From Lysobacter terrestris (lineage in GTDB: Bacteria; Pseudomonadota; Gammaproteobacteria; Xanthomonadales; Xanthomonadaceae), in NCBI RefSeq assembly GCF_014489475.1, contig NZ_CP060820.1, positions 3,054,001 to 3,118,000 on the forward strand: a stretch of 64,000 nt of DNA, read 5' to 3'. Made by a program: the position numbers and the translations under genes. The notes beneath the pieces were generated by a model. That model was given only the letters and a program-made list of their open reading frames with translations, was not told where the DNA came from and searched no databases. Of the stretch, positions 1-64,000 are shown piece after piece. Each line of letters begins with the position of its first letter. Position 1 is the first letter of the stretch.

Positions 1-24
1 CGAACTTGCGATCCCGCGGATGGG

Positions 25-411
25 CTAGCTGTCCCACTCCAGCGGGCCGATGCGGTCCAGCACGTCCATCTGCCACGCGTCGCCGCGGGTGATCTGCTCG
101 CGGATGGCGTAGCCGGAAGGGCCGCTGAAGGTGTTGAGTCGTCGCGAGATCAACTTGCCGGGCTGGCCCAGTTCATCGGGCGTGCGTTCTTCGCTGAAGA
201 TGCCGATGGCATCCATCCCGCGGACGTCATCGCGCCTGGGGGTGAGTCGCACGCTGTATCGGACGGTGCAATGTGGCATGGCGAGAAATACTGCGCCCAA
301 GCCGCACGCAATTGAGGGCTGAACAGGCGCATCACCCAACCGGGTGAACGTGTCCGTGGCGTGGAAAACCGTCAGGAAACCGCGTTCAAGCTTCCACGCT
401 GACATCCGCAT
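25..411 (-). CDS. Hypothetical protein, 128 aa
   Basis: I do not recognise this protein family. The 128-residue product has one moderately hydrophobic stretch near residues 30-48, no lipobox and no obvious catalytic motif; it ends in an acidic tail. Its start lies inside the end of the next upstream gene on the same strand, so the two genes overlap by 26 bases (20 if the second ATG at position 405 is used) and are probably translated together. The overlap is the best support that it is a real gene. Function unknown. Confidence 0.55.
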   Translation of the reverse strand: MRMSAWKLERGFLTVFHATDTFTRLGDAPVQPSIACGLGAVFLAMPHCTVRYSVRLTPRRDDVRGMDAIGIFSEERTPDELGQPGKLISRRLNTFSGPSGYAIREQITRGDAWQMDVLDRIGPLEWDS

Positions 412-823
412 ACCCGGCTTCGCGCAACGTCGCGACGACCCTGTCTACGATCGCGTCGTCGCGGGAGATCCTGTTCCTTCCGAGCAGCTTTTCGGCAAAG
501 GAGCGCTGGCGCTCCAGCATCACGTGCCACTCGCCCTGGTTGGGACGCTGCGGGTCTTCGTCGGAGTTGCCGGCCACGCACATCAGGTAGGTGATGCCCT
601 GGTACTCGGCCTGGTTCGCCCAGCCGAAATCCTCCATGCAGATCACGTCGGCCTGCACGCCGGCCGCGGGCAGGGCCGCGACCAGCCAGCGCGAGAAGTC
701 TTCGCCGAAGCAGCAATCGTTGATGAAATCGGGACCGACGATCGACAGGTTGAAGCGATCCGTCCTGCAGGTGATGTCGATGATCACGAAGCGTCCCCAG
801 TGCTCTGCCCAGCGTCGGAGCAT
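386..823 (-). CDS. Hypothetical protein, 145 aa, upstream partner of an overlapping gene
   Basis: The product is a soluble, acidic, tryptophan- and cysteine-containing protein of about 130-145 residues, with no signal peptide or membrane segment. The ATG at 823 has no clear ribosome binding site. A GTG twelve codons downstream (position 787) is preceded by GGGGA at good spacing and would make the protein begin with the hydrophobic strand after residue 13, so the shorter form may be correct. It precedes the overlapping hypothetical gene at 25-411 and is divergent from the aldehyde dehydrogenase. Function unknown; a small two-gene unit is likely. Confidence 0.6.
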   Translation of the reverse strand: MLRRWAEHWGRFVIIDITCRTDRFNLSIVGPDFINDCCFGEDFSRWLVAALPAAGVQADVICMEDFGWANQAEYQGITYLMCVAGNSDEDPQRPNQGEWHVMLERQRSFAEKLLGRNRISRDDAIVDRVVATLREAGYADVSVEA

Positions 824-997
824 AGGAAGGCGGCCATCGCGTCAGCAAGTCGTCGCGGCTCCCGGAGCAAGGCAGCACTAGGCGTACGACCGCGCCTTGC
901 CGCGGGCTGCGTCGCGTTCCGCCAATCCCTGACCTGTGGCACGCAATACCGGCAGGCTTCCGCCATACTTGCCCGTAGGTTCCCGCACGTGCCGCCA

Positions 998-2422
998 ATG
1001 GATATCGCCGCCGCCACTCCCGTCGAAGACCTTGCCCCCACGCTGCAGCGACTGCGCCAGGCGTGGCAGCAGCGGCGCCCCGATTACACGCAGCGGCGCG
1101 ACGACCTGCAGCGCCTGCGTGCGGCGTTCCATGCGCGCCTGGACGACATGGCCGCGGCGGTGAGCGCCGACTTCGGCCATCGCTCGACCCATGAGAGCCT
1201 GCTCGCCGACGGCATGACCGTGCTGGCCGAGCTCGACCACATGCTCGCCAACCTGCGCCGCTGGATGAAGCCGCAACGTCGCGGCGTGGGCTGGCGCCTG
1301 TGGCCGGCGAGCGCGCAGGTGCGGCATGTGCCGCTGGGCGTCGTCGGCGTGATCGGCCCGTGGAACTACCCGGTCAACATCTCGCTGGTGCCGCTGGCGA
1401 CCGCCATCGCCGCCGGCAACCACGTCTACCTCAAGCCGTCGGAGTACAACCCGCGCACCAACCAGTTCCTGCGCGAGCTGCTCACCGAGGTTTTTCCGGA
1501 AGACCGCGTCGCCATGGCCGTGGGCGGTGCCGACGTCGCGGCGGCGTTCGCGTCGCTGCCGTTCGACCACATCATGTTCACCGGTTCGACTGCGGTGGGT
1601 CGCAAGATCATGGCGGCCGCGGCGCCGAACCTGACGCCGGTGACGCTCGAACTCGGCGGCAAGTCGCCGGCAGTGGTCGGCGCCGACGCGCCGATGGCAA
1701 CCACGGCGACACGCATCGCCACCGGCAAGCTGTTCAACGGCGGGCAGACCTGCATCGCGCCGGATTACGTGCTGGTGCCGGAGTCGCGCCGCGACGAATT
1801 CGTGCAGGCATTGCGCAACGAAGTGACATCGCGCTACCCGGACATCGAACACAGCCCCGACTACACGACGATCATCAACGAAGGCAATTACCGCCGTCTG
1901 CGCGGCTACCTGGACGATGCGCGCGCCCGCGGCGTGGACGTCGTGCCGCTGGTGCAGCTGAAGGATCCGCAGCAGGCCGAATCGCGGCGCTTGCTGCCGC
2001 CGACGCTGGTGATGCAGCCGGGCGACGATGCGAAGGTGATGCAGGAGGAGATCTTCGGGCCGATCCTGCCGATCCGCACCTATCGCCGCTTCGATGAAGT
2101 GATCGACTACATCAACGCGCACGACCGGCCGCTCGCGCTGTACCACTTCGGCCACGATCGCGACGAGATCGAACGCCTGCTCGGCAACACCGTTGCCGGC
2201 GGCGTGTGCATCAACGAGACCCTGCTGCAGTACGCCTGCAGCAACCTGCCGTTCGGCGGCGTCGGTGCGAGCGGCATGGGCCAGTACCACGGCCACGATG
2301 GCTTTGTGACCTTCAGCAAGGCGATGCCGGTGCTGCGGCAGTCGCGCTGGACGTTATCGGACCGGTTGAAGCCGCCTTACGGCGGCTTCCCGGCCAAGCT
2401 GATCAAACTGCTGTTGCGCTGA
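998..2422 (+). CDS. Coniferyl-aldehyde-type NAD(P)-dependent aldehyde dehydrogenase
   Basis: The 474-residue protein is an aldehyde dehydrogenase of the class-3/CalB type, oxidising aldehydes (possibly aromatic or long-chain) to acids in the cytoplasm. The general-base Glu218 lies in TLELGGKSP and the catalytic Cys252 in GGQTCIAPDY; the GPWNYP motif near residue 120 marks the cofactor-binding region. The frame is open far upstream, but homology begins only after the ATG at 998, so I use that start. It has no obvious operon partner and ends back-to-back with the convergent peptidase gene. The exact substrate cannot be read from sequence; coniferyl aldehyde is a family name, not evidence of lignin metabolism here. 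Confidence 0.88.
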   Translation: MDIAAATPVEDLAPTLQRLRQAWQQRRPDYTQRRDDLQRLRAAFHARLDDMAAAVSADFGHRSTHESLLADGMTVLAELDHMLANLRRWMKPQRRGVGWRLWPASAQVRHVPLGVVGVIGPWNYPVNISLVPLATAIAAGNHVYLKPSEYNPRTNQFLRELLTEVFPEDRVAMAVGGADVAAAFASLPFDHIMFTGSTAVGRKIMAAAAPNLTPVTLELGGKSPAVVGADAPMATTATRIATGKLFNGGQTCIAPDYVLVPESRRDEFVQALRNEVTSRYPDIEHSPDYTTIINEGNYRRLRGYLDDARARGVDVVPLVQLKDPQQAESRRLLPPTLVMQPGDDAKVMQEEIFGPILPIRTYRRFDEVIDYINAHDRPLALYHFGHDRDEIERLLGNTVAGGVCINETLLQYACSNLPFGGVGASGMGQYHGHDGFVTFSKAMPVLRQSRWTLSDRLKPPYGGFPAKLIKLLLR

Positions 2423-3337
2423 TCACTTCGCGGTGGTCGACGACGTCGTAGCGGACGCGGACTCGGCGTCCCAGCGGCGCAGCGCGGCTTCCACGGCATC
2501 GACGCCGCGCGCGGCGGCATTGGCGTCGACCTGCGCCAGCGTGTCGCCGTCGGTGTGGATGACCTGCATCACCTTGGGCATCGCCTTGGGCGTCTTGCCG
2601 GCGTAGGCATCGAGGATGCCGGTGATCTCGTCGGCGCCGATCAGCGAGTACGACACGGCGGGCCAGCCGGACTTGAGGAAGGCGAGGTGGTCGGTCGGCG
2701 GGTACTGCTCGCCGGCCGAGAGCTTCAGGCCGATGCTCTTCGTTGCATCCTGGCTTGCGCGCGTGAGCGCGCCTTCGGCGTCCGGCGTCATCATCCACAC
2801 CGTGTCGCCCCAGGCGAACACGTCGAAGTTCACGTACAGCGTCGGCTTGTCCTTGCCCGCGGCCACGTAGGCCTTGGAGCCGAGCAGGCCTTTTTCCTCG
2901 AGGTCCCAGAACGCGACCGCGACGCGATGGTTCGCAAGCGGCCTGGCCTTCAACCGCTCGGCGAGCGCCAGCACGGTGGCGCTGCCCGAGGCGTTGTCGG
3001 TCGCGCCTTCGCCCTTGCTGACCTGGTCCGAATGCGCGCCGAGCAGCAGCAGCGGCGCACCGGTATCGCCGCTGACGGCGGCGAGGATGTTGGTGCCGTG
3101 CTGTCCGTCGATCTCGAACGGGACGTTGGCCCAACGGATGCCGAGCGTATCCAGGCGCTTGCCGATGGCGGTGCGGCGGCCCTGCGACGCGTCGGCATCG
3201 GCGATGGCGCTGACGTCGGCCAGCCATGCCTTCGCCGCGGTGGATGCCGGTGCCGGAGCGGTCTCCGGGACGGGGCGCGCGCAGGCGGGCAGGGCGAGGG
3301 TACAGGCGAGGAGGGCAAGCTCGAGGTGGCGGCGCAT
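2423..3337 (-). CDS. M28-family zinc aminopeptidase lipoprotein
   Basis: This 304-residue protein carries the M28 zinc peptidase fold and should cleave peptides in the periplasm. The start at 3337 gives a lipoprotein signal with lipobox LPAC (Cys19). The expected co-catalytic zinc ligands are visible in order: the HSD of GAHSDQ, the Asp of ATDNASG, the Glu pair in WDLEEKG, an Asp in PPTDHLAF and the terminal His in VIHTDGD, so it looks catalytically competent. A longer in-frame start at 3427 exists but would bury the signal peptide. Its stop codon abuts the stop of the convergent aldehyde dehydrogenase with no spacer. Confidence 0.85.
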   Translation of the reverse strand: MRRHLELALLACTLALPACARPVPETAPAPASTAAKAWLADVSAIADADASQGRRTAIGKRLDTLGIRWANVPFEIDGQHGTNILAAVSGDTGAPLLLLGAHSDQVSKGEGATDNASGSATVLALAERLKARPLANHRVAVAFWDLEEKGLLGSKAYVAAGKDKPTLYVNFDVFAWGDTVWMMTPDAEGALTRASQDATKSIGLKLSAGEQYPPTDHLAFLKSGWPAVSYSLIGADEITGILDAYAGKTPKAMPKVMQVIHTDGDTLAQVDANAAARGVDAVEAALRRWDAESASATTSSTTAK

Positions 3338-3478
3338 CGGATGTCCGTGGTGCGGGCGAAGGATGCGGCAAGTTTGCGTGGATTCGCGCGCCGTGTCCCG
3401 TGTCCCGGGGACGGTTGTGCGGGGCATCGGCTCCGGGCTACGCTCCGGCCAGGAGTTTCATTTCAGGGTGGACCAAGG

Positions 3479-4123
3479 ATGGGTATTCGCGTCTTGATCG
3501 TGGACGACCACGCGCTGGTGCGCGCAGGCATGCACATGATCCTGTCGGCACAGGCCGACATCGAAGTGGTCGGGGAAGCGGAAAGCGGCGAAGCCGCATT
3601 GCCGTTGATCCGCAGGCTGAAACCCGACGTGGTCCTCTGCGACCTGCACCTGCAGGGCCTGAGCGGGCTCGAAGTCACCGAACGCATCGCCCAGGGCGGC
3701 CATGGGCCGCGGGTGATCATCGTTTCGGTGCTTGAAGACGGTCCGATGCCGCGGCGGCTGATCGAAGCCGGAGCCTCCGGCTACGTCGGCAAGGGCGGCG
3801 ACGCGCAGGAACTGCTGACGGCAGTGCGCGAGGTCGCGCGCGGCAAGCGCTACCTCGCCAGTTCCGTCGCCCGGAGCATGGCGCTGTCGGGCCTCGACGG
3901 CAGCGCGAAGCCGGTCGATGCACTCACCGCACGCGAACTGGAGGTCGGCTTGTTGCTGGCACAGGGCATCCGCCAGCACGACATCGCGCAACGATTGAGC
4001 CTGAGCGCGAAGACGATCAACACGCACAAGTCGCGGCTGTTTTCCAAGCTCGGCATCGGCGACACGGTCGCGCTGGTGCGCCTGTTGCGTCAGCACGGCA
4101 TGCTGGATCCGGCGACGGCGTAA
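3479..4123 (+). CDS. NarL/LuxR-type response regulator, GacA/UvrY-like
   Basis: The 214-residue protein has an N-terminal receiver domain (about 1-120) and a C-terminal LuxR-type helix-turn-helix (about 148-205). Receiver residues are intact: acidic pair Asp9/Asp10, phospho-acceptor Asp55 in LCDLHLQG, Ser83 and Lys105. The output domain begins LTARELEVGLLLAQG and contains SLSAKTINTHKSRL, closest by eye to GacA/UvrY/SirA. Members of that group act with a hybrid sensor kinase (GacS/BarA) to control small RNAs. No histidine kinase gene lies beside it, so it is an orphan here. The start follows an AAGG-type site. GacA orthology is likely but unproven. Confidence 0.85.
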   Translation: MGIRVLIVDDHALVRAGMHMILSAQADIEVVGEAESGEAALPLIRRLKPDVVLCDLHLQGLSGLEVTERIAQGGHGPRVIIVSVLEDGPMPRRLIEAGASGYVGKGGDAQELLTAVREVARGKRYLASSVARSMALSGLDGSAKPVDALTARELEVGLLLAQGIRQHDIAQRLSLSAKTINTHKSRLFSKLGIGDTVALVRLLRQHGMLDPATA

Positions 4124-4186
4124 GCGTCGCGCGGATCGGGTGCGTGGCCCGAACCTAGTTAGAACCGAATCGAAGCTGGAAACAGA

Positions 4187-4215
4187 AACGGCCGCAACTG
4201 CGGCCGTTCTGCTTT
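4187..4215. terminator. Bidirectional terminator between response regulator and rne
   Basis: A ten-base perfect stem (AACGGCCGCA with TGCGGCCGTT at 4187-4208) is followed on the plus strand by CTGCTTT and on the minus strand by a TTTCTGTTT tract. It sits between two convergent genes and should end both transcripts. Confidence 0.85.
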
Positions 4216-4237
4216 GCGGAGTGCGGACCAGGCGCGC

Positions 4238-7200
4238 TTACACGCGCTGGTTGTCGCTGTCCTGGCTGGCGACCTTGGCCGCGGCATCGGCCGGGGCGGG
4301 CGCGAGCGGTTGCGGCACGTCGTCGAACAGGCCGGCGGTGCGCGGCAGTTCCTCGATCGGCAGCTGCGAGGCCGCGGCGGCCGCCGGCTCCTCATCGATG
4401 CCCACCGATGCGGTCGCCGCCGGTTCGACTTCGGCGCTGACGTTCGCAGCGACATGGCCGCTGTCGCCCGGCAGCGCATTGGTCAGCGCGCCGGTGTCGG
4501 GGCGTTCGTCGATGTCGATGACGACGTCGGTGACGACTTCCGCTTCCACTGCTTCCGGTGCCGGCACGATAGCGGGTTCGATCGCTTCGTCCGTGACCAC
4601 GACAGCCTGCTCCTGATCGGCATTCGTCGGCGCAACCGTTGCGGCGGCAACGCGGACGGCGGGTGTCGATTCGACTTCGCCAACGGCTTCAGCGGCGACG
4701 TCGGCCGGGGTCTTCTGCGCGGGGGCAGGGGCCGCGGCAACCGGCGCCTTCACCGGCAACGCGTCGATCGCCGTGGCAACGGCGGCCGCCAGCGGCGCGG
4801 CGGCGAGCGGTGCCGGCAGCGGCTTGGCGGGCGCGATGTCGTCGAAGTCGAACTCCGGCTGCGAACGCTGGACCCGGGCAGGCGCGGCTTCATCATCGAT
4901 TTCGATGACGAGCTCTTCGCCCTCGTCGGCATCCGTATCGTCGCCGGCCATCAGGTCGTCGAACGCGCCTTCGTCCTGGGCTTCGCCCGCGGCCAGTGCG
5001 CCGGCTTCGCCCGCGGCACCGCCACGACGACGACGACGACCACCACGACGGCCACGACGACGACGGCCGCTGCCTTCGCCTTCGGCACCGGCGGCGGACG
5101 GTGCGTCCGCTTCGGTTACGGGTGCAGTGGCAGCCACGATCGAAGTCGCTTCGACCTGCACGACCGCAAGGTTGTCGGCGGCAATGGCGGCGGCGCTTGC
5201 GGCAACCGGTGCGGCGACGGTCAGTTCAGGCGACGGCGCTGCGCTCGTTTCCGGCTTGGCCGACTCCTGCCTGGCCTGCTGCGGATCGCGCGGCGGTCGC
5301 TGCTGCTGTTGCGCACGCTCCTCGTTCTGCTGGCGCGGCGCATTCTGCTTCTGCGGCTGTTGCTGCTGCTTCGGCTGTTGCGGCTTCTGCTGCTGCTCCA
5401 GCTTCTGCTCCTGCTTCTGCTGGGGCTGCTGCTTCTGCAGCGACGATTGCTGCTGCTTGGGCTGCTGCTGTTGCTGCGGGCCACGGCGCTCGTCACGACG
5501 CTCCTCGCGGCGGTCGCGGCCCTGCTTGCCGTTGCGGCGCTCCTGTCCGTCACGACGCTGGTTGCGGTCGCCACGATCCTGGCCACGGCCTTGCGGCGTG
5601 CGTTCAGAAGGCGCGGCGTCAACCGTGATCGGCTTGCTGCCGCGGAAGAAACCGAGGATGCGGTCGACGATGCCGACCGACGCCTGCGGGGCCGCCACGG
5701 GCGCAGGCGCGGCTACCGGGGCGACCGGCGTCTCGCGCACTTCACGCGGCTCGCGCAGCGGCGCCGGCGAGGCCGGCTTGACGTTGGTCACCGCCGGCAA
5801 TGCCGGGATGTTGAGGTGGGCCTTGGTCAGCGCGTGCGTCGGCAGCTTGCGCGGCGTGCCGCGGTGGTAGCTGGGCTTGCTCGACTCTTCGCCGAGTTCG
5901 TTCTCGCGGATGCGGGTGACTTCGTAGTGCGGCGTGTGCAGCTGCTCGTCGGCGACGATCACGATCGGCGCGTCGTGGCGCTTCTCGATCTCGGTGAGCG
6001 CGCGGCGCTTCTCGTTGAGCAGGTAATTGGCGATCTCGGTCGGCGCCTGCACCAGCACCTGGCCGGTGTTCTCCTTCATCGCGTGCTCTTCGGCCAGGCG
6101 CAGGATCGACAGCGACAGCGATTCGACGCTGCGCATGCGGCCATGGCCTTCGCAGCGCGGGCAGACGATCTGGCTGGATTCGCCCAATGAGGGCCTCAGG
6201 CGCTGGCGCGACATCTCCATCAGGCCGAAGCGCGAGATGCGGCCGAGCTGGACGCGGGCGCGGTCCTGCTTGAGGGCGTTCTGCAGGCGGTTTTCGACCT
6301 CGCGCTGGTGTTTGTTCGACGCCATGTCGATGAAGTCGATCACCACCAGGCCGCCGAGGTCGCGCAGGCGCAGCTGGCGGGCGGCTTCTTCGGCCGCTTC
6401 CAGGTTGGTGTGGAACGCGGTTTCCTCGATGTCGCCGCCCTTGGTGGCGCGCGCCGAGTTGACGTCGATCGCGGTCAGCGCTTCGGTCTGGTCGATGACC
6501 AGCGCGCCGCCGGAGGGCAGGCGGACTTCACGCTCGTAGGCGTTCTCGATCTGCGATTCGATCTGGAAGCGGTTGAACAGCGGCGTGTCGTCGGTGTAGT
6601 GCTTCAGCTTGCGCTGGTTGTGCGGCATCACCTGTTCGACGAACTCGCGCGCCTCGGCATACATCTCCGGGGTGTCGACGAGGATCTCGCCGATGTCCGG
6701 GCGCATGTAGTCGCGCAGGGCGCGGATGATCAGGCGCGATTCGGCGTAGATCAGGAACGGCGACGGCTTGCTCAGCGCCGCTTCGGCCACCGACTTCCAG
6801 ACCTGCAGCAGGTAGTCGAGGTCCCACTGCAGTTCTTCGGCATCGCGGCCGACGCCGGCGGTGCGGATGATCACGCCCATGTCGTCGGGGATGGTCAGCT
6901 TGTCCATCGCCTCCTTGAGGGCGGCGCGGTCGTCGCCCTCGATGCGGCGCGAGACGCCGCCGGCGGTGGGCGAGTTCGGCATCAGCACCATGTAGCGGCC
7001 GGCCAGCGAGATGAACGTGGTCAGGGCCGCGCCCTTGTTGCCGCGTTCTTCCTTGTCGACCTGGACGACGATTTCCTGGCCTTCCTTCAGCAGCTCCTTC
7101 AGGCCGGCCTTGTTGTGGTCGACGCCGGGCTGGAAGTAGTCGCGGGAAATTTCCTTCAGCGGCAGGAAGCCGTGGCGCTCGGCGCCGTAGTCGACGAAGG

Positions 7201-7366
7201 CCGCTTCGAGGGAGGGTTCAAGACGGGTGATCTTGCCCTTGTAGATGTTCGACTTCTTCTGTTCCTTCGACGGCTGTTCGATGTCGATGTCGTACAGGGT
7301 CTGGCCGTCGACGATGGCAACGCGCAGTTCTTCCGCCTGCGTCGCGTTGATCAGCATTCGCTTCAT
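4238..7366 (-). CDS. rne: Ribonuclease E
   Basis: RNase E is the main endonuclease of mRNA decay and rRNA processing and the scaffold of the RNA degradosome. The 1042-residue protein starts [10 protein letters not shown], the canonical N-terminus, so I place the start at 7366 although the frame is open further upstream. The S1 domain lies near residues 38-120, the catalytic Asp residues are in [10 protein letters not shown] and VIDFIDM, and the zinc-link CPRC follows. The C-terminal half is low complexity: an Arg/Lys and Gln-rich stretch, then an Arg block and an Ala/Val/Glu-rich tail. This part is expected to be the unstructured RNA- and partner-binding scaffold. The gene has a long leader, as expected for an autoregulated rne. 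Confidence 0.96.
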
Positions 7367-7930
7367 TGTTGCGTCCTCACGCGCTTGTCCCCGCCCGAAG
7401 GCAGGCCGCGCGGAACGCCGTGGGCGTTTCGCCTCTGGATACCGCAAGCCGACTGGCGCCGAGACAACCCGGCTGCCGAGATGGCTGACCGCGCGTGACG
7501 CGCCGTCGGCTTCAATTTCCAGCGCTACGACACCACGGCAGACCGCGGGAGCGCTTGTTGTTTCTGTTCCATAAGGCCGGCGACCTTGAAGCCGGAACCG
7601 GATCGGACGGAGGTGAGCCGGCCCTTGCCGTCGCTCGTTTCCTCGGTGCGCCGCTTCCCGCTCCCGTCGCACGGGGCGTTGTTCATCTCGCGGTGGTTTG
7701 ACCCGCCGGGCGTGATCGGGTTCCGCCGGGCCGTCGCTGCTAACATGGCTGCCCCCAGGGCAGTGGTCAGGCGCGGACCGGATCGCAGGAGCGGGGCTTT
7801 CGGCCCCATTGCTCTCTGGAGCGCGATGCGCTCTTCGAAAGCCATGCCTCCGGATGACCGGGGGTTGTGGCAACTCCAGCGAAATCAAAACCTTATCTCG
7901 CGCCCGCAGTGTAGCAGACTCACACATCCG
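7367..7930 (-). promoter_or_regulatory. Long rne leader and divergent rne/rluC promoter region
   Basis: This 564-base stretch has no convincing gene. It separates divergent rne and rluC, and the rluC start lies at its right edge, so nearly all of it could be rne 5' untranslated RNA. In enterobacteria the rne leader folds into hairpins that RNase E itself cuts to autoregulate. Here a long GC-rich leader with several potential hairpins is compatible with that, but I cannot show conservation of the known element. A TACACT box on the minus strand at 7909-7914 is a candidate -10 for rne. A 106-codon open frame inside it (7525-7845, minus) looks like chance. Confidence 0.5.
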
Positions 7931-8905
7931 ATGACCCGTTCAGACACCCCTGCCGCGCCCTCGACCGGCGCCCGTACCGTTCGCGTGCCCGACGACCGCG
8001 ACGGCCAGCGCCTCGACAACTTCCTGCTGGGCCAGCTCAAGGGCGCTCCGCGCTCCCTGGTCTACAAGCTGGTGCGCTCCGGCCAGGTGCGGGTGAACGG
8101 CGGCCGGGCCAAGGCCGAACGCAAGCTGGCCGCGGGCGACGAGGTGCGGATCCCGCCCGTCCGTCTCGGTGAAGCCAGCGACAAGGGAACGCCGCCGGCC
8201 GGCTTCCTCAAGGCCATGGAGGCGGCCATCGTCTTCGAGGACGCCCGCCTGCTGGTCCTGAACAAGCCCTCCGGCGTTGCCAGCCATGGCGGCAGCGGCA
8301 TCTCCTTCGGCGCGATCGAGACCATGCGCGCGCTGCGCCCGAACCTGTCGCTGGAGCTGGTGCACCGCCTCGACCGCGACACCTCCGGCCTGCTGGTCAT
8401 GGCCAAGAAGCGCTCGGCGCTGACCGAACTGCAGGCGCTGATGCGCGAGGATCCGGCCGAAGGCGGGGGCATCACCAAGCGTTACCTGGCGCTGCTGACC
8501 GGACGCATGCCCGACGGCGTCATGACCGTGGACGCGCCGCTGCACGTCGGCCTGCGCCAGGGCGGCGAGCGCCACGTGCAGGTGAACCCGGATGGCAAGC
8601 CTTCGCTGAGCCATTTCCGGGTGCTGGAACGCCGCGGTGGCCAGTCGTACTGCGAAGTGCGGATCGAAACCGGCCGCACCCACCAGATCCGTGTCCACGC
8701 GCAGCACATCGGCCATCCGATCGCGGGCGACGACAAGTACGGCGAAGCCGATATCAACAAGCGCCTGCGCGAACAGATCGGGCTGAAGCGGCTGTTCCTG
8801 CATGCGTCGACGCTGGAATTCGCGCTCGACGGCGGCAAGGCGCCGTACCTGCTCAATGCACCGCTGGTGCCGGAGCTGATCGACGTGCTGGATCGGTTGG
8901 GCTGA
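7931..8905 (+). CDS. rluC: 23S rRNA pseudouridine synthase RluC
   Basis: RluC isomerises uridines 955, 2504 and 2580 of 23S rRNA (E. coli numbering) to pseudouridine. The 324-residue protein has an N-terminal S4 RNA-binding domain (about 18-80) and a RluA-family catalytic domain with the signature [13 protein letters not shown], whose Asp is the catalytic residue, plus GRTHQIRVH further on. I chose the ATG at 7931 because homology begins there. It is divergent from rne, the same pairing as in E. coli and many gammaproteobacteria, which supports RluC over RluA or RluD. Confidence 0.92.
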
Positions 8906-9000
8906 TCGCACCGGGCGTGCCTTGCGCAGCGGTGTAGCGCCTTGCCGTGCTCGGTGACGAGCGCGGTTCATGCCGATCGATGCCGGTTACGGGCAGCCGC

Positions 9001-9429
9001 CTACAGGTACTGGTTGCACTCGTCCGGCGGCGGATTCGGCGGGGTGAACTTCACCGGCACCTGCAGTTTGCTGGTGGTCGGCTGGCCGCGAACCGTGGCG
9101 GGGCGGAACTTCCACTCCCGCACGGCTGCCACGGCTGCTTCGTCCAGCGTCGCGTTGCCGCTGCTGGACACGATCTCCACCTTCACCGCATAGCCGTTCG
9201 CGGCCAGCGCCACGTTGAGCAGCGCGGTGCCGCCGACCTGTCGGCAGGCGAGTTCCGGCGGGTAGTCGGGCGGCGGAGTTTCCTGCGCCATCGGCGGTGT
9301 CGGTGCCGGCGGGGCGGGCGCCTCCGGCTGTTGCGCACCCTGCTGGCAGGCAGACAGCAGCGCCGCGCATGCCAGCGCGGGCAGCAGGTGCAAGCGGTTG
9401 CGGCGATGCGATGCAGGCTGGCCGGACAT
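9001..9429 (-). CDS. Lipoprotein with a TonB C-terminal-like domain
   Basis: The 142-residue protein has a lipoprotein signal (lipobox LSAC, Cys28), then a Pro/Ala-rich linker (about 32-57) and a C-terminal domain resembling the TonB/energy-transducer fold, with GTALLNVALAANG and AAVAAVREWKFRPA. Classical TonB is held in the inner membrane by an uncleaved helix that senses ExbBD; a lipid anchor instead means it cannot couple to ExbB in the usual way. It starts after a strong GAGGAGA site and lies 9 bases downstream of phhB on the same strand, so the two probably share a transcript. Its function is unknown. Confidence 0.78.
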   Translation of the reverse strand: MSGQPASHRRNRLHLLPALACAALLSACQQGAQQPEAPAPPAPTPPMAQETPPPDYPPELACRQVGGTALLNVALAANGYAVKVEIVSSSGNATLDEAAVAAVREWKFRPATVRGQPTTSKLQVPVKFTPPNPPPDECNQYL

Positions 9430-9438
9430 GGGGTCTCC

Positions 9439-9780
9439 TCAGCGCATCAGCGCTTCGGTCTTTGCCGCGCAGATGAAGTCGTTCTCGCTCAGGCCACCGA
9501 CGTCGTGCGTGGAGAAACGCACCACGCAACGGTTGTAGTGCACGCCGAGGTCGGGGTGGTGGTCTTCGCGATGGGCCATGTAGGCCAACGCGTTCACGAA
9601 GGCCATGGTCTCGTAGTAGTTGCCGAAGCCGAAGGTCTTGCTGAGGGCGTGGCCGTCCTCGATCAGCTCCCAGCCGGGCACTTCGGGCAGCAGTTCGCGC
9701 ACGCGCGCCGTGCTGAGCTTGTGTTCGCTACCGCGGCGCGGCAGGCAATGGGCCTGGGCAAGGGGGACGAGATCGCTCAT
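9439..9780 (-). CDS. phhB: 4a-hydroxytetrahydrobiopterin dehydratase (pterin carbinolamine dehydratase)
   Basis: The enzyme dehydrates 4a-hydroxytetrahydrobiopterin during recycling of the pterin cofactor used by phenylalanine hydroxylase. The 113-residue protein contains the family pattern in [16 protein letters not shown] followed by a Thr-His-Asp motif in [10 protein letters not shown]. The start at 9780 has a GAAGGT ribosome site; eight more in-frame codons upstream are less likely. No phenylalanine hydroxylase gene lies in the window. It is the first gene of a likely two-gene unit with the TonB-domain lipoprotein. Confidence 0.9.
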
Positions 9781-9886
9781 GGTTACCTTCCGGGGCTGGA
9801 ACAACCGGTGCGTCCGACTGAACGAAAACGCATCCGCGGGTGTCGTAGGGTAGGCACGTGGCGGCTTAAGGCCGCGTGGACCCCGT

Positions 9887-9892
9887 TAGAAT
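9887..9892 (+). promoter_or_regulatory. Candidate -10 box of nfuA
   Basis: TAGAAT (in GTTAGAAT) lies about 80 bases before the nfuA start in a 192-base divergent gap. No good -35 box is visible. The same TAGAAT hexamer precedes ndk and guaB. Confidence 0.4.
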
Positions 9893-9972
9893 AGCCCGTC
9901 GATCCGTATTTCCCGAATCCGCGCGCCGCTGCCGTTCCGAATGCTGGCCACGCGGGATTCCCAAAGGCCGCA

Positions 9973-10566
9973 ATGATCAATATCTCCGACTCCGCCCAGA
10001 GCCACTTCCGCAAGCTTATCGAGCGCGAAGCGCTGCCCGGCCTCGGCGTGCGCCTGTCGGCCGTCAATCCTGGAACCGCGCGTGCCGACGTACGCCTCGA
10101 GTTCGCCGAACCCGGCGACCTGCAGGGCGACGAATGGGCGGTGGACTGCGAGGGCTTCACCGTCTGGTTGGATGCCGCCAGCGTGAGCTATCTCGACGGC
10201 GCGGAAATCGATTACGAAACCCGCACCACCGGCGGCCAGCTGCAGATCCGCGCGCCGAAGATCAAGGGGCAGGCACCCGCCGATTCGGCGTCGCTGGTCG
10301 AACGCGTGCACTGGATCGTCGAGAACGAGATCAACCCGCAGCTCGCGGCGCACCGCGGCAACGTCGCCGTGCAGGAAGTGACCGCCGAGGGCGTGGTGCT
10401 GCTGCGCTTCGGCGGCGGCTGCCACGGTTGCGGCATGGCAGACGTGACGCTGAAGCAGGGCATCGAGAAGACGCTGCTGGAGAAGGTGCCCGGGGTGACC
10501 GCGGTGCGCGATGCGACCGACCACGACACCGGCGCGGCGCCCTACATCCCGCGAGACGCGGCGTAA
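9973..10566 (+). CDS. nfuA: Fe-S biogenesis protein NfuA
   Basis: NfuA carries and delivers [4Fe-4S] clusters to target enzymes. The 197-residue protein has an N-terminal degenerate A-type carrier domain (about 1-95) that lacks the usual three cysteines and a C-terminal Nfu domain with the cluster-binding pair Cys150 and Cys153 in [11 protein letters not shown]. Length and domain order match E. coli NfuA. The next gene starts 15 bases downstream, so they probably share a transcript. Confidence 0.94.
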
Positions 10567-10581
10567 GCGGGGCCGCGGCGC

Positions 10582-12282
10582 TTGTTTACCGCCGCCGACC
10601 TGATCCTTGCCCTGCAGCGAAGGCTGCAGCTCGTTGCTCCCCATCTCCGTCGTCCGCCGGGTGAATTCCCGCCGGGCTGGCAACAGTGGTTCGCCGCCAT
10701 GCCCGCGCGCCTCGGCGCGATCACGGGCGCGACCGCGCAGGCGATCGTCGACGTCCTGTTGCAGCGCCCATTGGCGGAGCGTCCGCGCCGCGTCGGTGAA
10801 CTCACGCGCTGGCAGGCCTTCAATACGCTGTGGCGGCAGCAGTGGCATCCGGCCGAGCCGGAGGACCGCAAGGTGCGCTGGTTCGCCGGCATCTTCAGCG
10901 CGCTGTGGCACATCGTCTTCGGCATCCTCCTGCTGTGGTTCTGGTACACGCAGATGCAGTACATCGAGGAGGCGAGCAAGCGTCGCGGCGAAGACGTGGT
11001 GCAGGTCGAATTCATCGGCCGTGGCGCGCCGGAAGAAGTCGGCGGTGGCGAAACCCAGGAGCCGCTGGACGAAACCGAGGCGGCGCTTGCGATCGAGCAG
11101 GCGGCCGCCGCGCAACAGGAACCCGAAACGCCGACGGCCGAACCGCCGCCGACCGCGGTTGCGCAGCCCACGATCACGGCGCCGCTGCCGCAGGTCGAAC
11201 AACGCGACGTGCCCGAGCCGCAGGTGCCGCCAACGCCGCCGGCGCAACAGGATGTCGCGGTCAGCGCGCCGGCGCCGGACGCCAGCGACTTCGTGCTCAC
11301 CGCGCCGACGCCGCGGGTGGCGCAGCCGCAGATCCGTGTGCCGCAGATGCAAGCGCCCACCGCGCCGCTGCAGGCCGTGGAAGTGCCCGAGCCCGTGCAG
11401 CCGATCCAGCGTGAAGTAGCGCAGCGTCCGATCGCGGCGCCGCAGCTGGCGTCGCGCATTCCCGAAGTCGCGCAGCGCGAGATTTCCGCGCCGGTCGCAC
11501 GTCCGCAGTTGCCGCAGGTGCGCACGCCGGCCATCGCGCAGCCCAGCGTGCGCGCGCCGGAAGCGACCGTGCGCTCACGCGATGTGCCGACGCCGTCGAC
11601 GCGGGCACCGACTGCGGCTTCGTCGGCTGCCGCGCCGGCCGCGACAGTGTCGGCTTCAAGCACCACCGCAGCGACGGCCACCACGAAGCCGGCCGCCAGC
11701 GGCACCACGCCCAACGCGGCGAAACCCAGCGGCGCCGCGCCCACCACCGCGAGCAGCGGGCAGGGCCCGAAGCCGGTCACTGCGCCCGGCGGGTTCCCGA
11801 CCCCGGCCAAGTCCGACGACTGGGGTGCGTCGACACGCAACGTGCCGGGCGGGCAACGCGGCGAGCCCCACGGCCTGTACAACGCCGAAGGCGGGCCGCG
11901 CCTGACGGAGCGGCCGATCAACACCGGCCAGCCGCCGGGAACGCTCGACGACCGCATCGTCGACCTCGACCGCTCCGGCACCTGGTTGAAGCGCAAGCCG
12001 ACGGACTACGAGCCGACCACGTTCGACAAGTACTGGCGCCCGAACGAAACGCTGCTGGCCGAATGGGTCCGCAAGGGCATCAAGAAGATGGCGATCCCGA
12101 TCCCGGGAACCAGCAAGAAGATCGAGTGCGTGGTTTCGATCCTCGCGCTGGGCGGCGGTTGCGGCATCTCCGATCCGAACCTCAACGACCAGCCCGCGGA
12201 AGCGCGGCCGCCGCCGGACATTCCGTTCAAGCCGCACCTGCAGGAAGACAACGGCAGCGTGAAGCCCAAGGACGGCGGGTAG
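10582..12282 (+). CDS. Transmembrane Pro/Ala-rich repetitive protein of unknown function
   Basis: I do not know a function for this 566-residue protein. It has a Trp-rich cytoplasmic N-terminus (about 1-100), one clear membrane helix (about 101-122), a long Pro/Ala/Gln/Val-rich region (about 150-400) with loosely repeated PQV, QPxI and APxA units, and a C-terminal globular-looking part (about 400-566) with two cysteines in IECVV and GGCGIS. The layout resembles TonB or TolA: inner-membrane anchor, extended periplasmic spacer, terminal domain. The start is TTG at 10582, 15 bases after nfuA. It ends at a strong terminator. The name used for relatives in this family, from memory, is transmembrane repetitive protein. 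Confidence 0.8.
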   Translation: MFTAADLILALQRRLQLVAPHLRRPPGEFPPGWQQWFAAMPARLGAITGATAQAIVDVLLQRPLAERPRRVGELTRWQAFNTLWRQQWHPAEPEDRKVRWFAGIFSALWHIVFGILLLWFWYTQMQYIEEASKRRGEDVVQVEFIGRGAPEEVGGGETQEPLDETEAALAIEQAAAAQQEPETPTAEPPPTAVAQPTITAPLPQVEQRDVPEPQVPPTPPAQQDVAVSAPAPDASDFVLTAPTPRVAQPQIRVPQMQAPTAPLQAVEVPEPVQPIQREVAQRPIAAPQLASRIPEVAQREISAPVARPQLPQVRTPAIAQPSVRAPEATVRSRDVPTPSTRAPTAASSAAAPAATVSASSTTAATATTKPAASGTTPNAAKPSGAAPTTASSGQGPKPVTAPGGFPTPAKSDDWGASTRNVPGGQRGEPHGLYNAEGGPRLTERPINTGQPPGTLDDRIVDLDRSGTWLKRKPTDYEPTTFDKYWRPNETLLAEWVRKGIKKMAIPIPGTSKKIECVVSILALGGGCGISDPNLNDQPAEARPPPDIPFKPHLQEDNGSVKPKDGG

Positions 12283-12336
12283 GGCCCGCAACTCGCGTCT
12301 GTAACCGGACGCGACGTGCAGAACGGACGGAAAAAG

Positions 12337-12362
12337 AAAAGGCCCGCAATCGCGGGCCTTTT
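12337..12362. terminator. Bidirectional terminator
   Basis: An eleven-base perfect stem, AAAAGGCCCGC with GCGGGCCTTTT, around an AATC loop. It has A-rich left and T-rich right flanks and lies between the Pro/Ala-rich protein gene and the convergent cytochrome gene. Confidence 0.9.
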
Positions 12363-12383
12363 GGTATTGCTTCGGTGCTGCGC

Positions 12384-12821
12384 TTACTGCACGCCGTGCA
12401 GGTCGCGGAGGTTGCCGGTGCGCGAACCGAAGTAGGCGCCGAGGTCGGCGACCTGCTGATCGGTCAGGTCTGCAGCCTGGCTCGACATCAGCGCGTGTTC
12501 GCGCTTGCCGTCGCGGTAGGCCTGCAGGGCGTGGGCGACGTAATCGCCGTACTGGCCGGCCAGCTTCGGGTAGGCCGCGTCGATCGGTGCGTTGCCTTCG
12601 GCGCCGTGGCAGTCCACGCAGGACTGGCCGGTCTTGGCGTTCTTGGTGGCGGCCAGCGCTTCGCCGGCGGCGATGTTGCCGGCCGGAAGGCCCGCCGACG
12701 AGGACTGCGCGTGCGCTTCTTCGGCAGCGGCTTCGTGGCCGGCTTCTTCTTCCGCCGGCTTGCTGCAGCCGGCCAGGGCGATGGAAGCGAGCAGGGCGAT
12801 GGCGATGATCTTCTTCGTCAT
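12384..12821 (-). CDS. Mono-haem cytochrome c lipoprotein
   Basis: This 145-residue class I cytochrome c should shuttle electrons at the periplasmic face. It has a lipoprotein signal (lipobox LAGC, Cys19), an Ala/Glu-rich linker, one haem site CVDCH (Cys68, Cys71, His72) and a likely distal Met112. The start at 12821 gives the signal peptide directly. It follows the other cytochrome gene by 11 bases on the same strand. Both resemble single halves of a di-haem cytochrome c4. No oxidase genes are adjacent, so the electron acceptor is unknown. Confidence 0.88.
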   Translation of the reverse strand: MTKKIIAIALLASIALAGCSKPAEEEAGHEAAAEEAHAQSSSAGLPAGNIAAGEALAATKNAKTGQSCVDCHGAEGNAPIDAAYPKLAGQYGDYVAHALQAYRDGKREHALMSSQAADLTDQQVADLGAYFGSRTGNLRDLHGVQ

Positions 12822-12832
12822 GGGGTGGCTGC

Positions 12833-13228
12833 TCACTTCAGGCTCGACAGGTAGGCGGCGATGTTGGCGATGTCCTGGTCAGAGAAGCTCTGCGCCTGGG
12901 CCTGCATCGTGGGGTGCTTGCGCGTGCCCTTCTTGTATTCGGTGAGGGCGTTGAGCAGGTACTGCTCCGACTGCCCGCCGATACGCGGCACGTGGTAGCT
13001 CGGGTAGGCGTTCTTGTAGCCGGTGATGCCGTGGCAGCCCTGGCAGGTATAGGCGAGCCCCTTGCCCGCGGCCGCATCGCCCTTGATGGCCGGGGCGGCG
13101 GCCGGAGCGGCAGCGGCAGGTGCGGTCGTCGCCGCGGTGGTGGTGGCCGGCTCCTGCTTCGGTTCGTCGGCGAAGGCGACGGCCGTGGTCAGGGCGAGGC
13201 AGGCGGCGATCATCAGCGGTCGCATCAT
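12833..13228 (-). CDS. Periplasmic mono-haem cytochrome c (c4-like half)
   Basis: The 131-residue protein has a cleavable signal peptide (cut near AFA-DE, residue 20), a short Ala/Thr/Pro linker, one haem motif CQGCH (Cys62, Cys65, His66) and a likely distal Met108 in HPTMQAQ. Two adjacent ATGs (13228 and 13225) could start it. It is the first gene of a two-cytochrome unit; the second is lipid-anchored while this one should be soluble. By family, such proteins feed electrons to terminal oxidases, but no oxidase is encoded here. Confidence 0.88.
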   Translation of the reverse strand: MMRPLMIAACLALTTAVAFADEPKQEPATTTAATTAPAAAAPAAAPAIKGDAAAGKGLAYTCQGCHGITGYKNAYPSYHVPRIGGQSEQYLLNALTEYKKGTRKHPTMQAQAQSFSDQDIANIAAYLSSLK

Positions 13229-13608
13229 GTAATCCGCACTCTCGAAAGGCTGTGGGTGGTGGGAATCGTCGTGCCGCCGTTCCGATGTCCCCGGGGGCGC
13301 ACAAGTCGGCAAGTATAGCCGCGCGCGTCGATTCGACGAAACGCCGCGTCGAATCCGAGTCCGAATCGATGCAACCCGGCACCGCCATCGCGCATCAACG
13401 TGGGGTACCGCCAGCGACGAGCGGAGGCCTTCGCGCGGTCCGACCAACGGCCCCGCGGACTCCGTGGCGGCAGTCACCATGACCTTCGGCGGATGGCTGT
13501 CCCTTGGGCAGGTGATATACCTACATACAACACCGGCATACAGCCAGAAAGCAGCCGGGAATGCCTTCAAAAAGCCCCTTTCAACCGTTGCCCCCAGGGA
13601 CCGACCCC
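13229..13608. promoter_or_regulatory. Divergent promoter region between cytochromes and RND operon
   Basis: This 380-base gap contains no convincing gene. On the minus strand TATACT at 13312-13317 is a candidate -10 for the cytochrome unit. On the plus side an AT-richer patch (13510-13545, with GATATA and TACATA) stands out from the GC-rich surroundings and probably holds the efflux operon promoter. No regulator gene lies between. Confidence 0.45.
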
Positions 13609-14751
13609 ATGCGCCAGACCCTATTCCGCCCCGTACTTTCCAAGGTGCCCGTCGTACTTACCGGCCTGCTCGTGACCGGGGTGCTGGCCATGACCGCCTG
13701 CAAGGGCGGCGGTGGCGGTGAGGCCGCCGCCGATGGCAAGGACCCGAAGAAGAAGGGCCCGGAGGCCATCCCGGTCGAAGTCGCCCAGGCCTCGCGCCGC
13801 GCGGTGGCCGCCAGCTACACCGGCACCGCCCCGCTGGAAGCCCGCGCCGAAGCCCAGGTGATCGCCAAGGTCTCCGGCGTCGCCCTGCAGGTGCTGGTCG
13901 AGGAAGGCCAGTACGTCCACGCCGGCCAGACCCTGGTCCGCCTGGACTCGGCGCGCACCGCGCTGGTTGCGGCGCAGAGCGCCGCGCAGATGCGCAAGCT
14001 CGAAGCCAACTACACGCGTTCCAAGCAACTGGGCGACCAGAAGCTGATGAGCGCCAACGACATCGACCTGCTGCGTTACGACCTCGAGAACGCCCGCGCC
14101 GCCAACAAGGCCGCGAACCTCGAGCTGCAGTACGCCAACGTCACCGCGCCGATCTCCGGCGTGATCGCCTCGCGCTCGATCAAGGCGGGCAACTTCGTGC
14201 AGATCAACACGCCGATCATGCGCATCGTCGACGTGTCGCGCCTGGAAGCGGTCCTCAACGTGCCCGAGCGTGAACTGGCGACGCTGACGTCCGGCTTGCC
14301 GGTGCAGCTCGCGGTCGACGCGCTGCCGGGCAAGACCTTCACCGGCAAGGTGGATCGCGTCGCCCCGGTGGTGGACTCGGGCAGCGGCACCTTCCGCGTG
14401 GTCTGCGCCTTTGCCGATGGCGAGGCGCTGCGTCCGGGCATGTTCGGTCGCATCAAGATCGATTACGACCAGCGCGCCGATGCGCTCGTCGTCCCGCGCA
14501 CCGCGCTGCTCGAGGACGAAGCCGATCCGGCCGTGTTCGTCGTGCGCAACAAGAAGAGCGCGCGCGTGCCGGTCAAGCTGGGCTACATGGACGGCGAATG
14601 GGCCGAAGTCCGCAGCGGCGTCAAGCAGGGCGACCAGGTCGTGGTCGCCGGCAAGGCCGCGCTGCGCGACGGCACCGACGTGCAGGTGATCGGACAGCCG
14701 GGCGCCAAGGCGCAATCCGGCACGCCCGCTACCGCGACCGCACAGCGCTGA
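13609..14751 (+). CDS. RND efflux periplasmic adaptor (membrane-fusion) lipoprotein
   Basis: The 380-residue protein is an HlyD/AcrA-type adaptor linking an RND pump to an outer-membrane channel. It has a lipoprotein signal with Cys31 after MTA, a lysine-rich linker, a lipoyl-like half domain (VIAKVSGVALQVLVEEGQYV), an alpha-helical hairpin, and a second half (VTAPISGVIASRSIKAGNFV) followed by beta-barrel and membrane-proximal domains. I use the ATG at 13609, which follows AGGGA; an ATG 16 codons earlier is open but would displace the signal. It is the first gene of an adaptor-permease-permease operon. No outer-membrane channel gene is present, so it probably uses one encoded elsewhere. Confidence 0.9.
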   Translation: MRQTLFRPVLSKVPVVLTGLLVTGVLAMTACKGGGGGEAAADGKDPKKKGPEAIPVEVAQASRRAVAASYTGTAPLEARAEAQVIAKVSGVALQVLVEEGQYVHAGQTLVRLDSARTALVAAQSAAQMRKLEANYTRSKQLGDQKLMSANDIDLLRYDLENARAANKAANLELQYANVTAPISGVIASRSIKAGNFVQINTPIMRIVDVSRLEAVLNVPERELATLTSGLPVQLAVDALPGKTFTGKVDRVAPVVDSGSGTFRVVCAFADGEALRPGMFGRIKIDYDQRADALVVPRTALLEDEADPAVFVVRNKKSARVPVKLGYMDGEWAEVRSGVKQGDQVVVAGKAALRDGTDVQVIGQPGAKAQSGTPATATAQR

Positions 14752-14766
14752 CCGGAGGCGCCCCTC

Positions 14767-17700
14767 GTGAGCCATACCTCGCAAGCGTCATCGGGGTTGA
14801 TCGAGTTCGCCACGCGCCGCCGCGTCACGGTGGCGATGGTGACTATCACCTTCGTGCTGTTCGGCCTGATCGCGTTGTCCAGCCTCAAGGTCAACCTGCT
14901 GCCGGATCTCAGCTATCCGACCCTCACCGTGCGCACCGAGTACACCGGTGCCGCGCCGACTGAAATCGAAACGCTCATTACCGAGCCGGTGGAAGAAGCC
15001 GTAGGCGTGGTCAAGGGCCTGCGCAAGCTCAAGTCGGTTTCGCGCACCGGGCAGAGCGATGTCGTGCTCGAGTTCGCCTGGGGCACCGACATGGACCAGG
15101 CCAGCCTCGAAGTGCGCGACAAGATGGAAGTCGTGCAACTCCCGCTCGAAGCGAAGAAGCCGGTGCTGCTGCGCTTCAATCCTTCGACCGAGCCGATCCT
15201 GCGCCTTGCGCTGACCTCCAAGACCGACGGTGATTCCGTGCGCGCGCTGGGCGGCCTGCGTCGCTACGCCGAGGAAGACCTGAAGAAGAAGCTCGAACCC
15301 GTCGATGGCGTGGCTGCGGTCAAGGTCGGCGGCGGTCTGGAGGACGAGATCCAGGTCGACATCGACCAGCAGAAGCTGGCGCTGCTCAACCTGCCGATCG
15401 AAACCGTCATCCAGCGCCTGCAGCAGGAGAACATCAACATCTCCGGCGGTCGCCTGGAAGAAGGCTCGCAGCGTTACCTGGTGCGTACCGTCAACCAGTT
15501 CGCGACCGTGGACGAGATCCGCGAGATGCTCGTCACCACGCAGTCGGCCGGCGGCGGCGCCGCGGCGAATGCAGCGGCCGAGATGGCCCGCGTGGCGGCG
15601 TCGACCGGCAATGCGGCGGCGATGGCTGCGGCGCAGTCGGTGCAGAGTGCGAGTTCCGGCGGCTCCAGCGTGGTCGCCGGCGGCATGCCGACCCGCCTGA
15701 AGGACATCGCCGATGTCCGCCAGGGCCACAAGGAACGCGAAGCGATCATCCGCCTCGGCGGCCGCGAGGCGGTCGAGCTGGCGATCTACAAGGAAGGCGA
15801 CGCCAATACCGTTGCCACCGCCGACGCCATCCAGGCGCGGTTGAAGGAACTGAAGGAGCAGATTCCGCCCGACGTCGAACTGACCACCATCGACGACCAG
15901 TCGCAGTTCATCCGCCACGCCATCAGCGACGTGAAGCTCGATGCGGTGATCGGCGGCATGCTCGCGATCCTGATCATCTTCCTGTTCTTGCGCGATGGCT
16001 GGAGCACGTTCGTGATCGGCCTGTCGCTGCCGGTGTCGATCATCGCGACGTTCTTCTTCATGGGCCAGCTCGGCCTGAGCCTCAACGTGATGTCGCTGGG
16101 CGGCCTCGCGCTGGCCACGGGCCTCGTGGTCGACGACTCGATCGTGGTGCTCGAATCCATCGCCAAGGCGCGCGAACGCGGCCTGGGCATCCTAGACGCC
16201 GCCATCGAAGGCACGCGTGAAGTGAGCATGGCGGTCGTCGCCTCGACCCTGACCACCATCGCGGTGTTCCTGCCGCTGGTGTTCGTCGAAGGCATCGCCG
16301 GCCAGTTGTTCCGCGACCAGGCGCTCACCGTGGCGCTGGCGATCGCGATCTCGCTGGTCGTAGCGATGACGCTGATCCCGATGCTCAGCGCGCTCAAGGG
16401 CCGTGCGCCGATGTCGTTCCCGGAAGAAGCGCCGCATCCGAAGTGGCAGCCCGGTTCGCGCGTGCTCAAGCCCGTCGCCGCAGTCGAGCACGGCATCGGT
16501 GCGGCCTCGCGCGGTGGCTTCTTCGGCATCGCCTGGGTGGTCGTGCGGATCTGGCGCGGCATCAGTGCCGTGGTCGGCCCGATCATGCGCAAGGCCAGCG
16601 ATCTCGCGATGGCGCCGTACCACCGCGCCGAAAGCGGCTATCTGAAGCTGCTTCCGGCCGCGATGGGCAAGCCCTGGCTGGTGCTGGGCTCGGCGGCGGT
16701 GGCCTTCGCGCTCACGCTTGCCGTGGTGCCGATGCTTGGCGCCGACCTGATCCCGCAGCTGGCGCAGGATCGCTTCGAGATGACCGTGAAGCTGCCGCCC
16801 GGCACGCCGCTGCGCGACACCGACGAACTGGTGCGCGAGCTGCAGCGCCAGCACGCCAAGGACGACGGCGTGTCCGTGCTCTACGGCGTCAGCGGCAGCG
16901 GCACGCGACTGGATGCGAACCCGACCGAGAGCGGCGAGAACATCGGCAAGCTCACGGTGGTGATGGCCAACGGCGGCAGCAAGGAGATCGAAGCCGCCGA
17001 GACCGAACGCCTGCGCGAAACCATGGCCGGCCACACCAACGCGCAGGTCAACTTCGCCCGTCCGGAACTCTTCAGCTTCTCCACGCCGCTGGAAATCGAG
17101 CTGAGCGGCAACGACCTGGCGACGATCGAGCGCGCGGGCCAGCAGATGGCCGCGATGCTGCGCAAGAACGCACACTACGCCGACGTGAAGTCGACCGTGG
17201 AGCAGGGCTTCCCCGAGATCCAGATCCGTTTCGACCAGGATCGCGCGGCTTCGCTGGGCCTGACCACGCGGCAGATCGCCGACGTGGTGGTGAAGAAGGT
17301 GCGCGGCGATGTCGCCACGCGCTACAGCTTCCGCGACCGCAAGATCGACGTGCTGGTGCGCGCGCAGGAATCCGATCGCGCCTCGGTGGAGAGCATCCGT
17401 CGCCTGATCGTCAATCCGGGCAGCACCCGTCCGGTCACGCTGGATTCGGTGGCCGACGTCGTCGCCACCACCGGCCCCAGCGAGATCCATCGCGCCGACC
17501 AGGTGCGCGTGGCGATCGTCTCGGCCAACCTGCGTGACATCGATCTGGGCGGCGCGGTGCAGGAAGTCCAGAAGATGGTCGAGGAGCAGCCGCTGGGCGC
17601 CGAAGTGCGCATGCACATCGGCGGGCAGGGCGAGGAACTGGCCGAATCGGTGACGTCGCTGCTGTTCGCCTTCGGCCTGGCGGTGTTCCTGGTCTACCTG

Positions 17701-18231
17701 GTGATGGCGTCGCAGTTCGAATCGCTGCTGCACCCGTTCGTCATCCTCTTCACCATCCCGCTGGCCCTGGTCGGTGCGGTGCTGGCGCTGCTGCTGACGC
17801 GCTCGCCGGTGTCGGTGGTGGTGTTCATCGGCCTGATCCTGCTGGTCGGCCTGGTGGTGAAGAACGCGATCATCCTGATCGACAAGGTCAACCAGTTGCG
17901 CGAGGACGGCGTGGCCAAGCGCGAAGCGCTGATCGAAGGCGCCCGTTCGCGCCTGCGCCCGATCGTCATGACCACCACCTGCACCCTGTTCGGCTTCCTG
18001 CCGCTGGCACTGGCCTTCGGCGAAGGCGCGGAAGTGCGCTCGCCGATGGCGATCACGGTGATCGGCGGCCTGCTGGTGTCGACGCTGCTGACGTTGATCG
18101 TGATCCCGGTCGTGTACGACCTGCTGGATCGCCGCTCGGATGCGTACTACCGCGAGCGCGGCCTGCGGGTCCGTCGCGAGAAGGCCGAAACCGAGGCCGC
18201 GATCGGTGCGGATCCGGAGGCGGCAGGATGA
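14767..18231 (+). CDS. RND efflux permease 1 (complete proton relay)
   Basis: This 1154-residue inner-membrane pump subunit belongs to the AcrB/MdtB-like RND family with about 12 membrane segments and two large periplasmic loops. The TM4 motif GLVVDDSIVVLES keeps both Asp residues and the TM10 motif LVVKNAIILID keeps the Lys, so the proton relay looks intact. It starts with GTG after a GGAGG site, 15 bases after the adaptor. It is longer than AcrB (1049), partly from an Ala/Gly/Ser-rich insertion in the first periplasmic loop near residues 259-308 and an extra segment before TM7. Substrates are unknown. Confidence 0.93.
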   Translation: MSHTSQASSGLIEFATRRRVTVAMVTITFVLFGLIALSSLKVNLLPDLSYPTLTVRTEYTGAAPTEIETLITEPVEEAVGVVKGLRKLKSVSRTGQSDVVLEFAWGTDMDQASLEVRDKMEVVQLPLEAKKPVLLRFNPSTEPILRLALTSKTDGDSVRALGGLRRYAEEDLKKKLEPVDGVAAVKVGGGLEDEIQVDIDQQKLALLNLPIETVIQRLQQENINISGGRLEEGSQRYLVRTVNQFATVDEIREMLVTTQSAGGGAAANAAAEMARVAASTGNAAAMAAAQSVQSASSGGSSVVAGGMPTRLKDIADVRQGHKEREAIIRLGGREAVELAIYKEGDANTVATADAIQARLKELKEQIPPDVELTTIDDQSQFIRHAISDVKLDAVIGGMLAILIIFLFLRDGWSTFVIGLSLPVSIIATFFFMGQLGLSLNVMSLGGLALATGLVVDDSIVVLESIAKARERGLGILDAAIEGTREVSMAVVASTLTTIAVFLPLVFVEGIAGQLFRDQALTVALAIAISLVVAMTLIPMLSALKGRAPMSFPEEAPHPKWQPGSRVLKPVAAVEHGIGAASRGGFFGIAWVVVRIWRGISAVVGPIMRKASDLAMAPYHRAESGYLKLLPAAMGKPWLVLGSAAVAFALTLAVVPMLGADLIPQLAQDRFEMTVKLPPGTPLRDTDELVRELQRQHAKDDGVSVLYGVSGSGTRLDANPTESGENIGKLTVVMANGGSKEIEAAETERLRETMAGHTNAQVNFARPELFSFSTPLEIELSGNDLATIERAGQQMAAMLRKNAHYADVKSTVEQGFPEIQIRFDQDRAASLGLTTRQIADVVVKKVRGDVATRYSFRDRKIDVLVRAQESDRASVESIRRLIVNPGSTRPVTLDSVADVVATTGPSEIHRADQVRVAIVSANLRDIDLGGAVQEVQKMVEEQPLGAEVRMHIGGQGEELAESVTSLLFAFGLAVFLVYLVMASQFESLLHPFVILFTIPLALVGAVLALLLTRSPVSVVVFIGLILLVGLVVKNAIILIDKVNQLREDGVAKREALIEGARSRLRPIVMTTTCTLFGFLPLALAFGEGAEVRSPMAITVIGGLLVSTLLTLIVIPVVYDLLDRRSDAYYRERGLRVRREKAETEAAIGADPEAAG

Positions 18232-18256
18232 AGAAGCTCGCCGAAGTGTCATTGCG

Positions 18257-18281
18257 CCTTTCCCCGCATCGTGGGGGAAGG
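18257..18281. repeat. Palindromic REP-like hairpin between the two permease genes
   Basis: CCTTTCCCC and GGGGGAAGG form a nine-base stem (one G-U pair) around a seven-base loop in the 82-base gap between the permease genes. Sequences of this kind (CTTTCCCC...GGGGAAGG) are commonly dispersed in Xanthomonadaceae intergenic DNA. There is no T-tract, so it is not a typical terminator; it may modulate mRNA stability between the two genes. Confidence 0.6.
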
Positions 18282-18313
18282 TCGGGATCGGGGCACGCCG
18301 TGGAGACCCGCGC

Positions 18314-21300
18314 ATGAGCGTCGCAGAGCTGAGCATCAAGCGTCCCGTCACCGCGATCATGTTCTTCGTGTCGCTGTTCGTGGTCGGACTGATCGCGGCG
18401 ATCCGCCTGCCGCTGGAAGCCTTCCCCGAGGTGTCGCCGCCCTTCATCTTCGTCCAGCTGCCGTACGCGGGTTCGACGCCGGAAGAGGTCGAGCGCACCG
18501 TGCTGCGACCGGCCGAGGAAGCGCTTTCGACCATGAGCGGCATCAAGCGCATGGATTCGGAAGCGAAGGCCGACAACGCCCAGGTCTTCATACAGTTCAA
18601 GGATTGGAACCGCGACGTCGCCATCGCGGCGTCCGAGGCGCGCGAGCGCATCGACGCGATCCGCGCCGACCTGCCGGACGACCTGCAGCGTTACTTCGTC
18701 TTCAAGTTCTCGACCACCGACCAGCCCGTGCTGCGCGTGCGCCTGGCCAGCCAGTCGCAGAACCTGGTCAACGGCTACGACCTGATCGAACGCGAGTTCA
18801 AGCGGCGCATCGAGCGCATCCCGGGCGTGGCCCGCGTGGAGATCTCCGGCGCCCCGCCGAACGAGGTCGAAGTCGCGATCGAGCCGGACCGCCTGACCGC
18901 GCACGGCATCAGCCTCAACGACCTCACCAAGAGCCTGCAGGCGCTGAATTTCTCGGTGTCGGCGGGCGAGATCGAGGACGGTGGCCGGCGCCTGCGCGTG
19001 CAGCCCGTGGGCGAAATTACCGACCTGCAACAGCTGCGCGAGCTGCCGATCGCCAACGGCGTGCGCCTGGGCGACATCGCCGAGGTGCGGCTGAAGCCCT
19101 CGCGCATGGACATGGGCCGTCGCCTCGACGGGCACCCGGCCGTGGGCCTGGACATCTTCAAGGAGCGCAACGCCAACCTCGTCGAGGTGTCGAAGAACGC
19201 GCTCAACGAAGTGAAGCTGATCCAGAACGAACCCGAACTGCAGGGCGTCCAGGTCAAGATCATCGAGGACCAGGGCGAGAACGTCACCAAGTCGCTGCTG
19301 GAACTGGCCGAAGCCGGTGGCATCGGCCTGTTGCTGTCGATCGCGGTGCTGTTCTTCTTCCTGCGCCACTGGCCGTCGACGCTGATGGTGACCCTGGCCA
19401 TCCCGATCTGCTTCGTGATGACCCTGGGCTTCATGTACTTCGCCGGCGTCACCCTCAACATCCTGTCGATGATGGGCCTGCTGCTCGCGGTCGGCATGCT
19501 CGTCGACAACGCGGTCGTGGTGGTCGAGAGCATCTACCAGGAACGCGAGAAGATGCCGGACCAGCCGCGGCTGGCCTCGATCCTGGGCACGCGCCACGTG
19601 GCGATCGCCTTGTCGGCCGGCACGCTGTGCCACTGCATCGTGTTCGTGCCGAACCTGTTCGGCGAGCGCAACTTCATCAGCATCTACATGTCGCAGATCG
19701 CGATCACCATCTCGGTGTCGCTGCTGGCGTCGTGGCTGGTGGCGGTGAGCCTGATCCCGATGATCTCGGCGCGCATGAAGACGCCGCCGGCGGTGCGCAG
19801 CGAGGGCGGCCTGATCCCGCGCCTGCAGCGCTGGTACGCCAAGACGCTGCGCTGGACGCTGGAACACCGCGGCAAGAGCATCCTCGGCATCATCCTGATC
19901 ATCCTCGTCAGCTTCGTGCCGATGAAGCTGACCAAGGTGAACATGTTCGGCGGCGAGGAAGGCCAGGAAACCGAGTTCTACTACCAGTGGAACGGCAGCT
20001 ACACCAAGGAGCAGATGTCGGACGAGGTCGCGCGCGTGGAGGCGTTCTTCGACGCCAACCGCAAGCGTTTCCATATCGAACAGATCTATTCCTGGTACAG
20101 CGAACAGGGCTTCGCCGGCACGCGCGTCACCTTCGCGGACGACGCCGGCGCGATCAAGCCGCTGGTCGACACCATCAGCAAGGAACTGCCGAAGTCGGCG
20201 CGTGCCTCCATCGGCGCGGGTGGCCAGGACGGACCGGGTGGCGGTGGTGGCCCGGGCCAGAAGGCGCAGGTGTTCCTGGTCGGCGATTCCACGCAGACGC
20301 TGGCCGAACTGGGCCGCGACATTGTGCCGATCCTGTCCAAGCGCAAGGAACTGCGCGACGTCCGCGTCGACGTCGGCGACACCAACAGCGAGCTCAACGT
20401 CCGCGTCGACCGCGAACGCGCGGCGGCCTTCGGCTTCAGCGCGCAGCAGGTGTCGCAGTTCGTCGGCCTGGCCCTGCGCGGTGCGCCGCTGCGCGAGTTC
20501 CGGCGTGGCGAGAGCGAAGTGCCGGTATGGGTGCGCTTTGCCGGTGCCGACAAGTACCGCGTCGAGGACATCGCGTCGTTCACCGTCCGCGCACCCGATG
20601 GCCGCAACGTGCCGTTGCTGGCGATGGTCGACGTCGAGGTCCGCCCGGCGGCGACCTCGATCAAGCGCGCCAACCGCCAGACCACGCTGACGATCACCGC
20701 CGGATTGCCCGACAAGGTGACGATGCCGGACGCGCGCAAGGCGATCGAGGAAGTGCTGAAGTCGGTGTCGTTCCCGGCCGGCTACAGCTACACCTTCGAA
20801 GGCGGCGGCTTCGGCGACGACGACGAGGCGATGGGGCAGATGTTCTTCAACCTCGGCATCGCGCTGCTGTTGATCTACATCGTGATGGCGGCGGTGTTCG
20901 AGTCGCTGCTGTTCCCGTCGGCGATCATGAGCGGCGTGCTGTTCTCGGTCTTCGGCGTGTTCTGGCTGTTCTGGATCACCGGCACCGAGTTCAACATCAT
21001 GGCCTTCATCGGCATCCTGGTGCTGATGGGCGTGGTGGTGAACAACGGCATCGTGATGATCGAGCACATCAACAACCTGCGACGGCGCGGGCTGTCGCGC
21101 ACGGAAGCGTTGGTGGAAGGCAGCAAGGAACGCCTGCGCCCGATCCTGATGACGATGGGCACGGCGATCCTGGCGATGGTGCCGATCGCGATCGGCGGCA
21201 CGCAGATGGGCGGCGACGGTCCCGCGTACTACCCGATGGCGCGCGCCATCGCGGGCGGCCTGGCGTTCTCGACCATCGTCAGCCTGCTGTTCCTGCCGAC

Positions 21301-21415
21301 GATCTACGCGATCCTCGACGACCTGCGCGCAGGCACCACGCGCATCATCCTGCGCGCACGCGGCCGCAAGGCCGCTCCGCCGGGGGCGGCGGTGGCGGCG
21401 ATCAGCGCCGAATGA
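18314..21415 (+). CDS. RND efflux permease 2 (atypical relay residues)
   Basis: The 1033-residue protein is a second RND permease, clearly different in sequence from the first and not a recent duplicate. In TM4 it has GMLVDNAVVVVES, so the second Asp of the usual pair is Asn. In TM10 it has VVVNNGIVMIEH, so the conserved Lys is Asn. Such substitutions mark a known RND subgroup. The pair may assemble as a mixed trimer as in MdtBC, where the two permeases have different roles; that is inference. A Gly-rich loop (near residue 638) is notable. The ATG at 18314 fits the typical N-terminus MSVAELSIKRP. It ends at a strong terminator. Confidence 0.92.
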   Translation: MSVAELSIKRPVTAIMFFVSLFVVGLIAAIRLPLEAFPEVSPPFIFVQLPYAGSTPEEVERTVLRPAEEALSTMSGIKRMDSEAKADNAQVFIQFKDWNRDVAIAASEARERIDAIRADLPDDLQRYFVFKFSTTDQPVLRVRLASQSQNLVNGYDLIEREFKRRIERIPGVARVEISGAPPNEVEVAIEPDRLTAHGISLNDLTKSLQALNFSVSAGEIEDGGRRLRVQPVGEITDLQQLRELPIANGVRLGDIAEVRLKPSRMDMGRRLDGHPAVGLDIFKERNANLVEVSKNALNEVKLIQNEPELQGVQVKIIEDQGENVTKSLLELAEAGGIGLLLSIAVLFFFLRHWPSTLMVTLAIPICFVMTLGFMYFAGVTLNILSMMGLLLAVGMLVDNAVVVVESIYQEREKMPDQPRLASILGTRHVAIALSAGTLCHCIVFVPNLFGERNFISIYMSQIAITISVSLLASWLVAVSLIPMISARMKTPPAVRSEGGLIPRLQRWYAKTLRWTLEHRGKSILGIILIILVSFVPMKLTKVNMFGGEEGQETEFYYQWNGSYTKEQMSDEVARVEAFFDANRKRFHIEQIYSWYSEQGFAGTRVTFADDAGAIKPLVDTISKELPKSARASIGAGGQDGPGGGGGPGQKAQVFLVGDSTQTLAELGRDIVPILSKRKELRDVRVDVGDTNSELNVRVDRERAAAFGFSAQQVSQFVGLALRGAPLREFRRGESEVPVWVRFAGADKYRVEDIASFTVRAPDGRNVPLLAMVDVEVRPAATSIKRANRQTTLTITAGLPDKVTMPDARKAIEEVLKSVSFPAGYSYTFEGGGFGDDDEAMGQMFFNLGIALLLIYIVMAAVFESLLFPSAIMSGVLFSVFGVFWLFWITGTEFNIMAFIGILVLMGVVVNNGIVMIEHINNLRRRGLSRTEALVEGSKERLRPILMTMGTAILAMVPIAIGGTQMGGDGPAYYPMARAIAGGLAFSTIVSLLFLPTIYAILDDLRAGTTRIILRARGRKAAPPGAAVAAISAE

Positions 21416-21461
21416 GGCAGGATCGCGGCGCCGTGAGGTAAACGGCGCCCGCAAAAAGCAC

Positions 21462-21492
21462 GAAGCCGGCCATCAGGCCGGCTTCGTTGTTT
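21462..21492. terminator. Bidirectional terminator after the RND operon
   Basis: A ten-base perfect stem, GAAGCCGGCC with GGCCGGCTTC (21462-21485), is followed by GTTGTTT on the plus strand. It is preceded by GCAAAAAGC, which gives a T-run for the convergent TraB-family gene. Confidence 0.9.
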
Positions 21493-21512
21493 CAGGAATG
21501 CGATGCCTTGGA

Positions 21513-22730
21513 TCAACCGGCGAGCTTGCTCCAGATGGTGAATCCGGAGATCCAGAACCCGAGCGTCATGCCGAGGTTGGTGAGCATGAAATTCAGCACC
21601 ACCCGGGTGACCCGGTTGTGGTACCAGCCGCGCACCGTCTGCGCATCGTGGCGCAAGGCGAGGAAGTCGCCGTAGGCCGGCTTGCGCCGCTGTGCCTCGA
21701 TCAGGGCGCTCACCGCGCCGACCGGAACGCCCGGGCGGAACGGCTTCAACGGCGCCACCAGCGCTGCCGCGATCACGCTGAAGGGATGGCCGCCGGCCAG
21801 CACGCAGCCCAGCGCGGCGAAGCCGCCGGTGAACAGCACCCATTGCATCAGCAGGTCGGAACCCGCCGCCCAGCCGCCGCGCCAGAAGCCCCAGCCGATG
21901 CCGGCGATGATCAACGCCATGATGCACAGCGTGATCCACGGGATCTTCCGCTTCGACTTCACCTGTTCCAGTTCGGTGCGCAGCGCTTCGGGCTCGCGCG
22001 TCTCCTCGCGCAGGTGCTTCGCCAGCCCCTGCAGGTGGCCGGCGCCGACCACGGCCAGCACTTCGCGCGCGTCGCCGTGCGTCTCGCGCAGGCGCGCCGC
22101 CATGTAGCGGTCGCGCTCGGCGATCACGCTTTCGTACAGCTCCGGGCTGCTGGTGGCGAATTCGCTGAAGCTTGCTTCGAGCATGTCGCCCTGCTTGAGC
22201 TTTTCGATGTCTTCCGCGCCCACTTCGTCGTCGGCGAACAGGCTTGCCACGAGGCCGCTGCCGAGCTTCATCCGGCCCCAGAAACCGAGCTTGGCGGCGG
22301 CGCGCTTGAAGGTCAGGCCGACTTCGCGGTCGATCAGGTGCACCGGCAGGTTGCGCTCGCGGGCTTCGAGCACGGCCTGCTTGAGCTCGGCGCCCGGTTC
22401 GATGCCCAGCTGCTCGGCGAGGCGGCGCTGGTAGGCGGACAGGGCGAGGTTGGCCGCGAACATCGCCACGCGCCCGGTGCGGATGACCTGGATCAGGTCG
22501 AGCTTGGCCAGCGCGTCCGGATCGGTGAGCGCCTGCAGCCGCGGCGGGTCGAGCTCGACCGCCACCGCGTCGTAGCGGCCGGTGCCGATGGCTTCCTTGA
22601 CCGCGTCGATGCTGGCGCGCGAGACGTGCGCGGTGCCCAGCAGGGTGTAGCGGACACCATCGCGTTCGACGACGGCGTGCGGTTGCGTGGCGAGGAAGTC
22701 TTCGGACGTTGCGGTGGCTTCAGCGGTCAT
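21513..22730 (-). CDS. TraB/PrgY-family membrane protein
   Basis: The 405-residue protein belongs to the TraB family (relatives: enterococcal PrgY, which limits pheromone activity, and eukaryotic TRABD). The N-terminal domain has the family motif GTAHVS near residue 33, an acidic ELDPPR motif and VVGAGHLQGL, which suggest a Tiki/EreA-like metal-dependent hydrolase fold. The C-terminal third has about four membrane segments (from residue 270 on). The bacterial function in this family is unknown. It is a single gene, convergent with the RND operon and sharing its terminator. Confidence 0.85.
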   Translation of the reverse strand: MTAEATATSEDFLATQPHAVVERDGVRYTLLGTAHVSRASIDAVKEAIGTGRYDAVAVELDPPRLQALTDPDALAKLDLIQVIRTGRVAMFAANLALSAYQRRLAEQLGIEPGAELKQAVLEARERNLPVHLIDREVGLTFKRAAAKLGFWGRMKLGSGLVASLFADDEVGAEDIEKLKQGDMLEASFSEFATSSPELYESVIAERDRYMAARLRETHGDAREVLAVVGAGHLQGLAKHLREETREPEALRTELEQVKSKRKIPWITLCIMALIIAGIGWGFWRGGWAAGSDLLMQWVLFTGGFAALGCVLAGGHPFSVIAAALVAPLKPFRPGVPVGAVSALIEAQRRKPAYGDFLALRHDAQTVRGWYHNRVTRVVLNFMLTNLGMTLGFWISGFTIWSKLAG

Positions 22731-22839
22731 CGATGAATTCGGCTTGCTGCGGAACGCCGGAATCTCGCCGGCGGCCGCGCAGCATAGTCGTTCCGGTGCG
22801 CCGTTGCCCGCGACTGCGGGCCATCCGGCGCAGGCGCGT

Positions 22840-23778
22840 TCAGGCGAAGCCGTAGGGCAGGTTGGGGCTGGAAACCACGCGTTCGCCGACCTCCTCGCCG
22901 CGCAGGAAGCGCAGGGCCGCCGCGATCACGCCGGCGTCGTCGGCGATGCGGTTGTGGCCGAGCCCGCGGGTGCTGAGCAGGCGGGAATCGCGCCAGAAGC
23001 GGGCGTAGCGCTCGCCTTCCGACCAGGGCACTTCGCGGTCCTCCACGTCGTGCACGATCAAGGCTGGACGGCCGATCTTCTGCACGTTGTTGTGCGCCTG
23101 CAGTTCGTCCGCTTCGAAGCGCATGGCCTGTTCGAACCGGGCGAACATGCGCCGGCCGAGGTAGGCGGGCAGCCAGACCAGGCTGGAGAAACGCTCGACC
23201 GCGGCGAGCGGGTCGGCGGCCGGCGCGATCAGGATCGCGCGTTGGGCCTCGAGTCCGCGCGCCAGCGCCAGCGCGCTCGCGGCACCGCCGAAGGAATGTC
23301 CGATGAGAGCCGCGGCCGGGCCGAAATGGCGGGCGACTGCGAGCAGGTGGCAGGTGAAATCCGGCAGCGTGGTGTGGGTGCCGCTGCTGCGGCCATGTCC
23401 GGCCTGGTCGAAGGCGACCACCGCATAGCCGGCGGCGCGCAGCGGCTGCAGCCACGAGGCCACGCGCGTGCCGTGGCTGGACCAGCCATGCGCGAACAGC
23501 ACGTACGGCTGCTGGCGTGGATCGCCCCAGACGTAGGCATGGATGCGGGTGCCGTCGACGTCGAGTTCGAGTTCGGCCGCACCGAGCGTGGGTGCGGCCA
23601 GCGCACGCGAGCGCGACGAGGCGAACGGCCGGGTGAACAAGTGGGCGGCCTTGCGGACAACCGCTTCCGGCGCCAGCCAAGCGCCCAGCAGGAACTCCAG
23701 CCGCGTGGCATAGAGCGGCAAAACATTACGAACGATCGTGCTAATCGAGGGCGTGCGATTGGAGATGACAGCGGCCAT
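22840..23778 (-). CDS. Alpha/beta hydrolase
   Basis: The 312-residue protein is a cytoplasmic alpha/beta hydrolase. Nucleophile Ser162 is in GHSFGG, the oxyanion motif is FAHGWSSHG, the likely acid is in HDVEDREVP and the catalytic His is in GLGHNRI. The start at 23778 is supported by GAGGT seven bases upstream. It lies 22 bases after tetR on the same strand, so the two form a likely operon. Codons 12-17 contain an exact inverted copy of an 18-base sequence in the tetR promoter, so the regulator may also bind inside this gene. Substrate unknown. Confidence 0.87.
   Translation of the reverse strand: MAAVISNRTPSISTIVRNVLPLYATRLEFLLGAWLAPEAVVRKAAHLFTRPFASSRSRALAAPTLGAAELELDVDGTRIHAYVWGDPRQQPYVLFAHGWSSHGTRVASWLQPLRAAGYAVVAFDQAGHGRSSGTHTTLPDFTCHLLAVARHFGPAAALIGHSFGGAASALALARGLEAQRAILIAPAADPLAAVERFSSLVWLPAYLGRRMFARFEQAMRFEADELQAHNNVQKIGRPALIVHDVEDREVPWSEGERYARFWRDSRLLSTRGLGHNRIADDAGVIAAALRFLRGEEVGERVVSSPNLPYGFA
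23728..23745. promoter_or_regulatory. Candidate intragenic TetR operator
   Basis: ACGAACGATCGTGCTAAT here is the exact reverse complement of 24410-24427, just upstream of tetR. It contains the self-palindromic core ACGATCGT. It lies within codons 12-17 of the hydrolase gene. Confidence 0.6.
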
Positions 23779-23800
23779 GGCAGATACCTCGCGGGGGAGT

Positions 23801-24400
23801 TCAGGCGGAGTTGGCGACGAACCAGCGCTCGACAGCCTGCTTGCCGAGCTTTTCAACCTGTTCCTGGCCAAACAGGCCGGACTGGTGATGGACGTTGAGG
23901 GCGATCGCGTACAGCTCGAAGGCGTACTGCTCGGTGTCGCCGGGGCGCAGGTGGCCTGCGTCGATCGCCAGCTGGATGGCACCGCGGAGGATGTCGACCC
24001 AACTCTGTTGTTGGCGTCGAACCTGCTCGCGCAGCGGGCCGGGGCGGTCGTCGTATTCGCTGACGGAGGCCACCAGCACGCAGCTGCCCGTGTTGCTGTG
24101 CACCCAGTTGAACCAGTTGTGCATCATCGCCCGCAACCGGGGCAGGCCACGCGGTTGGGAAAGGGCGGTAATGAAGGTGGCTTCACCGAAGCGCCGCGCG
24201 GCGGATTCGAGGACGGCCAACTGCAGATCCTCGCGCGAACCGAAATGGGCGAAGACGCCGCTCTTGGACATGCCCACCGCCTGGGCCAGCGGGCCGATCG
24301 ACAGGCCCTCCACGCCCGAGAACCGGGCGATCTCGTAGGCCCGGTCGATGATGGCCTCGCGGGTGGCAGCGCCCTTGGTGGTGGCGGTGAGTGCGTTCAT
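23801..24400 (-). CDS. TetR-family transcriptional regulator
   Basis: The 199-residue protein has an N-terminal TetR helix-turn-helix (about 12-58: AIIDRAYEIARFSG..., GMSKSGVFAHFGSREDL) and a ligand-binding C-terminal domain of the type ending in LQLAIDAGHL. It is probably an autorepressor: a 20-base imperfect palindrome with perfect outer arms lies 13 bases upstream of its start. It precedes the alpha/beta hydrolase gene by 22 bases, and the hydrolase is the obvious target. The inducer is unknown. Confidence 0.9.
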   Translation of the reverse strand: MNALTATTKGAATREAIIDRAYEIARFSGVEGLSIGPLAQAVGMSKSGVFAHFGSREDLQLAVLESAARRFGEATFITALSQPRGLPRLRAMMHNWFNWVHSNTGSCVLVASVSEYDDRPGPLREQVRRQQQSWVDILRGAIQLAIDAGHLRPGDTEQYAFELYAIALNVHHQSGLFGQEQVEKLGKQAVERWFVANSA

Positions 24401-24409
24401 GGCGGGGAA

Positions 24410-24433
24410 ATTAGCACGATCGTTCGTTCGTGC
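24410..24433. promoter_or_regulatory. Candidate TetR operator at the tetR promoter
   Basis: GCACGATCGTTCGTTCGTGC (24414-24433) has perfect GCACGA/TCGTGC arms and the core ACGATCGT. The first 18 bases from 24410 recur exactly, inverted, at 23728-23745. Position just before the tetR start fits autorepression. Confidence 0.7.
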
Positions 24434-24470
24434 GTGACCGTTCGTCGGTCAGGTGCCTGAGCCGCCGGTT

Positions 24471-24998
24471 TCAGGGCGAGGGCGGCCCCTCCGAACCCGG
24501 CCCCAGCGCCCGCTGCATGAACACCGTGTCCAGCCAGCGCTCCTGCTTGCGGCCGATCCCGTCAAACGTCCCGACCAGGCGAAAACCAAAACGCTCGTGC
24601 AGGCGTATCGATGCGGCATTCGCCGATTCGCCGATCACCGCGACCATCTGCCGGAACCCGCGGGCCTCGCACTCGGTGACCAGTCGCCCCAGCAACGCCG
24701 ATCCGACGCCGCGGTTCTGCACTCCCGCCGCCACGTACACCGAGTTCTCCACCGTGAAGCGGTAGCCGATCCGGGCCCGGAAGGCGCTGGCATACGCATA
24801 GCCGGCAACGCGGCCATCGACTTCGGCGACGAAGTAGGGGTAGCCGGCGCCGACAAGGCCCCGCATCCGGCGCAGCATCTCGGCTTCGTCCGGCGTGTCG
24901 TATTCGTAGGTATTGACGAAGTCGCGCACTTCGACCGCGTAGATCGAAGTGATCGCGGGGATATCGGCCTCAGTCGCGGGGCGAACCAGCAGCGTCAC
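24471..24998 (-). CDS. GNAT-family N-acetyltransferase (phosphinothricin acetyltransferase-like)
   Basis: The 175-residue protein is a GNAT acetyltransferase starting LLVRPATEADIPAIT. It contains the acetyl-CoA loop around VQNRGVGSALLG and the LHERFGFRLVGTFDGIGRK segment typical of the PAT/Bar-like subgroup. I choose the GTG at 24998 because homology begins there; an ATG 18 codons earlier would overlap aguB. It follows aguB by 16 bases, so it is probably the last gene of the agu unit. Its substrate is not evident; a link to polyamine acetylation is possible from context only. Confidence 0.85.
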   Translation of the reverse strand: MTLLVRPATEADIPAITSIYAVEVRDFVNTYEYDTPDEAEMLRRMRGLVGAGYPYFVAEVDGRVAGYAYASAFRARIGYRFTVENSVYVAAGVQNRGVGSALLGRLVTECEARGFRQMVAVIGESANAASIRLHERFGFRLVGTFDGIGRKQERWLDTVFMQRALGPGSEGPPSP

Positions 24999-25014
24999 CG
25001 GACGATGCCCGCGC

Positions 25015-25902
25015 TCAGTCGCGGTAGCGCTTGAGCAGGTCGCCGTAGGCATCGATGCGGCGATCGCGCAGGAACGGCCAGATGCGGCGGACGTGCTCGC
25101 TGCGCTCCATGTCGACTTCGCACATCAGGATTTCCGGCTCGTTCTGGTTGGCTTCGGCCAGGAATTCGCCCTGCGGGCCCAGCACGTGGGTCGAGCCCCA
25201 GAACTGGATGCCCGAAGTCCCCAACGGCGACGGCTCGTGGCCGACGCGGTTGCACGACAGCACCGGCAGGCCGTTGGCGACGGCATGGCCGCGGTGGCTG
25301 AGGATCCAGGCGTTGCGCTGGCGGTCCTTCTCGGCCTGCACGTCTTCCGGGTCCCAGCCGATCGCGGTCGGGTAGAGCAGCAGTTCCGCACCGGCCAGCG
25401 CCATCAGGCGCGCGCCTTCCGGGTACCACTGGTCCCAGCACACCATCACGCCGAGGCGGCCGACCGACGTGTTGATCGGCTCGAAACCGATGTCGCCGGG
25501 CGTGAAGTAGAACTTCTCGTAGAAGCCCGGATCGTCGGGGATGTGCATCTTGCGGTACTTGCCGGCGGTGGAGCCGTCCTTCTCGAAGACCACCGCGGTG
25601 TTGTGGTACAGGCCGGTGGCGCGCTTCTCGAACAGCGAGCTCACCAGCACCACGCCGCATTGCTTGGCCAGCCGGCCCAGGCGCTCCGTGCTGGGGCCGG
25701 GGATGGTTTCGGCCAGGTCGAATTCGCCGACGCTTTCGTGCTGGCAGAAGTACGGGCCGTTGTGCAGTTCCTGCAGCAGCACCAGGCGCGCGCCGCGCTT
25801 GGCCGCTTCCGCGACACGGGCCTCGATGACCGCGAGGTTGGCATCGGCGTCGCCGTGGTTGCGCTCCTGGATCAGGGCGACGGGCAGGGTGGTCTTCTTC
25901 AT
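25015..25902 (-). CDS. aguB: N-carbamoylputrescine amidase
   Basis: AguB hydrolyses N-carbamoylputrescine to putrescine, ammonia and carbon dioxide. The 295-residue protein is a nitrilase-superfamily enzyme with the Glu-Lys-Cys triad: Glu45 in LLQELHNGPYF, Lys118 in KYRKMHIPDD and Cys155 in VMVCWDQWYPE. Length and sequence match AguB/CPA. It lies downstream of aguA on the same strand, so the two-step route from agmatine to putrescine is complete. The 126-base gap to aguA contains small GTAG-type repeats. Confidence 0.95.
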   Translation of the reverse strand: MKKTTLPVALIQERNHGDADANLAVIEARVAEAAKRGARLVLLQELHNGPYFCQHESVGEFDLAETIPGPSTERLGRLAKQCGVVLVSSLFEKRATGLYHNTAVVFEKDGSTAGKYRKMHIPDDPGFYEKFYFTPGDIGFEPINTSVGRLGVMVCWDQWYPEGARLMALAGAELLLYPTAIGWDPEDVQAEKDRQRNAWILSHRGHAVANGLPVLSCNRVGHEPSPLGTSGIQFWGSTHVLGPQGEFLAEANQNEPEILMCEVDMERSEHVRRIWPFLRDRRIDAYGDLLKRYRD

Positions 25903-25935
25903 GGCCGATACGGCTCCCTAAGGATTGGCGCGATT

Positions 25936-26012
25936 GTAGTGGGCGCGCTGCGCCCGGCTGCGGCGAATGCTTTGCGCTACAACTGCTTGGCGCTACAACC
26001 CGCTGGCGCGGG
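25936..26012. repeat. GTAG-type palindromic unit and tandem 16-base repeat
   Basis: GTAG at 25936 is followed by the hairpin GGGCGC-GCT-GCGCCC (25941-25955). Two adjacent 16-base copies, TGCTTTGCGCTACAAC (25968-25983) and TGCTTGGCGCTACAAC (25984-25999), differ at one base; read on the other strand each contains GTTGTAGCGC. A short CCCGC/GCGGG hairpin follows. GTAG-headed hairpins are the hallmark of REP elements of Stenotrophomonas and relatives. Confidence 0.6.
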
Positions 26013-26028
26013 CTGCAACGCGTGTGGA

Positions 26029-27063
26029 TCAGGCCACGAGGCCGGCCGGCAGTTGCATGGTGATGCAGTGCAGGCTGCCGTTCTGCCAGATCAGCGCGCG
26101 GCAGGGTACGGCGACGATTTCACGATCCGGGAAGGCCGCGGCCAGCACGGCCTGTGCCCGTGCATCGGCTTCGTCGCCATACGCCGGCATCAGCACCGCG
26201 CCATTGATGATCAGGAAGTTGGCGTAGCTGGCGGCCAGGCGGCGGCCTTCGTCGATGACCGGCTGCGCCCACGGCAGCGGGAACAGGCGGTAGGGCTGGC
26301 CGTCCCGGGTTCGCAGCGCGGCGATCTCGTCGGCCATCGCCTTGAGTTCGGCGTAGTGCGAGTCGGCCGGATCGTCGCAGGCCTGGAACACGATCGCGTC
26401 CGGGCCGGCGAAGCGGGCGAGGGTGTCGATGTGCGCGTCGGTGTCGTCGCCTTCCAGATAACCGTGGTCGAGCCACAGCACTCGATCCTGCTGCAGCCAG
26501 CCGGCCAACTTGCGCGTGATCTCCTCGCGGCCCGCGGTCGGGTGGCGCTCGTGCAGGCACTGCCAGGTGCTCAGCAGGGTGCCGGCGCCGTCGGTCTCGA
26601 TGGCACCACCTTCCAGAGCAAAATCAATGGATTGGCGTGAACTGTTCAAGAAAGTTCCGATCTGCGCGAGGTGCTCGACCAGCTGGTCGTCCAGCGATGC
26701 CTCGAACTTGCCGCCCCAGCCGGTGAAGCGGAAATCGAGTAGGCGGAAGCTGCTGCCTTCCACCAGCGTGATCGGCCCGGAATCCCGCAGCCAGGTGTCG
26801 TCGTACACCGCGGGCACGAAGCGCACGCGCGCCAGGTCGATGCGCGCCGAACGCAGGCGCGCTTCGGCGTACGTCTGCAGGTCATCGTCCGCCACGCAGA
26901 TCAGCACCAGCTGGAAGCGGGTGATCGCGGCGACGAGGGCGATGTAGGTCTCCTCTACTTCGCCCAGACGTTCGGCCCAGTCGGTGTCGGCGTGCGGCCA
27001 GGCGATCAGGACGGCGGATTGGCTTTCCCATTCCGCGGGAAAGCGAGGGGAGGCAGGGTTCAT
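26029..27063 (-). CDS. aguA: Agmatine deiminase
   Basis: AguA converts agmatine to N-carbamoylputrescine and ammonia. The 344-residue protein belongs to the PAD/guanidino-group-modifying superfamily. The N-terminus MNPASPRFPAEWESQSAVLIAWPH, RDSGPITL, the LEGGAIETDG segment and the active-site Cys333 in GSLHCITMQ match AguA. I take the ATG at 27063 because homology begins there. It is the first gene of aguA-aguB-acetyltransferase. A terminator directly upstream separates it from the preceding gene, so it must have its own promoter. Confidence 0.94.
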   Translation of the reverse strand: MNPASPRFPAEWESQSAVLIAWPHADTDWAERLGEVEETYIALVAAITRFQLVLICVADDDLQTYAEARLRSARIDLARVRFVPAVYDDTWLRDSGPITLVEGSSFRLLDFRFTGWGGKFEASLDDQLVEHLAQIGTFLNSSRQSIDFALEGGAIETDGAGTLLSTWQCLHERHPTAGREEITRKLAGWLQQDRVLWLDHGYLEGDDTDAHIDTLARFAGPDAIVFQACDDPADSHYAELKAMADEIAALRTRDGQPYRLFPLPWAQPVIDEGRRLAASYANFLIINGAVLMPAYGDEADARAQAVLAAAFPDREIVAVPCRALIWQNGSLHCITMQLPAGLVA

Positions 27064-27078
27064 CGGGATCTTCGGCAA

Positions 27079-27107
27079 AGAAAAACGGCGGGAATGATAC
27101 CCGCCGT
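27079..27107 (-). terminator. Minus-strand terminator upstream of aguA
   Basis: ACGGCGGG (27085-27092) pairs with CCCGCCGT (27100-27107). On the minus strand the stem is followed by TTTTTCTTT, a good intrinsic terminator for the small periplasmic protein gene. Confidence 0.85.
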
Positions 27108-27143
27108 TCGGTGATTCATCCGGTTTGGCTCCCGAGCGGGGCC

Positions 27144-27512
27144 TTACTTGATCGGCGGCTTTGGCCCGATCTCGTTGGCGTCGGCCTTGTTGGCCACCAC
27201 GTCGATCACGCGGCTCTTCTCGAAGTAGACGGTGAAGGTCGGGTAGGCCCAGCGGTTGATCGTCGGCCACTGGCGCTTCTGCCCGCCGCGCGCATCGAGC
27301 TTCTCGGACGGGGCGCCGTACTTCGCCTCGACCTGGGCCATGGTCTGGCCGCGGGCGGGCAGGGCGGCCTTGTTCTCTTCCTGCACGCGCTCGATCAGCA
27401 GCGTGCTGGTCTGGGTCTCGGTCGTGGTCGGCTGCGCGTCGGACTGGGCCGAAACGGCGCCGGTCACGGCCAGGAGGGCGAACATCGGAATGGCGGCAAT
27501 ACGGGCTTTCAT
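27144..27512 (-). CDS. Small periplasmic protein, BamE/SmpA-like fold
   Basis: The 122-residue protein has a signal peptide (cleavage near VSA-QS) and a domain with RGQTMAQVEAKYGAP, resembling the helix-strand start of BamE/SmpA/OmlA small proteins, followed by WAYPTFTVYFEKSRVIDVV. It is not BamE itself. The start at 27512 gives the signal peptide directly. It is a single gene between terminators. Function unknown. Confidence 0.75.
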   Translation of the reverse strand: MKARIAAIPMFALLAVTGAVSAQSDAQPTTTETQTSTLLIERVQEENKAALPARGQTMAQVEAKYGAPSEKLDARGGQKRQWPTINRWAYPTFTVYFEKSRVIDVVANKADANEIGPKPPIK

Positions 27513-27616
27513 GGCGTGGCACTCCCCAGTGGACGGACGATTGTACGCACAAGCATGCGCGGGGCGGCAGCAAGACACCGTCACGGTTCCGCACGCCGGA
27601 ACGAGCCTGCAGACGC

Positions 27617-27643
27617 AAAAAGGCCGCCTTGCGGCGGCCTCTT
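27617..27643 (-). terminator. Minus-strand terminator of rpmJ
   Basis: AGGCCGCC (27621-27628) pairs with GGCGGCCT (27633-27640) around TTGC. Read on the minus strand the stem ends in TTTTTGCG. It lies about 25 bases beyond the rpmJ stop. Confidence 0.85.
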
Positions 27644-27666
27644 AACGTCGAACGGAACGCGAGCGC

Positions 27667-27792
27667 TTAGCGCTGGCGAGCCTTGAAGCGCGGGTTCGAC
27701 TTGCAGATCACGAAGACCTTGCCACGGCGGCGAACGACCTTGCAGTCGCGGTGACGGGCCTTCGCCGACTTCAGGGAGGACAGGACCTTCAT
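27667..27792 (-). CDS. rpmJ: 50S ribosomal protein L36 (41-aa form)
   Basis: The short gene encodes [20 protein letters not shown] and continues [21 protein letters not shown], 41 residues. This is the longer, zinc-ligand-poor L36 variant (ykgO-type): it has only two Cys residues rather than the Cys/His set of the 37-38-residue zinc form. The start ATG is at 27792. The gene stands alone, outside the ribosomal operons, with its own terminator. Confidence 0.93.
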
Positions 27793-27992
27793 GACAGACC
27801 TCGGACGAAATGGGTGAAAAGGGGGTGGAGCGAAACGAAGCCCGCGATTCTAGAGGGTAAATTGCCGCCAGATCAAGTGGTTGCGACGAGTGAGTGCGAA
27901 TAGCGGTGTCGGGACCGCACTTCCCGAGGTCATTTGGTGGCGTCGTTCGGGCGTTTCACCCATCGGAATCCGGGTGCCGAAGCGCTACCGGT

Positions 27993-27998
27993 CATAAT
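27993..27998 (+). promoter_or_regulatory. Candidate -10 box of cmk
   Basis: CATAAT ends seven bases before the cmk ATG, so a transcript from it would start at or next to the start codon (leaderless). No convincing -35 box is visible. Confidence 0.35.
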
Positions 27999-28004
27999 GT
28001 CCGC

Positions 28005-28676
28005 ATGACCGACATCATCCCCGTACTCACCATCGACGGCCCGTCCGGCTCCGGCAAGGGCACCATCAGCCGCCTCGTCGCCCAGCGCCTGGGCTGGCAC
28101 TACCTGGATTCCGGCGCCCTGTACCGGGCGGTCGGCGTGGCCGCCGGCTGGGAAGGCATCGACCTGGACGACCATGCGGCGCTGGTCCGGTGCACCTTCG
28201 ATACCCGGATCGAGTTCCGGGAGGCGGGCGGCGAGCTCCGGGTTGTGGTCAATGGCGTGGACGCCACCGACGAGTTGCGGACCGAGACGGCCGGCGCGGC
28301 CGCGTCGGCCATCGCGGCCATCCCGGAGGTCCGCGCCGCCCTCAAGGACCGGCAGCGGGTGTTCCGCCAGCCGCCCGGCCTGGTCGCCGACGGGCGCGAC
28401 ATGGGCACCGTCATCTTCCCCGATGCCGCCTATAAGGTCTTCCTGACCGCCAGTGCCGAGGAAAGGGCAGAAAGACGCTATAAGCAGTTGATGGAAAAAG
28501 GGGTTTCCGTTACATTGAGCGGTCTGCTGCGGGAGATCCTAGCCCGCGACGCCCGTGACGCCCAGCGTGCCGTGGCGCCGTTGCGACCGGCCGATGACGC
28601 CGTCCGCATCGACACCACCGGACTCGGAATCGATACGGTCGTCGAGCAGGTGCTGGCCTTGTTGCCCAGGCACTGA
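28005..28676 (+). CDS. cmk: Cytidylate kinase
   Basis: Cmk phosphorylates CMP and dCMP with ATP. The 223-residue protein has the P-loop GPSGSGKG (residues 12-19), the CMP-binding region [10 protein letters not shown] and [12 protein letters not shown], and the lid region [10 protein letters not shown]. The ATG at 28005 begins the homology; upstream in-frame codons are not needed. It is followed by rpsA and ihfB, the classical cmk-rpsA-ihfB order of gammaproteobacteria. Confidence 0.96.
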
Positions 28677-28853
28677 GCGAATCGTCTTTCGCGGCAGGCA
28701 AAGACCCCATCGCAATCCTGCGCTGGGATTTCCATCCACAGGTGCATCGATTCCCGATGGCACCGCACAACGGGTGGGTCGCCGGATCCTGGCGGACTCA
28801 ATCAGTCCCCGTCCCCCGTCTGCGACCCGTGTGTTCAACCGAGTAATTTTCCA

Positions 28854-30542
28854 ATGACCGAATCATTTGCCGAACTGTTTGAACAGAGCCAGACCAACCT
28901 GGCCAAGCTGAAGCCGGGCTCCATCGTCGTCGGTACCGTCGTCGATGTGCGTGGTGACGTTGTCGTCATCAACGCCGGCCTCAAGTCCGAAGGCATCGTG
29001 CCGATCGAACAGTTCCGGAACGATGCCGGCGAAATCGACGTGGGCATCGGCGACGAAGTCAAGGTCGCCCTCGACTCGATCGAGAACGGCTTCGGCGAAA
29101 CCATCCTGTCGCGCGAGAAGGCCAAGCGTTCGATGGTGTGGGACGAGTTGGAAGAGGCCCTGCAGGCCAACGCCACCATCACCGGCCGCATTAGCGGCAA
29201 GGTCAAGGGCGGCTTCACCGTCGACATCAAGGACGTCCGTGGCTTCCTGCCCGGTTCGCTGGTCGACGTGCGCCCGGTGCGCGACTCGTCCTACCTCGAA
29301 GGCAAGGAACTCGAGTTCAAGCTCATCAAGCTGGACCGCAAGCGCAACAACATCGTCGTCTCCCGCCGTGCGGTGGTCGAGAGCGAACATTCGGAAGAGC
29401 GCGAGCAGCTGCTTGAGAAGCTGGTCGAGGGCGCCGTGCTGAAGGGTGTGGTCAAGAACCTCACCGACTACGGCGCGTTCGTCGACCTCGGCGGCATCGA
29501 TGGCCTGCTGCACATCACCGACATGGCGTGGAAGCGCGTGCGTCACCCGAGCGAAGTGGTCGAAGTCGGCCAGGAACTCGATGTCCGCGTGCTCAAGTAC
29601 GACCGCGAGCGCAACCGTGTTTCGCTGGGCCTCAAGCAGCTGGGCGAGGATCCGTGGGACAACATCGCCCGTCGCTACCCGGCCAACACCCGCGTGTTCG
29701 GCAAGGTCTCCAACGTCACCGATTACGGCGCGTTCGTCGAGATCGAGCCGGGCGTCGAAGGCCTCGTGCACGTCTCCGAAATGGATTGGACCAACAAGAA
29801 CGTCAACCCGGGCAAGATCGTCCAGGTCGGCGACGAAGTGCAGGTCATGGTCCTCGACGTGGATGAAGAGCGTCGCCGCATCTCGCTGGGCATGAAGCAG
29901 GTCACCTCGAACCCGTGGGAAACCTTCTCCGTGCTGCACAAGAAGGGCGACAAGGTGTCGGGCCAGATCAAGTCGATCACCGACTTCGGCATCTTCATCG
30001 GCCTGGACGGCGGCATCGATGGCCTGGTCCACCTGTCCGACATCAGCTGGAACACCACCGGCGAAGACATCGTGCGCAACTTCAAGAAGGGCGACACGCT
30101 GGAAGCCGTGGTGCTGGCCGTTGATCCGGAGCGCGAGCGCATCTCGCTCGGCGTCAAGCAGCTGGAACAGGACCCGATGGGCACCTACGTGGCGACCAAC
30201 GCCAAGGGCTCGATCGTCAAGGGCATCGTGAAGGAAGTCGACGCCAAGGGCGCGACCGTGGAGCTGGAAGGCGGCATCGAGGGTTACGTCTCGGCGCGCG
30301 ACATCTCCCACGACCGCGTGGACGACGCCAGCAAGGTGCTGAAGGTCGGCGACGAGATCGAAGCCAAGATCGTTGGCACGGACCGCAAGGGCCGCAGCAT
30401 GCAGCTGTCGATCAAGGCGAAGGACCAGGCCGAGCAGGCCGAGGCCCTGGCCGACTACAACCGCGCCGCGGCGGAAGCCTCCAGCGGTACCACCAAGCTG
30501 GGTGCGCTGCTGCGCGAACAGCTGGGCAACAAGGGCGAGTAA
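28854..30542 (+). CDS. rpsA: 30S ribosomal protein S1
   Basis: S1 binds mRNA on the 30S subunit and promotes initiation on weak leaders. The 562-residue protein contains six S1 repeats spaced about 86 residues apart; the last four show the [12 protein letters not shown]-type pattern most clearly. The sequence just upstream of the ATG is AT-rich (GTAATTTTCCA) without a strong Shine-Dalgarno, as in E. coli rpsA, which is translationally autoregulated by S1. The 177-base gap after cmk contains a possible GGTGC-ATCG hairpin but no T-tract. Confidence 0.97.
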
Positions 30543-30573
30543 TCGCCCCAGTTGAGGTAAGTTGTTGAAACAA

Positions 30574-30613
30574 CGAAGGCGGCCCGGAAGTCCGGGTCGC
30601 CTTCGGTCTGTAA
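30574..30613 (+). terminator. Hairpin after rpsA
   Basis: CGAAGGCG-G-CCCGG pairs with CCGGG-T-CGCCTTCG (30574-30605) around AAGT. The downstream sequence GTCTGTAAG is only weakly T-rich, so this may be a partial terminator or an mRNA-stabilising hairpin between rpsA and ihfB. Confidence 0.55.
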
Positions 30614-30691
30614 GACGATCCGGCCTTGCCGGGTCGACGGAAGGGCGCAAAGGGGTGCGTCCACCGGAAGTCAGGGGAGTCGAACCGCATC

Positions 30692-30994
30692 ATGACCAAG
30701 TCCGAACTGATCGAGATCCTGTCGCAGCGTCAGGCGCACCTGAAGGGCGACGACGTGGATCTGGCGGTGAAGGCTCTGCTCGAAATGATGGGCGGCGCGC
30801 TATCTTCCGGCGAGCGGATCGAGATCCGCGGCTTCGGCAGCTTCTCCCTGCATTTCCGCCCGCCGCGCCTGGGCCGCAACCCGAAGACGGGCGAGTCGGT
30901 CGCGCTGCCGGGCAAGCACGTCCCGCACTTCAAGCCGGGCAAGGAACTGCGCGAGCGCGTCAGCGGCGTGACTCCGGTCGAAGAAAGCGACTGA
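30692..30994 (+). CDS. ihfB: Integration host factor beta subunit
   Basis: IHF-beta pairs with IHF-alpha to bend DNA at specific sites. The 100-residue protein matches the DNABII family: [14 protein letters not shown] start, IEIRGFGSF core and the DNA-intercalating arm GRNPKTGE. Position directly after rpsA is the conserved ihfB place, which distinguishes it from HU or IHF-alpha. A GGGGAGT site precedes the ATG at 30692. Confidence 0.95.
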
Positions 30995-31122
30995 CCGCCA
31001 CGCGGTCTACCTTCCACTCCATGTGGGCGAAGCGAGGGTCGAGTCGCCGATGGCACATCGCGGGATCGCGCGATGTCCGTTAAGCTTGAACAGATGACAG
31101 AAGAGGCCGCTCGGAGGCCGTC

Positions 31123-31383
31123 ATGGGCGTGATCCGCCTGCTTGTCGCATTCGTCTGCATGGCACTGGGCGCGATCATCGGGGCACTCAATCGCCAGGCG
31201 ACCGTCGTCGACCTGGGCGCTGCTCAGGTTTCCACCACTCTGGGCGTCGCGTTACTCGTGGCGCTGCTGCTCGGCGTTCTACTGGGCGGATCGGCGATAG
31301 CGGCCAGCGTCGTCCTGCCGCTCAGGCGACAGCTCGCGCGCGCCAACCGCCAGCCTGGCTCGATGGCCAACACCGGGACCTGA
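31123..31383 (+). CDS. lapA: LapA-domain inner-membrane protein
   Basis: The 86-residue protein has two membrane helices (about 4-24 and 38-66) and the short cytoplasmic tail PLRRQLARANRQ typical of LapA (YciS). LapA works with LapB in controlling lipopolysaccharide assembly. It starts after a GGAGG site and ends three bases before lapB, so the two are translationally linked. Confidence 0.88.
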   Translation: MGVIRLLVAFVCMALGAIIGALNRQATVVDLGAAQVSTTLGVALLVALLLGVLLGGSAIAASVVLPLRRQLARANRQPGSMANTGT

Positions 31384-31386
31384 TCG

Positions 31387-32562
31387 ATGGAATTCATCAA
31401 CGAGTGGTTCTGGTTCTTCCTGTTGCTGCCGATTGCCGCCATCAGCGGCTGGGTGATCGGACGCCGCGGCGGGGAACGCCACAGCGACAGCCAGGTCAGC
31501 AAGCTGTCGATGACCTACTTCCGCGGCCTGAACTACCTGCTCAACGAGCAGCCTGACAAGGCCATCGAGTTGTTCCTGCACATCGCGGAACTCGACAAGG
31601 AAACCTTCGAAACGCAGGTCGCGCTCGGGCATCTGTTCCGTCGCCGCGGCGAAGTGGACCGCGCCATCCGCCTGCACCAGGCGCTGGTGCAACGCCAGGG
31701 CCTGAGCGACCAGCAGAAGGTCCAGGCCCTGCTCGCGCTGGGCGAGGACTACATGCGCTCGGGCCTGCTCGACCGCGCGGAAACGGTCTTCAGCGACCTG
31801 GTCGCCCTCGACATGGCGCCACTGGCCCTGAAGCACCTCATCGGGATCTACCAGGCCGAGCGCGACTGGGACAAGGCCATCGAGAACGCGCGCCGCTACG
31901 AGGCCGCGACCGGCGAGCCCATGGGCAAGCTCATCGCCCAGTTCGAATGCGAAGTGGCCGAGCGCCAACGCGCCTCGGGCGACGTCGAAGCGTCTCGCGC
32001 CGCCGTCGCGCGTGCCTACGAGGCCGATGCGAATTCGGTGCGCGCAGGAATGATCGAAGGTCGCATCGAACTCGATGCCGGCAACGACCCGGGCGCGATC
32101 CGCGCCTTCGAACGCGTGGCGCGCGCCGATCCCGACTACCTTCCCGAGATCCTCCCGTCGCTGCTTCCCGCGTATGAGCGGGTCGGCGACCACCCCGGTG
32201 CGCGCGCGTTCCTCGCGGAAATGTGCGAGCACTACCGCGGGATCGCACCGGTGCTCGCGCTCACGCAGATGGTTGAAGCCGACGAGGGCGTGTCGGCGGC
32301 ACGTGCCTACCTGGCGCGGCAGCTGAAGGATCGTCCCTCGGTCCGTGGCGAAGCGGCGCTCATCGACCTCACCCTCGCCGAGCAGGCCGATCCGCTCGCG
32401 ACCTTGCACGACCTCAAGCACATCACCGACCAGTTGCTGGTGCGCAATCCGAGTTATCGCTGCACGCGCTGCGGCTTCGGCGCGCGCAGCCACCACTGGC
32501 AATGCCCCAGTTGCAAGGAGTGGGGCACCGTGAAGCCGCTGCTGAATTACGCGGTGGTCTGA
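31387..32562 (+). CDS. lapB: LPS assembly protein LapB (YciM)
   Basis: LapB controls LPS synthesis, in E. coli by promoting FtsH-mediated degradation of LpxC. The 391-residue protein has an N-terminal membrane anchor (about 5-22), TPR helices across most of its length, and a C-terminal rubredoxin-type metal knuckle, CTRCGFGARSHHWQCPSCKEWG, with two CxxC pairs. All landmarks match LapB. It lies three bases after lapA and five bases before a polysaccharide-initiation transferase gene. Confidence 0.95.
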   Translation: MEFINEWFWFFLLLPIAAISGWVIGRRGGERHSDSQVSKLSMTYFRGLNYLLNEQPDKAIELFLHIAELDKETFETQVALGHLFRRRGEVDRAIRLHQALVQRQGLSDQQKVQALLALGEDYMRSGLLDRAETVFSDLVALDMAPLALKHLIGIYQAERDWDKAIENARRYEAATGEPMGKLIAQFECEVAERQRASGDVEASRAAVARAYEADANSVRAGMIEGRIELDAGNDPGAIRAFERVARADPDYLPEILPSLLPAYERVGDHPGARAFLAEMCEHYRGIAPVLALTQMVEADEGVSAARAYLARQLKDRPSVRGEAALIDLTLAEQADPLATLHDLKHITDQLLVRNPSYRCTRCGFGARSHHWQCPSCKEWGTVKPLLNYAVV

Positions 32563-32567
32563 CCTGC

Positions 32568-33575
32568 ATGGTGTTCTGGCTCCTCCTTCATTTCGTCATC
32601 GCGCTGGCGGGTACTTGGATGGCCCGCCAGTACGCGATCCGGCGCGACCTGATCGATCATCCCGGCGAGCGCCGCAGCCATGACGTGCCGACCCCGCGCG
32701 GTGGCGGTGTCGCCATCGTGATCGCGTTGCTCGTCGCCGCCTGCGTGCTCGCCTGGCGCCAACCGCAGCAGATCGTCCTGGTCGCCGGCTTCGCGGTGGG
32801 GCTGCTGCTGGTCGCGGGGATCGGCATGGTCGACGACCACCGCCCGCTCTCGCCCTGGTTGCGGCTGGGCGTGCAAGCGGTGGCGGCGGCCTTGTTTTCG
32901 GTTGCCGTCGCGGCGACGTGGGGAAATGTTCCCTTGGCGATGTTGGCGTTCGCTGCCGTGCTGGTGCTGACCAACGTCTGGAACTTCATGGACGGCATCA
33001 ACGGGATCGCCGCGACACAGGCCGCGCTGGTTGGGCTGGGACTGGCCTTCGTCCTGGGGGGCGTCTGGGGCTGGTTGGCGCTTGCCCTGGTGGCGGCCTG
33101 CCTCGGGTTCCTGCCGTTCAATTTTCCGCGCGCCCGCATCTTCCTGGGCGACGTCGGCAGTGGCGCCCTGGGGTTTGCCTTAGCGGCGCTGCTGACGATT
33201 TCGATGGCCGGAGCCAGCGCGTTGCCGCAAGGGCTCATCCTGCTGCCGTTCTCGGCATTTCTAATAGACAGCGGCCTGACCCTGCTGCGGCGATTCGTGC
33301 GGGGCGAACGCTGGTGGACCGCCCATGCCCAGCATGCCTATCAGCGCTGGGTCGCCGCCGGGCGTACTCACACCGTCGTGACAGTGGCATATGCAGCTTG
33401 GACAGTCGCCGCGTGGCTGCTCGTGTGGCGACTGACCCTGATGAGCGAACAACAGATGACGATCTGGTGCATGCTCTGGTTTGCGGCCACTGTGGGCGTA
33501 TGGGCGTGGCTGCAGTACTTGCATCAGCCGCTTGACGGGCCGCGAGCAGCGGCAAATGGGAAGGACACGGAATGA
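32568..33575 (+). CDS. WecA/WbpL-type undecaprenyl-phosphate sugar-1-phosphate transferase
   Basis: The 335-residue protein is a polytopic MraY/WecA-family enzyme (about ten membrane segments) that transfers a HexNAc-1-phosphate from a UDP-sugar to undecaprenyl phosphate, the first step of O-antigen or exopolysaccharide synthesis. Visible motifs are GMVDDH, NVWNFMDGINGIA and FLGDVGSGALGF, with the conserved Asp residues. The sugar specificity (GlcNAc or a deoxy-HexNAc as for WbpL) cannot be read. Its last four bases overlap the start of the next gene, a WbpM-type dehydratase. Confidence 0.88.
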   Translation: MVFWLLLHFVIALAGTWMARQYAIRRDLIDHPGERRSHDVPTPRGGGVAIVIALLVAACVLAWRQPQQIVLVAGFAVGLLLVAGIGMVDDHRPLSPWLRLGVQAVAAALFSVAVAATWGNVPLAMLAFAAVLVLTNVWNFMDGINGIAATQAALVGLGLAFVLGGVWGWLALALVAACLGFLPFNFPRARIFLGDVGSGALGFALAALLTISMAGASALPQGLILLPFSAFLIDSGLTLLRRFVRGERWWTAHAQHAYQRWVAAGRTHTVVTVAYAAWTVAAWLLVWRLTLMSEQQMTIWCMLWFAATVGVWAWLQYLHQPLDGPRAAANGKDTE

Positions 33576-35482
33576 GTTCCTGGTTTCGTCAATGGAAGAG
33601 CCTGCTGCCGCGCCAGGCAGTCGTGCTGCATGACCTTTTCATGGTTTGGCTGGTGTGGCAGGGGCTGCATCGGCTGCGCTGGGGCATGGAAAGCAATCCA
33701 CCGAACATCGCGCTCTGGAGTGTCGAGATCGCGATCGTGCTGGCGGCGCAGGGGTTGGTGTTCTGGCAGATCGGCCTCTATCGCGGCCTGTGGCGCTTCG
33801 CCAGCGTCCCGGACTTGTGGAACATCGTGAAGGCGAGTGGCCTGGGGCTGTTCGCGATCCTGCTGGGACTCTTTCTATACAACCGCCTGGACATGGTGCC
33901 GCGTACGGTCCTGGCGCTGTACCCGTTGACGCTGATTGCCCTGCTCGGGGCGCCACGCCTGCTCTATCGGGCTTGGAAGGACAGCCGGGAAAACAAAGGC
34001 GGGGAACGCAGCGTACGCACCCTGATCCTCGGCGCTGGTCGTGCCGGCGAAGCATTGGTGCGCGATCTCCGACGGGTCGGCAACTACCAGCCGGTCGGGT
34101 TTCTGGACGACGCCACGGTCCTGCGCGGCAGCAAGGTGCAGGGTGTCCCGGTGTTGGGCACCGTGCAGGAGGTGGCCGAGATCGCGCGCGAAACCGCTGC
34201 CAGACTGCTGGTCATCGCCATGCCCTCCGCCGATGCGGCTGCTATGCAGCGCGTTCTCGCAGCGTGCGAGCGTACGGGGTTGCCGTTCCGCATGGTTCCC
34301 AGGCTGCAGGATGTGCTCGAAGGGCGTTCCCTACCCGGAGAGCTCAAGGAAGTGGCGATCGAGGACCTCCTCGGTCGCAAGCCCGTACTGCCCGACTGGA
34401 AGTCGATCCGCGGGTGGTTGGGTGCGCGCACCGTATTGGTGACCGGCGCCGGCGGTTCGATCGGATCCGAGCTTTGTCGTCAGTGCGCCAGGCACGGCGC
34501 CCGCAGGATCGTGCTGATCGAGATCGACGAGATTGCACTCACCACTACCGAAGCGACGCTGCGGCGCGACTTTCCCGACATCGAGTGCGTGCCAATCCTG
34601 GGCGATTGCGGCGATGCGGCGCTCATCAAGCACGCATTGGCCCTGACCGAGCCCGATGCCGTCTTCCACGCCGCTGCCTACAAGCAGGTGCCGTTGCTGG
34701 AGACACAGCTTCGCGAGGCAGTGCGGAACAACGTGCTGGCTACGAACACCGTGGCCCATGCTTGCCGCGAGCATGACGTGGGTACGTTCGTGTTGATCTC
34801 GACCGACAAGGCGGTGGATCCGGTCAACGTGCTCGGCGCGACCAAGCGCCTGGCGGAGATGAGGTGCCAGTCGCTCGCCGACCATCGATCCACGCGCTTC
34901 GTCACAGTGCGCTTCGGTAACGTGCTCGATTCCGCCGGCAGCGTGGTCCCACTGTTCCGCGAGCAGATCCGCAAGGGCGGGCCGGTCACGGTCACGGATC
35001 CGGAAGTAACGCGCTTCTTCATGACCATCCCCGAGGCCTGTCAGTTGATCCTGCAGGCCTCTTCCATCGGTACTCATGAAGCAATTTACACGCTCGACAT
35101 GGGTGAGCCGGTGCCGATCCGGCTGCTCGCAGAGCAGATGATCCGCTTGGCCGGTAAACAGCCAGGCCGCGACATCGCCATTCTCTACACGGGGTTACGC
35201 CCTGGCGAGAAGCTGCATGAAACGCTTTTCCATGCAGACGAGCGGTATCGGCCCACCGCGCATCCCAAGATCCTGCAGGCCGAGCCGCGCCAGGTTTCGG
35301 CGCAGGTCATCGAGCAGGCAATCGCCCAATTGCGCGAAGCAAGCGCCCGTTACGACATGGACGCCCTGAAGCACCAGTTGCGCGCCGCGGTGCCGGAATT
35401 CGAGCCGGTGGGGTCGCACGGCGCGCAGCAGGAAGCTTCCACCGTGATCGCATTTCCCTCCCGCAGTGCCAGGAACACTTGA
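33572..35482 (+). CDS. WbpM/CapD-type UDP-HexNAc 4,6-dehydratase (membrane form)
   Basis: The 636-residue protein has about four N-terminal membrane helices, a first Rossmann motif (TLILGAGRAGEALVRDL, near residue 151) and a second catalytic SDR domain beginning VLVTGAGGSIGSELCRQ (near 288) with STDKAVDPVNVLGATKR. This is the WbpM/FlaA1-long/PglF layout: dehydration of UDP-GlcNAc to a 4-keto-6-deoxy sugar, the precursor of QuiNAc, FucNAc or bacillosamine. It overlaps the transferase gene by four bases and galU by one base (TGATG), so the three are translationally coupled. Base composition near 34-35 kb looks slightly less GC-biased than its neighbours. Confidence 0.88.
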   Translation: MSSWFRQWKSLLPRQAVVLHDLFMVWLVWQGLHRLRWGMESNPPNIALWSVEIAIVLAAQGLVFWQIGLYRGLWRFASVPDLWNIVKASGLGLFAILLGLFLYNRLDMVPRTVLALYPLTLIALLGAPRLLYRAWKDSRENKGGERSVRTLILGAGRAGEALVRDLRRVGNYQPVGFLDDATVLRGSKVQGVPVLGTVQEVAEIARETAARLLVIAMPSADAAAMQRVLAACERTGLPFRMVPRLQDVLEGRSLPGELKEVAIEDLLGRKPVLPDWKSIRGWLGARTVLVTGAGGSIGSELCRQCARHGARRIVLIEIDEIALTTTEATLRRDFPDIECVPILGDCGDAALIKHALALTEPDAVFHAAAYKQVPLLETQLREAVRNNVLATNTVAHACREHDVGTFVLISTDKAVDPVNVLGATKRLAEMRCQSLADHRSTRFVTVRFGNVLDSAGSVVPLFREQIRKGGPVTVTDPEVTRFFMTIPEACQLILQASSIGTHEAIYTLDMGEPVPIRLLAEQMIRLAGKQPGRDIAILYTGLRPGEKLHETLFHADERYRPTAHPKILQAEPRQVSAQVIEQAIAQLREASARYDMDALKHQLRAAVPEFEPVGSHGAQQEASTVIAFPSRSARNT

Positions 35483-36381
35483 TGCCCCGCATTCGTACCG
35501 CCGTTTTCCCCGTCGCTGGACTGGGCACCCGTTTCCTCCCAGCTACCAAGACAGTGCCGAAGGAGATGTTGCCCATCGTCGACAAGCCGCTGATCCAGTA
35601 CGCAGTCGATGAAGCCGTCGAGGCCGGGTGCGACACCCTGGTCTTCGTCACCAACCGCTACAAGCACGCCGTCGCCGACTATTTCGACAAGGCCTACGAA
35701 CTGGAGCAGAAGCTGGAGCACGCAGGGAAGTCGGAACAGCTCGACCTGATCCGCAATGTCTTGCCGTCGCATGTCCGTGCCGTGTTCGTAACCCAGGCCG
35801 AGGCGCTTGGCCTGGGGCATGCCGTCCTGTGCGCGAAGCCCATCGTCGGCGACCAGCCGTTCGCGGTGGTGCTGCCGGACGACCTGATCTGGAACCGGGG
35901 CGGCGCCGGAGCCCTTACGCAGATGGCCGATGCCGCCGAGGCAACTGGTGCCAGCGTGATCGCGGTGCAGGACGTGCCGCGCGAGCAGACGGGCAGCTAT
36001 GGCATCGTCGCGACGGACTCGTTCGAACAGCGGCAGGGCCGCATCACCGCCATCGTCGAGAAGCCCAAGCCGGAGGTGGCGCCCAGCAACCTCGCCGTGG
36101 TGGGGCGTTATGTCCTCAGTCCGCGCATCTTCGCCCTGCTCGAAGCGACGCGTCCGGGCGCCGGCGGCGAAATCCAGCTGACAGACGCCATCGCCCAGCT
36201 GTTGACCCAGGAAGCGGTCAATGCCTACCGGTTCAAGGGCACCCGCTTCGACTGCGGCACGCACATCGGCCTGATCGAGGCCACGATCCGCTACGCGCTG
36301 GACCACGAAAAGCTCAGCGATTCGGCGCGCAGGATGATGCAGAACGCGCTGGACGAACTCGGCGTCGAAGACCTGCAGTAA
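35482..36381 (+). CDS. galU: UTP-glucose-1-phosphate uridylyltransferase
   Basis: GalU makes UDP-glucose from glucose-1-phosphate and UTP, feeding LPS, exopolysaccharide and related pathways. The 299-residue protein has the signature VFPVAGLGTRFLPATK and the Lys-containing EKPKP motif. The ATG at 35482 shares its A with the stop of the preceding dehydratase gene; a TTG one codon earlier is possible but less likely. It is the last gene of the lapA-lapB-transferase-dehydratase-galU run. Confidence 0.95.
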   Translation: MPRIRTAVFPVAGLGTRFLPATKTVPKEMLPIVDKPLIQYAVDEAVEAGCDTLVFVTNRYKHAVADYFDKAYELEQKLEHAGKSEQLDLIRNVLPSHVRAVFVTQAEALGLGHAVLCAKPIVGDQPFAVVLPDDLIWNRGGAGALTQMADAAEATGASVIAVQDVPREQTGSYGIVATDSFEQRQGRITAIVEKPKPEVAPSNLAVVGRYVLSPRIFALLEATRPGAGGEIQLTDAIAQLLTQEAVNAYRFKGTRFDCGTHIGLIEATIRYALDHEKLSDSARRMMQNALDELGVEDLQ

Positions 36382-36426
36382 CGACTGATGCGCGGCGTGG
36401 CAATCCCCGTCGCGCAGCAGCAGCCT

Positions 36427-36858
36427 TCAACCGCGGAAATGCCACCAGGCCCATGCGGCCCAGCACACCAGTACGCCGGCCAGCAGCAGCATGCCGCTGC
36501 CGGCGAGTTCGACCCGGCGCGCCCACGACAGTCCCGCCGAGTCACGCAGGATGCGCACGTCGCGCACGGTCTTGAACTCGGCGGGCGGGAAGCGGCCTTC
36601 GATCCGCGATGCGTAGCCCAGCTTCCGCAGGGTCAGGCCCAACCCGACCGCAGGCACTGCCAGGGCAATGCCCAGGCCGAACAGCAACGAACGCACCCAG
36701 AGGCGCACGGTCGCCGGATCGCTTCCGCCCAGTTGCTGGGTCACATGCGCAAGCCAAGCCTGCAGCTGCCACAACAGCACGCCGCACAGGATCGCGATCG
36801 CGGCCAGAAACCAGCTGGCCCGTCTGCGATAGGCTTTGTCCGCGCGATGGATTTCCAT
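36427..36858 (-). CDS. Hypothetical membrane protein, 143 aa
   Basis: The product has three likely membrane segments (about 13-32, 53-76 and 118-138) separated by charged loops, with no recognised domain. The N-terminus is positively charged, so it should face the cytoplasm. It sits alone between convergent galU and the divergent CsaA-like gene. The hydrophobicity pattern and clean start support a real gene; function unknown. Confidence 0.65.
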
Positions 36859-36965
36859 GGTGCCCTCCCTTTGCCGCCATCACACTCGCAGCGTCCCGCC
36901 ATGTCCAGACCTTCCGTCAGCCACAACCGCGCAATCGTCACAGATCGGAAATCGGAGCGGCCGGC

Positions 36966-37313
36966 ATGAGCGGAGAGAGCCCGGCAATGATCGAGTGGAA
37001 GGACTTCGAGAAGGTCCTGCTGTGCGCCGGCACGGTGCTGCGGGTCGAGGAATTTCCCGAAGCGCGCAAGCCTGCATGGAAGTTGTGGGTGGATTTCGGC
37101 CCATACGGCGTGCGCAAGACCAGCGCGCAGGTGAAGGCCTTGTACGGCGCCGAAGACCTGGTCGGCCGGCAGATCGTCGGTGTGATCAATTTTCCGCCGA
37201 AACAGGTGGGGCCGTTCGTTTCCGAGTTCCTGCTGACCGGCTTCCACACCGATGAGGGAGTGGTGGTCACGGCGATCGAGCGTGCGGTCCCCAACGGTGC
37301 CCGGCTGGCGTAG
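36966..37313 (+). CDS. CsaA-like tRNA-binding-domain protein
   Basis: The protein is a stand-alone EMAP/tRNA-binding domain of the CsaA type, proposed to act as a chaperone or tRNA-binding factor. It begins [21 protein letters not shown], has [18 protein letters not shown], and closes with [19 protein letters not shown]. Two starts are possible: ATG 36966 (115 residues, GGAG upstream) and ATG 36987 (108 residues, GGAGAGA upstream); the second matches the usual family N-terminus. CsaA identity is likely from length and motifs. Confidence 0.82.
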
Positions 37314-37335
37314 CCGGCAAAGGTCGGGCGGAAAA

Positions 37336-37364
37336 GGAAACGGCACCGCGAGGGTGCCGTTTCC
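37336..37364. terminator. Bidirectional terminator between csaA-like gene and fadA
   Basis: A twelve-base perfect stem, GGAAACGGCACC with GGTGCCGTTTCC, around a five-base loop lies between convergent genes. Minus-strand readout ends in TTTTCC, plus-strand in GTTCTG. Confidence 0.88.
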
Positions 37365-37383
37365 GTTCTGTCCGCACTGACGA

Positions 37384-38592
37384 TTACAGCGCTTCGAAGA
37401 TGCCCGCCGCACCCATGCCGGTGCCGATGCACATCGTCACCATGCCGTACTTCTGCTGGCGACGGCGCAGGCCGTGCACGATGGTCGCGGTGCGCACGGC
37501 ACCGGTGGCGCCGAGCGGGTGACCCAGCGCGATCGCGCCGCCGAGCGGATTGACCTTGGACGGATCCAGCTGCGAATCGCGGATCACGGCCAGCGCCTGC
37601 GCGGCGAAGGCTTCGTTGAGTTCGATCCAGTCGAGCTGGTCCTTGGTCAGGCCGGCCTGCTTGAGCGCCTTCGGGATTGCAGCGATCGGGCCGATGCCCA
37701 TCACTTCCGGACGCACGCCGGCGACCGAGAAGCTGACGAAGCGGGCGAGCGGGGTGAGGCCGTAATCCTTGATCGCCTGTTCCGAGGCCAGCAGCACTGC
37801 ACCGGCGCCATCGCTCATCTGCGACGAATTGCCCGCCGTCACCGTGCCGCCGAACTGGCCGTTGCGGAATACCGGCTTGAGCCTGGCGAGCCCTTCGAGC
37901 GAGGAGTCCGCACGCGGACCTTCATCGATTTCGACCAGCGACTTCTTCAGCCGGATCGTGTTGCCGGCGAGGTCGGGCAGGTGCGAAAGCACTTCGTACG
38001 GCGAGATCTCGGACTTGAATTCGCCCGCCTGGATCGCCGCGATTGCCTTCTGGTGCGAGGCGAGGGCGAACGCGTCCTGCTCCTCGCGCGACACCTTCCA
38101 TTCCTCTGCAACCTTCTCGGCGGTGATGCCCATGCCGTAGGCGATGGCGATGTTCTCGTTGTTGGCGAACACGCTCGGTGACAGCGCGACCTTGTTGCCC
38201 ATCATCGGTACCATCGACATCGATTCGGTGCCGCCCGCCAGCATCAGGTCGGCGTTGCCCAGGCGGATCTGGTCCGCGGCCAGTGCCACGGCCTGCAGGC
38301 CCGAGGAGCAGAAGCGGTTGATGGTCTGCGCGGCAATCGTATTGGGTAGGCCGGCCAGCAGCACGCCGATGCGCGCCACGTTCATGCCTTGCTCGCCCTC
38401 GGGCATGGCGCAGCCGATGATCGCATCGTCGATGCGGTTGACGTCGATGCCCGGCGCCTGCGCGACCACGCTGCGCAGCACGTGCGCGAGCATGTCGTCG
38501 GGACGGGTGTTGCGGAATACGCCGCGCGGGGCCTTGCCGACCGGGGTGCGGGTGGCAGCGACGATATACGCTTCTTGAACTTGCTTGATCAT
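37384..38592 (-). CDS. fadA: Acetyl-CoA C-acyltransferase (3-ketoacyl-CoA thiolase)
   Basis: The thiolase performs the last step of fatty-acid beta-oxidation, releasing acetyl-CoA. The 402-residue protein has nucleophile Cys95 in INRFCSSGLQ, the His in GGAIALGHPLGATG and the second Cys in CIGTGMGAAG. The start at 38592 has AGGA nine bases upstream; further in-frame codons upstream lack homology. It follows the multifunctional dehydrogenase gene by 23 bases in the same transcript. Confidence 0.93.
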   Translation of the reverse strand: MIKQVQEAYIVAATRTPVGKAPRGVFRNTRPDDMLAHVLRSVVAQAPGIDVNRIDDAIIGCAMPEGEQGMNVARIGVLLAGLPNTIAAQTINRFCSSGLQAVALAADQIRLGNADLMLAGGTESMSMVPMMGNKVALSPSVFANNENIAIAYGMGITAEKVAEEWKVSREEQDAFALASHQKAIAAIQAGEFKSEISPYEVLSHLPDLAGNTIRLKKSLVEIDEGPRADSSLEGLARLKPVFRNGQFGGTVTAGNSSQMSDGAGAVLLASEQAIKDYGLTPLARFVSFSVAGVRPEVMGIGPIAAIPKALKQAGLTKDQLDWIELNEAFAAQALAVIRDSQLDPSKVNPLGGAIALGHPLGATGAVRTATIVHGLRRRQQKYGMVTMCIGTGMGAAGIFEAL

Positions 38593-38615
38593 GTCTATGT
38601 GTCCTGTGTCGTCGC

Positions 38616-40991
38616 TTAGTTGCGCAGCGGCTTGCCGGTCTTGAGCATGTGCGCGATGCGTTCCTGCGTCTTGGGCATCTGCGCCAGCGCGACGAAGTGC
38701 TCGCGTTCCAGCTTGATCAGCCATTCCTCGTCGACCAGGGTGCCGCGGTCGACTTCACCGCCGCAGAGCACTGTCGCTATCCGGGTGGCGATCTCGTAGT
38801 CGTGCGGCGAGATGAAGCGGCCCTCCAGCATGTTCACCAGCATCATCTTGAAGGTGGCGATGCCGACGTCGCCGGCGACCTGGATGCGGCGCGCGGGCAG
38901 CGGCGGGCGGTAGCCGGATTCGGCCAGGGCACGCGCCTGCTGCTTGGCGACGTGCAGCAGTTCGAAGGCGTTGAACACGACCACGTCCGTGTCGCGCGCA
39001 ACCTTGAGCGACTTGGCTTCGAAGGCCGAAGTCGACACCTTGCCCATGGCCACGCTTTCGAACGCGGTCTTGAGCTGGGCGAACACGTCGCCACCCGGAC
39101 CGGCGGCTTCGGAGGCACGCACCGCGAATTCCTTCAGGCCACCGCCGGCGGGCAGCAAGCCAACGCCCGCTTCGACCAGGCCGACATAGCTTTCCAGACC
39201 GAACACCGTACGCGCCGCATGCATCTGGAATTCGCAGCCGCCGCCCAGCGCGAGCCCGCGTACCGCGGCGATCACCGGCACCTGCGCGTACTTGATGCGC
39301 TGGCTGGTGGCCTGGAAGTTGGCGACCATCGCTTCGAAACCCTTGAGGTCGCCGGCCTGCAGCAGGCCGAGCGCACCCGAGAGGTCGGCGCCGGCGGAGA
39401 AGGGCTCCTTCGGCTGCCAGATCACCAGGCCGCGGAAATCGCGTTCGGCGATCGCGATGGCTTCCTGCAGGCCATTGAGCACGTGGTCGTTGACCGTGTG
39501 CAGCTTGGTCTTGAAGCTGACCACGGCGATGTCGTCGCCTTCGTCGGCCCACATCCGCACTCCGTCGTTCTCGTATACGGTGCGGCCTTGCGAGAACTTC
39601 TCGCCGATCAGCGCATCCGGGAAGCGCTGGCGCGCGTACACCGGGTTGGACGAGCGCGGCACCATCGCGTTGCGCGCCGGACTGTAGCTGCCGGCGGTGC
39701 CGTGCACGCCGTCGCGGCCGTCGAACACCCAGTCCGGCAGCGGCGCGTTGCTCATCGCCTTGCCCTTCACGATGTCGTCGGCAATCCACTCGGCGACCTG
39801 CTTCCAGCCGGCGGCCTGCCAGGTCTCGAACGGGCCCAGCGACCAGCCGTAACCCCAGCGGATCGCGAAGTCGACGTCACGCGCGGTGTCGGCGATCGAC
39901 TCCAGGTGGTAGGCGGTGTAGTGGAAGGTGTCGCGGAAGCAGGCCCACAGGAACTTCGCCTGCGCGTTGTCGCTGGCGCGCAGGGCGGCGAACTTCTTCG
40001 CCGGATCCTTTTCCTTCAGCAGCGCGGCGACGTCGGCATCGAGTTCGCCGGCCGAGACGCGGAAGTCCTGCGCCTTCAGGTCGAGGACGAGGATGTCCTT
40101 GCCCTTCTTGGTGTAGAAGCCGGCGCCGGTCTTCTGGCCCAGCGCGCCCTTCTCGATCAGCGCCGTCAGCCACTTCGGCGCCTGGAAGTACTGGTGCCAG
40201 GGATCGTCGGGCAGGGTGTCGGCCATGGTCTTGATGACGTGGGCCATGGTGTCCAGGCCGACCACGTCCGCGGTGCGGTAGGTCGCCGACTTCGGACGCC
40301 CGATCGCCGGGCCGGTCAGCGCATCGACGGTGTCGAAGCCGAGGCCGGACTGCTCGGTGTGGTGCATCGCGGCCAGCATCGAGAACACGCCGATGCGGTT
40401 GCCGATGAAGTTGGGGGTGTCCTTGGCGTAGACCACGCCCTTGCCGAGCGTGGTGGTCAGGAAGGTTTCGAGGCCTTCGAGCACCGGGGCGTCGGTGGTG
40501 CGCGCCGGGATCAGTTCGGCCAGGTGCATGTAGCGCGGCGGATTGAAGAAGTGCACGCCGCAGAAGCGGTGGCGCAGTTCTTCCGGCAGCACCTCGGCGA
40601 GCTTGTTGATGCCCAGGCCGGAGGTGTTGGAGGCCAGCACGGTATGCGCCGGCACGAACGGGGCGATCTTCCTGTACAGGTCCTGCTTCCAGTCCATCCG
40701 TTCGGCAATGGCCTCGATGATCAGGTCGCAGCCCTTCAGCAGTTCCAGCCCGGTTTCGTAATTGGCCGGCACGATGCGTTCGGCGAGTGCCTTGTCGGCG
40801 AGCGGGGCCGGGCTGAGCTTGGCCAGGTTGGCGATGGCCTTGGCGGCGATGCCGTTGGGGTCGCCGTCCTTCGCCGGCAGGTCGAACAGCACGGTGTCGA
40901 CGCCCGCGTTGGTGAGGTGGGCGGCGATCTGGGCGCCCATCACGCCTGCGCCGAGCACCGCCGCGCGACGGACAAGTAGTTTGTTAGACAT
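38616..40991 (-). CDS. 3-hydroxyacyl-CoA dehydrogenase/enoyl-CoA hydratase, FadN-type domain order
   Basis: This 791-residue bifunctional enzyme should perform the hydratase and dehydrogenase steps of beta-oxidation. The dehydrogenase half comes first (Rossmann motif AAVLGAGVMGAQIAAHLTNAG near residue 10, C-terminal HCDH domains to about 420). A crotonase-like domain follows (about 490-700), with the oxyanion motifs QPKEPFSAGADL and ALGGGCEFQMHA. This order is that of FadN of Bacillus and opposite to E. coli FadB. The start at 40991 gives MSNKLLVRRAAVLG; an ATG three codons earlier is also open. It heads the fadN-like/fadA operon downstream of a TetR gene. Confidence 0.92.
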   Translation of the reverse strand: MSNKLLVRRAAVLGAGVMGAQIAAHLTNAGVDTVLFDLPAKDGDPNGIAAKAIANLAKLSPAPLADKALAERIVPANYETGLELLKGCDLIIEAIAERMDWKQDLYRKIAPFVPAHTVLASNTSGLGINKLAEVLPEELRHRFCGVHFFNPPRYMHLAELIPARTTDAPVLEGLETFLTTTLGKGVVYAKDTPNFIGNRIGVFSMLAAMHHTEQSGLGFDTVDALTGPAIGRPKSATYRTADVVGLDTMAHVIKTMADTLPDDPWHQYFQAPKWLTALIEKGALGQKTGAGFYTKKGKDILVLDLKAQDFRVSAGELDADVAALLKEKDPAKKFAALRASDNAQAKFLWACFRDTFHYTAYHLESIADTARDVDFAIRWGYGWSLGPFETWQAAGWKQVAEWIADDIVKGKAMSNAPLPDWVFDGRDGVHGTAGSYSPARNAMVPRSSNPVYARQRFPDALIGEKFSQGRTVYENDGVRMWADEGDDIAVVSFKTKLHTVNDHVLNGLQEAIAIAERDFRGLVIWQPKEPFSAGADLSGALGLLQAGDLKGFEAMVANFQATSQRIKYAQVPVIAAVRGLALGGGCEFQMHAARTVFGLESYVGLVEAGVGLLPAGGGLKEFAVRASEAAGPGGDVFAQLKTAFESVAMGKVSTSAFEAKSLKVARDTDVVVFNAFELLHVAKQQARALAESGYRPPLPARRIQVAGDVGIATFKMMLVNMLEGRFISPHDYEIATRIATVLCGGEVDRGTLVDEEWLIKLEREHFVALAQMPKTQERIAHMLKTGKPLRN

Positions 40992-41037
40992 GTTTTCCAA
41001 GTCCTTGATTTAACGCGGCGCTTTCGCCCGCGGTGGG

Positions 41038-41050
41038 GTTTGAATCAAAC
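41038..41050. promoter_or_regulatory. Candidate operator before the beta-oxidation operon
   Basis: GTTTGA-A-TCAAAC is a perfect palindrome in the gap between tetR and the dehydrogenase gene. It shares the CAAAC/GTTTG half-sites of the PsrA/FadR-type consensus in inverted order. Likely recognised by the adjacent TetR protein. Confidence 0.5.
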
Positions 41051-41069
41051 AGAAACTGGGGCGCCAGGC

Positions 41070-41690
41070 TCAGGCGCTACGGAAGCCGGCCGCGGCGAAC
41101 TCGATGAGTTCGCGGGCGGCGCGTTCACGGTGCGCCGCTTCGGTGACACCGGAGGGGCGCTTGATCAGGCCGAAATCCGCCATGGCGTAGGTGAGGGCCC
41201 CGACCACGATGTCGAGGCGCCAGTACAGGGATTCCTTGCTCAGGCGCGGCAGGCAACCGGAGATCGCCTTGGCGAATTCGCGCAGGACGTGGCCGTAGTG
41301 TTCCGAGAGGAACCGGCGCAGGGCGTCGTTCTTCTCGGCGTAGGCGCGGGCGATCATGCGGGCGAAGGCGCCGTTGTGCTGGTCCTGGGCCATGGCCAGG
41401 GCCGGTGCGACGAATGCGGCCAGGATCGGCTCGAGCTCGCCAGGGTGGTCCTTCTGCGCGGCCTTGAGCGCCGCCATGCGCTGCTGGCTCATCTCGTCCA
41501 TGCGTCGGCGGAACACCTCGTTGACGAGGTTTTCCTTGCTGCCGAAGTGGTAGTTGACCGCGGCGATGTTGACGTCGGCGCGGCTGGTGACCTGGCGCAG
41601 CGAGGTTCCGGCGAAACCGAACTGGGCAAACAGTTCCTCGGCGGCGCCGAGGATGCGGTCCTTGGTCGAAAAGGGATGGGGAGTGGCCAT
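41070..41690 (-). CDS. TetR-family regulator, PsrA/FadR-like
   Basis: The 206-residue protein has an N-terminal TetR DNA-binding domain (about 8-56, with TSLRQVTSRADVNIAAVNYHFGSKENLV) and a C-terminal domain of the PsrA/CerR type (FAAAG at the end). PsrA-like regulators of other gammaproteobacteria repress beta-oxidation genes and are released by fatty acyl ligands. Immediate linkage to the fadN-like/fadA genes, and candidate CAAAC-N4-GTTTC and GTTTGA-N-TCAAAC sites on both sides, support the same role here. Confidence 0.88.
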   Translation of the reverse strand: MATPHPFSTKDRILGAAEELFAQFGFAGTSLRQVTSRADVNIAAVNYHFGSKENLVNEVFRRRMDEMSQQRMAALKAAQKDHPGELEPILAAFVAPALAMAQDQHNGAFARMIARAYAEKNDALRRFLSEHYGHVLREFAKAISGCLPRLSKESLYWRLDIVVGALTYAMADFGLIKRPSGVTEAAHRERAARELIEFAAAGFRSA

Positions 41691-41732
41691 GTGCCTACGG
41701 TCAATTCAAAGGATGGTTCAAAACAGCAATTT

Positions 41733-41746
41733 CAAACAACCGTTTC
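41733..41746. promoter_or_regulatory. PsrA-box-like site upstream of tetR
   Basis: CAAAC-AACC-GTTTC matches the form (C/G)AAAC-N2-4-GTTT(C/G) described for PsrA boxes. It lies 43 bases before the tetR start and fits autoregulation. Confidence 0.5.
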
Positions 41747-41820
41747 AGGCTAGAACCATACGGCACCGCACGTCAACCCGTGACTGGCGAAAAAGTCTCC
41801 AAACCGGTCCGCATTTCCGC

Positions 41821-41826
41821 TAGAAT
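41821..41826 (+). promoter_or_regulatory. Candidate -10 box of ndk
   Basis: TAGAAT (in GCTAGAATTTG) lies 107 bases before the ndk start and just upstream of a leader hairpin. No good -35 is visible. Confidence 0.4.
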
Positions 41827-41846
41827 TTGCCCCAGCCATATCGGCT

Positions 41847-41877
41847 AAACCCGCGATTCGACGCGGGTTTTTCTGTT
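41847..41877 (+). terminator. Terminator-like hairpin in the ndk leader
   Basis: AAACCCGCG pairs with CGCGGGTTT (41847-41870) and is followed by TTCTGTTATT. It lies between a minus-strand tetR start and the plus-strand ndk start, so any plus-strand transcript it stops must begin inside the 242-base gap. It may be an attenuator or the end of a very short RNA. Confidence 0.6.
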
Positions 41878-41932
41878 ATTCTCGGGCGCGAACATTGGAT
41901 TGTTCCGCGGCCCGCCTATCCGGAGATATCCC

Positions 41933-42358
41933 ATGGCGCTGGAGCGCACCCTTTCGATCATCAAGCCCGATGCCGTCGCCAAGAACGTCATCGGCGAAAT
42001 CTATTCGCGCTTTGAGAAGGCCGGCCTGAAGGTCGTCGCCTCCAAGATGAAGCAGCTCTCGCGCGCCGAAGCCGAAGGCTTCTACGCCGTGCACCGCGAA
42101 CGTCCGTTCTTCAACGCGCTGGTCGAGTTCATGATCTCCGGCCCGGTGATGATCCAGGTCCTGCAGGGCGAAGGCGCCGTGCTGAAGAACCGCGACCTGA
42201 TGGGCGCCACCAATCCGAAGGACGCCGCGCCGGGCACCATCCGCGCCGACTTCGCCGACAGCATCGACGCCAACGCCGTGCACGGTTCGGACTCGCTGGA
42301 GAACGCCGCGATCGAAGTCGCGTACTTCTTCCCGGCGACTGACGTCTACGCCCGTTGA
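41933..42358 (+). CDS. ndk: Nucleoside diphosphate kinase
   Basis: Ndk balances nucleoside triphosphate pools by phosphate transfer. The 141-residue protein matches bacterial Ndk throughout, with the phospho-His motif NAVHGSDS in the C-terminal part and the N-terminus [14 protein letters not shown]. The ATG at 41933 follows CCGGAGATATCCC, giving a GGAG site at good spacing. It leads the conserved ndk-rlmN-pilF-rodZ run. Confidence 0.96.
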
Positions 42359-42367
42359 TCTGAAGCA

Positions 42368-43612
42368 ATGAACCAGACCCGCGACATCGCCATCGACCTC
42401 GTGCCCGCCGGCGCCGCTGCCGACGAAGCCACGCAGGCGGCTTTGCGCGAGTCTGCGAGCAAGACCGCGCCGTCGGAGTCGAAGACGAACATCTTCGACT
42501 TCGACCGCGCCTCGCTCGAACGCTTCTTCGAGGAAGAGCTCGGCGAGAAGAAGTTCCGCGCGCACCAGGTGATGAAGTGGATCCACCACCGCTACGTCAC
42601 CGACTTCACCGAGATGACCGATCTCGGCAAGGTGCTGCGCGCCAAGCTGGAGGAGCGTGCCGTGGTGCACGCACCGCAGCTGATCTTCGACAAGGAATCC
42701 ACCGACGGCACCCACAAGTGGCTGCTCGGCATGGATCCCAAGAACGCGATCGAGACGGTCTACATCCCCGACAAGGGACGCGGCACGTTGTGTGTGTCCT
42801 CGCAGGTGGGCTGTGCGCTCAACTGCCAGTTCTGCTCGACGGCGACGCAGGGTTTCAACCGCAATCTGTCGACCGCCGAGATCATCGGCCAGGTCTGGAT
42901 CGCGGCACGCCACCTCGGCAACGTCCCGCACCAGCAGCGCAAGCTCACCAACGTGGTGATGATGGGCATGGGCGAGCCGCTGGCGAATTTCGACAACGTC
43001 GTGCGCGCCATGAGCATCATGCGCGACGACCTCGGCTACGGCCTGGCCAACAAGCGCGTGACGCTGTCGACGGCCGGCATGGTGCCGATGATCGACAAGC
43101 TGGGCGAGGTGAGCGACGTCTCGCTCGCCGTGTCGCTGCATGCGCCGAACGACGAGCTGCGCAGCGAACTCGTTCCGCTCAACAAGAAGTACCCGATCGC
43201 CGAGCTGCTGGAGTCCTGCGTGCGCTATGCGCTGCGCAAGCGCGGCACGTCGGTGACCTTCGAGTACACCCTGATGAAGGGCGTCAACGACCAGCCGCAG
43301 CATGCGCGCGAGCTGATCAAGTTGATGCGCGAATTCGACCGCCGCGTGCAGATGAAGGACGCGGCCAAGGTCAACCTGATCCCGTTCAATCCGTTCCCGG
43401 GCACGCGCTTCGAGCGCCCGGACGACGAGACCATCCGCGGCTTCCAGAAGCTGCTCAACAACTCCGGCATGATCGCGCCCGTGCGCCGCACGCGCGGCGA
43501 CGACATCGATGCCGCCTGTGGCCAGCTCAAGGGGCAGGTCATGGACCGCACCCGGCGCCAGGCCGAGTTCCGCAAACGACTCGCCCAGGGGGCAGGTGAT
43601 GCCGCTGCGTAA
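42368..43612 (+). CDS. rlmN: Dual-specificity 23S rRNA/tRNA adenine-C2 methyltransferase RlmN
   Basis: RlmN is a radical-SAM enzyme that methylates C2 of A2503 in 23S rRNA and A37 in some tRNAs. The 414-residue protein has the cluster motif CALNCQFC preceded by CVSSQVG, the SAM-binding [12 protein letters not shown] and the second catalytic Cys region [10 protein letters not shown]. The N-terminal 40 residues are longer than in E. coli and poorly conserved. It lies 9 bases after ndk and overlaps pilF by 14 bases. Confidence 0.96.
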
Positions 43613-44435
43613 CGCCATCCTCTTCGCCGTCGTTGCGATCGCGGCCGCGGCCAGCGGTTGCGGCGGTGGGAGCTACGTGAGCACGAGCCTTGGCAGGGAG
43701 CACCACGTCGAGCCTGCGGTCAATCGCGTCCTCGACTCGAAGGGAAAGAAGGCGCGGGAAACCGAAGCGGGCGTGCAGCGCGACCTCGCCGAGATCCCCG
43801 GCTACCTGGCCGCTGGCGACTTCGCCGCGGCGAAGAAGGCGGCGGCCAGCGTGCTCAAGCGCGAGCCGCAGTCGGTGGTCGCACACACGTACTTGGCGGT
43901 GGCGCTGGAACACGGTGGCGACGCGGCCGGTGCGGGCAGTCACTACCTGCGCGCCGCCGAACTCTCGCCGACCAATGGCGCCGCGCTGGGCAATTACGGC
44001 ATCTGGCTGTGCGGCCAGGGACGCACTGCGGAGTCGCTGGCCTGGTTCGACAAGGCCCTCGAACAGCCCGGACAACAGGGCACGGCGTTGACCCTGGCCA
44101 ACGCCGGCGTCTGCGCGGGCAAGGTCGGCCAGCAGCAGCGCGCGGAACGTGACCTGCGTCGCGCGATCGAGCTCGATCCGGAAAATCCCGTCGCGCTGGC
44201 GGCGCTGGCCGAACGCGAATTCCAGGCCGGCGACGCGTTCGAAGCCAGGGCATTTTCGGAACGGCGTCTCGCTGCTGCACCAGCAGATCCGAAGACGTTG
44301 CTGCTTGCGTCACAGATCGAACAAAAACTCGGCGACAGCTCTGCAGCTGCGCGCTACGTTTCGCGGCTGAAAGCGGAGTTCCCCGATGCACCGGAAGCAC
44401 GGAGCTCCGCTATGGGGGATGGTGGCAGGCAATGA
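43599..44435 (+). CDS. pilF: Type IV pilus assembly lipoprotein PilF (PilW)
   Basis: PilF is an outer-membrane lipoprotein (pilotin) that helps the secretin PilQ assemble. The 278-residue protein has a lipoprotein signal with Cys21 in AASGC and several TPR motifs from about residue 60 to 260. The start at 43599 overlaps rlmN by 14 bases and follows GGCAGG; the stop overlaps rodZ by four bases. Gene order is the conserved one, supporting the name. Confidence 0.9.
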
Positions 44436-45232
44436 CGAATTCCGAACAGGCAGTACCGGGCATCGGTGCAGGCTGTGGCGCCGCCCTCAGGGAGGCGCGC
44501 GAAGCCGCGGGCATGTCCATCGAACAGGCGGCTTCCCAGCTGCGCATGACGGTGCGCTCGGTCGCCAATCTTGAAACCGACGACTGGAGCTCCCTGGGGG
44601 CTTCGGTGTTCGTTCGCGGCCAGCTGCGCAGCTATGCGCGCCTGCTGGGCGTCGACATCGAACCGTATATCGAGCAGGCGCCGGTGGCCGCGGTCGCGCC
44701 GTCGACCCTGGTCAGCCATACCCACACGCCGGGCTACCAGCGCTTCGCCGAGCAGATGGGCCGCCGCATCATCTACATTGCGATCACGGCCGCGATCGCC
44801 ATCCCGGTGTGGCTGCATTTCGGCAACAACGAACCCAACGTGCAGTCGCTGGATGTGCCCGTGGCGGCGATGCAGGCCGAGGACGCCGCCGCACCTGCGA
44901 CGGCCGCGCCGAAGCGCACCCCGCTGGTCGCATCCATCGCCGCGTTGCCCGCGGCACAGCCGGCTGCGGCGCTTGCGATCACCTTCAACGGCGACAGCTG
45001 GGTCGAGATCTACGCGGCCGACAACCAGCAGGTGCTCGAGCGTGGGCTGCTCACCGCCGGGCAACACCGCAGCTACAAGATCGGCGAAGTCGGCCGCATC
45101 AAGCTCGGCAACGTCGACGCGGTGGAAGTGAAGCGCGCCGGTGCCGCGGTCGACCTGGCGCCGTTCAGCCGCGCGAATGTGGCGCGCTTTACGCTATCCT
45201 CTGACGGTTCCCTCGCGCCGGTCGCCAACTGA
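44432..45232 (+). CDS. rodZ: RodZ-like cytoskeletal HTH membrane protein
   Basis: RodZ links MreB filaments to the cell-wall elongation machinery. The 266-residue protein has an N-terminal Xre-type helix-turn-helix (about 16-75), one membrane helix (about 112-130) and a periplasmic C-terminal DUF4115-like beta domain (about 180-260, with FNGDSWVEIYAADNQQVLERGL). This matches RodZ, though it is shorter than the E. coli protein (337) because the Pro/Ala linker is reduced. It overlaps pilF by four bases. Confidence 0.9.
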   Translation: MTNSEQAVPGIGAGCGAALREAREAAGMSIEQAASQLRMTVRSVANLETDDWSSLGASVFVRGQLRSYARLLGVDIEPYIEQAPVAAVAPSTLVSHTHTPGYQRFAEQMGRRIIYIAITAAIAIPVWLHFGNNEPNVQSLDVPVAAMQAEDAAAPATAAPKRTPLVASIAALPAAQPAAALAITFNGDSWVEIYAADNQQVLERGLLTAGQHRSYKIGEVGRIKLGNVDAVEVKRAGAAVDLAPFSRANVARFTLSSDGSLAPVAN

Positions 45233-45314
45233 CCCGCGCCGCGGGTCGGCCCTTCCACCGGCGGACAGCCGGTACTTCTGATGAACCCTGCCTGCCAAGG
45301 CGGGGCGGGATTCC

Positions 45315-45944
45315 ATGGCGATCGACGAACTTCTAGACGAACACGAACAGAGCGAGCGCGTCCGCGAATGGCTGCGCCGCAACGGTAGCGCCCTTGTTGT
45401 CGGCATTGCACTCGGCCTCGCGGCCATCGGCGGCTGGCAGTGGTGGCAGCGCCACCAGGCCGGCAAGCAGCTCCAGGCGGCCACCGACTACCAGGCCGCG
45501 GTCGACGCGATCCAGGCCAATGACAAGGCCGCGGCCGGCAAGATTCCGTCTGTGCCGGAAGGCGTCTTCCGCGCACTGGCGCAACTCGAACTGGCCAAGT
45601 CGCAGGTGCAGGCCGGGCAGAGCGACGCGGCGATCGCCACGCTGCGTTCGGTCAAGGTCGAAGACCCGGCGATCGCCGATATCGTCAACCAGCGCCTGGC
45701 GCGCCTGTTGATCGACGCCAAGCAGGCCGATGCCGCGCTGAAGCTGGTCGCCGATGGTGATTCGCTGTCGGCGCTGGAAATCCGCGGCGACGCGCAGTTG
45801 GCTCTTGGTCAGCGTGACCAGGCCCGCGACAGCTATAACAAGGCGCTGCTCAAGGCCGAAGTCGGCACGCCGCAACGGCGCCTGCTCGAGTTGAAGCTGA
45901 CCGACGCCGGCGGCACTCCCCCCAAGACCGAGAGCCAGTCCTGA
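45315..45944 (+). CDS. YfgM-family TPR inner-membrane protein (SecYEG ancillary subunit)
   Basis: The 209-residue protein has a charged N-terminus, one membrane helix (about 24-42, followed by WQWWQRHQ) and TPR-like helices to the C-terminus, the YfgM layout. YfgM associates with the Sec translocon and the chaperone PpiD in E. coli. It lies 82 bases after rodZ; in E. coli ispG and hisS sit between these genes but are absent here. It overlaps bamB by one base (TGATG). Confidence 0.9.
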   Translation: MAIDELLDEHEQSERVREWLRRNGSALVVGIALGLAAIGGWQWWQRHQAGKQLQAATDYQAAVDAIQANDKAAAGKIPSVPEGVFRALAQLELAKSQVQAGQSDAAIATLRSVKVEDPAIADIVNQRLARLLIDAKQADAALKLVADGDSLSALEIRGDAQLALGQRDQARDSYNKALLKAEVGTPQRRLLELKLTDAGGTPPKTESQS

Positions 45945-47152
45945 TGACGTCCAACATGAGTTCGCCCCTTCGCGCGCCGGCCTCCGGCCTCGTGCTGCGT
46001 TCCGCCGTGCTGCTCTCCTGCGCGCTCGTCCTGGGCGGATGCTCCACGGTCAAGGGCTGGTTCGGCGGCAAGAAGGAAAAGCCGAACGAGCCGGCCGAGC
46101 TGACCGATTTCACGCCCTCGGTGACCGTCAACAAGATCTGGTCGGAACACGCGGGCAAGGGCGAAGGCCGGATGGGCGTGCGCCAGGGGCCGGCGGTGGC
46201 CGATGGCCGCGTCTACGCGGCCGCGATCGAAGGCGGTGTGCGCGCGCTCGACCTGCAGACCGGCAAACCGGTGTGGCATTACGAAAGCAAGCGCCAGCTG
46301 TCCGGCGGTCCCGGTGCCGGCGACGGCCTGGTGGTCGTCGGTGGACTCGAGGGCGAAGTGATCGCGCTCGACGCCGCCACCGGTACGGAGAAGTGGCAGG
46401 CCAAGGTGCCGGCGGAAGTCATCGCCGCGCCGACGATTGGCCTGGGCAGTGTCTTCGTGCGCTCCAACGACGGCCACGTCACCGCCTTCGACGCCGCCAC
46501 CGGCGAGCGCCGCTGGTTCTGGGTCTATGAGGTTCCCACCCTGAGCCTGCGCGGCAACGATGCCGTGGTGCTGGGCCCGGGCTATGTCTTCTCCGGCAAC
46601 GACGACGGCACCGTAAGCGCGCTGTCGGCCACCGACGGCCGCACGCTGTGGACGCTGCCGATCGCGCAGCAGGAAGGCCGCAGCGAACTGGACCGCCTCG
46701 CCGACGTCGACGGCACGCCGGTGCTGGAAGGCAGCACCCTGTACGCGACCAGCTTCAAGAAGCAGACCGTCGCGATCGACGCACCGAGCGGCCGTGGCAT
46801 GTGGGCTAGCCAGTTCGGCGGTTCCGGCCGCCTGGGCGTGGCCAGCGACCGGCTGATCGTGTCCGACCCCGCCGGATCGGTGTACGCGCTGGACCGGAAC
46901 ACCGGTGGCTCGCTGTGGCAGCAGCCCGCGCTGGCGCGGCGCCTGCTGACGTCGCCGGCGGTGCAGGGCGATTACGCGGTGGTCGGCGACTACGACGGCT
47001 ACCTGCACTGGATGAAGCTGGACACCGGTGAACTGGCCGCGCGTGCCCGCGTCGGTGGCGATGCCCTGCGGGGTACCCCGGTCGTCGCCGACGGCATCCT
47101 CGTGGCCCAGGACATCGACGGCGAGCTGGCCGCGTTCCGCCTCGGCCAGTAA
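45944..47152 (+). CDS. bamB: Outer-membrane assembly lipoprotein BamB
   Basis: BamB is a lipoprotein subunit of the BAM complex that inserts beta-barrel proteins. The 402-residue protein has a lipoprotein signal (lipobox LGGC, Cys33) and an eight-bladed PQQ-like beta-propeller with repeated GxVxALDxxTG units such as VRALDLQTGKPVW and VIALDAATGTEKW. Length and position between yfgM and der fit BamB. It ends in a strong terminator. Confidence 0.95.
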   Translation: MTSNMSSPLRAPASGLVLRSAVLLSCALVLGGCSTVKGWFGGKKEKPNEPAELTDFTPSVTVNKIWSEHAGKGEGRMGVRQGPAVADGRVYAAAIEGGVRALDLQTGKPVWHYESKRQLSGGPGAGDGLVVVGGLEGEVIALDAATGTEKWQAKVPAEVIAAPTIGLGSVFVRSNDGHVTAFDAATGERRWFWVYEVPTLSLRGNDAVVLGPGYVFSGNDDGTVSALSATDGRTLWTLPIAQQEGRSELDRLADVDGTPVLEGSTLYATSFKKQTVAIDAPSGRGMWASQFGGSGRLGVASDRLIVSDPAGSVYALDRNTGGSLWQQPALARRLLTSPAVQGDYAVVGDYDGYLHWMKLDTGELAARARVGGDALRGTPVVADGILVAQDIDGELAAFRLGQ

Positions 47153-47174
47153 CGGCGTTTGGGCTTTTTCCATG

Positions 47175-47203
47175 ACCCCGGCCCATGGCCGGGGTTATTG
47201 TTT
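47175..47203 (+). terminator. Terminator after bamB
   Basis: A nine-base perfect stem, ACCCCGGCC with GGCCGGGGT, around CAT is followed by TATTGTTT. It separates bamB from der. Confidence 0.9.
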
Positions 47204-47266
47204 GCGCGTCTCGCCGGTCCTTCCCGCGATACGTCCTTGTCTTGAATTCCCGATTGGCAGGTTTCC

Positions 47267-48667
47267 ATGCTTCCCCTCGTAGCCCTGGTGGGCCGCCCCA
47301 ATGTCGGCAAGTCGACGCTGTTCAACGCCCTGACGCGTACCCGTGACGCGCTGGTGCACGACCAGCCCGGCGTGACCCGCGATCGCAACTACGGGGTCTG
47401 CCGTCCGGAAGGGCAGCGTGCCTTCGCGGTGGTGGATACCGGCGGCATCGCCGGCGTGGACGAAGGCCTGGCCGGCGCCACCGCGCGACAGGCGCGCGCG
47501 GCCGCCGAAGAAGCGGACCTCGTGCTGTTCGTCGTCGACGGTCGCGAGGGCGCCTCGGCGCTCGACGACGACATCCTGCGGTGGCTGCGCAAGGCCGCCC
47601 GGCCGACCGTGCTGGTGGTCAACAAGACCGACGGCATCGACGCCCGCGCCGCGATGGCGGAATTCGCGCGCTACGGTTTCGGCGATGTCATCGCGATCTC
47701 GTCGGCGCACCGCATGGGCATCGACGACCTGCTGGATGACATCCAGGAGCGCTTGCCCGAAGCGGGCAGCGCGGTCGAACTCGACAACGACCCCGACCGC
47801 ATCCGTGTCGCCTTCATCGGGCGCCCCAACGTCGGCAAGTCGACGCTGGTGAACCGCCTGCTCGGCGAGGAACGCATGATCGCCTCGGAAGTGCCGGGCA
47901 CCACGCGCGATGCGGTATCCGTCGACATGGAACGCGACGGCCGCCTGTACCGCCTGATCGATACCGCCGGCCTGCGCCGCAAGTCGAAGGTGGAAGAGGT
48001 GGTCGAGAAGTTCTCGATCGTGAAGACGCTGGCTGCGATCGAGGAGTGTCAGGTCGCCGTGGTCATGCTCGACGCGGGCGAAGGCGTGACTGACCAGGAC
48101 GCGAGCGTGCTCGGCTACGCGCTCGATGCGGGCCGCGCGCTCGTTGTCGCCGTCAACAAGTGGGACAACCAGACCGAATACCAGCGCCAGCAGACCGAAA
48201 ACCTGCTGATTCGCAAGCTTGCTTTCGTCGAATGGGCCGAGGTGGTGCGCATCAGCGCCAAGCACGGCTCGGGCCTGCGCGAGCTGTTCAACGCGATCCA
48301 TCGCGCGCACAAGTCCGCGACCACCGAGCTGGGCACCAGCGAGGTGACCAAGGCCATGGAAATCGCCTACGAAACCAACCCGCCGCCGGTGGTGCGCGGC
48401 CACGTGGCGAAGATGCGCTTTGCCCACCCGGGCGGCGTCAATCCGCCGACCTTCATCATCCACGGCACGCGCCTGCGCACGCTGGCCGACAGCTACAAGC
48501 GCTACCTCGAGAACTTCTTCCGCAAGCGCTTCAAGCTGGTCGGCACGCCGGTCCGCTTCGTCTTCAAGGAAGGCACCAACCCATACGAAGGCAAGAAGAA
48601 CGTGCTGACCGAGCGGCAGGTGGCGAAGAAGCGGCGCATGATCCGGCACGTCAAGCGCGGCAAGTGA
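47267..48667 (+). CDS. der: Ribosome biogenesis GTPase Der (EngA)
   Basis: Der is an essential double GTPase for 50S assembly. The 466-residue protein has two G domains, each with GRPNVGKST (near residues 8 and 185), DTGG/DTAG switch motifs and NKTD/NKWD specificity motifs, then a KH-like C-terminal domain ending in a basic tail ([13 protein letters not shown]). It lies beyond the bamB terminator and must have its own promoter. Confidence 0.97.
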
Positions 48668-48673
48668 CGCAAT

Positions 48674-48694
48674 GGCGTTCGCGCTGCGAACGCC
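48674..48694. other. Hairpin after der
   Basis: GGCGTTCGC and GCGAACGCC form a nine-base stem around GCT directly after der. No T-tract follows, so it is listed as a structure rather than a terminator. Confidence 0.4.
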
Positions 48695-48758
48695 CTGATC
48701 GTTGCGTCCTGGGTAAGCGGGATGACGAGCAACAACGGAACCTCACCGAGTCGATGAG

Positions 48759-49349
48759 TTGAACGCCCCGTTGCCACCATCCCAGGTCACTCTCGGCATC
48801 CTTGCTGGCGGGCGCGCGACGCGACTGGGCGGTGCCGACAAGGCCTGGCTGGAGCGCGACGGAATCGCCCAGGTGCTGCGCTGGCAACGCCGCTTCGCGG
48901 TCGAAACCGCGGCCGTGATCGTCAGCGCGAACCAGCGGCTGGAGCGTTATCCGCAGGCGGAGCTGCATGCGGTCGCCGATCGTGTCCACGGCGACATCGG
49001 TCCCATCGCCGGCCTCGACGCGCTGCTGGCCGCATGCACCACGCCGTGGCTGCTGACGCTGCCGGTCGACCTGGTGGGTGTCAACGATTGCCTGCTGCCC
49101 ACCCTGGATTCCGGCCGCGATCGCCATGGCGCGTTCGCCATCGACGACGACGGCCCGCAGCCGCTGGTGGCGTTGTGGAACGTGGCCGCCGCGATCACCG
49201 CGACCGCGGCGCAGATCGAAGCCGGCGCCACCGCCGTGCACGCACTGCAGGCGAAGCTGGGCATGCCCGGCGTGCGCTTCGCCGGCGTACGCTTCGGCAA
49301 CCTCAATACTCCCGAAGACCTGCGTGCGGCGGGGATCCGACATGACTGA
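48759..49349 (+). CDS. mobA: Molybdenum cofactor guanylyltransferase
   Basis: MobA attaches GMP to molybdopterin to make the guanine dinucleotide cofactor. The 196-residue protein has the nucleotide-binding motif ILAGGRATRLGGADKAWL near residue 14, the GPIAGL motif and the metal-binding Asp of LPVDLVG. The start appears to be TTG at 48759; no ATG or GTG gives an intact N-terminus. It overlaps moeA by eight bases. Confidence 0.9.
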   Translation: MNAPLPPSQVTLGILAGGRATRLGGADKAWLERDGIAQVLRWQRRFAVETAAVIVSANQRLERYPQAELHAVADRVHGDIGPIAGLDALLAACTTPWLLTLPVDLVGVNDCLLPTLDSGRDRHGAFAIDDDGPQPLVALWNVAAAITATAAQIEAGATAVHALQAKLGMPGVRFAGVRFGNLNTPEDLRAAGIRHD

Positions 49350-50553
49350 CGTTCCAACCGGGCTGCTGTTCGACGATGCGATGACCCTGCTGCAGGGGAT
49401 CGCCGCGCAGCATCGCCTGGAAGCCGAAACGCTGGCGCTCGGGCGCTGCCATGGGCGCGTGCTTGCGCAGGACATCGATGCGTCGTTGGCCTTGCCGCCG
49501 TTCGACAACAGCGCGATGGATGGCTTCGCGTTCCGTCACGCCGACCTTGCTGGTACCGAAACCCAGCTGAGGTTGGCGGGCGAGCAGTTCGCCGGTCCCG
49601 CCAACGACGTCGCGCCGGGGCCGGGCGAATGCATGCGCATCACCACCGGCGCGCCGATGCCGCCCGGCACGGACACCGTTGCGATCAAGGAGAACTGCCG
49701 CGTCGAGAACGGGGTCGTGGTCGTGCCCGACACGCGCGCCGCAGCGAACGTGCGCCACGCCGGCGAAGACGTGCGCGTGGGCGACCGCGTATTGCAGGCG
49801 GGCACAGTGCTGACCGCGACGCGTGTCTCGCTGGCGGCGTCGCTCGGCCTCGCTTCGCTGCGGGTCGCGCGCAAGCCGACCGTGGCCGTGTTCACCACCG
49901 GCGACGAGCTGGTCGAGCCGGGAATGGCGCTGGCGCCGGGGCAGATCTACGACAGCAACCGCGAGCTGCTCATGGGCCTGTTGCGAGCCGATGGCCTGGA
50001 GCCCACGGCGTGGCCGCGATTGCCCGACGACCCGAAGCAGGTCGAGATCGCCCTGCGCGACGCCGGCTGCGCATTCGACCTGATCGTGACCGCGGGTGGC
50101 GTGTCGGCGGGCGAGAAGGATCACCTTCCCGGGGTGCTCGCGCAGTTCGGCAGCACGCATTTCTGGAAGGTGAAGATGAAGCCCGGCATGCCGCTGCTGT
50201 TCGGCACGCTGGACCAGGCGCGCGTGCTGGCGCTGCCGGGCAACCCGGTGTCGGTGCTGGCGACCTACCTCACCTTCGGCCGGGCGCTGATCGACGGCCT
50301 GCAGGGCCGGAGCGAGCCGCGACCGACCTGGCGCGCGCAGCTGGCAGCGCCGTTGGAGAAGGCGCATCCGCGCCGCGAGTTCCTCCGCGGGCGCCTGTTC
50401 GGCGGCAGCAATGGCGTGCTGCATGTCGAGGCCGATGCCGCTACCGGCTCGCACCGCCTGCGGGCGGCGGCGGAGGCCAATGCCCTGGTCGTCGTGCCGG
50501 AAGGCCCCCAGCGCTACGCCGCAGGCGAAGTGGTCGAGGTCATTCCGCTGTAA
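49342..50553 (+). CDS. moeA: Molybdopterin molybdenumtransferase MoeA
   Basis: MoeA inserts molybdate into adenylated molybdopterin. The 403-residue protein has the family landmarks PPFDNSAMDGFA, ITTGAPMPPGTDTV, the MoCF domain with FTTGDELVEPG and TAGGVSAGEKDHL, and LPGNPVSVLATY. The ATG at 49342 begins the homology. It is coupled to mobA by an eight-base overlap and followed by moeB after 46 bases. Confidence 0.95.
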   Translation: MTDVPTGLLFDDAMTLLQGIAAQHRLEAETLALGRCHGRVLAQDIDASLALPPFDNSAMDGFAFRHADLAGTETQLRLAGEQFAGPANDVAPGPGECMRITTGAPMPPGTDTVAIKENCRVENGVVVVPDTRAAANVRHAGEDVRVGDRVLQAGTVLTATRVSLAASLGLASLRVARKPTVAVFTTGDELVEPGMALAPGQIYDSNRELLMGLLRADGLEPTAWPRLPDDPKQVEIALRDAGCAFDLIVTAGGVSAGEKDHLPGVLAQFGSTHFWKVKMKPGMPLLFGTLDQARVLALPGNPVSVLATYLTFGRALIDGLQGRSEPRPTWRAQLAAPLEKAHPRREFLRGRLFGGSNGVLHVEADAATGSHRLRAAAEANALVVVPEGPQRYAAGEVVEVIPL

Positions 50554-50564
50554 GTGCGCCCGCG

Positions 50565-50593
50565 TTGGCGTACGCCGCTTTGCCGCGGATAAT
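50565..50593 (+). promoter_or_regulatory. Candidate moeB promoter giving a leaderless transcript
   Basis: TTGGCG (50565-50570), a 17-base spacer and GATAAT (50588-50593) resemble a sigma-70 promoter. The -10 ends six bases before the moeB ATG, so transcription would begin at the start codon. Confidence 0.6.
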
Positions 50594-50599
50594 TGCCCC

Positions 50600-51727
50600 A
50601 TGGCCATAGCAGTGATTTCTCCGGCGGATGCCCTGCGCCGCCAGAACGCGGGCGCGGTGCTGGTCGATGTGCGCGAGGCACACGAGCGCGCCACGGGACA
50701 CGCCGCCGGCGCGCTGGGCGTCGCGCGCGCGGAGCTCGAGGCGGACCCGGCATCGGTATTGCCGGCAACCGGCGCAGAAATCCTGCTGATCTGCCAATCC
50801 GGCGCGCGTTCGATGAAGGCCGCCCAGGCGCTCGACGAAGCCGGCTACACCCGGCTGGCCTCGGTCGAGGGTGGCACGGCGCGCTGGATCGCCGAGGGCC
50901 TGCCACTGACCCGGCCCGAGGTCGACACGGATTTCTACGAGCGCTATTCGCGCCACCTGCGCCTGCCCGAAGTCGGCGAGGCGGGGCAGCGCCTGCTGGA
51001 AGCCGCGCGCGTCGCGATGGTCGGCGCGGGTGGGCTGGGGTCGCCGGCGGCGTACTACCTGGCCGCGGCCGGCGTGGGCACGCTGGTGCTCGCCGACGAC
51101 GATGTCGTCGATCGCAGCAACCTGCAGCGCCAGATCCTGCACACCGATGCCCGCATCGGCGTGGCGAAAGTCGAATCCGCGCGGATCGCGCTGTCGGCAT
51201 TGAATCCGCGATTGAAGGTCGAGGCGTTTGCCGAGCGCATCACCGCCGCGAACGTCGAGCGCCTGATCGCCGACGCCGACGTGGTCATCGATGGCGCCGA
51301 CAACTTCCCGGTGCGCTACCTGCTCAACGACGCCTGCGTGAAGCTCGGCAAGCCACTGGTGTACGGCGCCGTGCACCGCTTCGAAGGACAGGTCAGCGTG
51401 TATGACGCGGGGCGTCATCGCGGCGAAGCGCCGTGCTATCGCTGTTTGTTCCCGGAACCGCCGCCGCCGGAAGCCGCGCCGAATTGCGCCGAAGCCGGCG
51501 TGCTCGGCGTGCTGCCCGGGGTGATCGGCCTGTTGCAGGCGACCGAAGTGGTGAAGCTGATCCTCGGCATCGGCGTGCCGTTGACCGGGCGCCTGCTCAA
51601 CTTCGATGCGCTGGCGATGCGTTTCCGCGAAACGCGCCTGCGCCCCGACCGGGATTGCGTGGTGTGCGCACCGGGGCGTGAATTCCCCGGCTACATCGAC
51701 TATGCGAGGTTCTGCGCGGGAACCTGA
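50600..51727 (+). CDS. moeB: MoeB/ThiF-type adenylyltransferase with N-terminal rhodanese domain
   Basis: MoeB activates the C-terminus of MoaD by adenylation for molybdopterin synthase. The 375-residue protein fuses a rhodanese domain (about 1-105, active-loop Cys in LLICQSGARSMKAA) to a ThiF/MoeB domain (about 115-375) with the ATP motif GAGGLGSPA, DDDVVDRSNLQRQ and two zinc CxxC pairs (CYRC and CVVC). In the eukaryotic MOCS3 form and many bacteria the rhodanese is C-terminal; here it is N-terminal. The rhodanese may supply sulfur to the activated partner. MoeB is favoured over ThiF by the mobA-moeA context. Confidence 0.9.
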   Translation: MAIAVISPADALRRQNAGAVLVDVREAHERATGHAAGALGVARAELEADPASVLPATGAEILLICQSGARSMKAAQALDEAGYTRLASVEGGTARWIAEGLPLTRPEVDTDFYERYSRHLRLPEVGEAGQRLLEAARVAMVGAGGLGSPAAYYLAAAGVGTLVLADDDVVDRSNLQRQILHTDARIGVAKVESARIALSALNPRLKVEAFAERITAANVERLIADADVVIDGADNFPVRYLLNDACVKLGKPLVYGAVHRFEGQVSVYDAGRHRGEAPCYRCLFPEPPPPEAAPNCAEAGVLGVLPGVIGLLQATEVVKLILGIGVPLTGRLLNFDALAMRFRETRLRPDRDCVVCAPGREFPGYIDYARFCAGT

Positions 51728-51738
51728 GGAGGTGGCGG

Positions 51739-52794
51739 ATGGACAGCGTGCGCGTGGGCAAGCAGTGCATCCGTTTCGCGGCAGTCCTGGGCCTGCTGGG
51801 CTCGGGGCCGTCCGCAGGCGCACAAGAACCCGCGCCTGTAGCCGCATCTTCGCCGCTGTGCAGCCGCATCGCGCAGTCGCCGCCGTCGTATGCCTCGCGC
51901 ATCGCACAGGTGGCCTGTGCCGAGAACGCGCTGTGGTTCGGTCCCTTCATCGATACGCAGGGACGGCTGGCCAGCATCACCGTGTCCGAAGGCGAGCGCC
52001 TGCGCCTGCAGGACGGCGCGACGCCCGCATGGCAACGCGTCGCCGACTACTGGAAGGGCAGCGGCCTGTTGTCGCAGATGGCGAATTTCCCGGGCGCCAG
52101 CGATTGCAGCGTGGGCGGCGGCAGCCATTTCCAGACCTCGTCGTGCCGGGCCTTCCTGAGCGACACGCCCTGGTCGGCGGTATTCGTCTCCTTCGTGATG
52201 GCACGCGCGGGCGTGCCGGGATTCAACCCGTCGGCGAGCCACATCGATTACATCCGCGATGCCTACCGCTACCCGGCAGCGTCGCCGTACGTGCTGGCGG
52301 ATCCGGATGCCACCATGGCCGCCGCGGGCGACCTGCTGTGTTTTTCGCGCGGGCGCAGCGACATCGGCGCGAACGGTTTCCGCGACTTCCTCGCCAGCGG
52401 GTCGGGCGGGATGAACATGCACTGCGACATCGTCGTCGCCGCCAATCCGGACGGCGACGGCAAGCTTTATCTGGTCGGCGGCAACGTGTTGCAGGGCGTG
52501 ACCATGCGGGTGCTGCCGCTCAACCGCACCGGCGCCATCTGGGGACTGCCGCGGCGCATCGCCGCCCCCGGCGCGTGCCAGCCGGGCAGCGAAGGTCCCT
52601 GCAGTTTCAACCGGCAGGACTGGGTGACGCTGATGAAGCTCAAGCCCTTGCCCGTCCCCAACCACCTGGCGCCGATTCCCACCACGCCGCCGCAATGCTG
52701 CACGCAGTGCCCATTGCCGCTGCCCGAACACCTGCGGCGCTGCCCGCCGTTGCAGCGCCCGGTCGATGCATTGCCGGGCGGGCAGGGACGCTAG
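51739..52794 (+). CDS. DUF2272-domain exported protein
   Basis: The 351-residue protein has a signal peptide (cleavage near AGA-QE, residue 28) and a domain with TPWSAVFVSFVMARAGVPGF and SHIDYIRDAY, which I recognise as DUF2272, likely a papain-like or NlpC-related fold. A Cys/Pro-rich tail (QCCTQCPLP near residue 318) is unusual. It starts after the strong site GAGGAGGTG, 11 bases behind moeB, but has no obvious link to molybdenum metabolism. Function unknown. Confidence 0.8.
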   Translation: MDSVRVGKQCIRFAAVLGLLGSGPSAGAQEPAPVAASSPLCSRIAQSPPSYASRIAQVACAENALWFGPFIDTQGRLASITVSEGERLRLQDGATPAWQRVADYWKGSGLLSQMANFPGASDCSVGGGSHFQTSSCRAFLSDTPWSAVFVSFVMARAGVPGFNPSASHIDYIRDAYRYPAASPYVLADPDATMAAAGDLLCFSRGRSDIGANGFRDFLASGSGGMNMHCDIVVAANPDGDGKLYLVGGNVLQGVTMRVLPLNRTGAIWGLPRRIAAPGACQPGSEGPCSFNRQDWVTLMKLKPLPVPNHLAPIPTTPPQCCTQCPLPLPEHLRRCPPLQRPVDALPGGQGR

Positions 52795-52801
52795 CGGAGT
52801 T

Positions 52802-53017
52802 TCAGACGACGCGTTCGACCACGGCCGCGGCGCTCGCCGTGCGGCGTCGCGGCTTCGCGCGCGGATCCAGTTGCACGTTGAGCACCATGTTGCAGTGGAT
52901 GCAGCTGTAGCTCAGGCAACGGATGTCGTCGCTGTCGTTGTTCTGGCCGAAAACGCTCTCGATGCGGACATGCAGCAACCGCTTGCCGCACTTGGGGCAT
53001 TCGCCTTGATTGATCAT
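52802..53017 (-). CDS. Small zinc-ribbon protein, 71 aa
   Basis: The product contains two CxxC pairs, CPKCGK at the N-terminus and CIHC near residue 39, the pattern of a zinc ribbon, followed by a basic Arg-rich tail. No known family is recognised. Its start overlaps the stop of the upstream alpha/beta hydrolase gene by four bases (ATGA), indicating translational coupling. Confidence 0.7.
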   Translation of the reverse strand: MINQGECPKCGKRLLHVRIESVFGQNNDSDDIRCLSYSCIHCNMVLNVQLDPRAKPRRRTASAAAVVERVV

Positions 53018-53859
53018 GTCGACTTTCTCCGGCCCGGCAGCGGGCGGTGGACGTGGATGGCAACAGGGTTGATGGCAGACGGGCCGGAACGCGGGGCAGG
53101 TGTCGCGAAAAACGCCTTGAGCGTCCGCGAGAACCCCGGCGCCGCGGCGACGTTGCCGTGTTCGGCGCTGGGGAGCTCAAGCACCCGCGGGCGCCGCGGC
53201 AGCGCTTCGATCAGGCGCTGGGTGCTGGCGGCCGGGATCACCTTGTCCCGGCCGGCGCGCACCACCAGGGTCGGCCCGGTGCGACGCGACAGGTTGGAAA
53301 CCGAATCGAAGCGGTCGCGCGCCAGCAGGCGCACGGGCAGCCAGCGGTAGTGCGCCTGGCCGACGTCGGCCAGGGTGTCGTAGGGCGTGATCAGAGCCAG
53401 GCGCCGCACCGGGCGCTGCGCGGCGACGTGGGCGGCCACGCCCGATCCCAGGCTGTAGCCGATGACGTCCACGCCGATGCGCGGATGCTGGAGGCGGACA
53501 TGGTCGAACAGGGCCAGGGCATCGCTGGCCAGGCCGGCTTCGTCGGGCTGCCCCTCGCTCGCGCCGAATCCGCGGTAGGCCACCAGGTACACCGTGTGCT
53601 GCGGGAACCAGCGCGCGAAGCTGGAGCGGTTGAGCTGGATGGCCTCGGAGTTGCCGCCGAAATAGACCAGGGCGCGCTTGCGGCCGGGATTCACCACCCA
53701 GCCACGCAGGGTGACGTCACCGTTGACCAGCGCGAAATTGGTCTGGGTCGCCTCCACCCGCGTCTGGTGCGGGAGGTACACCAGCTCGCGCTGCCGCACG
53801 TACATGAAGCCACAAAGCCCCAGGTACACCATCGTCAGCGGCAGCGCGATCCAGAACAT
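53014..53859 (-). CDS. Membrane-anchored alpha/beta hydrolase (BEM46/YfhR-like)
   Basis: The 281-residue protein has one N-terminal membrane helix (about 2-20) and an alpha/beta hydrolase domain with nucleophile Ser136 in GYSLGSG, Asp in RAGRDKVIP and His in SAEHGNV. This resembles the BEM46/YfhR family of unknown substrate. The ATG at 53859 begins the membrane helix; 15 further in-frame codons upstream are less likely. It is coupled to the zinc-ribbon gene by a four-base overlap. Confidence 0.85.
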   Translation of the reverse strand: MFWIALPLTMVYLGLCGFMYVRQRELVYLPHQTRVEATQTNFALVNGDVTLRGWVVNPGRKRALVYFGGNSEAIQLNRSSFARWFPQHTVYLVAYRGFGASEGQPDEAGLASDALALFDHVRLQHPRIGVDVIGYSLGSGVAAHVAAQRPVRRLALITPYDTLADVGQAHYRWLPVRLLARDRFDSVSNLSRRTGPTLVVRAGRDKVIPAASTQRLIEALPRRPRVLELPSAEHGNVAAAPGFSRTLKAFFATPAPRSGPSAINPVAIHVHRPLPGRRKST

Positions 53860-53975
53860 GGCCCCCGTCCTCGCACCTGCCGTGGCAGGTCGTGAAGCTG
53901 GCAATGAGCCTATCGGCCGCGATGTGATCCGGACGCATCCATGCCGGTCTTCGGGATCGCGATCTGGGTCGGAGG

Positions 53976-54287
53976 CTAGCCCTTATGCAAACGCTGCGCT
54001 GCCTCGAACGCGGCCAACTGCTCCGGGGTCGCGTCGCGCTGGTGCTTCGCCTTCCAGGCCGGGAAGGGCTCGCCGTAGACCGCCTCGCGCGCCTCGTCCT
54101 TGGTCATGGTGATGCCGCGGTGCTCGGCCGCTTCGCGGTACCAGTCGGCCAGGCAGTTGCGGCAGAACCCGGCCAGGATCATCAGGTCGATGTTCTGCAC
54201 ATCGGCGCGTTCCTGCAGCAGGTGCTCGCGCAGGCGGCGGAAGACGGCGGCTTCGATCTGGGTGGTTTCGAAATCGGTGTCGGACAT
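53976..54287 (-). CDS. DUF1244-family small protein
   Basis: The 103-residue protein matches DUF1244: [35 protein letters not shown], with a CxxC pair, then [29 protein letters not shown]. The family is widespread in proteobacteria without a known function. It is divergent from folD across a 71-base gap. Confidence 0.88.
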
Positions 54288-54358
54288 GGAACCGGGCCCG
54301 GGGTGGGGGAGGGATGGGCGATAATGTGCGCCTTCATCGCTTCGAATCCCACCTCCGA

Positions 54359-55219
54359 ATGACCGCCCGCATCCTTGACGGCAAGCGCATCGCCGAAGAC
54401 CTGCTCGACAACCTCAAGGCGCAGGTGGACGCGCGGGTCGCGGCCGGCAAGCCCGCCCCGGGCCTGGCGGTGGTGCTGGTGGGGAACGATCCGGCCTCGT
54501 CGGTGTACGTCAAGAACAAGCGCCGCGCCGCGCAGAAGGTCGGGATCCGCGCGATCGACTACGACCTGCCGGCCGATACCAGCGACGAGCAGTTGCTGGC
54601 GCTGGTCGACCAGCTCAATGCCGATCCCCAGGTGCACGGCATCCTCGTGCAGTTGCCGCTGCCGGGGCACCGCGACGCCACCTACCTGATCCATCGCATC
54701 GATCCGAGCAAGGACGTGGACGGCTTCCACCCGGAGAACGTCGGCCATCTGGCGCTGCGCCAGTTCGGCCTGCGCCCGTGCACCCCGCGTGGCATCACCA
54801 CGCTGCTGGCCTACACCGACCGGCCGGTGCGCGGGCAGAGCGCCACGATCGTGGGCGTGTCCAATCACGTCGGCCGGCCGATGGCGCTGGAGCTGCTGAT
54901 TGCCGGCTGTACCGTCACCAGCTGCCACAAGTTCACCCCGCCCGACGTACTGGAGCAGTCCGTGCGCAACGCCGACATCCTGGTGGTGGCGGTGGGCCGG
55001 CCGCAGCTGATCCCGGGCGAATGGGTCAAGCCGGGCGCCGTGGTGATCGACGTGGGCATCAACCGCCTGGAGGACGGCCGCCTGGTCGGCGACGTGGGCT
55101 TCGAAGCCGCCGCCCAGCGCGCCAGCTGGATCACCCCGGTACCGGGCGGGGTCGGCCCGATGACCGTGGCGACCCTGATGCAGAACACCCTGGAAGCCGC
55201 CGAGGCCGCGGACGCCTGA
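54359..55219 (+). CDS. folD: Bifunctional methylenetetrahydrofolate dehydrogenase/cyclohydrolase
   Basis: FolD interconverts 5,10-methylene- and 10-formyl-tetrahydrofolate. The 286-residue protein has the catalytic Lys in [12 protein letters not shown], the QLPLPGH motif, and the Rossmann segment [16 protein letters not shown], closing with [16 protein letters not shown]. The ATG at 54359 matches the usual N-terminus ([11 protein letters not shown]). An upstream in-frame ATG at 54314 abuts a G-rich run but is too close to serve as a site. GATAAT at 54320-54325 is a candidate -10. Confidence 0.95.
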
Positions 55220-56815
<1,596 letters not shown>

Positions 56816-56824
56816 ATGTGAGCG

Positions 56825-56860
56825 AAGAAGGGAGACGTCAGTTTCCCTTCTTTGTTTTTG
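56825..56860 (+). terminator. Terminator-like hairpin between guaB and guaA
   Basis: AAGAAGGGA (56825-56833) pairs with TCCCTTCTT (56844-56852), followed by TGTTTTTG. It lies in the 81-base guaB-guaA gap and may reduce guaA expression or mark an independent guaA transcript. Confidence 0.65.
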
Positions 56861-56896
56861 AGTCTCCGTTTTCGATTGCAGAAGATCGCCGCCCCC

Positions 56897-58480
56897 ATGA
56901 CGACGAACATCCATAACGACAAGATCCTCATCCTCGACTTCGGCGCGCAGTACACCCAGCTGATCGCCCGCCGCATCCGCGAGATCGGCGTGTACTGCGA
57001 AATCTGGGCCTGGGACCATGACCCGGCCGAGATCGCGAAGTTCGGCGCCAAGGGCATCATCCTGTCGGGCGGCCCCGAGTCGACGACGCAACACGGCGCG
57101 CCCAAGGCGCCGCAGGAAGTCTTCGATTCCGGCCTGCCGATCCTCGGCATCTGCTACGGCATGCAGACGCTGGCCGCGCAGCTGGGCGGCGCCACCGAAG
57201 CCGCCGATGCCCGCGAATTCGGCCACGCCGAAGTCGAACTCGTCGCCAGGGACGCGCTGCTGGGTGGCCTGAGCGACCACGACGGCGAAGCGCGCATCGA
57301 CGTGTGGATGAGCCACGGCGACCACGTCGCCAAGGCGCCGCCGGGCTGGACGATCACCGCCGTCACCGATCGCATTCCCGTCGCGGCGATGGCGCTGGAA
57401 GAGAAGCGCTGGTACGGCGTGCAGTTCCATCCGGAAGTGACCCATACCAAGCAGGGCCAGCAGTTGCTGCGCCGCTTCGTCGCCGAAATCTGCGGCTGCC
57501 AGACGCTGTGGAACGCGGCCAACATCATCGAGGATCAGATCGCGCGAGTGCGCGAACTCGTTGGCGACGACGAAGTGATCCTCGGCCTCTCCGGCGGCGT
57601 CGATTCGTCCGTCGTGGCCGCGCTACTGCACAAGGCGATCGGCAAGCAGCTGACCTGCGTGTTCGTCGACACCGGCCTGCTGCGCTGGAACGAGGGCGAC
57701 CAGGTGATGGCGATGTTCGCCAACGAAGCCGATAAAGGCGGCATGGGCGTCAAGGTCATCCGCGTCAACGCGGCCGACCGCTATTTCGACAAGCTGAAGG
57801 GCGTCAACGACCCGGAAGCCAAGCGCAAGATCATCGGCAACCTCTTCATCGAGATCTTCGACGAGGAGTCGGCCAAGCTCGCCAATGCGAAGTGGTTGGC
57901 GCAGGGCACGATCTATCCTGACGTGATCGAGTCGGCCGGCAGCAAGACCGGCAAGGCGCACGTCATCAAGAGCCACCACAACGTCGGTGGCCTGCCCGAA
58001 GACATGAAGCTCAAGCTGGTCGAGCCGCTGCGCGAGCTGTTCAAGGACGAAGTACGTCGTCTCGGCGTCGAACTCGGCCTGCCGCGTGAGATGGTCTATC
58101 GCCATCCGTTCCCCGGTCCGGGCCTGGGCGTCCGCATCCTCGGCGAAGTGAAGCGCGAGCACGCCGAACTGCTGGCCAAGGCCGACCACATCTTCATTGA
58201 CGAGCTGCGCAAGGCCGGCTGGTACGACAAGACCAGCCAGGCGTTCGCGGTGTTCCTGCCGGTGAAGTCGGTGGGCGTGGTCGGCGATGCACGCGCCTAC
58301 GAGTGGGTGATCGCACTGCGTGCAGTGGAAACCATCGACTTCATGACCGCGCACTGGGCGCATCTGCCGTATGACCTGCTCGGCACGGTGTCGAACCGCA
58401 TCATCAACGAACTGCGCGGCGTGTCGCGCGTGGTCTACGACATCAGCGGCAAGCCGCCGGCAACGATCGAGTGGGAATAA
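56897..58480 (+). CDS. guaA: GMP synthase (glutamine-hydrolysing)
   Basis: GuaA aminates XMP to GMP using glutamine. The 527-residue protein has an N-terminal class I amidotransferase domain (Cys86 in LGICYGMQ, His-Glu in QFHPEVTHT) and a C-terminal ATP-pyrophosphatase domain with the P-loop LSGGVDSSV near residue 235, ending TIEWE as in other GuaA proteins. The ATG at 56897 begins [16 protein letters not shown]; upstream in-frame codons lack homology. Confidence 0.97.
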
Positions 58481-58486
58481 GACAGC

Positions 58487-58563
58487 TGTCGTCCCGAGCG
58501 CCGCGCGGGACCTGCTTTGAATTCCTGCAGTACAACTGATCCATCACTGCGTTCGGAATGACA
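58487..58563. repeat. Dispersed-type inverted repeat spanning the tadA start
   Basis: A left arm (58487-58514, TGTCGTCCCGAGCG...) and the reverse complement of a right arm (58536-58563, TGTCATTCCGAACG...) match at 19 of 28 positions. The family TCATTCCGAACGCAG is a common bacterial dispersed motif. The tadA ATG at 58558 lies within the right arm. Confidence 0.6.
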
Positions 58564-59055
58564 GACCTTAGTTCCCGCGACGAACACTGGATGCGCCACG
58601 CGCTCGCGCTGGCGCAACGCGCGCAGCTCGAGGACGACGAGATCCCGGTCGGCGCCGTGCTGGTGTCGGCCGAGGGTGACGTCCTCGGCGAGGGCTGGAA
58701 CCGCAACATCACCGATCGTGACCCGACTGCGCATGCGGAAATCGTCGCCATGCGCGCCGCCGGTGCCAAGCTCGGCAACCATCGCCTGCTGGGTGCGACG
58801 CTCTACGTGACGCTCGAGCCTTGCGCGATGTGCGCGATGGCGATGGTGCACGCGCGCGTCGCCCGCGTCGTGTACGGGGCCAGCGATCCGAAGACCGGCG
58901 CCGCCGGCAGCGTCTTCGACCTGCTCGCCGATCCGCGCCACAACCATCGCGTGCAGGTGCAGGGCGGGGTGCTGGCCGAAGAAGCCGGGCGCCGGCTCAC
59001 CAACTATTTCCGCGCCAAGCGCGGCAAGGCGCCGTTGCAGGACCGCGAAGACTGA
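58558..59055 (+). CDS. tadA: tRNA-specific adenosine deaminase TadA
   Basis: TadA deaminates A34 of tRNA-Arg(ACG) to inosine. The 165-residue protein has the zinc and catalytic motifs TAHAEI (His, Glu) and LEPCAMC (two Cys), then [20 protein letters not shown] and the C-terminal helix [15 protein letters not shown]. The start codon lies inside the right arm of a small inverted repeat, and the region upstream lacks a clear Shine-Dalgarno. Confidence 0.94.
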
Positions 59056-59079
59056 CGCCGTGCGGACCCCGCAGCGGGG

Positions 59080-59535
59080 TCACTGCTTGCGGGCGAGTTC
59101 GTGGTCCAGTTCCGCATCGAAGCTGCTCACGGCCAGGCTGACCTCGCGCCACAGCCAGAAGCTGGCGACGAGCAGGAACAGCACGCCGAACACCGCCAAC
59201 AGCGTCGGCAGCACGCCCATGCGGAATCCGAGCACGGCGTCCATCGCCAGCGCCAGGCTGGTGCCGACGAAACTGGCGAGCGCGGCGTACAGCATCTGGC
59301 AGGCGCGCAGGACCAGGTGCGCACGCTGGCGGTGGCGCGCGATCTGCAGGTCGCGCTCCCGGCGGTCGGTGGCCTCGGCCTCCCAGGCCACGACGAGCGA
59401 ACGCAACCGGTCGACCACGCGCGCGAGTCGCGTATTGGCGGCGGCAAGCAGCGCTGCGGTGGCGGTTAGGAAGAACGCCGGCGCCAGCATCGTGGTCAGG
59501 ATGGCGTAGTGCAGGTACGCAGGATTCGAGGGCAT
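59080..59535 (-). CDS. DUF2721-family membrane protein
   Basis: The 151-residue protein has about three membrane segments (near 10-30, 84-102 and 109-130) with the segment [23 protein letters not shown] between the first and second, which I recognise as DUF2721. Function unknown. The start at 59535 is followed directly by [16 protein letters not shown]; longer in-frame starts would overlap orn. It is convergent with tadA and divergent from orn. Confidence 0.82.
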
Positions 59536-59595
59536 GGCACGGAGCGGGTTGGAGGCTGGGCTATGATGCGACGTCCCGAGCAGCAGTGCGAGCGC

Positions 59596-60162
59596 ATGGT
59601 GAACCCGCAGAAGGAACAGCGACTGATCTGGATCGACCTGGAGATGACCGGGCTCGATACCGACAACGACTCCATCCTCGAGATCGCCACGGTGGTCACC
59701 GATGCGCAGCTGCAGGTGCTGGCCGATGGTCCGGAATTGGCCATCGCCCATCCGCTCGAACGCCTGCAGGCGATGGACGAATGGAACCGCAACCAGCACG
59801 GCAAGTCCGGCCTGTGGCGACGCGTGCTGGAAGAGGGCGTGACGATGGCGGAGGCCGAGCAGCGAACGCTCGATTTCCTTGCCCAGTGGGTGCCGGCCAA
59901 CTGCTCACCGATCTGCGGCAATTCGATCTGCCAGGACCGGCGTTTCCTGCATCGCTGCATGCCGCGGTTGGAGAAGTACTTCCACTACCGCAACCTCGAC
60001 GTCAGCACGATCAAGGAACTGGCGCGGCGTTGGGCGCCTTCCGTGCTGAACGGCGTGCGCAAGGAGTCCAAGCACACCGCGCTCAGCGACATCCGCGATT
60101 CGATCGCGGAGCTGGCGCACTACCGTGCGTCGATGGGCAAGCTGGGCGGCCTGGAAGGCTGA
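59596..60162 (+). CDS. orn: Oligoribonuclease
   Basis: Orn is the 3'-5' exoribonuclease that degrades RNA dinucleotides, including pGpG from c-di-GMP turnover. The 188-residue protein has the DEDDh set: Asp and Glu in [10 protein letters not shown], Asp in NSICQDRRF, and His and Asp in KHTALSDI. The ATG at 59596 gives [22 protein letters not shown] at 59562-59567 is a candidate -10 that makes the upstream ATG at 59563 unlikely. Confidence 0.95.
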
Positions 60163-60191
60163 GCGATCGGCGGCGCGTTCGCGCCGTATCG

Positions 60192-61097
60192 CTACTTGCG
60201 GTCGCCGTCGTCGGCGACCGAGCGTGCGAGCAGGTCGGCCAAGGGGCGGCCGTCACCATCGCGGTGGTAGACGTGCAGGTCGCGCTGCGGATACGGGATG
60301 TTGAGGCCCCGCCCGAGGATGCCGTTGCGGATGGCTTCCATGAGCTCGCTGCGCACGACGCCGTAGTTCGGCGTATCGACCCAGGCACGCAGTTCGATGT
60401 TGACGCTGCTTTCCGCCAGCGCGGTCACCCAGACCTCCGGGACCGGATCCGCCAGCACCTTGGGATTGGCCGCGGCCGCGGCGAGCAACACCTCGCGCGC
60501 CACCTTCAGGTCGTCCTCGTAGCCCACGCCCACGGGCAGGTCGACGCGGCGACGCGGGTTCGCCGTGAAGTTGATGATCGGCGCGGTCGTGATCAGGCTG
60601 TTGGGAATCACGATCACGCGGTTGTCGATCGTGCGCATCCGGGTCTGGAACACGCGGATCTGCTCGACCGTGCCTTCCAGGCCCGCCGCCTGCACGAAAT
60701 CGCCGACGTGGATCGGGCGCTGCACGATCAGCATCACCCCGGAGGCGATGTTGGACAGCGAGTCCTTCAGCGCCAGGCCGATGGCCAGGCCGGCGGCGCC
60801 GAGCACCGCCATCACCGACGTCGTCGGCACGCCCAGCGACTGCAGCGCGGCGACGATCACGACCACCAGCATCGCCGCGTAGGCGATGTTGCGCAGGAAG
60901 CCACGCAGGGTGGCTTCCATGTGGCCGCGCTCGAACGCGCGGTCCATCGCCCGCGACAGGCGCTTGGCCAGCCACATCCCCAGCAGCAGGATGAGGACGG
61001 CGCCGAGGAGTTTCAGCCCCCAGGCCTGCGCCAGGCCGAGGAAGTCGAACTCCTTCAGCTTGTCGAGCGATTCACGCGCCTGCGTTTCGAGCAGCAT
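60192..61097 (-). CDS. MscS-family mechanosensitive channel
   Basis: The 301-residue protein is a small-conductance mechanosensitive channel that releases solutes on hypo-osmotic shock. It has three membrane helices (TM3 carrying GAAGLAIGLALKDSLSNIASGVMLI), the PIHVGDFVQ beta-domain entry and a C-terminal alpha/beta domain. Length and motifs match E. coli MscS (286). The ATG at 61097 is chosen because homology starts after it. It is 13 bases beyond the end of ppsA on the same strand. Confidence 0.93.
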   Translation of the reverse strand: MLLETQARESLDKLKEFDFLGLAQAWGLKLLGAVLILLLGMWLAKRLSRAMDRAFERGHMEATLRGFLRNIAYAAMLVVVIVAALQSLGVPTTSVMAVLGAAGLAIGLALKDSLSNIASGVMLIVQRPIHVGDFVQAAGLEGTVEQIRVFQTRMRTIDNRVIVIPNSLITTAPIINFTANPRRRVDLPVGVGYEDDLKVAREVLLAAAAANPKVLADPVPEVWVTALAESSVNIELRAWVDTPNYGVVRSELMEAIRNGILGRGLNIPYPQRDLHVYHRDGDGRPLADLLARSVADDGDRK

Positions 61098-61110
61098 CGA
61101 CGGCGCCCGC

Positions 61111-63504
<2,394 letters not shown>

Positions 63505-63558
63505 GACGGGGCTCCGAAGTGGGGGAGGGGCCGGCGGCGGCCTGGATGGCGAAACCGC

Positions 63559-63565
63559 TATTATC
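63559..63565. promoter_or_regulatory. Overlapping divergent -10 boxes for ppsA and ppsR
   Basis: On the plus strand TATTAT (63559-63564) and on the minus strand GATAAT (63565-63560) overlap almost completely. For the minus strand TTGTGC lies 18 bases upstream (63589-63584). Confidence 0.4.
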
Positions 63566-63640
63566 GCCGCTGCATCGGGCCCAGCACAAACGCGGTTCCG
63601 GTGGTTTTCCCCGTCACTGCGGCACCTTGCGAGGTAGGCG

Positions 63641-64000
63641 ATGCCCGGAATCCGGCCCGTTTTCTACGTTTCCGACGGCACCGGCATCACCGCCGAGACG
63701 ATCGGCCACAGCCTGCTCACGCAGTTCACCCAGACCCGCTTCGTCACCGACCGCTATTCCTTCGTCGACAGCATCGAGCGGGCCGCGGAAGTCGCGGCGA
63801 AGATCCGAGCCTCCGGCGAGCAGCACGGCGTCCGGCCGGTGGTGGTCAATTCCTGCGTCGACGGCGCGGTCAGCACGGCACTGGCGGAAAGCGGGGCGCT
63901 GATGCTGGACGTGTTCGCACCGTTCATCGAGCCGCTGGAGCGCGAATTGGGCGAGGCGCGCGAACGGCGGATCGGCCAGGCGCACGGACTGGTCAACTTC
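63641..64000 (+). CDS. ppsR: PEP synthase regulatory kinase/pyrophosphorylase, 5' part only
   Basis: PpsR (DUF299) inactivates PpsA by ADP-dependent phosphorylation and reactivates it by phosphate-dependent dephosphorylation. The visible 120 residues begin [20 protein letters not shown], the family start, and continue [11 protein letters not shown]. The gene runs off the window end, so the P-loop and C-terminal half are not seen. The ATG at 63641 follows GAGGT. Divergence from ppsA is the usual arrangement. Confidence 0.93.

Follow-up and report, generated by a model that had tools for sequence, protein, structure and literature searches.

The window analyzed here, a stretch of 64,000 nucleotides of the Lysobacter terrestris genome (contig NZ_CP060820.1), contains a tetR gene followed in the same orientation by a gene for an alpha/beta-hydrolase, together with the candidate regulatory features collected in Table 1. 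The tetR product falls into the TetR family by its match to PF00440 (27.7 bits, cut-off 24) and into the TetR_C_13 branch by its match to PF16925 (88.4 bits, cut-off 27); in the PDB, the TetR profile matches best to 2hyj, a putative TetR whose function is unstated. A GNAT acetyltransferase gene adjoins tetR at 24471-24998 (-), and its best NCBIfam match, ArsN1 family B, scores 146 bits, under the cut-off of 210.

Table 1. Genes and candidate regulatory features of the predicted tetR-hydrolase operon (positions in the window).
Feature	Position	Strand	Remarks
alpha/beta-hydrolase	22840..23778	(-)	312 aa; Hydrolase_4 / Abhydrolase_6; co-oriented with tetR
O3, candidate operator core AGCACGATCGTTCG in the hydrolase gene	23729..23742	(-)	codon 13 to part of codon 17; A/T flanks to about 23726-23745
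tetR-hydrolase gap, 22 bp	23779..23800	(-)	GAGGT Shine-Dalgarno-like stretch
tetR	23801..24400	(-)	199 aa; TetR_N + TetR_C_13
-10 hexamer TAATTT of the tetR promoter	24408..24413	(-)	sequence reading; TGC in front makes it an extended -10; tetR ATG 7 nt further on
O1, candidate operator core AGCACGATCGTTCG at the tetR promoter	24413..24426	(+)	conserved flanks widen to about 24410-24428; inside the 17-bp spacer
-35 hexamer position	24431..24436	(-)	CACGCA, poor in the window; TTGAAA/TTGACA-like in many relatives
O2, CCGACGAACGGT, possible degenerate second site	24437..24448	(-)	immediately ahead of the -35 position; start of ACGAACGGT 18 bp upstream of the corresponding letters in O1

A pattern search of the 64-kb window located the 18-mer ATTAGCACGATCGTTCGT exactly at 24410-24427 (+) and 23728-23745 (-), which confirms the inverted pair reported in a preliminary description of this DNA, and with up to 3 mismatches there is no further match within the window. 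That description considered a chance pair very unlikely, and shuffled sequences at the same tolerance agree, giving a mean of 0.03 matches in all. The second copy does occupy hydrolase codons 12-17, as had been stated, and reads ATT AGC ACG ATC GTT CGT, or ISTIVR. Throughout the 3.15-Mb genome there are exactly two exact copies, with one 3-mismatch match elsewhere, so that a dispersed repeat, a possibility raised in advance, could be rejected. The same description had proposed as the operator a 20-base palindrome with the arms GCACGA and TCGTGC. This palindrome is present at 24414-24433, but it is unsupported as the operator because relatives conserve another dyad, G-N-ACG-NN-CGT-N-C with A/T-rich flanks, centered at 24419/24420 and not at 24423/24424. 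The core that relatives share is A-G-N-A-C-G-N-N-C-G-T-N-C-G, again between A/T-rich flanks. A candidate third site in the window at 42097-42110 (one mismatch) was set aside as looking like chance; it lies within an ORF that presumably encodes a nucleoside diphosphate kinase. Matches at up to 2 mismatches numbered 478 genome-wide against 562 for a reversed control, i.e. they show no excess. Because one motif stands both at O3 and in the spacer of the tetR promoter, the two copies fit one protein, and there is strong support from conservation for O1 and O3 as candidate operators of a single TetR, O3 being placed within the first codons of the target gene.

We surveyed related loci for both sites. 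Relatives of tetR were found in 90 of 100 genomes; the 26 strong-match loci (L004-L029) were used and the distant TetR hits (L030-L033 and all those ranked lower) were left out. A second set comprised 80 loci (L034-L113), the best 80 of 583 confirmed. From the resulting 106 loci we dropped L034, L035 and L037, which had the same first 300 tetR bases, leaving 103, and then the duplicates L064 and L090, leaving 101; as loci were chosen by closeness of the TetR, in the 80-locus set via conserved HTH letters, those with diverged TetRs are missing from this number. AGCACGNNCGTTCG has 12 fixed letters, and the score of a site is the number of these that it matches; O3 was called present when a sense-oriented site scoring at least 10 lay no more than about 110 bp beyond the tetR stop. 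O3 is present in 57 of the 101 non-duplicate loci and absent in 44, comprising 23 with a hydrolase downstream and 21, mostly Burkholderiales relatives, with no such hydrolase found in the locus. Each of these 21 hydrolase-less rows (among L088-L112) has, 40-142 bp upstream of its tetR match, a site with no more than 3 mismatches; in 18 of them it is oriented opposite to O1, and L103 and L112 have two upstream sites. Four loci (L020, L049, L056 and L084) have a much more divergent hydrolase (E about 1e-24 to 1e-34) and keep O3 in the same place. At the level of the family, AGCACGAYCGTTCG occurs exactly in 112 of 297 genomes, compared with 17 of 297 for the reversed control pattern. It is found on both strands in 50 of the 112 and on one strand only in 62, in some of these since the second copy deviates (as in L012). 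In at least 43 of the 50 both-strand genomes, a pair of oppositely oriented copies is separated by 668-729 bp; among the matches listed, those of G155 and G286 are widely separated or fall on different contigs.

The 17-bp spacer between the -35 hexamer and the -10 hexamer (TATTTT/TAATTT) is filled by O1, and a palindromic putative operator thus overlaps the promoter of tetR itself, as expected of an autorepressed operon. The tetR start lies at most 12 nt from the -10 hexamer in 77 of 80 loci, and this proximity predicts a leaderless tetR transcript. By this reading of the promoter O1 is upstream of the predicted start and so outside the message, on which ground pairing of the inverted copies as RNA was rejected. 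At O2, at least 8 of the 9 letters of CGACGAACG are found in 21 of the 54 O3-containing loci with O1 in the usual orientation, compared with none of the 54 in a control stretch located 100 bp farther upstream. The form CCGACGAACGGT occurs in the clade around the window, and many other relatives have a better -35 instead. O2 may, from these counts, be a second, weaker operator. The upstream site of L016 is nearly a full second copy of operator and -10 (CGAACGGTCGCTCTATTTT), as if the promoter had been duplicated. In L028 (genome G002, of the same genus) tetR is split across two frames, by a recent break or a sequencing error, with both operator copies retained.

The core of O3 starts 35-76 bp (median 46) past the tetR stop in the 57 loci that have it, and in 46 of the 57 it is found at hydrolase codon 9 or 10, where the hydrolase start was taken as the first ATG or GTG at least 8 codons upstream, a choice that narrows the spread. 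A Shine-Dalgarno-like tetramer precedes the hydrolase in 54 of the 57 (a count without a control). The 60 bp upstream of the hydrolase are GC-rich, with 12-44% AT in 3-nt steps. A private hydrolase promoter ahead of O3 was rejected on the lack of an AT-rich stretch; a strict consensus promoter scan of 22700-24700 also returned nothing, which is weak evidence since it missed the tetR promoter too. With no promoter-like AT stretch ahead of the hydrolase, O3, if active, would act on readthrough, and it is indeed placed within the predicted transcribed region, about 690 bp past the predicted tetR start and in codons of the second gene.

Conservation within a coding sequence raises the question of what is conserved. 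If it were the peptide S-T-x-V-R of the hydrolase, the DNA match would be a by-product, and such a reading is served by the single reading frame throughout and the near invariance of S, T, V and R. The common frame, however, is explained by one origin, and the codons carry more than the peptide. They are nearly fixed as AGC-ACG-nnC-GTT-CGn, with AGC in 54, ACG in 57, nnC in 57 and GTT in 55 of the 57 loci, and with CGT in 31 and another CGn in 21 at the Arg position. Elsewhere in the same genes GTT accounts for 4.1% of 1106 Val codons and CGT for 9.5% of 1613 Arg codons. When 54 of the 57 hydrolases were aligned (three under 260 codons were dropped), codons 0, +1 and +3 of O3 took ranks 1-3 in codon invariance among 63 conserved degenerate columns; the R codon is unexceptional in this ranking (0.60) because its third base falls outside the core. 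The residue between T and V varies (28 T, 18 I, 7 N, 2 V and 2 S; n = 57) and its codon always ends in C, so the protein seems indifferent to that residue. Its counterpart preceding S is I in 27, N in 20, K in 8 and S or F in 1 each, and is written with the A/T-only codons ATT, AAT, AAA or ATA in 55 of 57, while A or T follows the CGn codon (position 15) in all 57. The exact core is found at O3 in 48 of the 57. The longest open frame differs from the O3 frame in two (L098 and L105), both of which still have an ATG in the O3 frame.

Hydrolases of loci lacking the site bear on the same question. STxV[RL] is absent from the first 30 residues of all 23 tetR-linked hydrolases without O3, including L051, which was probably read in the wrong frame and whose DNA also lacks the site (best 9/12). 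A paralogous hydrolase beside the operon in L006 is likewise without it (best 9/12, outside its start). Four more distant hydrolases (L140-L143; E 1e-56 to 1e-37), from genomes without a close tetR relative, reach 8-10 of 12; the 10/12 match lies far inside its gene, and a stop falls within two of the four matches. A site of 11/12 is present in L137, which lies at a contig end. The preliminary description had envisaged orthologs that keep the peptide without the DNA palindrome, and the alignment gave the converse, DNA that is kept while one residue varies. With rare codons fixed, the middle residue free, neighboring residues that change class and stay A/T-rich, and the motif missing from O3-less orthologs and a paralog, we rejected peptide conservation, which we regard as having almost no chance of being correct. 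O3 is most likely, on this codon evidence, a DNA operator within the coding sequence and not a protein motif. By the same token, what looks like a conserved N-terminal peptide motif of a protein family can in reality be a DNA site.

We reconstructed the history of O3 from a maximum-likelihood tree of TetR with 100 rows, L028 being omitted; its drawn root is a midpoint only. A well-supported branch (100/96) has all 79 rows with tetR and hydrolase on the same side; the 23 among them that lack O3 form one nested clade (100/96), mainly of Dyella, Rhodanobacter, Frateuria and Fulvimonas (mainly Rhodanobacteraceae). The TetR of the window groups with Luteimonas and Vulcaniibacterium loci. L024 has O3 and is placed elsewhere in the tree, though its genome family (f12) is that of some O3-less rows. 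The distribution of O3 needs two changes on this tree, and when the hydrolase-less rows are taken as the outgroup it fits one gain, which would have come with the tetR-hydrolase pairing, and one loss. Within the O3-less clade (L019, L022, L046 and others up to L087), positions 14, 19 and 20 of O1 are T in all 23 loci, and its flanks are stricter than in loci with O3. A stronger O1 might have replaced O3 there, as far as the letters go, or the clade might merely be younger. That the clade persists implies that O3 is not indispensable, and it offers a ready-made natural control.

Since O1 and O3 are near-identical in many genomes, O3 might also be a functionless relic of O1, left by local duplication or conversion, or a titration site without effect on the operon. 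Four MAG loci labelled Betaproteobacteria (L073, L078, L085 and L098) have O3, and in these both sites share the center AACGTT. Overall, the central dinucleotides of O1 and O3 mismatch within a genome at 0.72 compared with 0.93 when permuted, a value as low being reached in 0.16% of 5000 permutations with relatedness not removed; in the same comparison the flanks of O1 and O3 show no within-genome link. Against a relic stand the conservation at codon level across TetRs down to 44% identity with that of the window and the single loss on the tree, which together call for continued selection, and titration would need no fixed position. We consider an inert O3 very unlikely.

How, then, might two operators divide the work? 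The reading we favor, as somewhat better than an even bet, is that TetR at O1 represses initiation and TetR at O3 acts as a roadblock to elongation, silencing the hydrolase more tightly than tetR. The two genes would form one operon with a single promoter, which a TetR homodimer would repress at O1, a site whose position is observed. The same dimer would also occupy O3, where it is the DNA-level conservation that is observed. Polymerases that escape O1 would make the tetR message and stall some 30 bp past the tetR stop, mostly never entering the hydrolase. At the stall point, going by assumed footprint sizes, the ribosomes on tetR would just have terminated and the hydrolase start codon would be barely out of the polymerase; with no trailing ribosome at O3 the polymerase could not be pushed through. 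Rare leaky rounds would let the repressor replenish itself while the target stays off, and a ligand would free O1 and O3 together, so that the whole operon is read. Published work on LacI fits such a scheme in that low polymerase flux is described as favoring roadblocking, with least readthrough, and a trailing ribosome as helping RNAP past the repressor (PMC4132739); natural roadblocks, including LacI, CcpA and others, are the subject of a review (PMC10310618). More tentatively, and with the odds rather against us, we suggest that O3 is placed in the only ribosome-free stretch of the operon, from the tetR stop to the first hydrolase codons, and that a dimeric repressor would be an effective roadblock only there, because at any other place ribosomes trailing the polymerase would drive it past the repressor. 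Two observations do not sit easily with a roadblock operator: the covariation of O3 with O1 is weak, and O3 is flanked by more A/T on the side of a would-be antisense -10, which a symmetric dimer does not explain.

The preliminary description had left the choice between DNA looping and a roadblock. In the former, TetR on O1 and O3 would close a loop of about 690 bp over tetR and strengthen repression at O1 as in lac and gal. Two sites for the same protein within one operon would suit a loop, as would the spacing of 668-732 bp in 57 of 57 pairs, although the latter largely follows from the constant length of tetR. The 57 spacings gave no sign of helical phasing (at 10.4-10.6 bp their mean vector is about 0.12), even if loops of about 690 bp tolerate poor phasing. 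The O1-O3 spacing spreads (S.D. 16 bp) while O3 stays put with respect to the start of the hydrolase gene. TetR-family repressors are reported to bind a single palindrome as homodimers (PMC6637906). Looping is therefore unsupported and in our judgment unlikely; we lean to the roadblock because the position of O3 varies less relative to the hydrolase start and the tetR stop than relative to O1. The flank asymmetry noted above is accommodated by a further proposal, that O3 is also a repressed antisense promoter, so that an antisense RNA across the tetR/hydrolase junction would come under the control of TetR. Read towards tetR, O3 has TGC-TAATTT-like letters, like the extended -10 at O1, with TA at hexamer positions 1-2 in 45 of 57 copies, and A/T reaches 100 and 87% at positions -3 and -4 compared with 71 and 63% at the mirror positions 16 and 17. 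Yet the full TA...T is found in 22 of 57 copies at O3 compared with 37 of 54 at O1, the nearer flanks are A/T on both sides (98 and 100% at positions -2 and 15), as expected of an operator, and L015 and L026 have lost the hexamer TA and keep 11 of 12 core letters. An antisense promoter at O3 is in our estimate quite unlikely.

If the roadblock is correct, a single promoter and a single repressor would yield two levels of repression in one operon. Intragenic operators frequently lack an explanation or rest on a single case; the present one is almost invariant in the codons of the target gene in many genera. Placement in the ribosome gap, if true, would provide a general way of splitting repression inside an operon, with a leaky repressor gene and a silent target, and the operator would stay written in the target codons for as long as the lineage exists.

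The arrangement can be set beside several known systems. In lac (O1/O2) and gal (OE/OI), one operator lies at the promoter and a second in downstream coding sequence, and the LacI/GalR-type proteins loop. We know of no looping by TetR-type dimers. The tetR-hydrolase operon differs from both in that no phasing was found; it shares with them the promoter operator and the second one inside a downstream coding sequence. LacI is also described as a roadblock (PMC4132739). For C.Kpn2I, a roadblock acting from a site inside the coding region is reported, in which the regulator bound in the coding sequence stalls elongating RNA polymerase, as proposed here (PMC6237814); C.Kpn2I is, however, a restriction-modification controller with the site in its own gene and an effect on the neighboring promoter too, whereas O3 lies in the second gene of an operon. 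Closer by family are RolR and AtsR of Corynebacterium, TetR-family proteins with an operator downstream of the transcription start for which a roadblock has been proposed (PMC9210681). These are described with a single operator at about +40 to +105, whereas here the second site lies about 690 bp downstream, among the codons of the second gene, and is accompanied by a promoter operator. RutR and PA3973 are reported as TetR-family proteins that bind inside genes (PMC9736018), as is putatively the case here, although their sites are many and described as of unknown use, unlike one site in one target gene that is conserved across genera.

Two TetR-type regulators of Xanthomonadales look like different proteins by their published descriptions, TfmR being set apart by its gene context and the PsrA-like Smlt2053 by motif and context. 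Several of the hydrolase-less tetR relatives stand before a protein with an MxQYxPPxRDM-like start, which we take to be that of an acyl-CoA dehydrogenase. The 21 hydrolase-less relatives, mostly from Burkholderiales, may bear comparison with FadP, described as a beta-proteobacterial TetR-type fatty-acid regulator (PMC5343134). Among the papers listed from the open-licence PMC literature, judged by titles and abstract openings, there was no description of the present operon. Roadblocks by TetR-family proteins and scattered intragenic sites of the family are already known; what appears to be new, relative to the literature searched, is a TetR-type operator that is conserved across genera inside the coding start of the partner gene, paired with one at the promoter and traceable by codon choice.
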